From contig JABYQR010000243.1 of assembly GCA_022592445.1 (NCBI GenBank), positions 1 through 64,000 of the forward strand: a DNA stretch of 64,000 bases, given 5' to 3'. The stretch's first letter is position 1. The number at the start of each line of letters is the position of its first letter. Position numbers and translations under genes: made by a program. Positions 1 to 64,000 of the stretch are shown piece by piece. Source of the DNA: Cytidiella melzeri (Eukaryota; Basidiomycota; Agaricomycetes; Polyporales; Irpicaceae). The notes under the pieces were generated by a model. The model saw nothing but the letters and a program-made list of their open reading frames with translations, did no database searches and was not told where the DNA came from.

Positions 1-1705
1 CATGTGGACTGCCTGCAGATACTTTGGCTGCATGGCAGTCAGAGAAGCAGAAGTGGGATCAGTATTTAATCAAAGTAGGTAAAGCTCCGGTACATACGGC
101 GCCCACTCGGCGAGCATCGACGGAACTGCCATGTCCGTACGAGGCTGCGAAGACAAAAGGTGAGCGAATTTGCATAGCGTTGTGCTTATCGTTGATCTCT
201 GTTGGTAGCCGCTACCCAGCAGCAGATACTGGAATCTTTGAAGAAGCGCTCTACTGAGGAGGTTCTGAAAGCCGCAAGTCTGATGGATGTAATACGTGAG
301 GGTATCGAGCTTCAAGAACTACGGTGAGCACTTCTTTACTTTGTTGTGAGCCGCCTGTGATGCCGTTCGCAGGGCCTGCATCATCACCCAATTATCTCGC
401 AAGTCGAGCGGCTTGACAGATGAGAGGATCGGAGAAATTCAAGAAGGGTTTATGAAACAGGTCAATGTTTGGAACAAGGCTGCCGAAACCAGTCTTCATA
501 TAGCAGTCGCACTTTCTATGGATGGCTTACCTCGGGAACGCAAAGCAATTGTACAGAGGGAAGTCCGTTCGAGGCACAACCTTTCAGTAGCCGCAGGTAC
601 ATCACGTAGCCAGGGGAGTCACTTCCATACTGAGCTAACTTTTCCAGACTAATTGCAGCGTTTTAGGCTCACGACGACGATGCCGATGGACCTACAGCCT
701 TGAAAACCAAATCCAGGAAGCAGAAAGCTCCGGTCGAGCCGGTTGTAGAAGAGTCTACACAAATTGGTACAAAGCGGAGTCGTGCGTGTTTAGCGGACCT
801 CTGCACCGTTGAAATACACCTTCCATCATCATACCCTCATGACGTACAAAGCCATGAAGCCCTGAAGGAAGCAGCCAAGCTCGAGAAAGCTATGCGAGAA
901 GCCGACGCAGATGACGGACTGGATGAGGTCAAGGCGCACTTGGCCACCAGTTATGGGTTGCACCTCTATCTGAAGAAGGCTACCACTCAAAACCTCAAGC
1001 TCCGTAGCAGTGGACCGGCACAGCGGATGCGGTTGGCGGTGTACGCTGCAGCTGAGGTGTACCGACGCACTCGAGCGGCCTTGGTCTTCTTAGGGATGAG
1101 TGAGGCCGACCCTACTTATCGACCTCTTAAGAAGAGCGACCTGAAGGCCTTTGTGGTGCGCGAGGAAGATCAAGCATTTGGTGACAGCAGGAACTTCAAG
1201 CAATCGTGGATCTGGGGGGATCTTTCATTCGTTGATAACGACCTCAGCGACAGCGTCAAGAATCATATTGTCGACCGTAAGTAGTGTAATCTTACTTCAA
1301 TTTATCTCTGAATCCAGTCTAGATCTACGCGTGCACTGGTGTCGTACAAAGGCAACAGCGGAACGTTGGACAGAAGAGATGGAATTGGTGATTGTCAAGA
1401 TGACCAGAACAATTTGATTTTTTGATTACTATGCCCGTCTTTGGAATCGCCGAGCTGACAAAAGCGAGTGCGAGGGCTCTGCTGCATATGCACGAAAGTG
1501 AGTACCGGCGTGAGCTCACAATGTGATTGCTGATTGTGTGCAGACAAATGTTCTCATACCGACGACTGTGGGAAGATTGTCAAACAGAGTTTGGGAAGCT
1601 TTGGCCACCCGTGGTATGTGCGTTTAGCTTTTGTGCGTCTCATGTATTGACTGTGCGCAGGTACACATCCCACGTGCACACGTCGATAACCACGATGTGG
1701 ACTAG
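1..1705 (+). pseudogene. KDZ-type transposase, 3' part, broken by one in-frame stop
   Basis: C-terminal part of a Kyakuja-Dileera-Zisupton transposase; the 5' part and CxC2-type zinc region lie outside the window. Readable exons are about 29-160, 223-325 (coiled-coil-like), 373-596, 690-1276, 1323-1499, 1546-1615 and 1661-1702, joined by GT..AG introns. Family landmarks are SWIW near 1207, the block VHWCRTKA..RWTEEMEL near 1335-1390, and a final helix YRRLWEDC..EFGKLWPP before a TAG at 1703-1705. In the conserved helix after MTRTI there is an in-frame TGA at 1415-1417 followed at once by FFDYYARLWNRRA, so the copy is probably dead. I recognise the family from its C-terminal pattern; the DDE core is not visible here. 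Confidence 0.75.
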
Positions 1706-2309
1706 TGCTTTTATGTCGCATGAAATTGGTATATTGTTCATCTTTCAGCACTGTTTTGAGCATGTTCGCGTGCGGCGACTCTGCGAGACGGTCTGTGAAT
1801 ATGCACATACAAGTGGCGCAGCACAACAATTATATCTCAGGTATAGGCCAGGTACGTGCTCACTCTCTTCATCTCATCCTTTCGCGTAAGTCCCCAAATA
1901 CTTGCCCACGCCACAAGCCATCACTTGGAGCATCAACTCGCTCGAATGCAGGCAATACAAGAGTTTGCCACTGGGCAGATCATTATTCGCTACTAAACTA
2001 CTCTGTTGTTGGGCATTTTGACGTCGAGAACGACGCTAAGCTTGCGAAACAAACGGACAACTCAGCGAGAAATTCTATGTAACCTTTCGGCGAGAAAACG
2101 ACAGATACAGATCGATAACTCCGTGACTCCTCCTCGTATGTGCCTGTGTTGAGAACCTCGCCAGGTGCGTAGTTTTCTATTTGGCGCTAAGTCCTTTGGC
2201 ACACAGAAACTCTCGCGGTTGGGTTTTTACATGCACAGTGACTCTACGACCTCAACAGAGAACCAACAACAACCTCTAGAGCTCCCCAAACTCAAGTATC
2301 AAACCAATT
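1706..2309. other. Spacer after the transposase, no supported gene
   Basis: About 600 bases. An exon-like pair can be drawn (1801-1850 and 1951-1995) that ends in a stop, but I cannot link it to any family. Nothing else is seen. Confidence 0.5.
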
Positions 2310-3703
2310 GCAGATGATCAGTACGAAGCAGGCCGTAGGAAGGAGCCCAACGACTCACTGCAACCAAGGGACGTGTTCGGACTCTAACAACGCAAAGGCG
2401 GGTAGCTGTGGAATGAATCAGGGGGGACAGGCTTGGGAGGCCCAGCAGGCTGTCGAGACTGCGTTACCAAACATCTGCAACGTAAGTCCAGTCCTAGCCT
2501 CACCGCCTGCTGCTCTATTTTCACGCGTAATTGACGGCTTTTGTGTCCTGCTCACGTCGTACCAACTCAAAACACCACGGTACGTTCTGCTTACTGGTTA
2601 CCTACTCACCGTTAGCCCCTCCGCGTCCCGACGACGTAGCTGGTCTGACGAGGGACTGAATGGGAGAGTCAGCAGCTCGCGGCTCTGCGCCTTGAAGACG
2701 TTGTCGATTGGGTAAAAGAGCTGGCTAGTCAGGATGTGCAATGGGCATGATTTGTCAAATAATCTACTAAGCGTACTCTAATGTATTCAAACGCTCTCTA
2801 CAACGTTGACTAAGACCCCAAGCGGGCCATGAACCTCTGGTACTACTGTCGAGCTCCCAGGAGTGCATTCCGGACGTTCCATGATGCAACAATGCTGCGT
2901 CTGGAGCTTCGTGAAAGTACAGATACCCTATATATTGACAAGTACTGATCAGTGTCCGACGCCGACGCGACGTCGGTGACATTTGCGTACCTCTCTAAAT
3001 CTCATCCCACCACCAAGCTCTCCTCTGAATCAGTCCGCAATACCTCGGTCGCAAGACACTGCCGATCAAGAGAGCCGACGCAGAGTTGCTCACCCGCGAG
3101 GATTTGCAGTATGACCTTCTGTACTTCATCTTTGCCGACCCGACACAGGCGTTTGTCGACTCGATGGCCCCCGGAAAGCCACTTGTTAACTTTTGTGATC
3201 TCTACGTGAACGCCTTGTTTAACTCAAGCAAATGCTCCAAGGTGCTCAAGGACAATATGGTTGACACCCCCGAGTTTGCCATCGAGTTTGCCAAGATTGC
3301 TCTGTTGACAAACGTCGGTAGGATCAATACCACGATGGCTTGTGCGCTCAAAAGTGTCTCATCCATCATGTCTCAGTACTGATCATCAGTTCCCTTTGCA
3401 CAGTCTTCCCTGAGATGAAGACTGCTTTGCGAAGCTATCATCCCGTTCCATCCCTTCAAAAGTCCGATGGCAACCTACAGGATGCTCCTCGTATCAAAAA
3501 TTGTCTCAACGCCGCCCTATTACCGTTCGAATTCAAGACAACGCCTCCTGCAACACCTTCCAACATACAAGAGAAGGCGGTAAGGGCCCCTCCCGTCCCT
3601 TTGTTGTGCCTGTCACTAACAGTCCATTCAGCGAAACAGTCAAATCCCACCTACCAGCGTGGTCAATCTTATCTTTGTTCTGTTTAATGCCTCGCATGCT
3701 CTG
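2310..3703 (+). CDS. Ies1-like protein (INO80 chromatin-remodelling complex), partial or decayed
   Basis: Three exons are clear: 3034-3341, 3404-3579 and 3632-3703. Landmarks are LPIKRADAELLTREDLQYD, CSKVLKDNMVDTPEFAIEFA, NVGRINTTMAFFPEMKTALR, DGNLQDAPRIKN and PPTSVVNLIFVL, the pattern I associate with the conserved N-terminal domain of fungal INO80 subunit 1 (Ies1). The 3342-3403 intron is phase 1 and joins TTMA to FFPEM cleanly. Upstream, 2310-2390 (AGRRKEPNDSLQPRDVFG, then QRRRVAVE after a frame change) and 2654-2746 (LRLEDVVDWVKELASQDV) may be the N terminus. After 3703 the protein is lost, so the gene looks truncated at its 3' end. The family name is moderately certain; function in INO80 is by family. 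Confidence 0.6.
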
Positions 3704-3894
3704 GTGAGAAGGAACGGAAATGCGTCAGTTGTCATGCACCTGACACCCAGTGTACTGTCTAGCAATTAACCCTGCTGCACTTCGAGCCTCCCGTCGAGTT
3801 CCTTCACCTGTGTCTGCCGATCAACCTGTCTTCTGTATCGCGTGCAAAGCCTTTCCTATCGCTGATCTTCCACTATCTCTCCGTTCGACTGGCC
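3704..3894. other. Remnant 3' region of the Ies1-like gene
   Basis: No complete exon can be defined. A short reading around 3829-3870 (PVFCIACKAFPIADLP) could be a last exon with a CxxC pair. Otherwise it is a bridge to the 198-bp repeat that follows. Confidence 0.3.
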
Positions 3895-4092
3895 GTAGAT
3901 GACATCCGGGTTACCCTGACGTCATTCGCCTCGCCTTTTGGCTTTCATCACTCCTGTCTCACTCTCATTGTTCGCCGTCCTTGCCGCTTCCTCTTGAAAT
4001 TTTTTGTTCGCTGGTAATTTCCTTTTATATACAAAACATTCCTACCACCTACCGCTAACGCAATAGTAATACCTTTCGTTTGCTAGTAGCTC
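3895..4092 (+). repeat. 198-bp dispersed repeat R, copy 1
   Basis: Nearly the same sequence and exactly the same length as 19035-19232, same strand; both run from GTAGATGAC to GCTAGTAGCTC. Each copy follows a decayed multi-exon gene and precedes a region holding a secreted-protein gene. It contains a TATATACAAAAC stretch. No ORF; it may be a shared 3'-UTR or transposon end. Confidence 0.7.
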
Positions 4093-4167
4093 GCCAGATT
4101 TGGTTCAGGGGCTTAGCAACAGATCTTAGACCCTCATAATGTTGAACCAGTACTTTACATGATCCAT

Positions 4168-4180
4168 AAGATATATAAAG
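4168..4180 (+). promoter_or_regulatory. TATA box of the secreted-protein pseudogene
   Basis: The string AAGATATATAAAG lies about 470 bp upstream of the ATG at 4644. A near-identical element (reverse of 20281-20297) precedes the paralogous gene at 19504-19950. Between this box and the ATG are three diverged, tandemly repeated leader segments (about 4236-4340, 4341-4490, 4490-4600), each containing GGTAAGT and ending in a TAG or CAG acceptor, so the 5' UTR probably holds several introns. Confidence 0.55.
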
Positions 4181-4643
4181 TCCCTCTCCTCCATTCACAT
4201 ACCTCAGAACATCCCATCTGTCCAAAGCTTCATTGTTCCACAGCTGGTCAAAGTCACTAGCTGGTAAGTGCTTTGTTGTCTGGATTAAATTTGCCTAGTG
4301 GCACTGTTTTAAGAAATCATTCATACAACTATCTTGTACCATCACACATCTGCATTGCTCTAGGTCACTTTGTTGTTCTGGTGCTGGTTGGTAAGTACCT
4401 TTTTGTCTGTACAGTACATCATGTTTGCTTTTGGTCACTGTACTAATAAGTTGTTCTTAGAGCTATTTCATACCATAGCACACCTCTGTTGCTACAAGTC
4501 CAGGTCTGTTTGCTGCCTTAGCACTGGTTGGTAAGTACATTGTTGTGCCTGTTGCCCTATTTTTAGGCTACCTTCACTGAGTTGTTTTTACAGCTAGCTG
4601 CCTTACCAGATCCTTTCATTTGCCTTCAACATTCTGAATCCTC

Positions 4644-5015
4644 ATGTGGTCTCCAACCTATCTTCTTTTGTTCTCTGCTATCACTGTGTCTGCTTTTCCA
4701 TAAAGCAGTAACAGGACCTGCCTGTCAAGTTTCTCTGAAAATCTTGACTGCTTGGCAAGACAGACAACCAGCACAGACAGCCTTTCCAGTCCAGTGCTTG
4801 TCATACGGGCAGGAGGGTTCAAACATTCCACAAAACTACCCAAAGAAGTACTGAACGCCCAGAAGATTTTGAGCATCATAAAGGACAAGGATCAATTCTA
4901 CCGTCTATTGGAAGAAGTGAGGTTTTTGAATGTTGCTCCTAAAGGGTATAGAGAAAAGGCTGCATGGGACTACATGCAACATGCAAAGATTCTGAACCCT
5001 CACCTGGAAGATTGA
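4644..5015 (+). pseudogene. Small secreted protein, broken by a stop after the signal peptide
   Basis: The ATG at 4644 opens a signal peptide (MWSPTYLLLFSAITVSAFP). An in-frame TAA at 4701-4703 follows, and the frame then stays open to 5015, ending AKILNPHLED. The DNA around the cleavage site (ACTGTGTCTGCxxxTCCATA) matches the gene at 19504-19950, where the corresponding codon is Tyr (TAC). The remaining mature part, rich in Lys/Glu with a likely helix LPKEVLNAQKILSIIKDKD, has no clear similarity to that paralogue. The TTTTTACAG acceptor just before CTAGCTGC at 4594 also matches the paralogue's leader. No known domain; function unknown. A recoded or misread codon would make it intact. Confidence 0.5.
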
Positions 5016-5544
5016 CAATTTACAGTGCATCAAATCATTTATCCAAATGGTGATGATGATTTGAGTGAATAGAGAAAACATTGTGTCACTATGCTAATTG
5101 TATCTACATTGTGTACTGTAGTTCAGTGACATTGTAGCCAAGACATGCATTAAACTAGCATTAGCAAGGCCGGCAAGCAGCAAGTACAATTCCTGAAGAT
5201 TAAATGAAAAACTACCTTTTGAGCCAGATTACTAAGTAAACTTGGTGCTGGTAGCAGCCTGAACAAGTAATTTTGTTGGGAATAGCTTCTTCAATGATTA
5301 ATGTATCACTGCAGAGCCAATAGCCCGTGAATTTCGCCGGTCAAACGTGTTAGAGAAGTGGATTCGCACGATAAGGAGTTGAATGTCGGCAAAAGTTGAT
5401 ATCGAGCGAATATCGCGGGGCGGGCGTTAAAATGACCTCGTTCGACTCGGAGCGTGAAATTTGCGCGACAAGGGGTATTTTCAACAACACGCTGAGTTCA
5501 GCAGGTGAATTTCACTGCTTCAGACGACCACCATCCTCTCGCAA

Positions 5545-7399
5545 GTGAATTTATTCGCTGCGTTGAGTCTGTACGACAACGGAAACGACATTACGGCCAC
5601 CAGACGGCGACGACAACCTCAACAACAACTAACATCTCTGCTACTCACTACCCACCACTCACTGCTTGACTCACTTCGCGACAACCACCACTCTGCAACC
5701 ACGACCTCGACTCTGGCGAACACATCATAAATCCACACACCGCACTACCGTCTTTGGTTTCTAAAGTCCAAATATCACCCAACACCTGTTTTTCCCCCTT
5801 CCTTTCTCTAATCACTCATCTCCTTCCCTCTCCTCCTCGTCCAACAGTGCCAACGCCCCTGAGCCCATCACCCGCTAGGACTGAGAGCTTGCAACTAGAC
5901 CCCAGGAGAGCTACTAGGGCCTTTCAAGTGAGTATATGCGTTGCTTCTGTCCTAGTATTACATTGCTGACTCAAAACAACTACTCTGTAACCTTCGTCGG
6001 CGAGCGAGACAGACGGTCCCAGCTCTATTCCTACTCCGCCACCTTCGTCGGTAAGTGAGAGTGATGCTCCTAGCTCGATCCCTACTCCGCCACCTTCGTC
6101 GGCGAGCGAGACAGACGGTCCTAGCTCAATCGCTACTCCGCCACCTTCATCGGCGAGCGCAACCTCTACAGACACAGAATCAGGAGGCCTCCTGTCCAGT
6201 ATTGTGTCTGTACTTTCCAGCGTGTTTGACTCGCCGCCTCCTTCCAGCTCGCCGACCTCGGACAGTGCAACCTCGACCGTGGTGATCACTACGGTTTCTT
6301 CAGACACCGTCACAGACTCCCCTACGTCCATTATAATCACTTACGGCTACTTCAGACAGCGTCACAGTCTCCCCTACGTCCATTGGGGATACGTCATCTT
6401 TCTCGTCTTTCTCGTTCTCGATTCCCACCAGCATCTCAATTCCTTTCTCCATACTCCCCTCTTCTGTTTCTGATGTAACATCTACACAAGCTTCATCGGC
6501 GTCAACAACGGATTCGGGAGCCCAGTCTCAGCCCACCTCGAACACGCAGACTCAGTCGAGCTCTGAAAGCCAGAGCCAGTTCACGTCTCAGACTGGTTCC
6601 AGCGCATCGACACAGACTGATTCAGGTGTCACGACAGCGCAGGCTAATCGTGACGCAGACGCTACCACGTCCATCACACCCACGGGTACGCAAAACGGAG
6701 GTGTCGGCGAATTTCCTGAAGGTCTCACTATGGAGGAGCTGGCCGCGCAGTTCCATGTGTTACAAGGTGTGTCTCCGCTGTCGTGTGCCCACATGAACTC
6801 GCAGTCCTGATACATATGTGCGTTGTACAGCCCAGATGGCTCGGTTCACGGCGCCGACCACACATGACGCAGGCGCTGCCATCATCAACACGCAGCGCCT
6901 TGTGTTACCCTCACTCACATGCGCTCCAAACTCCGTCCCCAAGCCGAAAGGGAGTGCTGGTGGTGGCCAGCGCGGATACCATCTGAAGGCGGCCATGGGC
7001 CTCACTGGGCACGAAGGGGCAAAAAATAATAATATGATATTGGTACGTCGCGCGCGCATTTTGTCATCGTTGCAACGTTTGCTGATGTTTCACTCTGGGC
7101 AACTGTGCGCGAGCTTGTGCACGCTGCACAGTTGGACCTCTCGCGTCCTTACCGCTGTGTCAGTGCCGAGGATTTAAGCAAGATCTTTGTGTCGGTAAGT
7201 ACGCATCCTTCTGTTCATCATTGTATGACCCTGACTCTATCTATAGGCTCGTCGCATTCACTCATACCTTGAGCGCTTCGAGGGCGATTGGGCGACAGCG
7301 GCCATTGTGAAGCAGTTCATGAGTAGTGCTCGTCGCTACGGCAAACAGATGCAATACTTTGGACAGGCCGATGACAACTGCAATTCCAACGTCATGTAG
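5545..7399 (+). CDS. Ser/Thr/Pro-rich protein carried by the CACTA-like element
   Basis: A multi-exon gene fills the element. The N-terminal half (about 5930-6350) has three and a half 17-residue repeats of the type PSSASETDGPSSIPTPP, followed by Ser/Thr/Gln-rich sequence to about 6700. A shift of frame is needed near 6345, where a 50-bp segment is duplicated. A conserved-looking part follows: FPEGLTMEELAAQFHVLQ near 6715-6770, then 6836-7039 (AGGGQRGYHLKAAMGLTGHEG), and the last exons about 7112-7193 (LVHAAQLDLSRPYRCVSAEDLSKIFVS) and 7248-7399 (ARRIHSYLERFEGDWATAAIV..RYGKQMQYF), split by a 54-bp intron. No named domain is recognised. It could be a captured host gene or the element's own accessory gene. 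Exon borders are provisional. Confidence 0.5.
5991..6160 (+). repeat. 51-bp tandem repeat coding a 17-residue Pro/Ser unit
   Basis: Units at 5991-6041, 6042-6092 and 6093-6143 plus a partial unit. Each begins CCTTCGTCGG and ends CCGCCA. The second unit differs most. The length is a multiple of three, so copy number can change without shifting frame. Confidence 0.85.
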
Positions 7400-8399
7400 C
7401 GAAGTTGTCCGAGTCGTCCGTGTCCGCTACCCTATCTTTTCGCTGTTGTAGCAGTAGAAAATATAATTGATGTTTTGCCTGCTTTACTGCTGAATTTACA
7501 CATAAGGTCTGACCGACTTTTGGGCCATATCCTGCAATAGCTACCTGTCTAAATGCACAAGATAATATGTTGAAGGAACCAGGTTAAATTATTGCTCGAA
7601 AAGCTGGTGAATTCACGCTCGTGTCTATCAGGTGAATCTGTCGGGCGAAAGGCGCAATCTATCGTGCGAACTTCTACTGTTGTTTTCGCGCGTCATTCGG
7701 GGGTCACAACTCGATTAACTGCTCAAAATCCTCGTTCGTTAGGGGCATTTTCACGCTTGTACGTCAAGCGAAAATACCCTGTGATGAACGACACAGTGTA
7801 TAGTAATTTGGTGGTTTGTCTCCACTGGAGCACACAATATTCATGAAAAATAAGGGAGTATGCTGTCTTGTTTGAAGTGCAACAATGGGTGTGAGTACAG
7901 AATTGAAACAAGTTTGTGGAGTAGAGCATGGAGATAAAGATTGTTTGACATGCATCTTCTTCTTAATGGCGTTGAACTATGTTAATTAATCTAGATACAA
8001 TTTGGTAAACTGCAGGAGCAGAGCTACAAGTGATTTTGTTATTGATAGCAAATTGAATGAATCATATAGCATGAAATAGTTAATTGCACCTGTGACTTTG
8101 TTATCACAAAGAACCTCAGTAAACAATTTTGTTCCTGGTAAGGACCTTGCCAAGCCATCTGGTCATCAATCTTGACTGTATTACAGGCATTTGCTATTGG
8201 TGACACCTTTGATAGGCAACTTGATCTAGGATAAAAAGGACTGTACTACAAATAATAAGTTTGGTTGCAGGAAAACAAGCCATACATTGATGAGGGTAGT
8301 CATCAATGGTGGCAAGGGGCTTCATATATCTTATCATGAATCTTGTGCAGTGTTCACTGCTGATGAGAGAAAATTGCTTGCTTAAGAAATGAAGGGCTT

Positions 8400-9130
8400 G
8401 ATATCCTGTTGAGGTATGAACTGCCTCATCTCCATTGAAACTGCCACAGGCTGTGTTCTGATTGTAACTCCTGCTTATAGAGCCACTAGTGGTTGTGAAG
8501 CTGTGTGAAAGAATCAAAGGCAGTGCTCTGTGGTGATGCAACCGTGTCCTGTGGATGTCTGAACTGCCTCAGCCCCACTAGAACTGCCTGATGTATGAAC
8601 TGCCTCATCTCCATTGAAACTGCCACAGGCTGTGTTCTGATTGTAACTCCTGCTTATAGAGCAACTAGTGGTTGTGAAACTTTGTGGAACAATCAAATGC
8701 AGTGCTTGCTGCTGATTGAACTATGTCCTGTTGATTTCTGAACTACCTCAGCCCCACTGGAACTGCCACAGGCTGTGCTCTGATTGTAACTCCTGCTTAT
8801 AGAGCAACTGGTGGTTGTGAAACTGTACGGAAGAATCAAAGGCAGTGCTCTATGGTGATGCAACCATGGCCTGTTGATGTCTGGACTGCCTCAGCCCCAT
8901 CAGAACTGCCACAGGCCACAGGCTATGTTCTGAATTTAACTCCTCCTTAGAGAGCAACTAATGGTGGTAAAACTTTGTGCAACAATCCAATGCAGTGCTT
9001 GCTGCTGACGCAACCATGTACTGTTGATGTCTGAACTGCCTCACCCCATTGGAACTGCTACAGGCTGTGTTCTGGTTGTAATTCCTGCTTAGAGAGCGAC
9101 TAACAGTTGTGAAACTTTGTGAAACAATCA
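8400..9130 (-). repeat. Helitron-internal tandem array, period about 150 bp
   Basis: Five or six diverged units with recurring strings GAACTGCC, CACAGGCTGTG, TTAGAGAGCAACTA or TATAGAGCAACTA, and TGTGAAACT. The same array is found at 37550-38230, 14530-15210, 20985-21400 and 22180-22850. Its translations give many similar 60-70 residue ORFs that I regard as non-coding. Confidence 0.8.
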
Positions 9131-9393
9131 GATACAGTACTCACCACTAATGCAGCCACAAATTTACATTGTCCAAGAATGTAGGGATTGAGATTTGGTA
9201 GTTAGCTTCCAAAGTACTGGTAACTCTTGCTCAAAGCCAATACTATGTGTGGCATGTCTTCTAATTATATTCCTTGTTTAGAGAGCAAGCAATGTCTGTA
9301 GACTGCTGCACATGTACCTGACCAGAATTTGACATCATAGCAAGAGTGCAGTTTGAATCTGAGTCTGAGTGACCTTTTTCAGTAGACAGGCCA

Positions 9394-9792
9394 CACTGGG
9401 TAACCACAGCCCAATTTCCGGTGGAAAAACATGAGAAATACGTGAGAAAAAATGGCGATTTTACAATACCTTCTTGTAGCAGAAATAGCGCCGAAAAACA
9501 CTGAATATTTCATCTTGTTTTTCTTGTGAGCAAATGGATGAAAAAGTGGCTTTTTTCTCAATGCGTTTTTCCGGCCTTTTGGTGACGCTCCGTTTAGGCA
9601 TCACCAAAAGGCCGGGAAAACGCATTGAGCAAAAAGCCACTTTTTCATCCATTTGCTCACAAGAAAAACAAGATGAAATATTCAGTGTTTTTCGGCGCTA
9701 TTTCTGCTACAAGAAGGTACCGTAAAATCGCCATTTTTTCTCACGTATTTCTCATGTTTTTCCACCGGAAATTGGGCCGTGGTTACCCAGTG
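9394..9792. mobile_element. 399-bp foldback MITE with CACTG termini
   Basis: The whole insert is a nearly perfect palindrome: the left half from CACTGGGTAACCAC reads the same as the reverse complement of the right half, with a short unpaired centre near 9593. It is flanked by CCA at 9391-9393 and 9793-9795, and the empty site AGGCCATAAC with one CCA is present at 38501-38510 in copy H3. CACTG ends and a 3-bp duplication suggest a CACTA-derived MITE. It encodes nothing. As RNA or single strand it would form a hairpin of about 195 bp. Confidence 0.9.
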
Positions 9793-10146
9793 CCATAACA
9801 AGCTCAATTCCGCTTCAATTGACAGCATGTTTGTACCAGGATGTTGCCACAAGGTAGGGATATCTAATGGTGTATGGTATGTACAGATTTGTACCCATAT
9901 TCAGTCTCTAAAACTCCAAAACTGCATTTTGGTTGGCAAGTGATCTGATACAAAGTTATAATGGGCTGATAACAAGCCCAGTGTGATGCCATCAGGTGTA
10001 TTCATTGTTTTGTTATTGACATTGTTACTGTCTGTATTTTGCCATCAAATTCCCACACTTTGGGGCCAAAAAGGTCACATCTGAAAAGGCATCAATGTGC
10101 TGGAGCACACTGGGACAATTCCTCTTCATTGTTCAAGAATTGTAAC

Positions 10147-10358
10147 ATCATCAACGGAGCGTAAGAATACAAAGCCGAGACGTACAGGTTGTGCCAAAAA
10201 GCTTCAGCATTACATACGTTGGAAAGGCTGAGGACTGAACAATGACACGTGGGAACCTCTAGAAAGCGTCACACACAGTCAAGAAGCAATCAAGAAATTC
10301 TACAACAATCATCCCAAGCTGTATGCTCAGCTACAATCTACTGTGTATAAGTTATGAA
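10147..10358 (+). pseudogene. Ty3/gypsy integrase chromodomain fragment
   Basis: From 10166 the frame reads KKLQHYIRWKG, an in-frame TGA at 10231, then GLNNDTWEPLESVTHSQEA and KKFYNNHPKLYAQLQ, ending in a stop. This is the chromodomain that ends many fungal gypsy integrases (pattern KWKGxxxxxDTWEP..LxxxxExIxxFY). It is a 3' remnant of a different lineage from the gypsy copies at 51-64 kb and abuts the end of Helitron H1. Confidence 0.7.
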
Positions 10359-10630
10359 CAACACACCAAGGATCATCCACAATCCAATTACACAACTGAG
10401 GAGGGTACGGACTAGACTACCGTCAGCCAACGAAGTGATAACCCCGTCAAGGTTGTTGCTAGAAGCCGCTAGAGTCACTCAGAACTGCTTAGGCACCCTC
10501 TTGACAATGGTGAAAAAGTGGACTCAATGACCAAGGTGTTTGTTCAAAACTCTTTGCGCAGAGTTCAAAGCAAGAGATGCGCCCTCTGTCTGTGATGCAC
10601 TGATGCACTCCTTTCCTTATCTGTGTATCA
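10359..10630. other. Spacer, no supported gene
   Basis: AT-balanced sequence between the gypsy fragment and the Helitron end at 10631; a few short ORFs with no recognisable content. Confidence 0.4.
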
Positions 10631-10689
10631 CTAGTGTTAGCAGGGCCGGCAAGCGGCAAGTACGATTCCTGAAGACTTGATAAATTTCT

Positions 10690-11058
10690 CACAGTATCAT
10701 ATGTATCAATAAATCAGAATTCAATATCACGCAGGTTTTACATGTCCACAATATCATAGATATCAATAAATTAGATGTCATGATTGCGCAGGTATCTTAA
10801 ACATCACAACATGTATAAATTGCTACAGTACTGGTCCGACTGTGTTTTGCTGTTGCTAACATGTTGCAGTTTACACCATTCATGTTTCCATCATATTCTG
10901 TATGTCTACCTGTACTTATACCATTGTGGAACCACAGATCTCCGTTGTCACTGACTATACAAGATGTATAGTGATTATTTCCATAGTAAATGATGCCACG
11001 CAGTTTGTATATCCACTAACGTTAATAATATGTTGGAACCTGACAACTGGATCTTCCT
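10690..11058. other. Helitron 3' untranslated region
   Basis: No gene. A 50-bp segment around 10690-10745 (ATATCAATAAAT..ATTGCGCAGG) is repeated in diverged form at 10751-10795. Confidence 0.5.
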
Positions 11059-12317
11059 CTATACACATTGCAATGAAGGGTGGTGCATGATCAAATTGTA
11101 TATATTCTCCATTACGTTGTGGCAGTCACTGCATTTCTTTCTTGACTTTGTTTTCATTAGAGCTGTCATCCATGCAGACGTAGTTTGAGCATTACACATT
11201 CCTGCTCGTTTTGCTTTATTTCTCCATGCAGACTTTGTACATCGCCACATTAGAGAGTTGGAAAATAAGCTAGAGGATTTTTTCTTTCGACATACAACGC
11301 AGTACACAGTTTTGACAATATGGCTAACATCAGCTTTTAGTAGAAATTCACATAATTCTCTGACATCATTGCCTGTTGTACTGATTGAGAACACACTTGG
11401 ATCTTTACAATGAAATGCAAGCTGTATACGGTCTCGAGTTTTATCTATATCATCTGAGTCAAGATCTACACCTTCAAACATGTCACAAAATATTTTCAAA
11501 TATTCATTTGTTGTTGATGTTAATTTACACCATTCTTCTGGTGTATACCTCATAATGCTCATTAGAATAGTGAACAGACTATCAAATGCACAGCTATATG
11601 TTTGACCATTCCATACAAAACCCATAGGGCCATTGAGTACAGGTATACGGTCATTGATATTTGTTTTCTGCCGTTTACATGGCCGGGTGGAACTTTCCTG
11701 ATGTTCAGTTACTTCCTGTCTACGCTTGTTATGAATACAGACACCTTGTAGCCTACTCAGTTGATTGATCTGTACAGTAACCTGAGCAGGAATATGTCGT
11801 TTGGCATCAGTATTGACTCCCAACGGTTTTTTCTTGCTGGATTCAGGTTTAGATGTAGATTGTTTTGTCAGTCTTTTCTTTTTGTCAAGTACTTGCCATT
11901 CTGCTTCTTGGAATGGATCATTGATATCATACGTGTTAATTGAATCCCATTGTAACGAACTAGGCATTGTTCTAGGAACATAGTCACTTCCTCTTGCATA
12001 TCTATATGATGATATTAGATGGTTCCGTGTTGTACCGCCTACACCCTTGGGTAATTTCTCTTTAAAACGCAATCTTGTAATCTCATCTAGCAATTCTAAC
12101 TCTCGGAACTCCTGTCTCAAATATCCAGACAATCCCCCAGTCATGTGTTTATCTGAGAAATCTTGAGCAATAAGAGTACCCTGGTATGTTGAACCTCTTG
12201 ATAAGCAAGTGTACATAGACTGGTGACTGCGACAATTGTGTATATCAACAACATTGTACTTCCTTGTCCGACCTTGGGATGCGTAGTGCATCATGCCAAA
12301 CTTTACTATTACTGGCA

Positions 12318-13021
12318 TGTCGCGGAGCGACTGCTGATAGACTGATAAACCCTAAACAAGGGTGAAGTAGATGTGAGGGGAAAGTGGAAGGGGATCTCCA
12401 ACGACAACAGCAAGGTCAAAGTCGATGATAAGCAGGCAAGCAGGCACAGAGGCCGGATACTAGCAGTGCAAATGACAGAGTTAATATGGTATGATACTAA
12501 GTTACATGCAGTAACTCACCTAGCAGTGCAAATGACAGAGAGGTCAAGATGCAGAGCTAGGGAGGGTAAGGTCTACTATATATACTGTGGCTGGGTGGTC
12601 TGTGCACAAGTTCCCACACTAGGGACTGGAGTAACTGTGGGGCTGGAGTAACTATAGAACAATAAGGGACCAGGGTAACTGTCAAGGACCTGAGTAACTG
12701 TCAAGGACCAGGGTACGGAGAACAATAGAGCTAGAACAATAGAACAATAGAACAATAGAACTGGGGGAATCCCTGGGGAATCCCTATCAATGGAAGAGGA
12801 ACAATAGAACAATAGCCTAGGTTGATCTGGAACCGCTCCAGACTGAGTCTAGAGTTTGGGTCTGGACTATTGATAAATAAGGCAGGATGTCACGTGACCC
12901 GGGTTAGGGTTAGGTTTGGTAACACTCCTAGCCGGAAGATAAGCGCTCTAGATAGGTGCTTAAGGCTGTAAACTTGTGACAATGTTGGAAACATCCGGTC
13001 TCTGTTGGACTATCCATGTCA
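12318..13021 (-). repeat. Solo LTR, family B, with TSD TGGCA
   Basis: 704 bp, starts TGTCGCGGAG and ends CATGTCA, flanked by TGGCA at 12313-12317 and 13022-13026. It matches 57453-58164 and, inverted, 58835-59568. Sense strand is minus: a TATATATAG TATA box is followed by two copies of a 21-bp repeat (12540-12520 and 12480-12460), the first followed by GTGAGT. It carries AACAATAG microsatellite-like stretches and two telomere-like TTAGGG units. No internal retroelement region is present, so it is a solo LTR left by recombination. Confidence 0.9.
12460..12540 (-). other. Candidate intron in LTR-B (60 bp between direct repeats)
   Basis: On the minus strand the 21-bp repeat ending GCACTGCTAG (12540-12520) is followed by GTGAGTTAC, and the 60-bp segment ends with the second copy of the repeat, closing in CTAG at 12460. 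The third LTR-B copy has only one repeat (57595-57610) and lacks the segment exactly. Confidence 0.5.
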
Positions 13022-13557
13022 TGGCACTTGTACACAGTTTATAGCTCTTTGCACACCATCAGGAAGCTTACAAATCACGTTTATAGGCTCTGCTGTGACA
13101 GGTACCACATCAGGTTCCAATCCATCTAGTTCGATTGGTATTGGTGGTGAAGTTAGCTTTACAAACAACACATCTAATGTGCTGTGATTTGCGTCTATAG
13201 GCTGAGATTTCCACCCAACTACAACACCTTCTGCTCCATTAGTCACACCACACTCTGTTGCTTTGTTCTTCTTAATCATAATAGGCATTCCTATACAAAT
13301 ACCTAATTTGCCAGGATGGTTTCCAGTATTGCTTAGAGGCAATGACAAAAACACAGCTTGATCATGTGGACGAAGGCAGTCAGTATTCCGTGATGGATCT
13401 GCTTTTGTTTTACGGATCCTGGTCAAACGCTTTGTCTCATCATTGTTAAAGCCAAACAATCCACAGAGTAAGAATAACTCAGAGTTTGATGGGCCTCTTG
13501 CAAGAATTGTTCTGCCCCTCTGTCATTGAATTTATCTCTACTTGCATTGTAAGATGG

Positions 13558-15975
13558 TATAGTTGACACGTTACGGAACACAGTATTTGACCACTTTGGT
13601 CGATTTTTTTGAAACACCAGCTATTCTAGTTTGCAGAAAAGTAATATCTTCATTGGTACAAGACTTGTACCTTACATTTTCTAGCAAAGTGCGGAATTTT
13701 GCATCTTCATCTGTCTGTGAATTTTGTCTCATGTTGGTACGTAGAATGACCGCAGTGGTAAATTGATGCCATATTGCTTTACCTAATACAGCTTGCTGAT
13801 CCTGTGGGAGACTGTGCTGCATGGATAACAGACTGAACAGTACTTGCATAGAGGGTGTTTCCTGTTGATACTGGGGGAAGCTGTGCAAAGTCTCCCGCAA
13901 AGATGACTTGTTTCCCTCCAAATGGTTCAGTCTCATTGTCCAAGGCCATACACATTTGTCCGCTAATATTGTATAAGTTGAAACAATCATTCATTCATAT
14001 CTCATCCATACATATGTACTCTACATAGTGCAAGTTACTTTTAATTTCACTTAGAGCACCTAGTTGTTCAGTTTTTACAATAAGGGTTGATACCTAGCTG
14101 AAATGATAAGTAGAACCACCAATCAGTGATGCAGCTGATCCAGTAGGTGCCATACAAAGGAACCTATAAGCTTGATTGTGACGGGTATAAAAATGTATCA
14201 ATGATTTAATAACTTGAGATTTTCCTGTACCAGCCATTCCACCCAGATACATCTTCAGCTGAGATTGTTTTTCAAGAGTTGAGTGATTTGCTATGATTTT
14301 GAAAGCCCTGGCCTGTTCAGTGTTCAATGTGCAGCAATCTACAGACATTGCTTGCTCTCTGAACAAGGAATACAATTAGAAGACATGTGACACATAGTAT
14401 TGGCTCTGAGCAAGAGTTACCAGTACTTTGGAAGCTAACTACCAAATCTCAATCCCTACATTCTTGGACAATGTAAATTTGTGGCTGCATTAGTGGTGAG
14501 TACTGTATCTGATTGTTTCACAAAGTTTCACAACTGTTAGTCGCTCTCTAAGCAGGAATTACAACCAGAACACAGCCTGTAGCAGTTCCAATGGGGTGAG
14601 GCAGTTCAGACATCAACAGTACATGGTTGCGTCAGCAGCAAGCACTGCATTGGATTGTTGCACAAAGTTTTACCACCATTAGTTGCTCTCTAAGGAGGAG
14701 TTAAATTCAGAACATAGCCTGTGGCCTGTGGCAGTTCTGATGGGGCTGAGGCAGTCCAGACATCAACAGGCCATGGTTGCATCACCATAGAGCACTGCCT
14801 TTGATTCTTCCATACAGTTTCACAACCACCAGTTGCTCTATAAGCAGGAGTAACAATCAGAACATAGCCTGTTGCAGCTCTGATGGGGGTGAGGCAATGC
14901 AGACATCAGCTAGACATGGTTTCAGCAGCAGCCAGCCGCCGCCTGGCGATGTACTCCCCAACTAGATGGTCCACAAAATTTCACAACCATTAGTTGCTCT
15001 CTAAGGAGAAGTTACAATCAGAGCACAGCCTGTGGCAGTTCTAGTGGGGCTGAGGCAGTTCAGACATCAACAGGACACGGTTGCATCACCACAGCGCACT
15101 GCCTTTGATTCTTTCACACAGTTTCACAACCACTAGTGGCTCTATAAGCAGGAGTTACAATCAGAACACAGCCTGTGGCAGTTTCAATGGAGATGAGGCC
15201 GTTCATACCTCAACAGGATATCAAGCCCTTCATTTCTTAAGCAAGCAATTTTCTGTCATCAGCAGTGAACACTGCACAAGATTCATGATAAGATATATGA
15301 AGCCCCTTGCCACGATTGGTGACTACCCTCATCAATGTATGGCTTGTTTTCCTGCAACCAAACTTATCATTTGTAGTACAGTCACTTTATCCCAAATCAA
15401 GTTGCCTATCAACGGTGTCCCCAATAGAAAATGCTCGTAATACAGTCAATATTTATGACCAGATGGCTTGGCAAGGTTCTTACCAGGAACAGAGTTGTTT
15501 ACTCAGGTTCCTTTAGGTAACAAATTCACAGGTGCAATTAACTACATGCTAGATGATTTATTCAATTTGCTATCAATAACATAATCACTTGTAACCCTGC
15601 TCCTGTAGTTTACCAAATTATTTCTAGAATATTTAACATAGTTCAACACCATCAAGAAGAAGACGCATGTCAAACAATCTTTATCTCCATGCTCTACTCC
15701 ACAAACTTGTACATGTTTTAATTCTGTACTCACACCCATTGTTGCACTTAAAACAGTACAGCACAGTCCCTCTTCTTTGATGAATGATTGTGTGCTCTAG
15801 TGAAGACAAACCACTAACTTACTTTACATTCCTCATTCAAGAAGCCATTCCTAACAAAATTACCTGTTCAGGCTGCTACCAGCACCAAGTTTACTTACAA
15901 CTCTGCCTCAAAAAGTAATACTTCTTTCAATCTTCAGGGATTGTACTTGCTGCTTGCTGGCCTTGCTACTGCTAG
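13558..15975 (+). repeat. Left arm of a 2.4-kb inverted repeat
   Basis: It pairs with 21408-23825: coordinates sum to 37383 along the whole length, with no net indel. Most of the arm differs at only a few positions in 2.2 kb. The inner 200 bp (15770-15975) are clearly more diverged. The inner ends of both arms are Helitron 3' termini (CTAG then T). The outer end of this arm continues into the rest of the helicase gene, so this is probably the source copy. Confidence 0.9.
14400..15975 (+). mobile_element. Helitron copy H4 (non-autonomous), 3' end CTAG at 15972-15975
   Basis: Plus-strand copy carrying the 150-bp array and the conserved terminal 150 bp, ending CTAG followed by T. It lies head to head with the helicase gene on the other strand. 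It has no open coding region beyond translated array units. Confidence 0.65.
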
Positions 15976-16200
15976 TGTCATAATGGATGGAATGGGTTCA
16001 AGGGGTGGTATCATTGCCTAATACGATGCCTGCTAGTGCCTAGCAGCCTCATAACCTAGGTCATCAAAGGGTGTGGCATGAGTGTAAGAGGGATTGGGAT
16101 GAGTGTCAAGGTGGTGGTATCATTGCCCAGGATGATGCCTGGTAGTGCCTAGTAGTCCTCATAACCTAATCAATCACTTGCAAGTTAGCCTCCTTGGATT
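15976..16200. repeat. Two diverged tandem units of about 120 bp
   Basis: GGTGGTATCATTGCC, GATGCCTG, TAGTGCCTAG and CCTCATAACCTA recur around 16003-16055 and 16123-16175. No coding evidence. Confidence 0.6.
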
Positions 16201-16311
16201 GATCTAGAATAATTGTCAGTGTTCCATTTAAATGGTCCATGCTTTGTTTAAGGTGCATAGTGAAGTCCTCTGGTGTATTGATAAGAAGAGATTATATGAT
16301 TTGATTACATG

Positions 16312-16460
16312 TCCCCGGCATCTTTAGGTGGTTTCCCTTTTGGCCAAAGTTTGGTGATTTCATCAAGTAGCTTTAGCACACAGAACACCTATATTCAATA
16401 TCCAGATAACGCACCTGTTGCATGTTTCTTGCTAAAGTCCTGAGCAATCATACCACTACA
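16312..16460 (-). pseudogene. Second, diverged Helitron helicase remnant
   Basis: On the minus strand 16460-16400 reads CSGMIAQDFSKKHATGALSGY and 16365-16312 reads DEITKLWPKGKPPKDAG. These align with TLIAQDFSDKHMTGGLSGY and DEITRLRFKEKLPKGVG of the helicase at 12318-11059. It is a relic of another Helitron lineage with frame breaks. Confidence 0.6.
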
Positions 16461-16618
16461 AGTTAATTTTACTGATGACAGCCAGGTATCAACACATCTG
16501 GCCTTCATGTGCTTATCAAACAAAATGTCCGCTGACACGCTACAGGGCCACAACAAAGATATATGCTATGTGGATTGATACTGCTTTCATCCCCTGTGAA
16601 CGACAGTGCCAAGGATCC

Positions 16619-17009
16619 TATATATTACACACTAATAATATTACTATTACGATTGCCGCCAGTGGCAGCAATTTTTCATCCCTTTATGGTAACATGCAGC
16701 TTTCAAACATTTTCACGTGACACGTGACGCTGCTGATGGACACTTGATGGACTGGCAACAACTCCTGCGTTTCGCTCTCTTGCCTCCTTCTCCGCTCAAC
16801 ACCATACCCCTCTCTCTCTCGTCTCTCTGTCCACCCATACACCTCTCTCACTCTTGTCTCTCTCGTGTGGTCCGCAGTGTCTCCACCATACACCACGCTA
16901 CATGGCGTGGGTTTGCGAATGCTAGACTGGCATTCGAAAGCGGGGCGTGCTACATGGCGTGGGTTCGCAAATGCTAGACCGGCATTCAAAAGCGGGGCGT
17001 GATAGTCCA
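16619..17009 (+). repeat. Unclassified repeat Q, copy 1 (inverted relative to 36243-36665)
   Basis: Starts TATATTACACACTAAT and ends near CGTGATAG. It contains pyrimidine-rich CTCTCTCTCGTCTCT tracts and a duplicated 50-bp block (CATGGCGTGGGTTCGC..GGCATTC) at about 16904-16947 and 16952-16999. The counterpart at 36243-36665 is on the opposite strand. A related part lies at 60885-61190. Termini are not TG..CA and no target duplication was found. Confidence 0.65.
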
Positions 17010-17466
17010 TTGGGGCTGGAATTGCAGCCCGGGACATCCTGCAACAAGACCACAAGGAACAGATGCGCCGTGCAGAACCTTCCTCGAGCGATGCGGAATC
17101 CTTCAGCCACATTGCTCACATCCTCAACAGACATGCCTCCAGGTAAGTTGTCTCCCGGATAGATGTGTCTCCTACCAGTACTGATGTTTTGGGCGACAGA
17201 AATGCAATCAATGAGCACATCGCACCAACTGTAGTGTTGCGAAGACGATTCCCAGTATCCCGACGCATGTCTGATACGGTTGGGGAAGTTTCCGACTGGT
17301 CTCGCGGGGGTAGGGGCCACTGCCGTTCATGCGGCTGGGACCGCGGCATTGATAGGACTCTATGAGCATCACAATGCAACGAAGAACGGTGTTGACAGTC
17401 CATATAGTGACAGTCCAGATGCAGTGCCACAGCAGGGCCCACAATACCAATACAATGTCAGTTGAT
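17010..17466 (+). CDS. Hypothetical protein fragment, two exons
   Basis: Exon-like readings are 17018-17142 (GAGIAARDILQQDHKEQ..SHIAHILNRHAS) followed by GTAAGT, and 17234-17466 (EDDSQYPDACLIRLG.., GVGATAVHAAGTAALIGLYEHHNATKNG, QQGPQYQYNVS, stop). The Ala/Gly-rich stretch could be a membrane or low-complexity segment. No known domain, and the N terminus is cut off by repeat Q. Confidence 0.35.
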
Positions 17467-17880
17467 TCTTTGGCATCACAAACATTGTAGTTGGGAGCTC
17501 CTGAACATGTGCGATGTAGTAACGGAATAGCCCACAGGTGTCAAGCTTGATTGCTGTGTATGATATGGTGTGCGCAGGCGGAAGGTCTGTGAATTGCGAG
17601 TTCATTCTGTCTTGAGCGTGCGAGTTGGCTAGCATGTGCGCGATTTGGATGACGCTGGCCAATATCGAAGGTGACATTTCCAACGCTTTATACAGTAGCT
17701 TCAATGTTGTCACTGACTCGCTTGGTGGTGTGCCACAATGGTAGCAGCCACGCAACACTCTCATTCCCTCACCACCCGACTCGGGAGCGTCATTCAACAC
17801 ACGTTACTATCATCGTGTAGAGACAAGACTCATCTCTTGAGCCGCATGTGAGCCCACTCAGCGAATTAAAGTGAGTATTT
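17467..17880. other. Region without a convincing gene
   Basis: A 143-residue minus-strand frame (17800-17369) overlaps the plus-strand exon and shows no recognisable motif; I leave it uncalled. Confidence 0.3.
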
Positions 17881-17892
17881 GAGTCGCTGGCA

Positions 17893-19009
17893 ATGGACGC
17901 GTCCGCCGCGTCTTCGGAGAGCTTGTCCGAGTCGGCGTTTGAGAGGATGGTGTTTGCGTATTATTGTTCTGGTCATGGTGAGTGGGATTTCACCAGTCGC
18001 ACAGTCCTTGGAAGAAAAGGGTACTTCCAGGTTATGGTCACGCTACCCGGGTCTCCACCTTCACCTCCCACCTGTTGACCCTTCGTTTCCCACTACTGGT
18101 TTACATCATCTCGTCAGCACCCGAGCACGTATTTTTTGATAGCATATCGCAAGGAGGTCAGGCATGTCCTTTACGTTACTCATCGTGCCCATCCAGCGTT
18201 GTACCAACATGCACTTATAGACCCAGTAATTGTGCAGCCTTTAGCGTGAGCATTATTCACCCTATATTCAAAGGCTGAGACTTTGACAAGGGCGTACTTG
18301 TTTCAGGTACAGAGTTCATTGCGAAAAGAGTGTCGAGGTTGCAAAACAATTTTTGAACCGCAAATCTAGCATCATAGATGACAAGTCTCGTTAGCTTTGC
18401 TTGATACACGCGGATTGCGTTCTCAGCAATGCAACATTTGTGGGATGGTATGTCACCTGCGTTTTCTTTTCTTTTTGGTGTGCTACATGAATACATATCA
18501 TCAGTGCCGTTGCAAACGCGATAGGAATACCTTCTGCACTGGTCACCAACTTTACTTTTGACTCTGTCTACAGTTACTTGTCCACTGTGTTTGTAGAGAG
18601 CTGCGACTTTCACAAGAATCAAGAAGAGCTGCATTTGACGCCCATTGGCGGACAGCAGCTACCACTGGATATTCCAATACCAAGGTCGGAATTAGAGCCT
18701 CTCGTAGAGGAGATATGGTCGGGCTACCGCCGTTCCAACTTACTGTTGCGACTCCCAGGTGCAATACCTACTCCTTCCTTCTTCGAGTCCCCCATGCTTC
18801 CTTCGCCAGAATGGGTTGATCCAGGCATGCGCAAGTTCACGCCAAACGTTGTCTCCCACCTCCTAGAACCACCAGCAAACCATAGACTTCTCTCTCAGAT
18901 ACCCTTCGCGCAAGAATACCCGACAAAGAACACTCCGTGTTCTGTAATATCTGCTCCACTCCTTGTTTGCTCTCCCAACACACGTACATCGCAGTGCTCG
19001 CGCAAATAG
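17893..19009 (+). pseudogene. Hypothetical multi-exon gene remnant
   Basis: Coding-looking pieces on the plus strand are 17893-18078 (SESAFERMVFAYYCSGHGEWDF), 18101-18245 (YRKEVRHVLYVTHRAHPALYQ..VIVQPLA, then GTGAGC), and 18552-19009 (VDPGMRKFTPNVVSHLL.., TKNTPCSVISAPLLVC). YCSGHG is reminiscent of the caspase-like H-G motif, but no partner Cys block is seen, so I do not call a caspase. The frames do not join without breaks. The 198-bp repeat R follows immediately. Confidence 0.35.
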
Positions 19010-19034
19010 TCGTCATGCCGTACGTCTCCAGATA

Positions 19035-19232
19035 GTAGATGACGTCCGGGTTACCCTGATGTCATTCGCCTCGCCTGTACGCTTTCATCACTCCTGTCTC
19101 ACTATCATTGTTCGCTGTCCTTGCCGCTTCTGCTTGAAATGTTTTGTTTGCAGGTAATTCCCTTATATATACAAAACATTCTTACTGCCTACCCCTAACG
19201 CAATAGTATTACCTTTTGTTTGCTAGTAGCTC
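19035..19232 (+). repeat. 198-bp dispersed repeat R, copy 2
   Basis: Counterpart of 3895-4092 with scattered substitutions and no length change. Both copies contain the ATATACAAAACATTC stretch. Confidence 0.7.
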
Positions 19233-19371
19233 AAGGATCTCTTTTCTTTTCTAGACTCATGATAGAAAGTGTCATAACCTCACTTCTACCATTATGGCAT
19301 GTCCATTTGTATTGTAGTGTTTCTTACATTTGTTCACTGTACTGTAGTTTGTACTTCAAAAAGGACTACTG

Positions 19372-19524
19372 TGAGTACTTGGCAGTGAACTAGCTTGTTG
19401 TACTGAGAAGAACAGCATGTTTTATGAGAACCGCAACCTAGAACACATGACAGAACAAGACAAAGCCAACTGCAATCATTTCTTTGTGGTTTACAAAACT
19501 GCTCTAAGACTTGCTCTGCACTTT
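19372..19524 (+). repeat. 153-bp segment duplicated at 23826-23978
   Basis: Apparently identical to 23826-23978 (constant offset 4454). It covers the last seven codons and the 3' flank of the secreted-protein gene on the minus strand. The second copy sits exactly at the outer end of the right inverted-repeat arm. Confidence 0.9.
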
Positions 19525-19950
19525 AGTCCACCAGTAATGTTCTACTCGTTCCCATATTCTGTGCTTTTCCCACTCTGCATCTTCAAGTGCTTTCAGCTTT
19601 TTCAACTCCTCCTTGGTGGCCTCATCCATTTCAGGGTTTTTATTCCTTTGCTTTTCCAAAATCTTGAATCCATATTTCAGTGCAGATCCCTCAGCTTTTG
19701 ACAATCCCTGCTTTGCCAGAGCATGTTTTCTAACAGCCTCCTCGTGAGTAGGAACATACTGAGGCCGCAGGTCTGCAGGAATCAGATTCTGGAGGTCTTC
19801 GATTCCGCTTTGCCTCTTCCTGTTGAGGTTTCTGAAATTCATTAGAGGGCTGTGTTTTCTTCCGCTGTATGGAGTGGCAGACACAGTCATCATAGAGACT
19901 GTGCCGGTGACAATGGTGACAAGCAGAACAAGGGAGGATGAGAGCCTCAT
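19504..19950 (-). CDS. Small secreted protein, intact
   Basis: ATG at 19950-19948, 148 residues. Residues 1-27 (MRLSSSLVLLVTIVTGTVSMMTVSATP) form a signal peptide. A basic stretch with a Lys-Arg pair (NRKRQSG, residue about 46) could be a Kex2 processing site. The mature part is charged and helical: THEEAVRKHALAKQGLSK, KEELKKLKALEDAEWEKHR, ending EHYWWTKVQSKS. No Cys in the mature region and no known domain. The leader has at least one intron ending CTTACAG before CTAGTC, a duplicated leader segment (about 19955-20035 and 20105-20185), and a TATA box near 20290. The same promoter, leader and signal-peptide DNA precede the broken gene at 4644-5015. Confidence 0.65.
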   Translation of the reverse strand: MRLSSSLVLLVTIVTGTVSMMTVSATPYSGRKHSPLMNFRNLNRKRQSGIEDLQNLIPADLRPQYVPTHEEAVRKHALAKQGLSKAEGSALKYGFKILEKQRNKNPEMDEATKEELKKLKALEDAEWEKHRIWERVEHYWWTKVQSKS

Positions 19951-20061
19951 GGCAGTACTGGATGTCAAGGGGTAACTTGAGAATGGTACAGTGAGATGAC
20001 TAGCTGTAAGAACAATTTCAGTACAGTGACTGAGGCCTGATGGATGAGACACAAAAAACAC

Positions 20062-20280
20062 TGTACTGACTGACTACTGCTGTAATGGAAATACTTGAAG
20101 TGGCAGAGATGTGTCAAATGGAAGCTTGAGGATGGTATTGTCAGACAGCTAGCTGTAAGAAGAATGTTCAGTACAGTGGCCCAAAAAAGTGCATCATGAA
20201 CAACAATCTACTTACTGACCAGCACTGAAGCAGTAAAAAAAACGAGGAGTGATGGAAGTATGCTAAGGTACAAGAGCAAG
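20062..20280 (-). promoter_or_regulatory. 5' leader of the secreted-protein gene, with leader introns
   Basis: On the minus strand GTGCTGGTCAGTAAGTAG (about 20226-20209) gives a donor and TTCTTACAG (about 20164-20156) an acceptor before CTAGCTG. A second TTCTTACAG acceptor lies near 20007. The same arrangement is seen upstream of 4644. Confidence 0.45.
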
Positions 20281-20297
20281 AAATTTTATATATCTTG
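20281..20297 (-). promoter_or_regulatory. TATA box of the secreted-protein gene
   Basis: Minus-strand CAAGATATATAAAATTT, closely matching the box at 4168-4180 in front of the paralogue. Confidence 0.55.
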
Positions 20298-20814
20298 CAG
20301 TTCATGTGCAGTGCTGATGAGACAAGTAGCATGCACAATTTAATATATGACAAAACATGTCTGTGAACAATGCATCAGTGATAAATTATGGTTGCAAGGG
20401 GCTTTATACTGCTTGCAGCTCATGTACAGTACTGATGAGATAAAGAGCACACATGTGACAGAGGTGCATTCATCATGCAGAAATGATGAAACAGGTGTGC
20501 AAACAATAGTTTCAGTGCTAAGAAGATATATTCAGCTTGTAGTGCATGTACAGTGCTAACCTTGGGATAGGTAACGAATGGTGAATGATAATCTAAAGCA
20601 CCCTTCCATAAGTCAATTGTGCTTTGCTATTTTAGCACATAGTATGTGAACTCAGTGTATAGTTAAATGTATGTAAAGACTGTTTGGGCTACAATAGTTC
20701 ACAACACTTGAGCAGTACAGAATCACATTTTCTGGTGACAAAGACAGGATGCAACAAAAATGCACAGCAGGCTTGAAACATGCACTACACCTTTAGCAGA
20801 GTAGCGCTACAGGT
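20298..20814. repeat. Diverged tandem units upstream of the secreted-protein gene
   Basis: Three units of about 80-110 bp share CATGTACAGTGCT-like and GATGAGA strings (about 20299-20340, 20395-20460, 20520-20560). No ORF of note. After 20560 there is plain AT-rich sequence. Confidence 0.45.
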
Positions 20815-21407
20815 AATAATTTTCAAATTTGGTTGTTAGAAAAGCAACCATACATTGATTAAGGCACTTGCAGTGCTCAGTAACACTCACTGCTGATGCC
20901 AGAAAAATGAATTGCTTTCAGAATACAGGAGGGTCAGAGTTGGCTCATTAGATCAGCTCCTAGAACATGTTACATGTGTCCAGTGGATGTCTGAACTGCC
21001 TCAGCCCCATTGGAACTGCTCCAGGCTGTGTTCTAATTGTAACTCCTGCTTAGAGAGCAACAAATGGTTGTGAAACTGTGTGGAACAATCAGATGCACTG
21101 CTCGCTGCTGATGCAACCACATCCTGTGGATGTCTGAACTGCCTCATTCCCATTGGAACTGCCACAGGCTGTGTTCGGAATGTAACCCCTGCTTAGAGAG
21201 CAACTGATGGTTGTGAAACTGTGCGGAACAATCAAATGCACTGCTTGCTGCTGATGCAACCACATCCAGTGAATGTCTGAACTTGTTACCGTTGCTTATG
21301 AAGCAACTAATGGTTGTGAAACTGTGTGGGACAATCAGATGCACTGCTTGCTGCTGATGGAGCCACATCCCCCATTGGAACTGCTCCAGGCTGTGTTCTG
21401 ATTGTAA
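20815..21407 (-). mobile_element. Helitron fragment H6 (array part)
   Basis: It contains the family segment with AAGCAACCATACATTGAT and several 150-bp array units. It is cut at 21407 by the CTAG end of copy H2, which sits inside an array unit after ATTGTAA. Confidence 0.6.
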
Positions 21408-23825
21408 CTAGCGTTAGCAAGGCCAGCAAGCAGCAAGTACAATTCCTGAAGATTGAATAAAATATTACTTGTGGAGCCAGATTTGTAAGTAGACTTGGTG
21501 CTTGTAGCAGCCTGAACAAGTAATTCTGTTGGGAATAGCTTCTTCAATGATTAATGTATAGTAATTTGGTGGTTTGTCTCCACTGGAGCACACAGCTATT
21601 CATGAAAGAAGAGGGACTGTGCTGCATTGTTTGAAGTGCAACAATGGGTGTGAGTACAGAATTAAAACATGTACAAGTTTGTGGAGTAGAGCATGGAGAT
21701 AAAGATTGTTTGACACGCGTCTTCTTCTTGATGGTGTTGAACTATGTTAAATATTCTAGAAATAATTTGGTAAACTACAGGAGCAGGGTTACAAGTGATT
21801 ATGTTATTGATAGCAAATTGAATAAATCATCTAGCATGTAGTTAATTGCACCTGTGAATTTGTTACCTAAAGGAACCTGAGTAAACAACTCTGTTCCTGG
21901 TAAGAACCTTGCCAAGCCATCTGGTCATAAATATTGACTGTATTACGAGCATTTTCTATTGGGGACACCGTTGATAGGCAACTTGATTTGGGATAAAGTG
22001 ACTGTACTACAAATGATAAGTTTGGTTGCAGGAAAACAAGCCATACATTGATGAGGGTAGTCACCAATCGTGGCAAGGGGCTTCATATATCTTATCATGA
22101 ATCTTGTGCAGTGTTCACTGCTGATGACAGAAAATTGCTTGCTTAAGAAATGAAGGGCTTGATATCCTGTTGAGGTATGAACGGCCTCATCTCCATTGAA
22201 ACTGCCACAGGCTGTGTTCTGATTGTAACTCCTGCTTATAGAGCCACTAGTGGTTGTGAAACTGTGTGAAAGAATCAAAGGCAGTGCTCTGTGGTGATGC
22301 AACCGTGTCCTGTTGATGTCTGAACTGCCTCAGCCCCACTAGAACTGCCACAGGCTGTGCTCTGATTGTAACTTCTCCTTAGAGAGCAACTAATGGTTGT
22401 GAAATTTTGTGGACCATCTAGTTGGGGAGTACATCGCCAGGCGGCGGCTGGCTGCTGCTGAAACCATGTCTAGCTGATGTCTGCATTGCCTCACCCCCAT
22501 CAGAGCTGCAACAGGCTATGTTCTGATTGTTACTCCTGCTTATAGAGCAACTGGTGGTTGTGAAACTGTATGGAAGAATCAAAGGCAGTGCTCTATGGTG
22601 ATGCAACCATGGCCTGTTGATGTCTGGACTGCCTCAGCCCCATCAGAACTGCCACAGGCCACAGGCTATGTTCTGAATTTAACTCCTCCTTAGAGAGCAA
22701 CTAATGGTGGTAAAACTTTGTGCAACAATCCAATGCAGTGCTTGCTGCTGACGCAACCATGTACTGTTGATGTCTGAACTGCCTCACCCCATTGGAACTG
22801 CTACAGGCTGTGTTCTGGTTGTAATTCCTGCTTAGAGAGCGACTAACAGTTGTGAAACTTTGTGAAACAATCAGATACAGTACTCACCACTAATGCAGCC
22901 ACAAATTTACATTGTCCAAGAATGTAGGGATTGAGATTTGGTAGTTAGCTTCCAAAGTACTGGTAACTCTTGCTCAGAGCCAATACTATGTGTCACATGT
23001 CTTCTAATTGTATTCCTTGTTCAGAGAGCAAGCAATGTCTGTAGATTGCTGCACATTGAACACTGAACAGGCCAGGGCTTTCAAAATCATAGCAAATCAC
23101 TCAACTCTTGAAAAACAATCTCAGCTGAAGATGTATCTGGGTGGAATGGCTGGTACAGGAAAATCTCAAGTTATTAAATCATTGATACATTTTTATACCC
23201 GTCACAATCAAGCTTATAGGTTCCTTTGTATGGCACCTACTGGATCAGCTGCATCGCTGATTGGTGGTTCTACTTATCATTTTAGCTAGGTATCAACCCT
23301 TATTGTAAAAACTGAACAACTAGGTGCTCTAAGTGAAATTAAAAGTAACTTGCACTATGTAGAGTACATATGTATGGATGAGATATGAATGAATGATTGT
23401 TTCAACTTATACAATATTAGCGGACAAATGTGTATGGCCTTGGACAATGAGACTGAACCATTTGGAGGGAAACAAGTCATCTTTGCGGGAGACTTTGCAC
23501 AGCTTCCCCCAGTATCAACAGGAAACACCCTCTATGCAAGTACTGTTCAGTCTGTTATCCATGCAGCACAGTCTCCCACAGGATCAGCAAGCTGTATTAG
23601 GTAAAGCAATATGGCATCAATTTACCACTGCGGTCATTCTACGTACCAACATGAGACAAAATTCACAGACAGATGAAGATGCAAAATTCCGCACTTTGCT
23701 AGAAATTGTAAGGTACAAGTCTTGTACCAATGAAGATATTACTTTTCTGCAAACTAGAATAGCTGGTGTTTCAAAAAAATCGACCAAAGTGGTCAAATAC
23801 TGTGTTCCGTAACGTGTCAACTATA
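21408..23825 (+). repeat. Right arm of the 2.4-kb inverted repeat (Helitron copy H2 plus helicase fragment)
   Basis: Counterpart of 13558-15975. The CTAG terminus (minus strand) is at 21408-21411. The arm ends abruptly at 23825 within the helicase gene and is joined directly to the 153-bp duplicate of the secreted-gene tail. Confidence 0.9.
23008..23825 (+). pseudogene. Helitron helicase fragment, second copy
   Basis: Walker A GGMAGTGKSQVIKSLI (23130-23180), KQVIFAGDFAQLPPVS (23470-23520) and VILRTNMRQNSQT (23632-23672), with the same frame breaks as 14375-13558. It shows only a few substitutions against that copy, for example Asn to Ile at about 23705. It is truncated at 23825. Confidence 0.85.
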
Positions 23826-23978
23826 TGAGTACTTGGCAGTGAACTAGCTTGTTGTACTGAGAAGAACAGCATGTTTTATGAGAACCGCAACCTAGAACAC
23901 ATGACAGAACAAGACAAAGCCAACTGCAATCATTTCTTTGTGGTTTACAAAACTGCTCTAAGACTTGCTCTGCACTTT
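23826..23978 (+). repeat. 153-bp duplicate of the secreted-gene 3' end
   Basis: See 19372-19524. It is placed between the inverted-repeat arm and a truncated gypsy gag, like filler DNA at a rearrangement junction. Confidence 0.9.
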
Positions 23979-23988
23979 TGCGGCTGTG

Positions 23989-25509
23989 TCACGAGTCCGC
24001 TTCAAAAAACCGCGTTGATTTTGGCAGCCATTTCATCCATTTGCTTCTTCTGGATGTCCAGCATGTCCTTGAGCGCAGCAATCTTAGCATCCTTGTCGTT
24101 GGACGCGTCTTTCTTGGCTGCAGTAGTAGCGGTCGACGAGGTCGACGAGGTTGCAGCGACTTTTTGTCCCTTAGGGACGCCTTGAAGCCTTTTGAGGCAA
24201 ACCGCCCCCAGTGACTGGTACCACCGCAGTGGTTGCAAACCGGGTCATCAGGGTGCTTCGAGTCCTTCTTCTTGTGGTTCTCGGATCCACAAACCGAGCA
24301 GCGCTTGCTCATCCCCTTCTTCCATTTCTGGAAGATCTCCTGCTTATCCAGACCAGCAAAGAGCGAGTCGAACGAGGCAGAGAAACGGGACACGTCGATC
24401 TCCATCGCATTGGGATTGCGGAACGCTTGCTGGTGGGACTTGCCGTGTCCCGAGGAACTGTCCACCATGACCTTGCTCGTGCTGTTTTGCAAATCGGCGA
24501 GCTGAGCATCGACTGCCTTGCACTGGTCCTTGAGAGCGTTGTAGGTAGCGGCGCGGGCTTGAAAGTACGAGACACGTTGCAAGTACTCGGTGCTCAAGCT
24601 CGACTTGAGACGATCGAAGAGGTCCTGCTGGCTCCAGCCAGTGCGAGGGGCCCAGGTCTTGAACTCGGAGATGTGGGCGGCGAAAGTCTTGTTGCCTTGC
24701 TTCATGTTGGCGATCTTTGTCTTGGCCTCCATGACAGCGTCTATAGGCTCGAATTTGGCTTTGAAAGCCTTGATAAATGTATCCCAGCTATTGCCAAAAG
24801 CTGGTTTGCTACTGGCCAACTCCTCAATATGAGGGCGGGCCCAGTCAGCAGCATCGTCCTGCATGAACGACAGGGCGCTGGTGATGAGTTTGTGCGGATC
24901 AAAGATCATTGCACCATTGTTGTCCACCCGGACCTGGCCTTGAGCGTCCTGTTGAAAGAACGCCTTGCCCTGGTTCTGGGCCCAGACAATGAAAGCATGC
25001 CGGAAAAGTCTTGCTTCCGACAACGTTTTTCCCTTAAAAGAGACGGGCTTCTCGACAATACTCCGTTCTCGGGACGTGTGCGTGGCCGTGGCGACGGCTG
25101 GTGTTTGAACAGCTGCCAAGGCAGCCACCTGATTGGTGAGGTCAACCATCCTTTGTGTCAGGACGCCCAACATATTTAGGACGTCTTGCTGGCTCAGGTT
25201 GGCAACAGGGGCAGCTGGAGCAGCAGGGGCAGCGGGCTGGTTGGGGTCCATGTCTTCTTTGGTGATGAGTCGACAATTTTCTTCGGTCGGAGTCTGGTGG
25301 TGCTCGAAGTATTTGCTGTTGACCGCTTCTGTTGGGTCTGCCTGAGTGTACCAATTTGGACACGGTTGTTTGTCACACTCGTAGAATATGCCTTCGTAGA
25401 AGTGGTCGTCTGTGACCGCGCTCGAATCGAAGAAATGTATGCAATTATCACAAATCAGGCTTTCTGAAGACGTGGCAGGCAAAACTTCTGGACTATCTAA
25501 TCCAGTCAA
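23989..25509 (-). pseudogene. Ty3/gypsy Gag, one frameshift at the zinc knuckle
   Basis: Gag polyprotein on the minus strand. An acidic N-terminal region leads to MDPNQPAAPAAPAAP at about 25255, a Gag capsid-like region (SFKGKTLSEARLFRHAFIVW, ADWARPHIEEL, WDTFIKAFKAKFEPID, TWAPRTGWSQQDLFDRL), then zinc-knuckle sequence CSVCGSENHKK and CNHCGGTSHWG. At 24208-24204 the last Cys of the knuckle is lost because a C-run has five bases where the copy at 55521-56094 has six. The other frame continues to 24002 (KDMLDIQKKQMDEMAAKIN). Truncated at 23979, so protease and polymerase are missing. Confidence 0.85.
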
Positions 25510-26224
25510 AGTAGCTATCTCTGTTAACTACGTTAAGCTGGGCAAGAACTTTGCTATAATTCTTGCAAAGCTGTTTAAACGAGATCTTCCCAATTGCTTT
25601 GCAACCCCAGTCTAGGAGTTGCCACTTGCGGTCTGCTGTGACTGGCGCAAGTTCGTCAAGTCGATTGAGGAAGCGGTTGACTTTATTGACGAGGTGAAGC
25701 AGAGCGCGGCGGTGGTCGGGGTCCGCGCAATGGAGAAGTTCTTGAAGCTCAGTGAGAGCTTGTAGTTGTGTGCGGACAGCGGTGAGCTTAGGCTTGAAGA
25801 TGCCTACGAGGTCGACTGGTGACAACTTTTTGAAGTCAAGGAGTACCGGTTTTGGTGCAGCGGGAGCGGGAGTGGGTGCAGGGAGTTTGGAAAGCCGCTC
25901 AGAGAGAGTGGGCTTGTGGATACGTTGCTCGGCTAAGGTGCGGTCACGCTCCTCAGCAGCTCGTTCTCTGTATGCTCGTGCGGAGGCGCGAAGTTGTCGG
26001 TTTTCCTCGTAAGAGGGGACGGTGAGGGTGATGCCTTTGACAGGCGGCTTCTTGGACACGTACTTCACAACGGTGACCAGGTCTTTGTCAGACCAGCGAT
26101 GAGGTTGACCACTCTTACGCTTTTTAGCGAGAGCGTCAAGGAAAGATGGTGGAAGACTCCTCTTGAGCTGAGGCTCTGTGGTAGGGAGGGTCTTGGAGAA
26201 ACGGGGGCACGTGTCTTTAGGCAC
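25493..26224 (-). CDS. Gypsy-associated upstream ORF (Gag N-terminal part)
   Basis: 243 codons between LTR-A and the gag frame, overlapping it by 17 bp in another frame. It begins PKDTCPRFSKTLPTTEPQLK and has no ATG at that point (GTG there), so the true start may be upstream or after splicing. Basic/Pro-rich stretches (SGQPHRWSDKDLVTVVKYVSKKP) suggest nucleic-acid binding. The same ORF occurs at 48654-48765 with 50617-50885, so it belongs to the element. Expression may need a frameshift or splicing to join it to gag. Confidence 0.65.
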   Translation of the reverse strand: MPKDTCPRFSKTLPTTEPQLKRSLPPSFLDALAKKRKSGQPHRWSDKDLVTVVKYVSKKPPVKGITLTVPSYEENRQLRASARAYRERAAEERDRTLAEQRIHKPTLSERLSKLPAPTPAPAAPKPVLLDFKKLSPVDLVGIFKPKLTAVRTQLQALTELQELLHCADPDHRRALLHLVNKVNRFLNRLDELAPVTADRKWQLLDWGCKAIGKISFKQLCKNYSKVLAQLNVVNRDSYFDWIR

Positions 26225-26370
26225 TAAACGACGCGCAGGGGGTAGAAACAGACGACGTAAGTGTAGCTCAACGGTATGAGAAGACCGGAGACGTACTCGT
26301 CAAACAGGAATAAACTTTTTTAAATGGTGGGAATGGGGGAACCCAGGGTTTCACAACAATCTCGACCTAA
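26225..26370 (-). promoter_or_regulatory. Gypsy 5' leader and likely primer-binding region
   Basis: On the minus strand, TTAGGTCGAGATTGTTGTGA directly follows the LTR end CCGTGTCA. Nearly the same string (TTAGGTTGAGATTG) follows the LTR at 48511, so this is the conserved first segment after the 5' LTR. I cannot assign the priming tRNA. Confidence 0.45.
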
Positions 26371-27129
26371 TGACACGGAGACAAGGCTCGACGTGACAGA
26401 CAGGGACACGAAGTGGATATCAACGAGGAGGTGGTGGCAGGCGTGTAGCACAGTGCTCTCACCAGCTATCAGACTTTATACAAGTTATCTAGCCCAGTAA
26501 AGACCAAGTTAGCATTGAATACTACTAGCTATGTAGTACAGAAGGAAGTGGCTTACCTAGCCCAGTAAAGACCAAGAGGTCGAGATGGGGGCTAGGAGCG
26601 TACATGCAGCTGCTTATATAGACTTCAGGGACCTGCGCACAGACCATGTTGAGGGCAGGCTTTGCAAGAAGCCGTGTGAACGAAGAACAAAAGAACTACC
26701 TAAAGGAGAACAATAGCTATTGTCTACACCTTGCCAAGAACTCTACCCGTGAGAGAATCTATCTAAAAGGAGACCAACTATTGTATTCCATTCCCACACC
26801 TGTGAGAACATTCTTCCATAAAGAGAACAATAGGGAAAGAACAATAAGGAGCCCATGTGGACAGTATCTATGACGTCAAACCCTAGCTATGGGCTGAACC
26901 ATGTGTCTGTAGCCATGTGGTCTTACTTAAGCTAAGTCACATGCTAGTGTGACGTAGTAGCAAGTAATGTGACCGTGTGGAGCATCTAAGCCACGTGATA
27001 GGACGCTTAATAGACGTGAAAAGGGAGTTTATGCAGAGAAGGTTGCAACTGAGCTGCAGCCCGGAGTTTTACAGATAAAAACAAGAGGTAAATTGCGAAA
27101 ATTAAGGGCTAGTCAGGCCATCCATGACA
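26371..27129 (-). repeat. LTR family A, 5' LTR of the gypsy element at 24-27 kb
   Basis: 759 bp, plus strand TGACACGGAG..CCATGACA. In sense (minus) it has a CTTATATAG-like TATA box near 26620, followed by two copies of a 20-bp repeat (26576-26557 and 26508-26489) bounding a 68-bp candidate intron that starts GTAAGC. Related LTRs lie at 47783-48511, 50886-51578, 57093-58568 and 61299-61991. Confidence 0.85.
26489..26556 (-). other. Candidate 68-bp intron in LTR-A
   Basis: The donor GTAAGC at 26556 follows GGGCTAG; the acceptor side is the second copy of CTTGGTCTTTACTGGGCTAG ending at 26489. It is missing, leaving one repeat, in LTRs 50886-51578 and 61299-61991. Confidence 0.5.
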
Positions 27130-28693
27130 CCAGCCCCCGTGATCTTGTTCGACAGTTTGCAAATCTCGAGAGATACTGCTGCATGATTGTGGCCTTCTTC
27201 GACTTCGAGGCTCGCTTCATGAAACTTCAGGCGTTCAACGCAGCCCCAATCGTTGATCCCCACCTTATGGGTTGTTTCACAACCTCTCCAAGCGTTGCCA
27301 GCGCCCTATACTACGTCAGGATACCAGTCTGGCTGATGCAAGCCACCAATAGCCTGAACGCGGCGGACATCGTCGTGTCTCATGACCGACTAGAACTCCC
27401 GAGTGGCATCGAGACCTCAAATGGTCTCTACAGCACAAGCCCAATCTACGTCGGCTCCCCTGGGCTTGCCCAATTCAAAGCAATTGCTTACCATGCCAAC
27501 TTGTACATCGACATTGAATCCAAGCCGTTCCCGCTGAGTTACGGTTACACTCCTGTTGAGGATACTCCTCGAGGCCAAACTGTCACTACATTGTCATTGT
27601 CAACTTCCTCGCAGGCGGGCACTTCACGCAACAGCAGGTCTACGCCATCATCATCGTCATCCTCCTCGCAGGCAGGACCCTCACGCAACCCGAGGCCGAA
27701 TGCACGTAACCAACCTTGTAAGTCATACAAACACTCAAGTTGTTCCCAATCTGACTTTGCAATACAGATCAACACCGCTGCCCTGCACCCACGCAGCGGA
27801 GCGGGCCTGCGGAGGTGGATAAGTTCAGCGATCCACCATGTCCTTTCATCCAACCTCTGCTGCCTCCGTGGAAAGCTGCCCTTGCCCATGCTGGCAAGGT
27901 GACTACAGACTTGACCAGCGCTGTCTGGGGCTTTTGGACCCCTGAGCCTGCACATGTGGTTGGTACCGCCTCTGAACCCCGCCGACATCGATACGTTCTC
28001 AATTGGCTGAGAATCAGAGAAGGTTGGCTCTACAGCATTCGTTCGCTCCGGCACAGAAGTCCGATGTACGCTCGGTGGTGGCGCGCATATCTTGATGACG
28101 GCTTCAACTTGAACACTGTTGTTCACAAGACCAAAGCGAAGGACCACTCCAGAGTGATGGACGCCCTGGCCAAGATCTTCCAGAGCGACGCTATTTGCAC
28201 TGCGGAGTTAAAGCCCGCATGGTTCGGTAGCATTGTCACCTCTGTCGACGACGATCTCTGCCGTAGCGTTGCATGGGAGCTGAGTGAGCTAGGATTCCGT
28301 GTGGAGCTGCTGATGCTCGACTTGCACTTATTCAGGCCAGACCAAAGTCAATCTGCGCAAGCAGTTCAGCGCGCCGACCTCATGAACCGGGTGTTTCAAA
28401 CAGGGCACATGCTTTATCTTACGTCCCTCCCCTCGTCCGACATCGGTCTCTGCTCCCCCAACGTTGCAGAGCGTGCCAAGAGTCTTGATGCTCTTCGGCT
28501 TCTGATGCAGTGTTGGCCGAATGTACCTGAAATGCTCAAGACCATTGGTTCCCTTGAGAACGCCACGGAGGAGGCTCTTCACAGCATAGAACCGATCATC
28601 GCGCAGTTCTATTGCAAGACCTTTGTGAAGTATTCTGGGCGTGCGCCATCCTTCCTCGTCGACGCTTTCTTCCCTCGCCTTCGTGATCTGTGA
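27130..28693 (+). CDS. Agaricomycete-specific hypothetical protein, 5' truncated
   Basis: Exon 1 is open from the LTR border to 27718, exon 2 runs 27767-28693, with a 48-bp GTAAGT..ACAG intron and frame kept (RNQP to YQHRC). The protein resembles a large uncharacterised Agaricomycete family: MGCFTTSPSVASALYYVRIPVW, then a Ser-rich linker, FIQPLLPPWKAAL, YVLNWLRIREGW, and near the C terminus a helix PIIAQFYCKTFVKYSGRAPSF. No enzymatic motif is visible. The start is lost because LTR-A adjoins it at 27129. Members often sit near transposons, but no function is known to me. Confidence 0.65.
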
Positions 28694-29202
28694 ACGCATC
28701 CATGTCACGTTTGGACTATGTGTTTACTTTCGTCGCCCAGCTCGTCGCCGTTTTGTAGACAGTGCCTTTGTCCAATCTCGAGCTCTTGTATAGTCGTTCT
28801 CTGAGCATTTGCCTCTCTGTTGCTCTGCGCTGCCGGTTTTCTTTGATGTCGCCACTAGTTTCATTGCCGCCGATGTCTCGGCATTCACTTGTTTTCCTGC
28901 TATCCTCGTTTTGTGAGCCTCCTACTTGCCATTTTGTTAACTGCGTTGTCGATCCACTACAATTTTGTCTTTTTCGCTCTACTTTTCTAGACCAATGTTA
29001 TCCCGTGTGTCTTGCACTGCTGATCGATCGGCGGCTGCATTCATGAAAAATAGGGTAGGCAGGTTGTTATGTCCGAGGATCTCACATGTGGATCACACAC
29101 GGGTGCAGTAAGGTGCGCGTTCAGGCTTACTCCACTCACTGCACCGAATTCGACTGAAGTTGCCTCCCTGTAGAACAGGTGGACGTTCATTCCCCCAGCA
29201 CC
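28694..29202. other. Intergenic region
   Basis: T-rich 3' flank of the preceding gene; no gene, repeat or promoter element that I can support. Confidence 0.5.
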
Positions 29203-31479
29203 ATGAGGTTCTACGACAATGAGCGCGATTAGTTACTCCAGAGGTTCCACAGCAAAGACGTTCAAGCGCAGCTTGCACAGAATCCGCTGCGTGTTGTTGA
29301 GCGAGATGTCGCTAGTAATGCGACAAAAGTCGTTAGAGGTTGCCAGAAAGGGGACGGGGCTTTTAAGGCAGTCGCAGCGGGTTTGACTGCTCAGTACATG
29401 GAGAGGTTCAGTATGCAGAGGGTTGAGGAGACAAAGTTAGAGTTCAAAACGCGCAAGGCCGCTCGCAAAGCTCTAGGGCTAACAACATACAAGATACAGG
29501 CGGAGAGCGATGCAAAGTTCGAAGAACGTCTGAACTTCGACTTGCTAAGGAAGGTATGCACTCCTCTCATGACTTTCAATCTGCTAACGTTACCTATCCC
29601 CAGCGTATCTAAAATTGGCTCACGAGCCAAAGCCAGAACAGGGTAAAACAGTCAAACTCGGTCAAGCTCGCTGGCGCTCTGTCCACTCCACAGAAGAATA
29701 CCGCGTTCTCGGTATACAAGTTGCAACAACCTCCAGCAGGTACCAGCATTGCTTCCACATCTCAAGTACTGCAGGCAGCACCCTCGACACCTCACGACAT
29801 TGGTGCCTGGCATAGCAGCGTCAAGGCCAAGTTTGCCAATTTGACTAGGGACGATGTTGAGGCATTAGAGCTTGCAGCTAACCATACAAACGCTGTGGCA
29901 GACAAAGAAGTGGACCCCGGATTTCTGGACGCGATTCAAGCGAAGTACGTACTTTGTCTGTTGACTTCTCAGCGTTTTCCAAGTACAATTGCTTACCGTG
30001 GTTGCAGGAAGAGAAAGAGTTTACATAAGACTGTTTCAGACACCTTGCATTCCTGGAGTGTACAAACCGACTTCCGTGGTTATTTTGTAATGGGGGGGCC
30101 ATGTGAGGACGGAACTATATGCGTCTTTACGTGAGTGATCGCTGCTATCATGTTCATGTTACGTTACTGACTGTGGGGAAAGTGTGACCAACACCATGAC
30201 AGCTACCGCGAGACTTTCTCCCAGTACATGTGCAGTCGGTTCCAGATAGATGAACAGCGCTGGCAGACTGAAATGGAGCTTTACTTCCAGAACGTGTTCC
30301 GCGTACGTAGTTCACTGCTTTGGACGTATCCACTGTACTTACTTTTCACTAGCACCGCCCCAAGCCAGCGAAGGCTATGGCGACAGGGCTCGGTCCTCTT
30401 CTCCCACTCCAACGGTGGTACAATCCGACGATATTGTGACTGAAAAGGAAACTTTTGAAGAGGATCAGGAGCTCCCTGCATTGGAAAGGAGATCCTCGGA
30501 GTAGTCCTCAATAACATTCTAGCATCGACTGCCAACCAGGTAAGGATATTACCCTTTGACGAAGTAATCTGACGAATCGCATAGCCTCGAGACCAAATAA
30601 CGAACGACGAGGCAGCGGCCACCGCTGAACAGGAACCCACCACTATCACTGACGTGGGCAACAGCTCAGAAAACGTCCAGCAGGTAATGTCGCTTACAAA
30701 AGTCGCAGTGCGTGGCCTCACTAGTGCATAGGTCAATGCGCGGCGCCATGATATACAGATGGCGGCAACCTTCGACGACGATTTGCCTAGCAGGGATGGA
30801 TCCCCCTTTGGTTTGGAGGCGGGCGAGGCAAGTCCCTCTGCTTCGGATCTTGGAGCGACAACTGATTTTCCGTAGAGTTTCAACGCTCAAGGCAGGTCAT
30901 CTAATTTGCAGCCAGTCGCCACAACCCCTTCTCAGAAATGTTCTGAGCGCTCATTGCCACCGATCCCGTCAGGGATTGATCGGGTATGTCTCATTCCCTT
31001 TTCGCAACGTCGAGCTAGTTCATTAAGGCCACCTTAAGGCCTCCGACCTTTCTCCCCCTTCCAGCGAAACCACTGAAGAGATTTCTGCCATGGATATTGA
31101 ACTTACGCCAGGTGACGGCGTCGTAGAGCCGGTATGTGTATAATGTCTCCCATTTTCATGAGACCTTATCTGGTGCCAATCCACGCAGCCTATGGGGCCT
31201 TCAGCAGATGCTGGGTCTGCTCAGAGACTCAGCCCGGAACTACCCAGAAATAGGCGCAGGCGCAGGCGTAGTACACTAACAGCAGATCGAGTCAAAAAGT
31301 CTCGCCCGGCTGAAGTTGCACTGGAAAATGGTGATAAAGGCAAACAAGTAGCTCGAAAACGTGAAGCTCAACCTCACCCCGTTACTACTGTCAGGCGGTC
31401 GACGCGCCCCGTCAAAGCCAGAGTGGCTGGGACCGCAGATTACGACAGGGTGGCTGAAGGACCCCAATCTTTCAGGTAG
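29203..31479 (+). pseudogene. Multi-exon hypothetical protein with an early stop
   Basis: From ATG 29203 the frame reads MRFYDNERD, an in-frame TAG at 29230-29232, then LLQRFHSKDVQAQLAQNPLR to 29552. Later pieces: TPHDIGAWHSSVKAKF..LELAANH (29790-29945), then after a GTAAGT-free junction the exon 30005-30131 (LHSWSVQTDFRGYFVMGGPC) joined in frame to 30201-30301 (TYRETFSQYMCSRFQIDEQRW), several short acidic/Ser-rich exons to 31130, and a basic Arg/Lys-rich tail 31186-31479 (NRRRRRRSTLTADRVKKSRP, TVRRSTRPVKARV). The tail could bind DNA. CAG to TAG would explain the stop. No named domain. Confidence 0.5.
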
Positions 31480-31964
31480 TGGACTTTCGCGGTTCGATCG
31501 TGTCGCGGGTGTACTGACCCGTTTGCTCACAGCGTACAAAAGTAGATCTTGGTTTCTCTGTGTGTTGTTTCCAAAGAACATGTGTTTTTTTCTACAAAGT
31601 GAAACGCTGCGCGATTGGAAGTTGTCTTGTTTTTTTTTCGAGCTAAATCGCTGTGGTCGAATCTCGTGTCGTGGCGCAACAATCGCAGCCTTGACGTCGC
31701 CCGAACTTGGTGCGCGTGCCTTGCAAATTTTTTGTCGGCGGTGACACAGGACGGTAAGATATACCAGCAATATGTCGGTCATATAGCCTTACAGCGTTAG
31801 TCGCAGGTTGTTCAAGTCCCTGAATACCGTGTCCCTCGGCAGCCTCATAATTTTCACCACATCGTACGATGCGTTGTGTGCAACGACGTTCTCTATGTAC
31901 CAGCCCATGCCACCTGTCTAGAAACCCGCAAACTTGTGTGGCTACCCATCATGCAACGTACACG
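31480..31964. other. 3' flank and upstream region between two genes
   Basis: No coding evidence; a few long frames here are antisense or untranslated sequence with T-runs. Confidence 0.4.
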
Positions 31965-31972
31965 TATAAAAG
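31965..31972 (+). promoter_or_regulatory. TATA box of the gene at 32045
   Basis: TATAAAAG lies 73-80 bp upstream of the ATG and is followed by a pyrimidine-rich stretch, the usual layout of fungal promoters with a short 5' UTR. Confidence 0.55.
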
Positions 31973-32044
31973 TACGCACCCCTCGGCTCTGCTTGTTGCT
32001 TACCACCTCATTTCCTCATCTCTAATCCTCTTCCTCAGAGTTCG

Positions 32045-33573
32045 ATGGCCGTATTCTCCTCGCTGAACACCCCAACCTGGGCCGCCTCAGAGGCTTCGGT
32101 ATCGTCGCCCATGCGATCTCCCTTCAACTCGAAGGACTGGAATGGCAACCGTGACGAGTGCCCTCTTTCGGAGTACTCTGTTGCGTTCAAGGAGACCGTC
32201 GACTTGGTAGTCCGTGCCGAGGCCACTGCCCAAGGCAAGGAGCTCTCCAGCATCTGCCTCAACTCGGGCTGCGGGGCCAGCGGTGTTGTTGCTATCGCCA
32301 AGAAGATGGATCTTCTTGGCCATGTCTATCTCAATGTACGTTCGACTTACTTTCGGTGGTTGATTCTTGCTGATCCCTGTTCAGTGTCCGAAGTGTAAGG
32401 GGTACCAAGACATCGCTTATATTCAGCTCTCGGAGGATGCTGTCGCGGTTGTCGAGACCATGCGGGCTGAAGAGGTCCAAGCATGGAAGGCTAGAGGAGG
32501 CCCCGAGGCATACCTCGCGGGCAAGGTCAAGGAAGCCGTCGCACAGCCCAGCCCGCCGTCTAGTCAACTGCGCAAAAAGGTTTGACACTTCTGACACCAC
32601 TCACAGTGAGCTGACGCCGCTATGCTTATAGGGTTATCATGCAGCAGGTTCGAAGCTCCGATTCAAGTCCGTAAAGCCGGAGCCGTCTTCTAGCACGCTG
32701 CTGCCACCCATCGACGATGCTCTCATCCGAGCAGTGCAACAGAGAAGTCGTCAATTTCTTACCGAGTGGCCGTCCGATGCGGAGACCATCCGCGATTCTC
32801 CCGCCACACCTCCAAATCAGAGCCCTGTGAAGCTGGGGCTGTCCGACTTGGAGTCCGACCTTGAGGTTCAAGGCCCTTACATCTCGCGGCCAAGGCTGAA
32901 GAAGCGGATCTCGGTCCTCAATGTATGTTGTGACTCAGATCTGAAAGGAAACATTACTGATATTCTTACAGGGCTCCAAGGACAGTCCCATCAGCATTTC
33001 GTCCAGCCTTCGCGCCTCCCCAGCAACGGTGCCAAGTGATGCTGGAGGTTCTATGACCGCCGTTGCTGCCACTTCTGGCACACAGTCCCCTAGCGCGAAG
33101 CGCAAGAACGAGTTCTTGGTAGAGGTATGTGTACAGCCATCACAACAACATTATCTGACAATTTGTGCATAGCTCTTCTGCAAGAAAGGCAAGATGTCTC
33201 ATGACAGGGTCAAAGCTAATACTTTCCGCAAGATCCATGTCGTCATATGGTACCAGGTATGTATTTGGTACTTAATCTCATGCGATTCTGATCCTCGAGC
33301 CAGGTACAATCACTCCCGCTTGTGGTCGCCGAGACTGTGCCTCCTCTCTTCCGCATGACAGATTTGAAGGCTACATGCGACATTCTCGACATCAAGGACC
33401 ACGAACGCTTTGCAGTCTACTATCCGGGAAGGTACACTTGGGCAGAGCCTCTAGGCGTGGATGCGGTGGTGGCAGATTACCCTGCCAATCTGGATGTCAT
33501 TCTTATCCGTCGCGAGGGAGTTTTCGTTTGCCCTGGGTTTCACACGGGATGCGCGCAGCTTTTCGCGGACTAG
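32045..33573 (+). CDS. Intact six-exon hypothetical protein
   Basis: Exons 32045-32335, 32385-32579, 32632-32922, 32972-33124, 33173-33256 and 33304-33573, all with GT..AG borders and a continuous frame to TAG. The N-terminal part is compact (EYSVAFKETVDLVVRAEATA, SGCGASGVVAIAKKMDLLGHVYLN). A CPKCKGYQD motif at the start of exon 2 gives a possible CxxC metal site. The middle is Ser/Pro-rich and basic (RPRLKKRISVLN, SAKRKNEFLVE). The last exon is a folded-looking domain (YPGRYTWAEPLGVDAVV, ILIRREGVFVCPGF). It is the only gene here with no lesion, so probably active. Family not recognised; it may be restricted to Agaricomycetes. Confidence 0.7.
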
Positions 33574-33691
33574 GTCATTAGCACTTTAGATGTACACTAT
33601 CGAAATGCCTCAATTCAGACTGTGATTTGCGAAAAATTTTCTAGGAGTTTACAACTGTGGTACTGTTTGCAAGCCAGTGAAAATACTGTGA

Positions 33692-34066
33692 CTCACCACC
33701 GTCAGAGGCCACAACTTCTTACACGGACGACGAGCGATCGCCCCCACCACCCACAAGGGAGGAAAGTTCCTCACCCGTTTCACCACCAATAGCTTGGCCG
33801 CTCGAGCAGCCCGAGCAATATTGAGCCACGCACCCACGGGGGAGTACAGGTCGCGCTTCTTCCCAAACGAAAACACTCGATGCGACGATTGCAACGTCTT
33901 CCATTCGCGCGCACGTATCCTAAACCAGTGCACTCGGTACTACCGGCTGCGACACAACTTCCTGGAGTTCCTGAAGAACTCTGCAGATCCCGACCCTGCG
34001 CTTTACTCTTTCCTTCTTGGTAATCCTCTCGCATTTACATTTGATCACGCTCCCACTAATAACTAG
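33692..34066 (+). pseudogene. LINE-type reverse transcriptase 3' end (terminal zinc motif)
   Basis: Open frame to the stop at 34066 reading HAPTGEYRSRFFPNENTRC, CDDC..H and RILNQCTRYYRLR. This H..G.Y..RF..(C)xxC..H..C pattern ends many fungal LINE (Tad-like) polyproteins after RNase H. Only the last 125 codons survive, as expected for 5'-truncated LINE copies; a poly(A) tail is not obvious. Confidence 0.6.
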
Positions 34067-34477
34067 AACTCCACGATGTGGTAGTGTACTTGCATTGCGC
34101 GTCTCGCGCGTCTGGGCTTCAGAGTCTCCCCGTTACAAGTAGAGTATTATGTGCATAGTTTTATGTTTTAAATCGTCCCTGGCTTAGCCAACATTTGATA
34201 ACAATGATTTTCTTTTCAAAAAAAGACTCACCACTGTCACGTTGGGCGGTGCGAGTGACAGCGACCACACCTGCTCACCTTCAGAATAATGTTTCATGTC
34301 TCGGTCTGGCGCGTCAGGTCACAGGTAGTACTTACTCGCTCATACACTTTCTGAACATGTTACCCCCATCAAATTTAATCCAAGAGCACAATGCAACCTA
34401 GATATTTGCGTGCATTCAGATTGCTAATTTGAACAAAACTCATAAGGTATAACAGTACTCCAAGGTCCGCATCGACA
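34067..34477. other. Intergenic region
   Basis: Nothing supported. AT-rich towards 34150-34240. Confidence 0.5.
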
Positions 34478-35835
34478 CTACAGACGGTTTACAGCCACTC
34501 CTTGTTTCCCCGCAATCTTGATAGCGCACCACAAGGTTACCCAAAACACAGACTCGTAATCATGTCTGACACAGTGAATGACACGCTCGCACTCGCTGTC
34601 CATCTCCTCGGCCGCCTGCATGTCCTGAATCAATTCGAGAGCCATAAAGGGCAATGTTCCAGTCCGATGGCGCGGCGTAGCTCCCTTAGAAAATCCATTC
34701 TTGTCCACGAAGACCGCCAGATCGAAGTCGATGAGAATAAAGCGGTCCTCTCCATTGCGGTTCTGGTACATTATGTTGCCTTCGCTGATGTCGCGATGCA
34801 AAATCAACCCCTTGTACCGTAAATCACGAATACCTGCAAAGTTCCAATTAGATTGTAACGTGAATGGATAAATAACATGCTTACAGGTGATGAGTTGCTT
34901 GGCCATCTCCATGAGAGAATCGGGAGCCTGCACAAGTTTCTCAGATAGAGGAGTGTATCGATCCATCACGAGGCAGCGAAGAACGCGGTCGTTGTCTGGG
35001 TCCGGAGCCGTGGCAAACAGGCACATGCTCAATACCAAGCTTGCGAGCATGCTCCACTATATCGAATTCAGAAGTCCGCTTGATGTACTGCTGAGAGACC
35101 TTGACGATGACGCGACGACCACTGTCCGCGGACGTGGTCCCTTCATAAACCGTCGTCCTTCGACCAACGAGAGCGTACTGAGAGTAGACATGTTTGCCAA
35201 GAGTGACAATGAAGGGCACGTTTTTATCCTTGTCCTCGTCCGTGGAGAGATCAATCGTATGCTCCTTCAGGCACCTGATCGGAAAGGCGGAGGGGTGGGG
35301 CTTGGTTGTGGGTGGGGTAATAGCGTGAGCGGGAACAGCGCCGGACTGTTCAGCATCACAGTAGGCGAGAGCGACGAAGATGGCTGCAACTCGTTCAAAG
35401 TTGGTAATGAGGGACAACTTCTCCCTATTCACGCCCGCGTCGGGGCACGTACGGACGATACCAGAAGCGTCGAAGTACCAAAGCGAGATGAGCTCATCTC
35501 GGAAAATGACACCAAGATTGTGCATGCGTGTTCCACGCGTCGAGCCAAGCATTTCGAGAGCATATCCGCCAAGCTGAATCTCGGCGTCCGTAGTGGTAGA
35601 GCTCCTCCGGGATGGCCTGTCAGAAGATCCGCCAGATTGCGTAGCACCTTTGGTTTCTTTTAAGCCGGTCTCGCAGAGACCAATGCTTCCGAGCCACGGC
35701 GTTGGCCATCTCCTCGACCTCCTGACCTCCTCAGCCACCTCGGCGTTTGCCATCTCCTCAACCTCCTCGACCTCCTCAACGTTCTCAACCTCCTCAACCT
35801 CGGCAGCCTCAGCGACTTCCTCCGACTGGGTGGTA
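34478..35835 (-). pseudogene. FunK1 fungal protein kinase, frameshifted and 3' truncated
   Basis: Minus strand. It begins with Glu/Val-rich repeats (EVEEVENVEEVEEVEEMAN) at 35825-35700, then the N lobe (GRRTTVYEGTTSADSGRRVIVKVSQQ, about 35150-35090). The catalytic loop LHRDISEGNIMY (34810-34775), the LIDFDLA magnesium motif (34745-34725), RTGTLPFMALELI and HDYESVFWV are typical of the FunK1 family. Between HVPVC and the downstream frame (DNDRVLRCLVMDRY) a one-base shift near 35020 is required. A 60-bp intron near 34885-34825 separates ITC from the IRDLRYKG exon. The frame ends AGKQGVAVNRL at 34478, shorter than family members, so the end is missing or in another exon. Confidence 0.75.
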
Positions 35836-35869
35836 ATACAGACAACCGAAAGGATGCGTCAATAACGCG

Positions 35870-36242
35870 AACAATTAGCGACAAGACAGGACGCTGACCT
35901 CGGGTGAAGCACTGCATTTCTGCTGCTGTCGCTTGTGTCGCTCGACGTTGAGCTTCGGCTTGATTGTTGACGAGAGAGAGAGAGGTGGATGGTTGGACAG
36001 AGAGACGATCAACCCGACCTGCGTGTCTCGTCTGACTTGAGTACCTCGTAGTGGTGTTCATTTCTCTAATGAAACACCATTGCTCGTAGTGTGAGTGCTG
36101 CAGTGTCTGAGGAGAGAGAGGGGTATGGCTGGACTGGCGACCAGAGAAACCACGACGAGAGAGAGAGAAGTATGATTGAACTGGACCAATGAACGGGGAG
36201 AGACGACAGAGACGTCCGAAAGGGTACACAGTGCGCGAACAA
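35870..36242 (-). repeat. Repeat related to Q, with duplicated segments
   Basis: Shares the GCTTGTGTCGCTCGAC..TTGACGAGAG block (about 35925-36010) with 36388-36470, and the pyrimidine/GAGA tracts and CCCTTTCGGACGTCTC block with 60885-61170. No gene. Confidence 0.55.
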
Positions 36243-36665
36243 CTATCATGCCCTGCTCTCGAATGCCGGTCTAGCATTCGCGAACCCACGCCATGTAGCG
36301 TGGTGTATGGTGAAACCAGGGGATATGGTGGCGAGCAGAGAAGGAGGCAAGAGAGCGAAACGCGGGAGTTGTTGCAGTCCACGTGAAGAATGTTGCTTGT
36401 GTCGCTCGACAATGAGCTTCAGCTTGAATGTTGACGAGAGACGAGAGAGGTGGATGGTTGGACAGAGAGACGAGAGAGAGAGGGGGATATGGTGGCGAGC
36501 AGAAGGAGGCGAGAGAGCGAAACGCGGGAGTTGTTGACATTCCATCAGCAAGTGTCATGTGTCACGTGAAGAATGTTTGAAAGGCGCGGGTTACCATAAA
36601 GGGATGAAAAATCGCTGCCACTAGCGGCGATCGTAATAGTAATACTATTAGTTTGTAATATATAG
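36243..36665 (-). repeat. Unclassified repeat Q, copy 2
   Basis: Reverse counterpart of 16619-17009. It contains an internal duplication of about 100 bp (36318-36395 and 36481-36575) that copy 1 lacks. Ends GTTTGTAATATATAG on the plus strand. Confidence 0.65.
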
Positions 36666-36800
36666 ATCTGGCTCACTTGATGTATGATCAACAGCTGTGT
36701 TGGGAAACAGCCTCAAGTTATCAGACATTAATCAGTTTGGTCCCAGCCCTCTTACTATCATCAGCATGTAACCCCTGGATACAGTGGGACATGGTTGAAA

Positions 36801-38862
36801 CTAGCATTAGCAAGGCCAGCAAACGACAAGTACAATTCCTGAGGATTGAATGAAATATTACTTGACTTGGTGCTGGTAGCAGCCTGAACAAGTTCTTTTG
36901 GTCGGGAATAGCTTCTTCAATGATTAATGTATAGTAATTTGGTGGTTTGTCTCCACTGGAGCACACAATATTCATGAAAAATAAGGGACTATGCTTTCTT
37001 GTTTGAAGTGCAACAATGGGTGTGAGTACAGAATTGAAACAAGTTTGTGGAGTAGAGCATGGAGATAAAGATTGTTTGACATGCATCTTCTTCTTAATGG
37101 CGTTGAACTATGTTAATTAATCTAGATACAATTTGGTAAACTGCAGGAGCAGAGCTACAAGTGATTTTGTTATTGATAGCAAATTGAATGAATCATATAG
37201 CATGAAATAGTTAATTGCACCTGTGACTTTGTTATCACAAAGAACCTCAGTAAACAATTTTGTTCCTGGTAAGGACCTTGCCAAGCCATCTGGTCATCAA
37301 TCTTGACTGTATTACAGGCATTTGCTATTGGTGACACCTTTGATAGGCAACTTGATCTAGGATAAAAAGGACTGTACTACAAATAATAAGTTTGGTTGCA
37401 GGAAAACAAGCCATACATTGATGAGGGTAGTCATCAATGGTGGCAAGGGGCTTCATATATCTTATCATGAATCTTGTGCAGTGTTCACTGCTGATGACAG
37501 AAAATTGCTTGCTTAAGAAATGAAGGGCTTGATATCCTGTTGAGGTATGAACTGCCTCATCTCCATTGAAACTGCACAGGCTGTGTTCTGATTGTAACTC
37601 CTGCTTATAGAGCCACTAGTGGTTGTGAGGCTGTGTGAAAGAATCAAAGGCAGTGCTCTGTGGTGATGCAACCGTGTCCTGTGGATGTCTGAACTGCCTC
37701 AGCCCCACTAGAACTGCCTGATGTATGAACTGCCTCATCTCCATTGAAACTGCCACAGGCTGTGTTTTGATTGTAACTCCTGCTTATAGAGCAACTAGTG
37801 GTTGTGAAACTTTGTGGAACAATCAAATGCAGTGCTTGCTGCTGATTGAAATATGTCCTGTTGATTTCTGAACTGCCTCAGCCCCACTGGAACTGCCACA
37901 GGCTGTGCTCTGATTGTAACTCCTGCTTATAGAGCAACTGGTGGTTGTGAAACTGTATGGAAGAATCAAAGGCAGTGCTCTATTGTGATGCAACCATGGC
38001 CTGTTGATGTCTGGACTGCCTCAGCCCCATCAGAACTGCCACAGGCTATGTTCTGATTTTAACTCCTCCTTAGAGAGCAACTAATGGTTGTAAAACTTTG
38101 TGCAACAATCCAATGCAGTGCTTGCTGCTGATGCAACCATGTACTGTTGATGTCTGAACTGCCTCACCCCATTAGAACTGCCACAGGCTGTGTTCTGATT
38201 GTGACTCTTGCTTGGAGAGCAACTAACAGTTGTGAAACTTTGTGAAACAATCAGATACAGTACTCACTACCAATGCAGCCACAAGTTTACATTGTCCAAG
38301 AATGTAGGGATTGAGATTTGGTAGTTAGCTTCCAAAGTCTTGCTCAAAGCCAATACTATGTGTGGCATGTCTTCTAATTATATTCCTTGTTCAGAGAGCA
38401 AGCAATTTCTGTAGACTGCTGCACATGTACCTGACCAGAATTTGACATCATAGCAAGAGTGCAGTTTGAATCTGAGTCTGAGTGACCTTTTTCAGTAGAC
38501 AGGCCATAACAAGCTCAATTCCACTTCAATTGACAGCATGTTTGTACCAAGATGTTGCCACAAGGTAGGGCTATCCAATGCCATATAATATGTACAGATT
38601 TGTACCCATACACAGTCTGTAAAAATCAAAGACTGCATTTTGATTGCAAAAGTGATCTGATACAAAGTTATAAAGGGCTGACAACAAGGCCAGTGTGATG
38701 CCATCAGCTGTATTCATTGTTTTGTTATTGACACTGTTACTTTCTGTATTCTGCCATCAGATTCCCACACTTTGAGGGACAAAAAGGTCACATCTGAAAA
38801 GGCATCAATGTGCTGGAGCACACTGGAATAATTCTTCTTCATTCTTCACAAATTGTAACTGG
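36801..38862 (-). mobile_element. Helitron copy H3, uninterrupted
   Basis: 2.06 kb, minus-strand 3' end CTAG at 36804-36801 followed by T. Collinear with H1 minus its two inserts, and so carries the empty sites for the CACTA-like element (near 36931) and the MITE (38504-38506). The 150-bp array is at about 37550-38230. No coding capacity. Confidence 0.75.
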
Positions 38863-39513
38863 TATGCCATCTCTCGCTGTGCTCTATGGTGGTCAATTTT
38901 CATTGATGCCACAGGTTTACTTCCATAAAGACCAACAATTTTGCAAGCAAGTTCTCGTACAGTGCCATGTACGCTACCATCTTAAACAATCCAAAGCAAA
39001 AGCGGTCTCATTGCGATGAAACCGTGCTCCTTTGTGTCATACCAGGACTTGGCGAGCCCTCACTTGAGCAGCTCAATGCCGTCATTTGGTCATTCGTGGC
39101 TGACATGTTACAGCTTGGTGACGGTACGCCCTTCATCTCAGTCTCATTTGCAGCCATCTGATTGAATGGCAGGCATTCCGCTGAGAGCCCACGGTGTCAA
39201 CAAGTGCATGCTTACTCACGTGTTTGTGTTCATGAATTCTTCTGATTTACCTGCTAGTTGTAAGGTAACTGGGCTCTGATTGTGTGCCAGCAAATACTTC
39301 ATGTGTCCGTGGTGCTGTCAAACGGTGGCATTGCTCACACATGGGGACTGTTTCACTCCACAAAATGAGCCAATCTATAAATTGATTGACCTGTGTCAGA
39401 TGTACATTTACGGCCTATAGAGTTTCAACCGCGTAAGGACTGGCAATACCTGAAGTGCGCATTCTATGCTCAAAATAAGGACGCTGCACAGCGTGAGGAG
39501 ATCACCCGAATGA
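38863..39513 (+). pseudogene. Tnp2/Plavaka-like transposase, 5' segment
   Basis: Exons on the plus strand read VLLCVIPGLGEPSLEQLNAVIW (39025-39090), GIPLRAHGVNKCMLTHVFVFMNSSDLPAS (39172-39258), CPWCCQTVALLTHGDCF and PIEFQPRKDWQYLKCAFYAQNK..REEITRM (39413-39512). This is the pattern of the Agaricomycete CACTA-superfamily transposases (D-L-P-A, then a CxxC knuckle). The gene is interrupted by the 7.66-kb element after codon ATG-A and resumes at 47182. Its beginning abuts Helitron H3. Confidence 0.65.
39506..39513 (+). repeat. 8-bp target-site duplication, left
   Basis: CCGAATGA, repeated exactly at 47174-47181 on the other side of the element. Confidence 0.9.
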
Positions 39514-39751
39514 TAGTCTCGTACCCAGACGTCAGGGGAGACAGGGAGACACGGTCGCGGTGCTCCCGGAGGCAGTCGCTGGCACTCCTTCCGTATGTAG
39601 TAATTTTGTTCGTAGCCCAAATATATTGAATGATGGCGCGGATTGTTATTTTGTGCGCGTTCTGACATCTGGTCTTTTTCGCCCGTCTGGGTGTAGATCA
39701 TCCCCCACGTGGCTTCACTTCTCAGATGAAGACGCGCAATCTATGGGCGCC
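39514..39751 (+). repeat. Left terminal inverted repeat of the RecQ/DUF6589 element
   Basis: Pairs with 46940-47173 over its whole length with modest divergence and small indels, ending at GGGCGCC. It contains GGTGCTCCCGGAGGCAGT, GATGGCGCGGATTGTTA and GGGTGTAGATCATCCCCCAC, all mirrored on the right. Confidence 0.85.
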
Positions 39752-39863
39752 TTATCAACATTGCTCGCCTCGGGACGCGCTCGCCCTCCCGCCGTTCGTT
39801 GTCAGTCTGTCTCCCTCACCTTCAGCGTGTCCCCTGCCCTCGGAATTTGCTAAGTCCAACAAC

Positions 39864-42800
39864 ATGGACCTTGACTCTGACTATGGAGACTTTTACCCGC
39901 CCCTTCCTCTTGTAGAACTGCCTCAAGAACTGGCCGGCTCTGTATCTCCAAAACCTCCTTCCCCTGCTCGTAGTACTCCCAGAAAGCGCAAGAGATCTAC
40001 CGTTGACGAATAATCAGATCAAGAGTTCCTCATACAACTTCAACCGCTTGCTCCAAGGACCAAAATGCATGCGGAAAGCTACCGGAACCTTGAACGAGTG
40101 CGCGAGCAAGCTGAAACTGATCGGGAGCAACAGTACTCGTCCTCTGCAGCGCGGGAAGCTATGAAGGTCGAAACACAGAAGAGGACTCAAAACAAGACTC
40201 CAAAGTGGTATCAGGCTGACCCAGGAGAGGCGTTCCTTCTTGGTATGGATGTACTTCTGGCTTCCGCTACAGGCTCGGGCAAGACTCTCGCATTCTTACA
40301 AGCTCTCCTCGTGGACAAGACGGAAACAACGAAGCTCGTAATCATTTCTCCTTTGAATGAGCTCAAGTACAACATGGTCCGTATTTCTCACGTCAATATC
40401 TCCCTCGTACGCTAATCAGCTCCTTATATGCACTTGCGCGTGTGCACTTTTTAGACTGATCGCTGCAACGCAATGGGTCTCCCAGCTCTTGCTGTCAACT
40501 GAGACATGTGGAAGAGGGATAATACTCTTCACAAGGTATGTGTCAATCCTTCCACTCTACCAAATTCTCACCTACTGCATGTAGAAACTGCTGGACCACC
40601 AATTTCGGGTGATACTCACATCACCGGAGATGATCTTCGGCCACCCTGTTTTCTCAAAGATGATGCGAAACTCAGAATGGACGAAGAAGATCATTGGAAC
40701 AGTTATAGACGAAGCGCACTGCGTCCTCGAGTGGACAAGTTTTGTACCGCGTTCGGCAAAATCGAAAAAGCACGCTCCTACCTTCCCGGAAAGCCCATCT
40801 TCGCCACCTCTGCTACTCTCACACCATCTATGATAGACTCGCTTATCAGTACTCTGTCATTCACAAAGGGAAATACATTCATTTTAAATGTGGGTAACGA
40901 TCGCGCAAATATTACTCCCATAATTTGTCGCACAGTTGCAAGTGACAACGACTTCGAGGCGTTGGAATTCCTATTAGACGAGGTAGATGAAGACAGACCG
41001 CTCATTCGCACCATGGTCTTCTTCAAGACTCGAGACCTTGCCCGTCGAGCCGGCCAGTACATCAAGGGCAAGCTACCCGATAATTCTCCTTACCGCGACC
41101 AGATCTTTTCGATGTGGGCTACCAAAAGCTCCGAGGCCAAGCGCAAGATTATGAAACGCTTTTGTGATGGCAAGATCAGAATATTGTTTGCCACTGAAGT
41201 GGCCAAAATGGTACGTATGCTCTCTGCATCTACAGCATCACTTGTGTTCACTGTTGAGCCCAGGGGATGGACCTGGGAGACATACGACGGGTAGTCCAGT
41301 TCATGATTCCGGAGATGCTCACTCAGTTTACTCAACACGCGGGACGAGCTGGTCGTGATAGTGCGCCAGCTATTGTTGTCCTTCTTGTGGAGCCATCGGT
41401 TTTCAGTAAGGTGCGGAAGCGTAAGCCATCGTCTTCTGATACCACACTGTCAGTCGAGCAGGAACAGAAGCAGAAAGTAGAGGCTCCCTGGGCCACCTCG
41501 GCTGCAGTCAAGACTGAGGAACTCGATCATGCACTAGATCAGTGTGCGGAGATTCAGGAACAAGGCACCGTAGAAGAAGAAGAAGAAGACGAATATCATT
41601 GGGATGAGGAGGAGTACCTCATGTATGCCGATCTGTATCTTGCTGAATACCACGACGACAATGAGGAGCCACTCCTGGACCAGCAGCCAGACCATAATGA
41701 TCAAGATATATTAGAGTCTGCCGCAACCGTGACGCCAGATGCAGAAGCTGAAGAAGCTGTGGACAACAACTTCAAGTACCGCCGCAAGAAAGTGGAACCA
41801 CACATGCGATCACTCGCTGCTACTGGTGGGTGTTGCTGAGAGGTTGTAGATGCCTACTACAGGAATCCACGTGGAAATAGAGGTAGGTCCATCTTTTCGA
41901 AGCGTGATACACTAATTGATGTATGCTAGTTCTCACCGTAATATGCTGTGACAACTGTGTCCGCAAACGTGGCAACAGCAACCAGGCTGCCTTGTCAGAA
42001 GCCGAGACAGCATTGCTCGCACTAATCACCCGCATAGAATCAAGGCGTCCCCCACCTCCATTGGCAGAGTATTCTAACGACGCGTCAAGACGTTGGAACA
42101 ATCGTAAGAAGGACATCCTCAACGACCTACAGATGTGGCAACATGAGGTTTGGCAGGCCAAGTACCAGCCAGCTGTACTCCCACCCGAATCTCTCATTTC
42201 TGACCGGATGCTATCTACTCTGGCGTTTCAAGCACACATCAAGACCATGGGCAATCTCGAGATTGCGTTGCCGGACTGGGCGTGGGCTGGCGAACTTGGA
42301 CCAGGAATTCTCAAGAGGATCGAAGATTTTGATACTAGCTGGCTGGCGACTCATGAGCTCAAGAAACAGACGAACAGTGCGCTACGCAAAGAGAACACAG
42401 CGATTCAAAGAGCCATCACTAACTCAGACCGAAACAAGATTCGCAAGGGCGACCGTCTTGCCAAGAAATTAGAAGACGGCACTCTCCCCCCTCGACCAGG
42501 ATCTTATCTTGCATGGGACGAAGACGTCGACAATTTTGTTCTCCAGGACAACCCCCAAGACCCAACACACCCTCTTTCCCTACCGGAGCCCTTTGAAGAG
42601 GCCCTGCTCTGTTACTACGTGGAGAGTGTGCTTACTGTCGCGCTTGAGCTCATCACCCTCGTCGTGACTCCCCCGCTGGATTCTGTACCTATTCCTCTTT
42701 ACTATCGCCGGACTGAAACCTCTGTACCTACTCTGATTCCTCGTCGACCTGCTAAGCCCCGAGCCGCCATTCCAATGCCCACCGCGCCTGTAGTCCCTGC

Positions 42801-43317
42801 CAAACGCAAAACTCAAATCAAGCCTTGTATCGCTTTCAGGCCGCCTAATGATTCTGAGTCTCCTCAAGACTCGACACTACCTTCATTGACTGTCTTCAAA
42901 CTGTCTACTCTTGCCGATGCTGGAGTGATCTTGCCTCAAGCACTTGATGACCCTTCTATGACTACCCTTGCATCCTGTTTGTCTGCAACCTTGCCCTCGA
43001 CCTCGTCTCTCGCTAGTGACACTGCCATTGCACCTCAACCAGCAAAACCAAAGCCCAAGCCCCGCAAGTCCTGCAAACCGCGCAAGCCTGTTCTCACGAT
43101 GTCCCAAGGCAAGGCAGAAGAGGCTCCAGCCGTCTCCCACAAAGAGACCCAAGAATCTGCGCTGTCTGCGCGATCGACTTCTTCAGCTACTTCAATAATT
43201 TCCAAGGATCGCCTGAAGCCTCGCCCGGTCTCGAAACGCACAACGGTAACCTCTCAAAATGACTGCAACGATGATGAGAAGCTTGTACGACCATTCAAAC
43301 GACTTCGATTTGAGTAG
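39864..43317 (+). pseudogene. RecQ-family ATP-dependent DNA helicase of the element
   Basis: Exons 39864-40376, 40455-40535, 40585-41210, 41264-41882 and 41930-43317. The N terminus has a nuclear-type basic patch (TPRKRKRSTVDE). Motif I is ASATGSGKT (about 40260), motif Ia VIISPLNELKYNM, motif II VIDEAHCVLEW (40700-40730), motif III FATSATLTP, then VFFKTRDLARR, ILFATEVAKMGMDLGDIRRVV and motif VI QHAGRAGRD (41335-41360). A Cys cluster (GGCC..YYRNPRGNR..CCDNC) matches the RecQ zinc-binding region. An acidic insert and a long Pro/Ser/Lys-rich tail follow to RPFKRLRFE. Lesions: TAA at 40012, TGA at 40500, a shift near 40735, TGA at 41837 (CGA expected). Expected role is 3'-5' unwinding, perhaps during transposition. 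Confidence 0.85.
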
Positions 43318-43332
43318 GAATACAATATGTAT

Positions 43333-46126
43333 TTATAAAACTACAACTGCATCTGCGTCTGCCAATGAAGTTGCACCCTCATCCTCCTCAAAGTCTTCCT
43401 CCGTTGATGTGACTGAGACACGTTTGGCCGACCACCGCTTGATCTTCGTGGTAAGCTTCTGAGCATCACTTCCAATCGCTACGTAGTCGAGGGGATGCGA
43501 ACTGAGGTGTCGGCCAGGCTTTTAAACATGTGGCCCCGGCGTGCCATTGCGATAGTGATCCAACAGATTTACGATGTCCGTCTCGGACTCCGGCGTTGTG
43601 TGCGATTTGCCTCGGCGGAAGTGATTAAACTCATTCTCAACGTGGTCTTTGATCTTACGCTGAGCAGGTATGGACACGGAGATTTTTTTGATGTATTCCC
43701 AGCTAGAGAAGGGTCCATGGACAGCGAAAATGTGCTGGTGGGCATAATGAGGAAACGATACCAGATGGTAGGGGTGTTACTCACCTTGATGTCTCGGATG
43801 TTGTGCTCCTGCAACATGTCAAACGCGAGAAACGCACCCTTGCGTCCTGTTGTGTTTGCCAGCCAGCAGTGACGGATGACAAAGGATCTATGAAGATAAA
43901 CATCAATATTATCTCGGGTGTAGAGATGGGGGACTCACTTTAGCTCCTCGGTCCACTCATGGCAAAGAGCCTGCAACAGCTCAAGGAGCTCTATGGTGTA
44001 GTTTGAGTTCGGTCCACCGCTGAAGCAAAAGAGCAGGCGAGGTAGGAGGTCCTCCAATCGCCCAACATCTCCTGTCTTCATGGCGTCGTCGAGGTCAACG
44101 TAGTCTAAGAGATCCCGACACAGCAGGATGCTGTGCATGAGCATGTTGTCCTGCTCCTGGCGCGGTAACATCTTGTGCCGTACGAGAGCGGATGTTGAAG
44201 CGTATTCGTCGACTATTCGAGTGGCAAAAGCCTTCAGCTGCGTGGGTAAAAGTGTGCGTAGACTTATGATCTCGTCTTTCTGGCAGACAATGAGCCAGAT
44301 GTTGCGGAATCGAGAATCTGTGGTATGCCACAGGGCCTCCTGCATTCCGTGATGAAACGGGCCTGTACATGTGATCAGTATAGATGATTTTGTACCCTGA
44401 CACGCAACGCACCCTGGATAGACGTAGTGTGCAATCCCTTGCGCTTGAGATTGTCGAAGCCATGCTTCAGGCCAAAGAGGTTCATGGTCTTGAAGTACTG
44501 TCGGTGAATTGAAGTCTCCACGGCAAGCTGTGCATGAAACCAGCCAAAAACCTCAACGGCCTGGTCAAAGTGTTGGAGGAAGTTGAAGTCTTCGCTCCGC
44601 TCTTTCTTGATAGAGCAGATCCGGACTGTCGTAAGCTGATCACCTGCCCAGACAAGGACGTGCTTGAAGGCATGGTGATTTTGAGCGTCGGGACCGTCAA
44701 GGCGGAGTTGCCTCAGCCACTCGTCCATACAATGCCTAGTCCCCTCTTGAGAGGCAGACTCAATGTGGACAGTGTCGAGCATGTATTGACATACTGCATG
44801 CTGTTCACCAGTTGGTAGCTGCAAGACAGGAGGGGGAGGAGAGAAGATGCCGGCACTCTTGTGCTCCTAGTGGTCAAAATCAAAGGCGGGAGCGTTGACG
44901 AGGAACTGAAGGACCCTGTATATGGCGCGAATACGAAGACGAGGGGCAGCAGCGATTTCCAGCTTCAATATCTCGACAGGCATAATGATATTCCGAAGTT
45001 GCGCACGACGTTGTTGTTGATAGCTGTCACGTCGTGGCCACACAACGGAGGGATCCTTTATGACGTATACGGTGGCTGCAGTCCCGCTGTTGAAATGGCT
45101 CTGGTTGTTGGTGCGTTGTTCATACACCTTGAAGGCGAGGTTGAGATTGTCTTGCGAGACACGGAAGGGGAACCTGAGGATGTTGGCAAACATCCGCTGC
45201 CGCGCGTCCTCTGAGAGCCTGTCAATAAGTTGGTATACCCACAAGTGGCTCATGGTAATCCCATACAGATGTGTGGTGTCGTTGGCCCTGGCGGCAAGAC
45301 CACTCGCCTTGAAGTACGCACTGTTAAATCGTTGCAGGAGACAGCAGCGCTGAGATTGACTGTACGAGCACATGCTAACCATCATGACAATGGGCTGTAT
45401 CGACGTGAGCATTGGCACAGTAATGCGCGAGATGGCGGGCTTACTGCGGTGGGGTCTTTATACGTGTTTTGTTCAATTTGTGTCGGTGTCGTGGAGGCGC
45501 CGTAAAGAATCTTCCATAGAATAGGAGCCTTTACCTGGGTCTTGGTCGCGAGGTCTCGAAGGTCGAGGGTGAGGAGATCTTCCTCGGAGAGGTTTTTGGT
45601 AGGCGCTGTCATAACCTCCTTCAGCTGGTCCATCTCGGCGTCGACAAGCATGCCGACGTTTTCGACAGACCAATTGTCCAGCTCGACCCGCACAGCTTGA
45701 GTTCTGAACCCTTTTGTGTGGAACCGGTCTCGGCCATGTCTCCACTTGCGGATCATGTACGCGAAGTTGTCGCAGTGGAGGAAGGCGGTGCGGGCGTACC
45801 TAAAACGTGTGAGAGATGTCCCGCATACCATTCCAATGGTTTAGCACTTACTTAGTCTCATGTGTATCCGCTGCGTCTTCCTGGAGGGCCGTGAGGTAGT
45901 AGAGGAGATTTGCTATGTCAAGTTGATGGGTCTTGCGCATGTACTTGATAGACAGTTCGATGCGCCTAGCGACCTCACGCGTGGAAAGGTTCTGGAGAAT
46001 GCTCCTGCAATAATCCGTGCGTCCCAGTATGCCCGAGCGGCGCGCTTGAACCTCTGTTTCGGTGAGGACTTGATCTTCATCGTCACCTAGCTGGAGGTGA
46101 GAGAGTAGAGGGGCAAGGGGAGGCAT
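43333..46126 (-). pseudogene. DUF6589 protein, candidate transposase of the element
   Basis: Starts at ATG 46126 (MPPLAPLLSHLQLGDDEDQ); exon 1 ends at 45851 and exon 2 begins at about 45801 (YARTAFLHCDN). Core motifs in order: SLSQRC-like block and LYGITMSHLWVYQLIDRLSEDA, QDNLNLAFKVYEQR, HFNSGTAAT (45160-45080), LPTGEQHAV, WLRQLRLDGPDA, VWAGDQLTTVRICSIKK (44660-44610), FGWFHAQLAVE, LLDYVDLDDAMKTGDVGRLE, NYTIELLELLQALCHEWTEEL (44005-43935), HCWLANTTGRKGAFLAFDMLQEH, ending DADAVVVL. This order is that of the Agaricomycete DUF6589 family. Lesions: frame change near 45437 and TAG at 44867-44869. Conserved acidic residues in QDN, GDQLT and YTIELLE could be a DDE-like triad (inference). Confidence 0.75.
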
Positions 46127-46423
46127 TGGAATGGGACTGTGGTTGCAGAGAGGAGAGAGGTTGAAATATAGGCATTTTATAGGGAAGGTAATACGTGAGG
46201 GACCATGTTCGCAAGTTGGTCGGTAGTCACTACGAGAGTCAGACATAAGTTTGAGAGTTCTTCGGCACGACTGCAACCTCTGTCACACAACGAGGGAGAA
46301 AGACGTACCCGTGGTCTGTTTGAGTGTGTACACGAGGATTCATTGGTACATTGTGTGAGTTGTAGAGTAAGGTTCAAACTCGAATTATATCCATCCGATT
46401 GTCCCTCCGGAGAACACCATGTT

Positions 46424-46603
46424 GGAGGACTCCGGTAGCAGATGCTCCGCTACTGTGTCTAAGAACGTGTGTTGTAGGTTGTCGTCGAGGTGTTGGTGCT
46501 GGCCGAGGACTCAGGTAGCAGATGCTCCGCTGCGGTGAGGTTATGGAGAGGAGGAGGTGGTAAAGCCGGTGTTGGAGGACTCCGGTAGCAGATGCTCCGC
46601 TAC
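46424..46603. repeat. Three subterminal palindromic repeats
   Basis: The 30-bp unit GGAGGACTCCGGTAGCAGAT.. occurs at 46424-46453, 46504-46533 and 46574-46603, spaced 70-80 bp. Its core GTAGCAGATGCTCCGCTAC has nested dyads (GTAGC..GCTAC and AGCA..TGCT). Two copies of the same core occur at about 60762-60788 and 60829-60855. Regular spacing near the element end suggests protein-binding sites. Confidence 0.75.
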
Positions 46604-46786
46604 CGTGAGTTGGAATGTGGGTGGTTGATGGTCATGGTGGTCTATCCAAAGAGATCCAGTAACTCGATGTGGCGAATAGATTCGCCGACAAGAGCACCGG
46701 AGAGAAAAGGAGGAAGGAGGCTAGGCTCGTTGGAATGGGTGGTAGTGATGTTGGTAGTGATGAGAGCAAAGATAAAAGGAGTAGGA

Positions 46787-46842
46787 GTGGTGGTGGTGGT
46801 GGTGGGGTGGGGGGTGGGGGCATTGCAGGAGGTGGAGGTGGT
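46787..46842 (+). repeat. G-rich low-complexity tract with G-quadruplex potential
   Basis: GTGGTGGTGG steps pass into GGGGTGGGGGGTGGGGG. The C-rich counterpart occurs at 60547-60580 in the related fragment. Long frames across this tract are artefacts of the simple sequence. Confidence 0.7.
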
Positions 46843-46939
46843 GTGGTCGCCGTGGTCCGTGGTGGTGGCAGCAAGAGCGGTTCGGGCGCTTGACGGGCAG
46901 GAGACGGGTTAAGCGCAGAAGGATCTTATCTACATTCAG

Positions 46940-47173
46940 GCGCCCATAGATTGCGCGTCTGTACCTGAGAAGTGGAGCCACGTGGGGGATGATCTACACC
47001 CAGACGGGCGAAAAAGACCAGACGTCAGGACGCACGCAAAGTAACAATCCGCGCCATCATTCGATATATCTGGGCTACAAACAGAATTACTATATATAGG
47101 AACTGCCTCCGGGAGCACCACGACCGTCTCTGCCTTTGTCTCCCTCTCTCCCTGACGTCTGGAACCGAGACTA
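46940..47173 (-). repeat. Right terminal inverted repeat of the RecQ/DUF6589 element
   Basis: Mirror of 39514-39751; its outer end ACCGAGACTA is followed by the target duplication CCGAATGA at 47174-47181. Confidence 0.85.
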
Positions 47174-47181
47174 CCGAATGA

Positions 47182-47782
47182 AAGGTATACAAAGTACAGT
47201 ACTGGACGAGCCGCTTGGTTGGCTTCCAGCATGAAGGTCTCCACTAGAGTTCATGCATGCCACGTTTCTTGGTGAGATGTTTGTATTTGTGAATGCAGGC
47301 TTACCATACTTACTCTTCGCTACAGGGGAGGTGCATCACATCATGCAGGAAGTTATAGTGGGTGGGGGAATGCTCAACGCACGCAATCACCACGATAAGC
47401 CAACGGAGAAGTTCACTGCTTTTTTGGCGTCAATGAAGTGGCCTGGGTCCATTGGCCGAATACCTGCGAAGGTGAGTCACCGGGTTGTAATTATATCAGG
47501 ATTTAATAGACCCGTTGTGTACTCAGGTCAATGAGGGAACTCTGAAAGCAGATCAGTAGCAAAACTTTGCCAATGTTGTGCCTGGCAGATTAATGGCAAG
47601 ATCCCAAACAATGATTCACCCAAGTCCAAAGCGTCAACAAAGGCAGGACAAGCTGAAGCCCGAAAAGAATCTCTACTAGCAGGCCACCGCCGAGAAGTAC
47701 GTGCGCGTGATCAGAATGTAACAGTCAAAGACTTGCAAGACAGCGACAAGAAGGGGGCCCTATATGAGGATCAAATCAAGAT
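47182..47782 (+). pseudogene. Tnp2/Plavaka-like transposase, continuation after the element
   Basis: Continues the gene from 39513: DEPLGWLPA, TGA at 47232-47234 (CGA probable), RSPLEFMHATFLG, an intron at 47271-47330, then EVHHIMQEVIVGGGMLNARN, DKPTEKFTAFLASMKWPGSIGR and, after a second intron at about 47472-47588, INGKIPNNDSPKSKASTKAGQ. FMHxxxLGE..GGGM and WWPGxxGR-like blocks are typical of this transposase group. It is cut at 47783 by an LTR-A element. Confidence 0.7.
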
Positions 47783-48511
47783 TGTCGTGGATGGCCCAAC
47801 TAGCCCTTATTTTTCGCATTTTACCTCCAGTTTTTACCTTTGAAACCTGGTTGCAACCCTCTCTGCACATGTCTATTAAGCGCCCGTATCACGTGGCTTA
47901 GACGCTCCACATGGTCACGTTACTAGCTGCTACGTTGTACTGGCACGTGACTCAGCTTTTGTAAGACCACATGGCTACAACCACATGGCTCAGCCCATAG
48001 CTAGGGTTTGACATCATAGATAGCACTCACATGGACACTTATTGTTCTTTCCCTATTGTTCTCTTTATGGAAGAGTGTTCTCACAGGTGTGGGAATGGAA
48101 TACAATAGTTGGTTTTCTTTTAGATAGATTCTCTCACGAGTAGATCTTGGCAGAGTCCAGACAATAGCTATTGTTCTTCTTTAGGTAGTTCTATTGTTCT
48201 TCGTTCACACGGCTTCTTGCAAAGCCTGCCCTTGACATAGTGTGTGCGCAGGTCCCTGAAGGCTATATAAGCAGCTGCATGTACGCTCCCAGCCCCTCAT
48301 CTTAACCTCTTGGTCTTTACTGGGCTAGGTAAGCAAATCCCCTCCTGTACTACATAGCGGGTAATATCAATCTAACTTGGTCTTTACTGGGCTAGATACC
48401 TGAATAAGGTTTATAGTTGGTGAGAGCATTGTGCTGCACGCCTGCCACCACCTCGTCGTTGTCTTCCACTTTGTGTCTCTACTTGCTGCGTCGAGCTCCA
48501 TCTCCTTGACA
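47783..48511 (+). repeat. LTR family A, 5' LTR of a plus-strand gypsy element
   Basis: 729 bp, TGTCGTGGATGG..CTCCTTGACA. TATA box GCTATATAAG at about 48261. Two copies of CTTGGTCTTTACTGGGCTAG (48309-48328 and 48376-48395) bound a 67-bp segment beginning GTAAGC. The conserved post-LTR string TTAGGTTGAGATTG follows. Confidence 0.85.
48329..48395 (+). other. Candidate 67-bp intron in LTR-A
   Basis: GTAAGC donor after GGGCTAG, internal CTAAC-type branch sequence (TCTAAC at 48371), and a CTAG end within the second direct repeat. Confidence 0.5.
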
Positions 48512-48653
48512 TTAGGTTGAGATTGTTGTGAAACCCTGGGTTCCCCATTCCTACCGTTTAAAAAAGTTTATTCCTGTTTGAAAAGTACGTCTACGGTCTC
48601 TTCATACCGAAGAGCTACGCTTACGTCGTTCGTTTTCACCCCCTTACGCGTTG

Positions 48654-48765
48654 TTTAGTGCCTAAAGACACGTGCCCCCGTTTCAACAAGGACCTCGCTA
48701 CCACTGAGCCTCAGCTCAAGAGGTGCCTTCCAACATCTTTCCTCGATGCTCTCGCTGCCAAGCGT
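48654..48765 (+). pseudogene. Gypsy upstream ORF, first part
   Basis: Reads PKDTCPRFNKDLATTEPQLK and SFLDALAAKR, matching the ORF at 26224-25493. It is interrupted after 48765 by element E and continues at 50617. Confidence 0.75.
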
Positions 48766-49339
48766 TGATACGCCCGGAAATCGGCTAGGCCCGGAGACCC
48801 GGCAGCAGCCAACCATTTGCGCAGCCCGCGTTGTCCTGAGCGGCAAGCCCCTCCACTTTCCCAGCGTCACGGGCATGAGGAGTTCACGGAGGTCACGAGG
48901 AGTTTGCCGAGGATCCGAGAACTTGGCAAGGAGCAGCAACCCGCCGGAAACATCCGAGGCCGAGCCTTTGCACTGAACTCTAACTCGTAGACACACCCCT
49001 TTTGCATCAGAGCATGGGCCGGCCAGCCACCAAGTGTTTCGGACGCGGGTCGGACCAACGGTAGAAGAAACTTGACGCGCGAACCCCATTTCAGGAAGAC
49101 TCCTATCACGCCACGCTGTGCAACTCCTGGACGGCGCCTCATCACCTGCTCGCAACGGGTGGCGCCTTTTCAGCGCAAGGGCGCGCGCCGCTACTCCGCG
49201 TCGACCAACGCTGTGTCCTGCCGGGCGTCGACTCGCTGGACATTTTGCCTCTGCAGACGGAAGTATTCTGCCACCCTGTTTCCTCGCTCTCGCGTTTGGG
49301 TTTAGGACATAGAAGGAAAGATTTAGGAGAGGGTCTTTA

Positions 49340-49352
49340 GGATATATAAAAA
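49340..49352 (+). promoter_or_regulatory. TATA box inside element E
   Basis: ATATATAAAAAGG, conserved as TGTATAAAAGG at about 56670-56681 in copy 2. Confidence 0.5.
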
Positions 49353-49353
49353 G

Positions 49354-50028
49354 GTGTTGTCTGTACTGCGTAGAAAATCAATCAATCCCCACCCCAGTTT
49401 CCAGAGTTCACTTTACGCTTTGCACTCGCGTCGAGGGAGTCTCTTTGCGCCCATAGCTGTAGCTTCTTCTGCGTTGTCTCACTGCGACTTCTCCCACGTT
49501 TATGTCCGCTGCGTCTACCAACAACAACCCGCCAGAGTCTGCCGTTACTGTCCCACTGTTCCCCACCTACCCGACGGTCGCTGCCCTTACCGCCCGCGCC
49601 CGCGCGAGGTTCTACGCCGTTACCCCATCATCCCCGCACCCACGCCGCCGCCAGAACCCTCAGCAGCGCCTACGGTCTCCCCTGAGAGATCAACTCCTAA
49701 ATCACCCTCGCCAGCGTCGTCCGTCGCCTCCGTCGCGGACTCGCTTGATAACTGCTCCTATTGCGACACTCAGAGCGACCACCCAATTCCCCTACGCTCA
49801 GGACCTTTCGTCCCACTTGACTGTGATCGCCCGCGCGCACCGCACCCAGATTGTTGGCTGTCTCCAGACTTTGAAGGCAAGGAACACGAGTGCGAACTAG
49901 TGCAGTTCAATCTTACCAGCTCTACCAATGTCGTCGTTGGCCACACATTCGCCTGCAATACGCATTGCCGCTCGGGAAGTGTTGCTCTACACTACCGCCC
50001 CCGCGCGCAGTCTGTCGAGTCAAATTGA
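49354..50028 (+). CDS. Element E ORF, unknown product
   Basis: Open for 224 codons to a TGA at 50026-50028; the first supported Met is not clear. The middle is Pro/Ser-rich (APTPPPEPSAAPTVSPERS). The C-terminal 90 residues look folded and Cys-rich: CSYC, GPFVPLDCDRP, PHPDCWLSPDFEGKEHECEL, NVVVGHTFACNTHCRSGS. The second copy of E keeps this protein closely across its insertions (56930-57092 and 58569-58834), which supports coding or recent origin. No family recognised. Confidence 0.45.
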   Translation: MLSVLRRKSINPHPSFQSSLYALHSRRGSLFAPIAVASSALSHCDFSHVYVRCVYQQQPARVCRYCPTVPHLPDGRCPYRPRPREVLRRYPIIPAPTPPPEPSAAPTVSPERSTPKSPSPASSVASVADSLDNCSYCDTQSDHPIPLRSGPFVPLDCDRPRAPHPDCWLSPDFEGKEHECELVQFNLTSSTNVVVGHTFACNTHCRSGSVALHYRPRAQSVESN

Positions 50029-50103
50029 CTGTGGTCTCGCATAGCCTTATTCTGCGACTCGCGCTCCATTAGTTTGTCTGTCTCTTACGGTTCCTTTCGG
50101 CTT

Positions 50104-50215
50104 CATTATACTGCGTTTGCTTTTTTAACTGCGTTATTTTACTGCGTTACTGCGTTGCGTTTCACCTTCACTGCGTCAAGCTTACTGCGTTCACTTTCAC
50201 TGCGCCCGCGTTTTA
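50104..50215 (+). repeat. Cluster of ACTGCGTT-type octamers in E
   Basis: About nine occurrences of ACTGCGTT or ACTGCGTC within 110 bp, conserved in E copy 2 at about 59655-59752. Confidence 0.7.
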
Positions 50216-50616
50216 CAGCAACTTCTTCATCTTCACCAGCAACCGCGTTTTGTGTTCGAGATTCATATTGCGCCTGCGTTTACCATCTGCGTCTCTCCGC
50301 GCGCCGTTTTACTACAAGTCGCGATGTCTCCCACGCGTTCTCTTTGAGCTGCGCTAAAACTCTTTCGCTTTCACCGCGCCGACTTGCCCTTTTACCCGTG
50401 ATACGCGTGGTAGTTGCCCTCCTAGCTCCCTTCGCATACACTTTATCACAAACCTTGTTGCTCTTTTTAGCACAGGTAAAACTAGAACTCTAAGACCACC
50501 TCGCACACTTTAACACTTCCGCGCTTCCACACCTTTACACTTCTATTGCCACTTTGTGGTTGGTTGTGTTGTCTTTAAGGTTGTTATTAGTTTGACATGA
50601 CTCAGTGTCTCAGCGT

Positions 50617-50885
50617 AAGAGTGGTAAACCTCATCACTGGTCTGACAAAGACCTTGTCAACGTTGCAAAGTACGTGTCAAAGAAGCCGCCTGTCAAAGGC
50701 ATCACTCTCACCGTCCCCTCTCACAAAAAAAATTGACAACTTTGCGCTTCTGCCCGAGCATACGGAGAATGTGCAGCCGAAGAACATGCTCGCACTCTAG
50801 CTGAGCAACAAACCTACAAGCTGACTCTCACTGAGCGGCTCGCCAAGCTTCCTCCACCCACTCCCGCTCCTGCTGCACCTAAACC
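50617..50885 (+). pseudogene. Gypsy upstream ORF, second part
   Basis: Continues KSGKPHHWSDKDLV, KKPPVKGITLTVPS, then degenerates (stop after KKN) and resumes LTLTERLAKLPPPTPAPAAP. Cut at 50886 by LTR-A of a minus-strand element. Confidence 0.7.
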
Positions 50886-51578
50886 TGACACGGAGACAGG
50901 GCTCGACATGACAAACAGGGGCACAATGTGGATGACAACAAGGAGGTGGTGGCAGGCGTGAAGCACAATGCATTCACCAGCTATCAAACGTAGACAAGTA
51001 TCTAGCCCAGTAAAGACCAAGAGGTCGAGATGGGGGGCTAGGAGCGTACATGTAGCAGTATATATAGACTTCAGGGACCTGCGCACAGACCATGTTGAGG
51101 GCAGGCTTTGCAAGAAGCCGTGTGAACAAAGAACAAAAGAACTACCTAAAGGAGAACAATAGCTATTGTCTAGACCTTGCCAAGAACTCTACTCGTGAGA
51201 GAATCTATCTAAAAGGAGACCAACTATTGTATTCCATTCCCACACCTGTGAGAACATCCTTCCATAAAGAGAACAATAGGGAAAGAACAATAAGGAGCCC
51301 ATGTGAACGGTATCTATGACGTCAAACCCTAGCTATGGGCTGAGCCATGTGCTTGTAGCCATGTGGTCTTACTTAAGGTAAGTCACATGCCAGTGTGTCG
51401 TAGTAGCAAGTAATGTGACCGTGTGGAGCGTCTAAGCCACGTGATACGGGTGCTTAATAGACGTGAAAAGGGAGTTTATGCAGAGAAGGTTGCAACTGGG
51501 TTGCAGCCCGGAGTTTTACAGATAAAAACACAAGAGGTAAATTGCAAAAAATAGGGGCTAGTCGGGCCATCCATGACA
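50886..51578 (-). repeat. LTR family A, 3' LTR, intron-less form
   Basis: 693 bp. Only one copy of the 20-bp repeat is present (51002-51021), with no GTAAGC segment. On the minus strand a purine run (AGGAGGGGGGTAA) lies directly upstream at 51592-51579 and is the polypurine tract for plus-strand priming. Confidence 0.85.
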
Positions 51579-51791
51579 TTACCCCCCTCCTGAAATTGAG
51601 CATCCTTGCGAAGCATCACTGTGCTGTGGTGATAGAGGTTTTACACCCGTCTACAGGGATTCAGCAGAATTGCCCCGATTGTCTAGTCAGAAGGATGCTA
51701 GGAAGTTTCTCCCCTTCTGGTGTTGTTGACTTGAAGTTACCTGTCAGTGTGATGTTCTTGAGATATCCAGACCGATGTGTTTGCCTTCATT

Positions 51792-54700
51792 CTAGCTAAG
51801 ATTGTATGTAGATGGATAGATCGTGCAAAGGAAAGCATGGTCAGTCTGGGTATTGAATTCGCGAAAGTGTGAGCGGAGATCTGCAAAGAGTGAAGCTTTG
51901 ATGACCCGGGGCGCTCCGGGGTTTGCTTTGTAGAAGTTGTCAATCGCTTCTTGACTATTCTCGAGGTTTTTGACCGGTTCCCAGCTATTGTGTCCATCTG
52001 AATACCCTTCCCATTTGACTAGGAATTGCAGTTTCTTCCACCGTCCGTGTAGCCTGCTGTGTAGCACCTTTTCAATGACGTACTGTTCTTCTCCTTCTAT
52101 GAAAATAGGATCAGGAGGTGGAGGTACGTCTTTGCCATTGTCGTGCCAGGGACTTAGACGGTTGATGTGGAAGACATGGTGGAGTTGGAGATAGCTAGGT
52201 GGATCAAGTTTGTAGTTGAGATTGCCAATGCTTTTGATGACTTTGTATGGGCCAAGTTGTTTAGGACCGAGTTTAGGGGTAGCCTGGTGGATCTGGACAT
52301 TGTTAGCGTTCAGCCAGACCATGTTGCCCAACTGGAAGACGCGTGGAGATCGCTTCTCAGAGCCATAGAGTTGCTTCATCCTTTCTTTGCTTAGACAAAG
52401 AGCTGCTTCAGTCTCTTTGCGTACTCAAGCCATGTTGTCAAGGCGCTCATCGAGCAATGGGATATCACTTTGCTTGCAGACTGGTATGGTGAAGTCAGGG
52501 TGATATCTGTAGATAACCTCAAACGGTGTTTGTGAATTACCTGCATGTACTCGCGAGTTGAGTGCAAACTCAGCCGCCGGCAGATTATCAACAACCCAGT
52601 CGTCTTGTTGTTGCTGACAGAATAGACGCAGATAGTGTTCAATATCCTGGTCTTTGCGTTCGACTTTGCCATTTCCTTGCAGATGATAGGCAGTTGTAAA
52701 ACCAGTTTCTATGTCTAGGCAGTGATAGAGTGCACGCATGAAGTGTGCTGCAAACTGGGGTCCTCGGTCAGAGAACACCTTCTTGGGAATGCTGTGAAGT
52801 TGGAATACTTCTTTGTAGTGTAGATCGGCAATCCCCTCAGTGTTAACCCTAGTGGTAGTAGGGATGATATGCATTTGATGGGAGTAGTGGTCAACGTAGA
52901 CCGCAATCGAATCAAATCCCTTAGAGGGTGGCAGCTGAGTGATGAGATCTACACCGATGTGTTCCCAAGGTCCGGCCGGAGTTTCCTGAGGCTGTAGTAC
53001 TGCTTTAGGATGTGGAGCTGACGTGTAACGCTGACAGCAATCACAGCCTAGTACGTAAGTCTCTTCAAAGGCATTCGTCTTTGGCCACCAATAGTGTCGT
53101 GAGACTAGCTCTATGGTGCCTTGTTTGCACGGGTGACCAGCTGCGGGAGTGTCATGGCAAGATTTGACAATTTTGTAACGGAGCTCTTTGTTGCCAAGGA
53201 TGTAGAGTTTTCCCTTGTAATAGATGAGTCCGTCACTCTCTTCCCATTTGAGTAAACCGCCGACAAGTTTGCAAGGACCCTGCTCTCAAAGGGTAGCAAG
53301 AGCTTGTGTGACTTCTGCTTCCTGCTCCGTGCATTCTCGGATCTTTGATTCGAGCGGAGAAACAGTAGCGAGTGCACTGGTAGCAAGGATCCAGAAGTGT
53401 TCTGGCTTCAGTACCACCTGATCCTTGTTGTCTTTTTTGTCCGTGACAGCGTGTGAGTGAAGACGAGAGAGAGGATCAGCGTGTATCATGGTACTGCCAG
53501 GCTTGTGAACCAACACAAAGTTGAAAGTCAGCCAAGAGTAATGACCAACGTGCTTGACGTCGAGTGAGGTGTTGTGCAGTTTTCCAGTACTGCAGGTTCG
53601 CGTGATCTGTCCAGATCTCAAATGGTTCCTTGAGCCCCTCAAGGTAGTGGCGCTAATCTTTGAGAGCCTTGGTGATTGCTAACATCTCCCGATCAAAGAT
53701 TTCATAGTTACGTTTGGCTTCAGTCATGGATGCAAATTGGTAGGCATTAGGGTGGTAGAATCCATCTTCCTTTGATTTCTGGGAGATGATTCCACTGGTT
53801 GCGTAGCCTGAGGCATCAACTCAGGGTCCGAGAGTGCCAAGATAGGCTTAGTGGTAGAGGCCTTCTTTAGCAACGTGAAGGCAGTCTGCTGTGCTGGACC
53901 CCAGACAAACGGTACGTCCTTTTTAGTCAGGTTGTGTAAAGGCCATGCGTGCTTTGAGAAGTCTTGGATGAAGCGTTGGTAGAAGTTGGCAAGCCCTATG
54001 AACCCTCTAACTTCTTTGAGGTTCTTGGGTGTGGGCCACGTAGAAACTGCCTGGACTTTGACAGGGTCCATAGCTACTTTGCCAGTGCGAATGATCAACC
54101 TGAGGTACTCAATCTCAGATTTCTCAAACTCGCACTTTTCCGGTTGAAGATACAGATTGTGCTGCTGAAGTTGCTTGAGGACTTCATGAACAACCTTGCG
54201 GTACTCTGTCAGGTTGTTGCTCCAGATCAAGATGTTATCTAGATAGACAGCCACCTTGCCCTCGGCAACAAGGTTGGCGAAGATGTTGTCCATCAGAGCG
54301 TGGAAGGTAGCGGGTGAGTTTGTGAGACCGAACAACATGACCTTAAGTTTGAAGAGTCCTCAGTTGGTAACAAACACCGCTTTGTACTTGTCTCCTTTTT
54401 TGATTCGGACATTGTGATATCCCCAACAAACATCGAACTTGGTGAAGATGTTTGCACCCTTGAGCTTGTTGATAATGTTGGTAGTAAGCGGTAGTGGGTA
54501 ACAATTCTTTACAGTGATGTCGTTGAGTTTGCGGTTCCTGAATAAGTCAGAGTTTGTTGTCCTTCTTTTTGATGAAGAAGACTGAAGAAGCCATCGGAGA
54601 CTTAGAAGGTGTGATGTAACCTTTTGATAAGTTCTCCTGAATGAACTTGTCAAGCTTGGCTTGTTTGTTCAGGGGCATAGGATAAACATTCAATTTGATA

Positions 54701-55524
54701 GTCTCAGGAGCGTCTGGTTTGAGATCAATCTAATGGTCCCAGGGCTGATGATGGGGTAGCCGATTAGACTCTTCCTCAGAGAAGACTTTAGCGTGTCTGT
54801 GATACTCTGATGGAACAATGTCTTTGAAGGAGCACTGAGCTTTGGCTTTGTTTGCTTCGGCAGCAAGCTTGGTAGAGTAGGTGAAGCCAGCCATACACCA
54901 GACTTTGTCAGTGGTGTCTTGGATAATACCGGCTTTGACACACTGTCTACATTCTTTGCGACTACCGTCAACTTTCTGGAAAGGTTCATCAGGAGATTCT
55001 TCCGAGCCACTCGGAATTATCATTTCTCCTTTTTCCCAGTTAACAGTAGGGTTTACGCGCTTGAGCCATGGTAGCCCAAGAATGACGTCTTCTGGACCTA
55101 AGTCCGTGACAAGAAACTCTGCCTTTTCCGTGTGGTCTCCGACTGTGAGTGTAAGGCGAACAAAGTGCGTTAATTGACCAGCTTTATTCTTAGTTCTGTC
55201 AATATTATGCAATGAGATGACCCTTTCGAGCGGGTGTTGAATAATCTTATGCTTCTTGACAAACTGGTGACTGATGAGTAAAGCCGTAGCTCCTGAATTG
55301 ATCATAGCAGGAACGTGAATGCTTCTATTCAGACCTTTAACTAGTACATGTACACGGAAATGCAATGACAACCGATCTAGCAACGGTATAGTACACAAGG
55401 AGATAGTAGATGAGGGGCAGGGGATACGTTCTGTACACAAAGACGATGAGGCAGAAGACGAGGAAAACACCAACGGGGTATCGGGGGGACTCGCAGCTGC
55501 GGCTATGTCACGAGTCCTGATCAA
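51792..55524 (-). pseudogene. Ty3/gypsy Pol (protease, RT, RNase H, integrase, chromodomain), heavily mutated
   Basis: Minus strand from 55524. The protease has INSGATAL where the catalytic motif is DSGA (Asp to Asn), with VILGLPWL downstream. The RT has KFDVCWGYHNVRI, a TGA at 54360-54358 after VFVTN, FGLTNSPATF and YLDNILIWS (normally YLDD), then EKCEFEKSEIEYL and FIGLANFYQRFIQDFS. RNase H is degraded. Integrase: GVDLITQLPPSK, SDRGPQFAAHF, NGKVERKDQDIEHYLR, then the chromodomain WKKLQFLVKWEGYSDGHNSWEP. Many frame breaks. Compared with 62157-64000 it shows abundant CG to TG/CA changes. Confidence 0.9.
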
Positions 55525-56094
55525 AAACCCGCATTGATCTTAGCAGCCATTTCATTTATTTGCTTCTTCTGGATGTCCAACATGTCCTTTAGTGCAGCAA
55601 TCTTAGCATCCTTGTCATTGGATGTGTCTTGGTTTGGTGGGGTAGTGGTCAACAAGGTCGACGAGGTAGCAGCGACATTTTGTCTCTTAGGGACGCCTTG
55701 GAGTTGTTTCAGGCAAACAGCCCCCCAGTGACTGGTGCCACTGCAGTGGTTGCAGACCAGGTTGTCTGGGTGCTTTGAGTCCCTCTTCTTGTGGTTCTTG
55801 GATCCACAAATTGAGCAGCGCTTGCTCATCTCCTTCTTCCATTTCTGGAAGATCTCCTGCTTTCCCAGTCCTGCAAAGAGCGTGTCGAAGGAGGCAGAGA
55901 AGCGGGAAGCGTCAATCTCCATAGTGTTGGGATTGTGGAATGCCTGCTAATGGGACTTGCCATGTCCTGACGAACTGTCCACCATGACCTTGCCGGTGCT
56001 ATTGCAAAGATCGGCAAGTTGAGCATTGACCGCTTTGCATTGGTCTTTGGGTGCATCATAGGTGGTTGCGCGGGTCTGGAAATAGGAGACACGC
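55521..56094 (-). pseudogene. Gypsy Gag C-terminal part
   Basis: SASFDTLFAGLGKQEIFQKW, CSICGSKNHKKRDSKHPDN, intact CCHC knuckle CNHCSGTSHWGAVC, and KDMLDIQKKQINEMAAKIN. A TAG replaces Gln near 55949 (HQQAF region). Cut at 56095 by element E copy 2. Confidence 0.8.
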
Positions 56095-57092
56095 TGATAC
56101 GCCCAGAAAACGGCTAGGCGCAGAGACACGGCAGCAGCCCGCCATTTGCGCAGCCCGCGTCTTCCTGAGCGGCAAATCCCTTCACTTTCCCAGCGTTGCG
56201 AGCACGAGAAGTTCACGGAGGTCACGAGGAGTTTTCCGAGGATCCAAGGACTTGGCAAGGAGCAGCAACCCGCCGGAAACATCCGAGGCCGAGCCTTTGC
56301 ACTGAACTCTAACTCGCAGACACACCCCTTTTGCGTTGGATCATGGGCCGGCCAGCCACCAAGTGTTTCGGACGCGGGTTGGATCAACGATAGAAGAAAA
56401 TTGACTTGCGAACCCCGTTTCAGGAAGACTCCTATCACGCCACGCTGTGCGACTCTTGGACGGCACATCATCACCTGCTCGCAACAGTTGTTGCCCCTTC
56501 AGCGCAAGGGCGCGCGCCGCTTCTCTGTGTCAATCAACGCTGTGTCCTGCCGGGCGTCGACTTGCTGGCCATTTTGCCTCCATGGACGGAAGTACTCTGC
56601 CACTCTGTTTCCTCGCTCTTGCATTTGGGCTTAGGACAAAGAAGGAAAGGTTTAGGAGAGAGGTTTTAGGTGTATAAAAGGTGTTGCCTGTACTGCGTAG
56701 GAAATGAATCAATCCCCACCCCAGTTCTCAGAGTTCATTTTACGCTTTGTGCTCGCGTCGAGGAGGTCTCTTCGCACCACTAGCTGTAGTCTCTCCTGTG
56801 TTGCCTCATTGCGTCTTTCTCCATGTTTATGTCTGCTGCACCTACCATTGACAACCCACCTTGTGTTTGCCGTTATTGTCTAACAGTTCCCCACTTACCA
56901 GACGGTTGCTGCCCATACCGCCCGCGCCGCAAGGTTCTTTGTCGCTACCCCATCATTTCCGCGCCCACGCCGCCGCCCGAACCCTCAGTAGCGCCTACGG
57001 TCTCCCCTGAGAGATCTACTCCTAAATCACCCTCGCCAGTGTCGTCCGTCGCCTCCATTGCAGACTCGCTTGACACCTGCTCTTACTGCGAC

Positions 57093-58568
57093 TGTCGTGG
57101 ATGGCCCGACTAGCCCTTAATTTTCGCAATTTACCTCTTGTTTTTATCTGTAAAACTCCGGGCTGCAGCTCAGTTGCAACCTTCTCTGCATAAACTCCCT
57201 TTTCACGTCTATTAAGCGCCCATATCACGTGGCTTAGACGCTCCACATGGTCACATTACTTGCTACTACGTCACACTGGCATGTGACTTAGCTTAAGTAA
57301 GCCCACATGGCTACAAGCACATGGCTCAGCCCATAACTAGGGTTTGACGTCATAGATACCATTCACATGGACTCCTTTTGTTCTTTCCCTATTGTTCTCT
57401 TTATGGAAGGATGTTCTCACAGGTGTGGGAATGGAATACAATAGTTGGGCTCTGTCGCAGAGCGACTGCTGTGATACTGATAACCCTAAACAAGGGTGGA
57501 GAAGAGGAGGAGTGGAAGTGGAAATGGATCTCCAACGACAACAACGAGGTCAAAGTCGATCATAAGCAGGCAAGCAGGCTCAGAGGCCGGATACTGGCAG
57601 TGCAAATGACGAAGAGGTCAAGATGCAGAACCAGGGAGGGTAAGGGGTACTATATATACTGTGTCTGGGTGGTCTGTGCACCAGTTCCCACACTAGGGAC
57701 TGGAGTAACTGTGGGGCTGGAGTAACAATAGAACAATAAGGGACCAGGGTAACTGTCAAGGACCTGAGTAACTGTCAAGGACCTGAGTAACTGTCAAGGA
57801 CCAGGGTACATAGAACAATAGGACTAGAACAATAGACAATAGAACAATAGCATCAGGAACAATAGAACAATAGGAACTGGGGGAATCCCTAACAATAGAC
57901 AAAAGACAATAGACGGAAGACAATAGGACAATAGGAACTGGGGGAATCCCTATCAATGGAAGTTGAACAATAGAACAATAGCCTAGGTTGATCTGGAACC
58001 GCTCCAGATTGAGTCTAGGGTTTGGGTCTGGACTATTGATAAATAAGGCAGGATGTCACGTGACCCGGGTTAGGGTTAGGTCCGGTAACACTCCTAGCCG
58101 GAAAATAAGCACTCTAGATAGGCGCCTAAGGCTGTAAACGGTCTCTGTTGGACTATCCATGTCAGTCTCCTTTTAGATAGATTCTCTCACGAGTAGAGTT
58201 CTTGGCAAGGTCTAGACAATAGCTATTGTTCTCCTTTAGGTAGTTCTTTTGTTCTTCACCCACACGGCTTCTTGCAAAGCCTGCCCTCAACATGGTCTGT
58301 GCGCAGGTCCCTGAAGTCTATATAAGATGCTGCATGTACACTCCTAGCCCCCCATCTCGACCTCTTGGTCTTTACTGGGCTAGGTAAGCCACTCCCTCCT
58401 GTACTACATAGCTAGTAGTACTCAATGCTAACTTGGTCTTTACTGGGCTAGCAACTTGAACAAAGTCTGATAGCTGGTGAAAGCATTGTGCTCTACGCCT
58501 GCCACCACCTCCTTGTCGTTTTCCACTCTGTGTCCCTTTTAGTTGCGTCGAGCTTTGTCTCCGTGACA
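57093..58568 (+). repeat. Solo LTR-A in element E, interrupted by LTR-B
   Basis: LTR-A parts 57093-57452 and 58165-58568. Flanks GCGAC (57088-57092) and GCAAC (58569-58573) are a one-mismatch target duplication, and E copy 1 has GCGACACTCAG uninterrupted at this point. It keeps the two 20-bp repeats (58364-58383 and 58432-58451) around a 68-bp candidate intron at 58384-58451. Confidence 0.9.
57453..58164 (-). repeat. Solo LTR-B, intron-less form, inside LTR-A
   Basis: 712 bp, TGTCGCAGAG..CATGTCA. Flanks GGCTC and GTCTC differ at one base. It has a single repeat (57595-57610) and lacks the 60-bp segment of the other two LTR-B copies. TATA-like TATATATAC at 57651-57659, telomere-like GGGTTAGGGTTAGG at 58067-58080. 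Confidence 0.9.
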
Positions 58569-58834
58569 GCAACACTCAGAGCGACCACCCAATCCCCCTG
58601 CGCTCAGGACCTTTCGTCCCGCTCGACTGTGATCGCCCGCGCGCGCCGCACCCAGATTGTTGGCTTACACCGGACTTTGAAGGCAAGAACCACAAGTGCG
58701 AACTTGTACAGTTCAATCTCACGAGCTCCACCAACGTCGTCATTGGCCACGCATTCGCTTGCAATACGCATTGCCGCTCGGGAGGTGTTGTCCTGCACTA
58801 TCGCCCCCATGCGCAGTCTATCGAGTCAAATTGA

Positions 58835-59568
58835 TGACATGGATAGTCCAACAGACCGGATTTTTTCCAACATTGTCACAAGTTTATCGCCTTAAGCGCC
58901 TATCTAGAGCGCTTATTTTCAGGCTAGGAGTGTTACCAGACCTAACCCTAACCCGGGTCACGTGACATCCTGCCTTATTTATCAATAGTCCAGACCCAAA
59001 CTCTAGACTCAGTCTGGAGCGGTTCCAGATCAACCTAGGCTATTGTTCTATTGTTCCTCTTCCATTGATAGGGATTCCCCAGGGATTCCCCCAGTTTTTA
59101 TTGTTCTATTGTTCCTATTCTATTGTTCTATTGTTCTATTGTTCTAGTGTTCTAGCTCTATTGTTCTCCGTACCCTGGTCCTTGACAGTTACTCAGGTCC
59201 TTGACAGTTACCCTGGTCCCTTATTGTTCTATTGTTACTCCAGCCCCACAGTTACTCCAGTCCCTAGTGTGGGAACTTGTGCACAGACCACCCAGCCACA
59301 GTATATATAGTAGACCTTACCCTCCCTAGCTCTGCATCTTGACCTCTCTGTCATTTGCACTGCTAGGTGAGTTACTGCATGTAACTTAGTATTATACCAT
59401 ATTAACTCTGTCATTTGCACTGCTAGTATCCGGCCTCTGTGCCTGCTTGCCTGCTTATCATCGACTTTGACCTTGCTGTCGTCGTTGGAGATCCCCTTCC
59501 ACTTCCCCCTCACATCTACTTCACCCTTGTTTAGGGTTTATCAGTCTATCAGCAGTCGCTCCGCGACA
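58835..59568 (+). repeat. Solo LTR-B with TSD ATTGA
   Basis: 734 bp, inverted relative to the other two copies; ATTGA at 58830-58834 and 59569-59573. Sense is plus: TATATATAG at 59303-59311, first 21-bp repeat 59346-59366, GTGAGT donor at 59367, second repeat 59406-59426. It splits element E copy 2 just after the E ORF. Confidence 0.95.
59367..59426 (+). other. Candidate 60-bp intron in LTR-B
   Basis: Donor GTGAGTTACTGC, branch-like TTAAC or TATTAAC at 59400-59405, acceptor CTAG at 59426 within the second direct repeat. Confidence 0.5.
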
Positions 59569-59852
59569 ATTGACTGCAGTCTCATATAGCCTTACGCTTT
59601 GTCTCGCGCTCCAATAGTTCGTCTCCCGTTTGTGACTCTCCTGATTTCGTTTGCACTGCGTCTACTTCTTACCTGCGTTATTTTACTGCGTTATTGCGTC
59701 TGCGTTTCACCTTCACTGCGTCGAGTTTACTGCGTTCACTTTCACTGCGTCTGTGTTTTACAGCGACTACTTTCATCTTTATCAGCAACCACGATTTGTG
59801 TTTGAGACTGGGCCTGCTTTTGCCATCTGCGTCTTTCTGCACGCCGCTTTTA

Positions 59853-60180
59853 CGCTCTGAAAATCATGTTAAGTCCCGCGCTGAGCTCTCAGTTTGGCGC
59901 CATCAGCCCGCGCCTAGCGGAGTTTGTTTAGTGCTGACAATTGCAATTGGGTGGGAGATTAACGTCAAGTGATTAGGCCACCATCGTTCATCAGGAAACA
60001 CCGTTTGGCTCCGGAGATGGGCACCTTGACAAACTTCTCCCGAGGCCGTGGTAGCCGCTGGTGCCTGGATCAGCGTGCTCTGGAGCTCCCAGGAGCACGT
60101 CCACAATGCAGTTTGGCTCCGGAGACTGGCACGCCCTCTCCGTAGACACCAACACTGCACGTTAGCCCTGAATTCCCATC
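59853..60180. other. Unassigned segment
   Basis: Contains two GTTTGGCTCCGGAGA blocks (about 60003 and 60111) and GGAGCTCCCAGGAGC. Minus-strand reading SGAKRCF / SGAKLHC suggests a decayed repeated peptide, but no family is recognised. Confidence 0.3.
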
Positions 60181-60280
60181 GTGGATATCGCGTGTATATT
60201 AGTGATATCCACCCAATATCCACTCTATATCCATTCACATTTATTTCCATGCAATAAAAATGTAATATCCATATAAGCTC
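60181..60280. repeat. ATATCCA-rich short repeat cluster
   Basis: GGATATCG, GATATCCACC, AATATCCACT, TATATCCATT and AATATCCATA within 100 bp. Low complexity; no function inferred. Confidence 0.6.
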
Positions 60281-60429
60281 CCATAACTATAATCCAGATC
60301 CGCAAGGAGCGCCCGTCGGCAGTACTCGTAAGCACGATTATATCCCGTGGCGGACTCATCAGCAATTGGCGCATCAGGAGCATCCAAATCGAGCAGGCGT
60401 CGGCCGCTTCTGATTACATACCTATTGAG

Positions 60430-60890
60430 CCTGGGGGACGTGTTGATTGCAGGCGGTGGCGCCGATTTCGTGAGCGCCCAACATTTTTCAGGCGCCCAAA
60501 CCACTCTCGCTGCCACCACCACGTACCACGGCGACCACACCACCTGCAACGCCCCCCCCACCCCCCCCCCACCACTATCTTTATCTTTGCTCTCATCACT
60601 ACCAACATCACTACCACCCACATTTTTTGAACGAGCCTAGCCTCCTTACCGTTTCCTCTCCAAGTGGTGCTCTTGTCGGTGAATCTATTCGCCACGTCGA
60701 CTTACTGGATCTCTTTGATAAACTACCACAACCATCAACCATCAACATTCCAACTCACGGTAGCGGAGCATCTGCTACCGGAGTCCTCCAACACCGGCTT
60801 TGCCACCTCCTCCTCTCCATAACCTCACGGCAGCGAAGCATCTGCTGCCGGAGTCCTCCACCACCAGCTGTACCTCCTCCTCATCTCCAT
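60430..60890. mobile_element. Fragment related to the right end of the RecQ/DUF6589 element
   Basis: Reverse counterpart of about 46470-46905: GCTGCCACCACCACG..CCACGGCGACCACACCAC, the C-rich tract, TCTTTGCTCTCATCACTACC, and two copies of the palindromic core. It lacks the outer TIR and the genes, so it is a relic of another copy of the same family. Confidence 0.75.
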
Positions 60891-61190
60891 AACCGTCTCT
60901 GTACCCTTTCGGACATCTCTGTCGTCTCTCCCCGTTTGTTGGTCGCTGTGTTCCCTTTCAGACGTCTCTGTCGTCTCCCCGTTTGTTGGTCTGGCTCTCT
61001 CACCTCCTTGTCTGGTCGCCAGTGCCTTCGGTCCAACCATACCTCTCTCTCTCTCGTCTCTCTTGTGTGGTCTGCAGTGCCTCCGGTTTCACCATACACC
61101 ACGCTACATGGTGTAATAGTTGTTTGCGCGCTGTGTTCCCTTTCGGACGTTCGTGTGCACAGAGAGCTGGGCGTGGAGAATTGTAGTTGC
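60891..61190 (+). repeat. Repeat related to Q
   Basis: CCCTTTCGGACATCTCTGTC repeated in variant form at about 60904, 60950 and 61136; CTCTCTCTCTCGTCTCT and CACCATACACCACGCTACATGG match 16800-16910 and the reverse of 36290-36310. No gene. Confidence 0.55.
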
Positions 61191-61298
61191 CTTGGTTCTT
61201 GGTCAGTGATATTATATATTTCACTTCGACACGGTGTGGCTCCAAGCTTCGACAAGAGGAAGGTGCGAGGGGGTAGTGCTAGAGTTACACAACACTGC

Positions 61299-61991
61299 TG
61301 ACACGGAGACAAGGCTCGACGTGACAGACAGGGACACGAAGTGGATATCGACGAGGAGGTGGTGGCAGGCGTGTAGCACAGTGCTCTCACCAGCTATCAG
61401 ACTTTATACAAGTTGTCTAGCCCAGTAAAGACCAAGAGGTCGAGATGGGGGGCTAGGAGCGTACATGCAGCAGTATATATAGACTTCAGGGACCTGCGCA
61501 CAGACCATGTTGAGGGCAGGCTTTGCAAGAAGCCGTGTGAACGAAGAACAAAAGAACTACCTAAAAGAGAACAATAGCTATTGTCTAGTCCTTGCCAAGA
61601 ACTCTACCCGTGAGAGAATCTATCTAAAAGGAGCCCAACTATTGTATTCCATTCCCACACCTGTGAGAACATCCTTCCATAAAGAGAACAATAGGGAAAG
61701 AACAATAAGGAGCCCATGTGGATGGTATCTATGACGTCAAACCCTAGCTATGGGCTGAGCCATGTGTCTGTAGCCATGTGGTCTTACTTAAGCTAAGTCA
61801 TATGCTAGTGTGACGTAGTAGCAAGTAATGTGACCGTGTGGAGCGTCTAAGCCACGTGATACGGGCGCTTAATAGACGTGCAAAGGAGTTTTATGCATGA
61901 AAGGTTGCAACTGAGCTGCAGCCCGGAGTTTTACAGATAAAAACAAGAGGTAAATTGCGAAAATTAAGGGCTAGTCAGGCCATCCATGACA
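61299..61991 (-). repeat. LTR family A, 3' LTR, intron-less form
   Basis: 693 bp with a single 20-bp repeat (61417-61436). A polypurine tract (minus-strand GGAGGGGGGTAA) adjoins at 62003-61992. Same length as 50886-51578. Confidence 0.85.
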
Positions 61992-62156
61992 TTACCCCCC
62001 TCCTAAAATCGAGCGTCCTCGCGAAGCATCACTGTGCTGTGGTGATAGAGGTCTTCTACCCGTCTACAGGGATTCAGCAGAATTGCCCCGATTGTCTAGT
62101 CAGAAGGATGCTAGGAAGTTTCTCCCCTTCTGGTGTCGTTGACTCGACGTTACCCG

Positions 62157-64000
62157 TCAGTGTGATGTTCTTGAGATATCCAGACCGATGTGTTTGCCTT
62201 CATCCCAGCTAAGATCGTATGTAGATGGATAGATCGTGCGAAGGAAAGCAGGGTCGGTCTGGGTATTGAATTCCCGAAAGTGCAAGCGGAGATCCGCGAA
62301 GAGTGAAGCTTTGATGACCCGGGGCGCTCCGGGGTTTGCTTTGTAGAAGTCGTCAATTGCTTCTTGACTATTCTCGAGGTTTTCTACTGGTTCCCAGCTA
62401 TTGTGTCCGTCTGAATACCCTTCCCATTTGACAAGGAATTGCAATTTCTTCCAACGTCCGTGTAGCCTGCTGTCTAGCACCTTTTCGACGACGTACTGTT
62501 CTTCTCCTTCTATGACGATAGGATCAGGAGGTGGAGGTACGTCTTTGCCGTTGTCGTGCCAGGGACTTAGACGGTTGATATGGAAGACAGGGTGGATTCG
62601 GAGATAGCTGGGTAGATCGAGTTTGTAGTCAAGATCGCCAATGCGTTCAATGACTTTGTACGGGCCGAGTTGTCGAGGACCAAGCTTAGGGGTAGCCTGG
62701 TGGATCTGGACGTTCTTAGCGTTCAGCCAGACCATGTCCCCTACTTGGAAGACGCGTGGAGAGCGCTTCTCAGACTCATAGAGTTGCTTCATCCTTTCTT
62801 TGCTTAGACGAAGAGCTGCTTCGGTCTCTTTGCGTACTCGAGCCATATTGTCAAGGCGCTCATCGAGTGATGGGATATTGCTTCGCTTGCCAACTGGTAT
62901 AGTGAAGTCGGGGCGATATCCGTAGATGACTTCAAACGGTGTTTGTGAGTTACCCGCATGTACTCGCGAGTTGAGTGCAAACTCAGCCGCTGGCAGATGA
63001 TCGACCCAGTCGTCTTGTCGTTGCTGACAGAATAGACGTAGGTACTGTTCGATATCCTGGTATTTGCGTTCGACCTTGCCATTTCCTTGCGGATGATAGG
63101 CGGTCGTAAAACCAGTCTCTATGCCTAGGCGGTGATAGAGCGCACGCATGAAGCGCGCTGCAAACTGGGGTCCTCGGTCAGAGAACACCTTCTTGGGAAT
63201 GCCGTGAAGTCGGAATACTTCTTTGTAGTGTAGATCGGCAATCCCCTCAGCGTTAACCCTAGTGGTAGTAGGGATGATGTGCGTTTGATCGGAGTAATGG
63301 TCAACGTAGACCGCGATCGAGTCGAATCCCTTAGAGGGTGGCAGCTGAGTGATGAGATCTACACCGATGTGTTCCCAAGGTCCGGCCGGAGTTTCCTGAG
63401 GCTGTAGTACTGCTTTAGGATGTGGAGCTGACTTGTAACGCTGACAGCGATCACAGCCTAGTACGTAAGTCTCTACGAAGGCATTCATCTTCGGCCACCA
63501 ATAGTGTCGTGAGACTAGCTCTATGGTGCCGTGTTTGCCCGGATGACCAGCCGCGGGTGTGTCATGGCAAGATTTGACGATTTCGTGACGGAGCTCTTTG
63601 TTGTTAGGGATGTAGAGTTTTCCCTTGTAATAGATGAGCCCGTCACTCTCTTCCCATTCGAGTAAACCGCCGACAAGTTTGCGAGGACCCTTCTTGCGAA
63701 GGGTAGCGAGAGCTTGTGCAACTTCTGCTTCTTGTTCCGTGCATTCTCGGATCTTTGATTCGAGTGGAGAAGCAGTTGCGAGCGTACTGGTAGCGAGGAT
63801 TCGGAAGTGTTCCGGTTTCAGTACCACCTGATCCTTGTTGTCTTCTTCGTCCGTGACAGCGTGAGAGTGAAGACGAGAGAGAGGATCAGCATGTATCATG
63901 GTACTACCGGGCTTGTGTACCAACACGAAGTCGAAGTCAGCCAAAAGTAATGACCAACGTGCTTGACGTCGAGTGAGGTGTTGCGCAGTCTTCCAGTACT
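62157..64000 (-). CDS. Ty3/gypsy Pol C-terminal part: RNase H end, integrase and chromodomain
   Basis: Uninterrupted frame from the window edge to the stop at 62157. The RNase H tail is [20 protein letters not shown]. Counting from the Met at 63944, the integrase has HHCC zinc residues at about H134, H138, C164 and C167, the catalytic triad D196 (GVDLI), D256 (SDRGPQF) and E292 (KVERKYQD), and a chromodomain at about 483-540 (EKVLDSRLHGRWKKLQFLVK, GHNSWEPVENL). The chromodomain is expected to direct integration to modified histones. It is the best preserved retroelement gene here, and its 3' LTR lies at 61299-61991, so it is the youngest gypsy copy. Incomplete at the right edge. Confidence 0.95.
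   Translation of the reverse strand, partial: YWKTAQHLTRRQARWSLLLADFDFVLVHKPGSTMIHADPLSRLHSHAVTDEEDNKDQVVLKPEHFRILATSTLATASPLESKIRECTEQEAEVAQALATLRKKGPRKLVGGLLEWEESDGLIYYKGKLYIPNNKELRHEIVKSCHDTPAAGHPGKHGTIELVSRHYWWPKMNAFVETYVLGCDRCQRYKSAPHPKAVLQPQETPAGPWEHIGVDLITQLPPSKGFDSIAVYVDHYSDQTHIIPTTTRVNAEGIADLHYKEVFRLHGIPKKVFSDRGPQFAARFMRALYHRLGIETGFTTAYHPQGNGKVERKYQDIEQYLRLFCQQRQDDWVDHLPAAEFALNSRVHAGNSQTPFEVIYGYRPDFTIPVGKRSNIPSLDERLDNMARVRKETEAALRLSKERMKQLYESEKRSPRVFQVGDMVWLNAKNVQIHQATPKLGPRQLGPYKVIERIGDLDYKLDLPSYLRIHPVFHINRLSPWHDNGKDVPPPPDPIVIEGEEQYVVEKVLDSRLHGRWKKLQFLVKWEGYSDGHNSWEPVENLENSQEAIDDFYKANPGAPRVIKASLFADLRLHFREFNTQTDPAFLRTIYPSTYDLSWDEGKHIGLDISRTSH

Follow-up and report, generated by a model that had tools for sequence, protein, structure and literature searches.

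A probable AcademH-type transposon family of Cytidiella melzeri that pairs a RecQ-type helicase with a DUF6589 protein, its candidate DDE transposase

The window (the whole 64,000-nucleotide stretch analysed, C161:1-64000, from the Cytidiella melzeri genome) contains a 7660 bp transposon at positions 39514-47173, which belongs to a family whose elements carry a RecQ-type helicase gene and a DUF6589 gene in convergent orientation between long terminal inverted repeats (TIRs). The family is present in many copies flanked by target-site duplications, including an identical pair and a set of short elements with the same tips, and its two genes are constantly paired and show correlated divergence. 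There is good, if not full, confidence that the family consists of class II DNA transposons, most likely from AcademH, whose DDE transposase is DUF6589. AcademH, as defined by Kojima in 2020, is reportedly the helicase lineage of the Academ superfamily.

The copy in the window is made up of the following features:

39506-39513, no strand: left target-site duplication, CCGAATGA, an exact match to 47174-47181
39514-39752, plus strand: left TIR, with the tip TAGTCTCGTACCCAGACG at 39514-39531, located by blastn against the right arm
39864-43317, plus strand: RecQ-type helicase gene with introns, recognized by PF00270 and a split, sub-threshold PF00271
43333-46126, minus strand: DUF6589 gene with introns, a probable DDE transposase, recognized by PF20231, by tblastn of the homologues P0003 and P0010 and by the fold of P0003; the start codon is a guess
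46938-47173, minus strand: right TIR, with the tip TAGTCTCGGTTCCAGACG at 47156-47173, reading inward, located by blastn
47174-47181, no strand: right target-site duplication, CCGAATGA, an exact match to 39506-39513

Aligned with each other by blastn, the two TIR arms (about 239 bp) share 83% identity over 248 columns (E 9e-71), and the stop codons of the helicase (43315-43317) and DUF6589 (43333-43335) genes lie 15 bp apart. The original observation of inverted termini of about 235 bp, a perfect 8-bp duplication and two convergent genes with stops 15 bp apart is hence confirmed for this copy. The right-hand side of the duplication includes a run of C, and the loss of one base from this run may have produced the 8-bp length. 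Both genes are interrupted by two in-frame stop codons. In the helicase frame these are a TAA at 40011-40013 and a TGA at 40500-40502, the latter in frame given the inferred splice sites; in the DUF6589 frame, as aligned by tblastn with P0003 and P0010, they are a TAG at 44867-44869 and a TAA at 43522-43524. The window copy is therefore probably not autonomous, being either dead or mobile only in trans.

Two further sequence features were noted in the window. Upstream of the DUF6589 gene, at 46785-46825, lies a simple repeat rich in G that could fold as a G-quadruplex, a recognized substrate of RecQ helicases. A hairpin-like motif, GGTAGCAGATGCTCCGCTACC, is present as spaced clusters at 46434-46604 and 60759-60849, and has 106 matches in the genome with one mismatch, against none for its reversed control. 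The motif lies on the DUF6589 side of both the window and the C713 elements, but a looser version of the pattern was present in just 2 of the 110 loci retrieved; since, in addition, the matches listed fall mostly on other contigs, the motif may belong to another repeat.

Searches of the genome (49.7 Mb in 731 contigs) returned 45 matches to the left TIR. Allowing one mismatch, the tip pattern TAGTCTCGNNNCCAGACG occurs 291 times and its reversed control 3 times. Both results exceed what chance would give. A second tip, CAGACTCCTACCCAGTCG, gave 70 matches with two mismatches, against 2 for the reversed pattern. Inverted tips bracket at least 15 of 46 helicase-DUF6589 pairs on both sides, a lower bound obtained with tips from pair-bearing contigs, and a further 10 on one side. 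Duplications were scored in 16 two-gene elements with both tips, comprising the 15 bracketed pairs and C151, whose second tip was read separately; the remaining one-sided pairs were left out, as was C713, where an altered right tip makes the duplication unreadable. An exact 9-bp duplication flanks 13 of these 16 elements (C127, C151, C93, C397, C405, C236, C290, C568, C712, C75, C179, C195 and C466), one, the window copy, has 8 bp, and two (C177 and C22) have none. The C22 element (C22:74986), for which neither right end tried gave a duplication, was counted as a single miss, and an alternative right end of C457 also yielded no duplication. The 8-bp duplication put forward at the outset is thus exact in the window copy, but the norm for the family is 9 bp. 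Among 15 short elements, the duplication is an exact 9 bp in 10, an exact 8 bp in three, and contains one mismatch in two. Duplications across the family measure 8-9 bp and vary in sequence, and none of 10 bp was seen.

The elements at C405:8675-14762 and C397:7087-13174 share the same sequence throughout their 6088 bp. Their flanks (200 bp on each side) are only 29% and 21% alike in ungapped comparison, and each element has its own 9-bp duplication. Identical copies at unrelated sites with separate duplications are what recent transposition leaves behind. Furthermore, C451:9915-11793, with a 9-bp duplication, a left TIR 97% identical to that of the window element and a helicase segment 93% identical over 107 residues, looks like a short deleted relative of that element. 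Some elements also lie within the termini of related ones or abut them: the duplication at C93 (L044, C93:18378-18516) runs directly into another inverted tip, and the left flank of C713 (L037/L038) ends in TIR-like sequence. With its matching TIRs, target duplications and many genomic repeats, the proposal that RecQ and DUF6589 constitute a mobile module is borne out.

In a Pfam search of the window, three of six pieces matched PF20231 (DUF6589) in the minus-strand orientation, with a best E of 2.6e-37. A confident structure model of the homologue P0003 displays an RNase H fold with an all-helical insertion, a combination that is a feature of hAT transposases, and conserved D, D and E residues. 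The best solved matches to this model in a fold search were Hermes, the P element and RAG1, with Hermes and the P element at the top. Searched against Pfam at E up to 1, four DUF6589 proteins returned DUF6589 as their sole family, with no hAT, MULE or P-element domain, and on this account hAT and MULE were set aside, at the family level only. KDZ/Zisupton, for which 8-bp duplications appear in the cited excerpt (PMC12730594), was likewise discarded on finding no Pfam match in the DUF6589 proteins. A DUF6589 profile search against PDB sequences gave no match below E 0.5, and a scan of viral and prokaryote contigs found no DUF6589 relatives. Judged by its modelled fold, DUF6589 is very probably the DDE transposase of the element. 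No link between DUF6589 and a transposase was found in the open papers searched under the names DUF6589 or PF20231, although one may be printed elsewhere.

The likely assignment to AcademH follows from the agreement of helicase type, duplication length and host group with what the cited passages describe for that lineage. A different and rather improbable reading is that these elements form a superfamily of their own, outside Academ, in which DUF6589 serves as a hAT/P/RAG-fold transposase and the co-diverging RecQ was acquired independently, and which has spread unnamed through the Agaricomycetes. Such an origin would be in keeping with the return of DUF6589 alone by Pfam, with the occurrence of 8-bp duplications beside those of 9 bp, and with the acquisition of RecQ by transposons on more than one occasion, as indicated in excerpts on KolobokH (PMC9587614) and Academ (PMC3627910), but the helicase type, the 9-bp duplications and the host group all agree with the available AcademH descriptions. 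Membership of AcademH hence remains the preferred reading, and a Mutator-like element is very unlikely. The plan of MuDR, with long TIRs, a 9-bp duplication and two convergent genes, does resemble that of these elements, whose TIRs measure about 240 bp and whose duplications are 9 bp for the most part. Against it, none of four DUF6589 proteins showed a MULE domain at E up to 1, the fold search placed Hermes and the P element first, and Mutator elements are not known to carry a RecQ gene.

The helicase gene of the window shows a DEAD domain (PF00270) at 40014-40412, above the Pfam cut-off (E 3e-9), and a Helicase_C domain (PF00271) divided between two pieces and under the cut-off in each. The homologue in C713 matches WRN (E 4e-12), BLM, RecQ1, RecQ5 and bacterial RecQ in the PDB, indicating that the element helicase is rightly labeled RecQ-type. 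Searching for homologues of the helicase core recovered 46 proteins of the RecQ family or other helicases, none of them tied to these elements and, where an organism was named, bacterial; the C-terminal part of the helicase gave no matches.

The helicases of the window and of C397, used as queries, yielded 67 merged loci. A DUF6589 locus is no more than 5 kb away from 46 of these, compared with about 1.2 expected under a rough uniform estimate, and the other 21 have no DUF6589 match within that distance. Since both queries are element helicases, these figures concern element-type helicases rather than every RecQ gene. The median gap between paired genes is 2244 bp. An earlier limit of 8 kb, under which 34 of 46 loci were paired, all convergently and one at 7.7 kb, was superseded by the 5 kb limit with both queries. 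Conversely, the 120 genome matches to DUF6589 merge into 82 loci, 47 of them with a helicase match within 5 kb, so that the suggestion that the module explains the expansion of DUF6589 genes holds for at least much of that expansion in this genome. Two of the other 35 loci were read (C724 and C111), and both bear a divergent helicase ORF pointing at DUF6589, with Helicase_C in both and DEAD also in C724 according to Pfam. Long open frames of 750-1019 aa mark a group of DUF6589 loci in C724, C229, C61, C452, C111, C130 and C353, which possibly represents old sublineages of the module; C724 and C111, the two members read, have a clearly different convergent helicase. Across 17 elements, sequence divergence in the DUF6589 domain is correlated with that in the helicase piece (Mantel r 0.90, p 0.0001), and in 14 of them both genes have the same nearest relative. 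In terms of sequence, the RecQ-type helicase and DUF6589 behave as one unit, in which the helicase is no passenger. Chance, or the single capture of a host RecQ gene by an ordinary transposon, is scarcely credible and was rejected. RecQ helicases are indeed found among the host and subtelomeric genes of fungi too, including 19 subtelomeric gene models of unknown role listed for Agaricus bisporus var. burnettii in the cited excerpt (PMC7473861), but the convergence of 46 of 46 pairs and the correlation of 0.90 contradict it.

In the proposed mechanism, DUF6589, a nuclease of the RNase H fold with a sizeable helical insertion, would bind the long TIRs, cut the element free and join it to target DNA, mostly with a 9-bp stagger, as suggested by element anatomy and fold class. 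The convergent RecQ-type helicase, a stable second gene, would most likely melt or remodel the ends, or aid repair or copying around transposition. We thus infer catalysis by DUF6589, a role for the helicase, cut-and-paste movement and membership of Academ.

The kind of element is itself most likely already known, and the gain is a candidate function for an expanded Pfam family that had none assigned. In annotations of mushroom genomes, DUF6589 genes should be treated as the transposase genes that they resemble and not as host genes. The model further proposes a fold, together with the D, D and E residues, for the probable transposase of Academ. Lastly, the identical, and hence probably recent, copies of the element provide material for asking why some transposons carry a helicase.

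Comparison with known systems tempers the novelty initially ascribed to the element. RecQ was thought an unusual transposon partner and the transposon type undescribed, yet RecQ is in print for both Academ, under the listed entry "RecQ Helicase in Academ" (PMC3627910), and KolobokH (PMC9587614), and AcademH duplications of 9 or 10 bp have been published (PMC10045372), as far as the cited passages go. KolobokH is likewise a fungal DNA transposon bearing a RecQ helicase, but it was rejected because Kolobok duplicates the 4-bp TTAA according to the same paper (PMC9587614), whereas the duplications here are of 8-9 bp without fixed sequence. Unlike hAT elements such as Hermes, the family has no hAT Pfam domain, mostly 9-bp duplications and a helicase; unlike the P element, it has a helicase and no P-element Pfam domain at E up to 1. 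The excerpts on AcademH give it duplications of 9 or 10 bp, against 3 or 4 bp in AcademX, and connect these lengths with helicase and nuclease (PMC10045372), place the lineage in Basidiomycota, Ascomycota and Mucoromycota and name PF00270 and PF00271 (PMC10799480), while putative non-autonomous Academ elements are described as widespread in a mushroom (PMC8290104). The C. melzeri family differs from these descriptions in its 8-bp minority, which includes the window copy, and in the absence of 10-bp duplications among those seen here. It resembles AcademH in its basidiomycete host, in the 9-bp duplications that predominate over the family, and in the RecQ-type DEAD/Helicase_C helicase that lies beside the probable transposase, convergent with it in every one of the 46 pairs.
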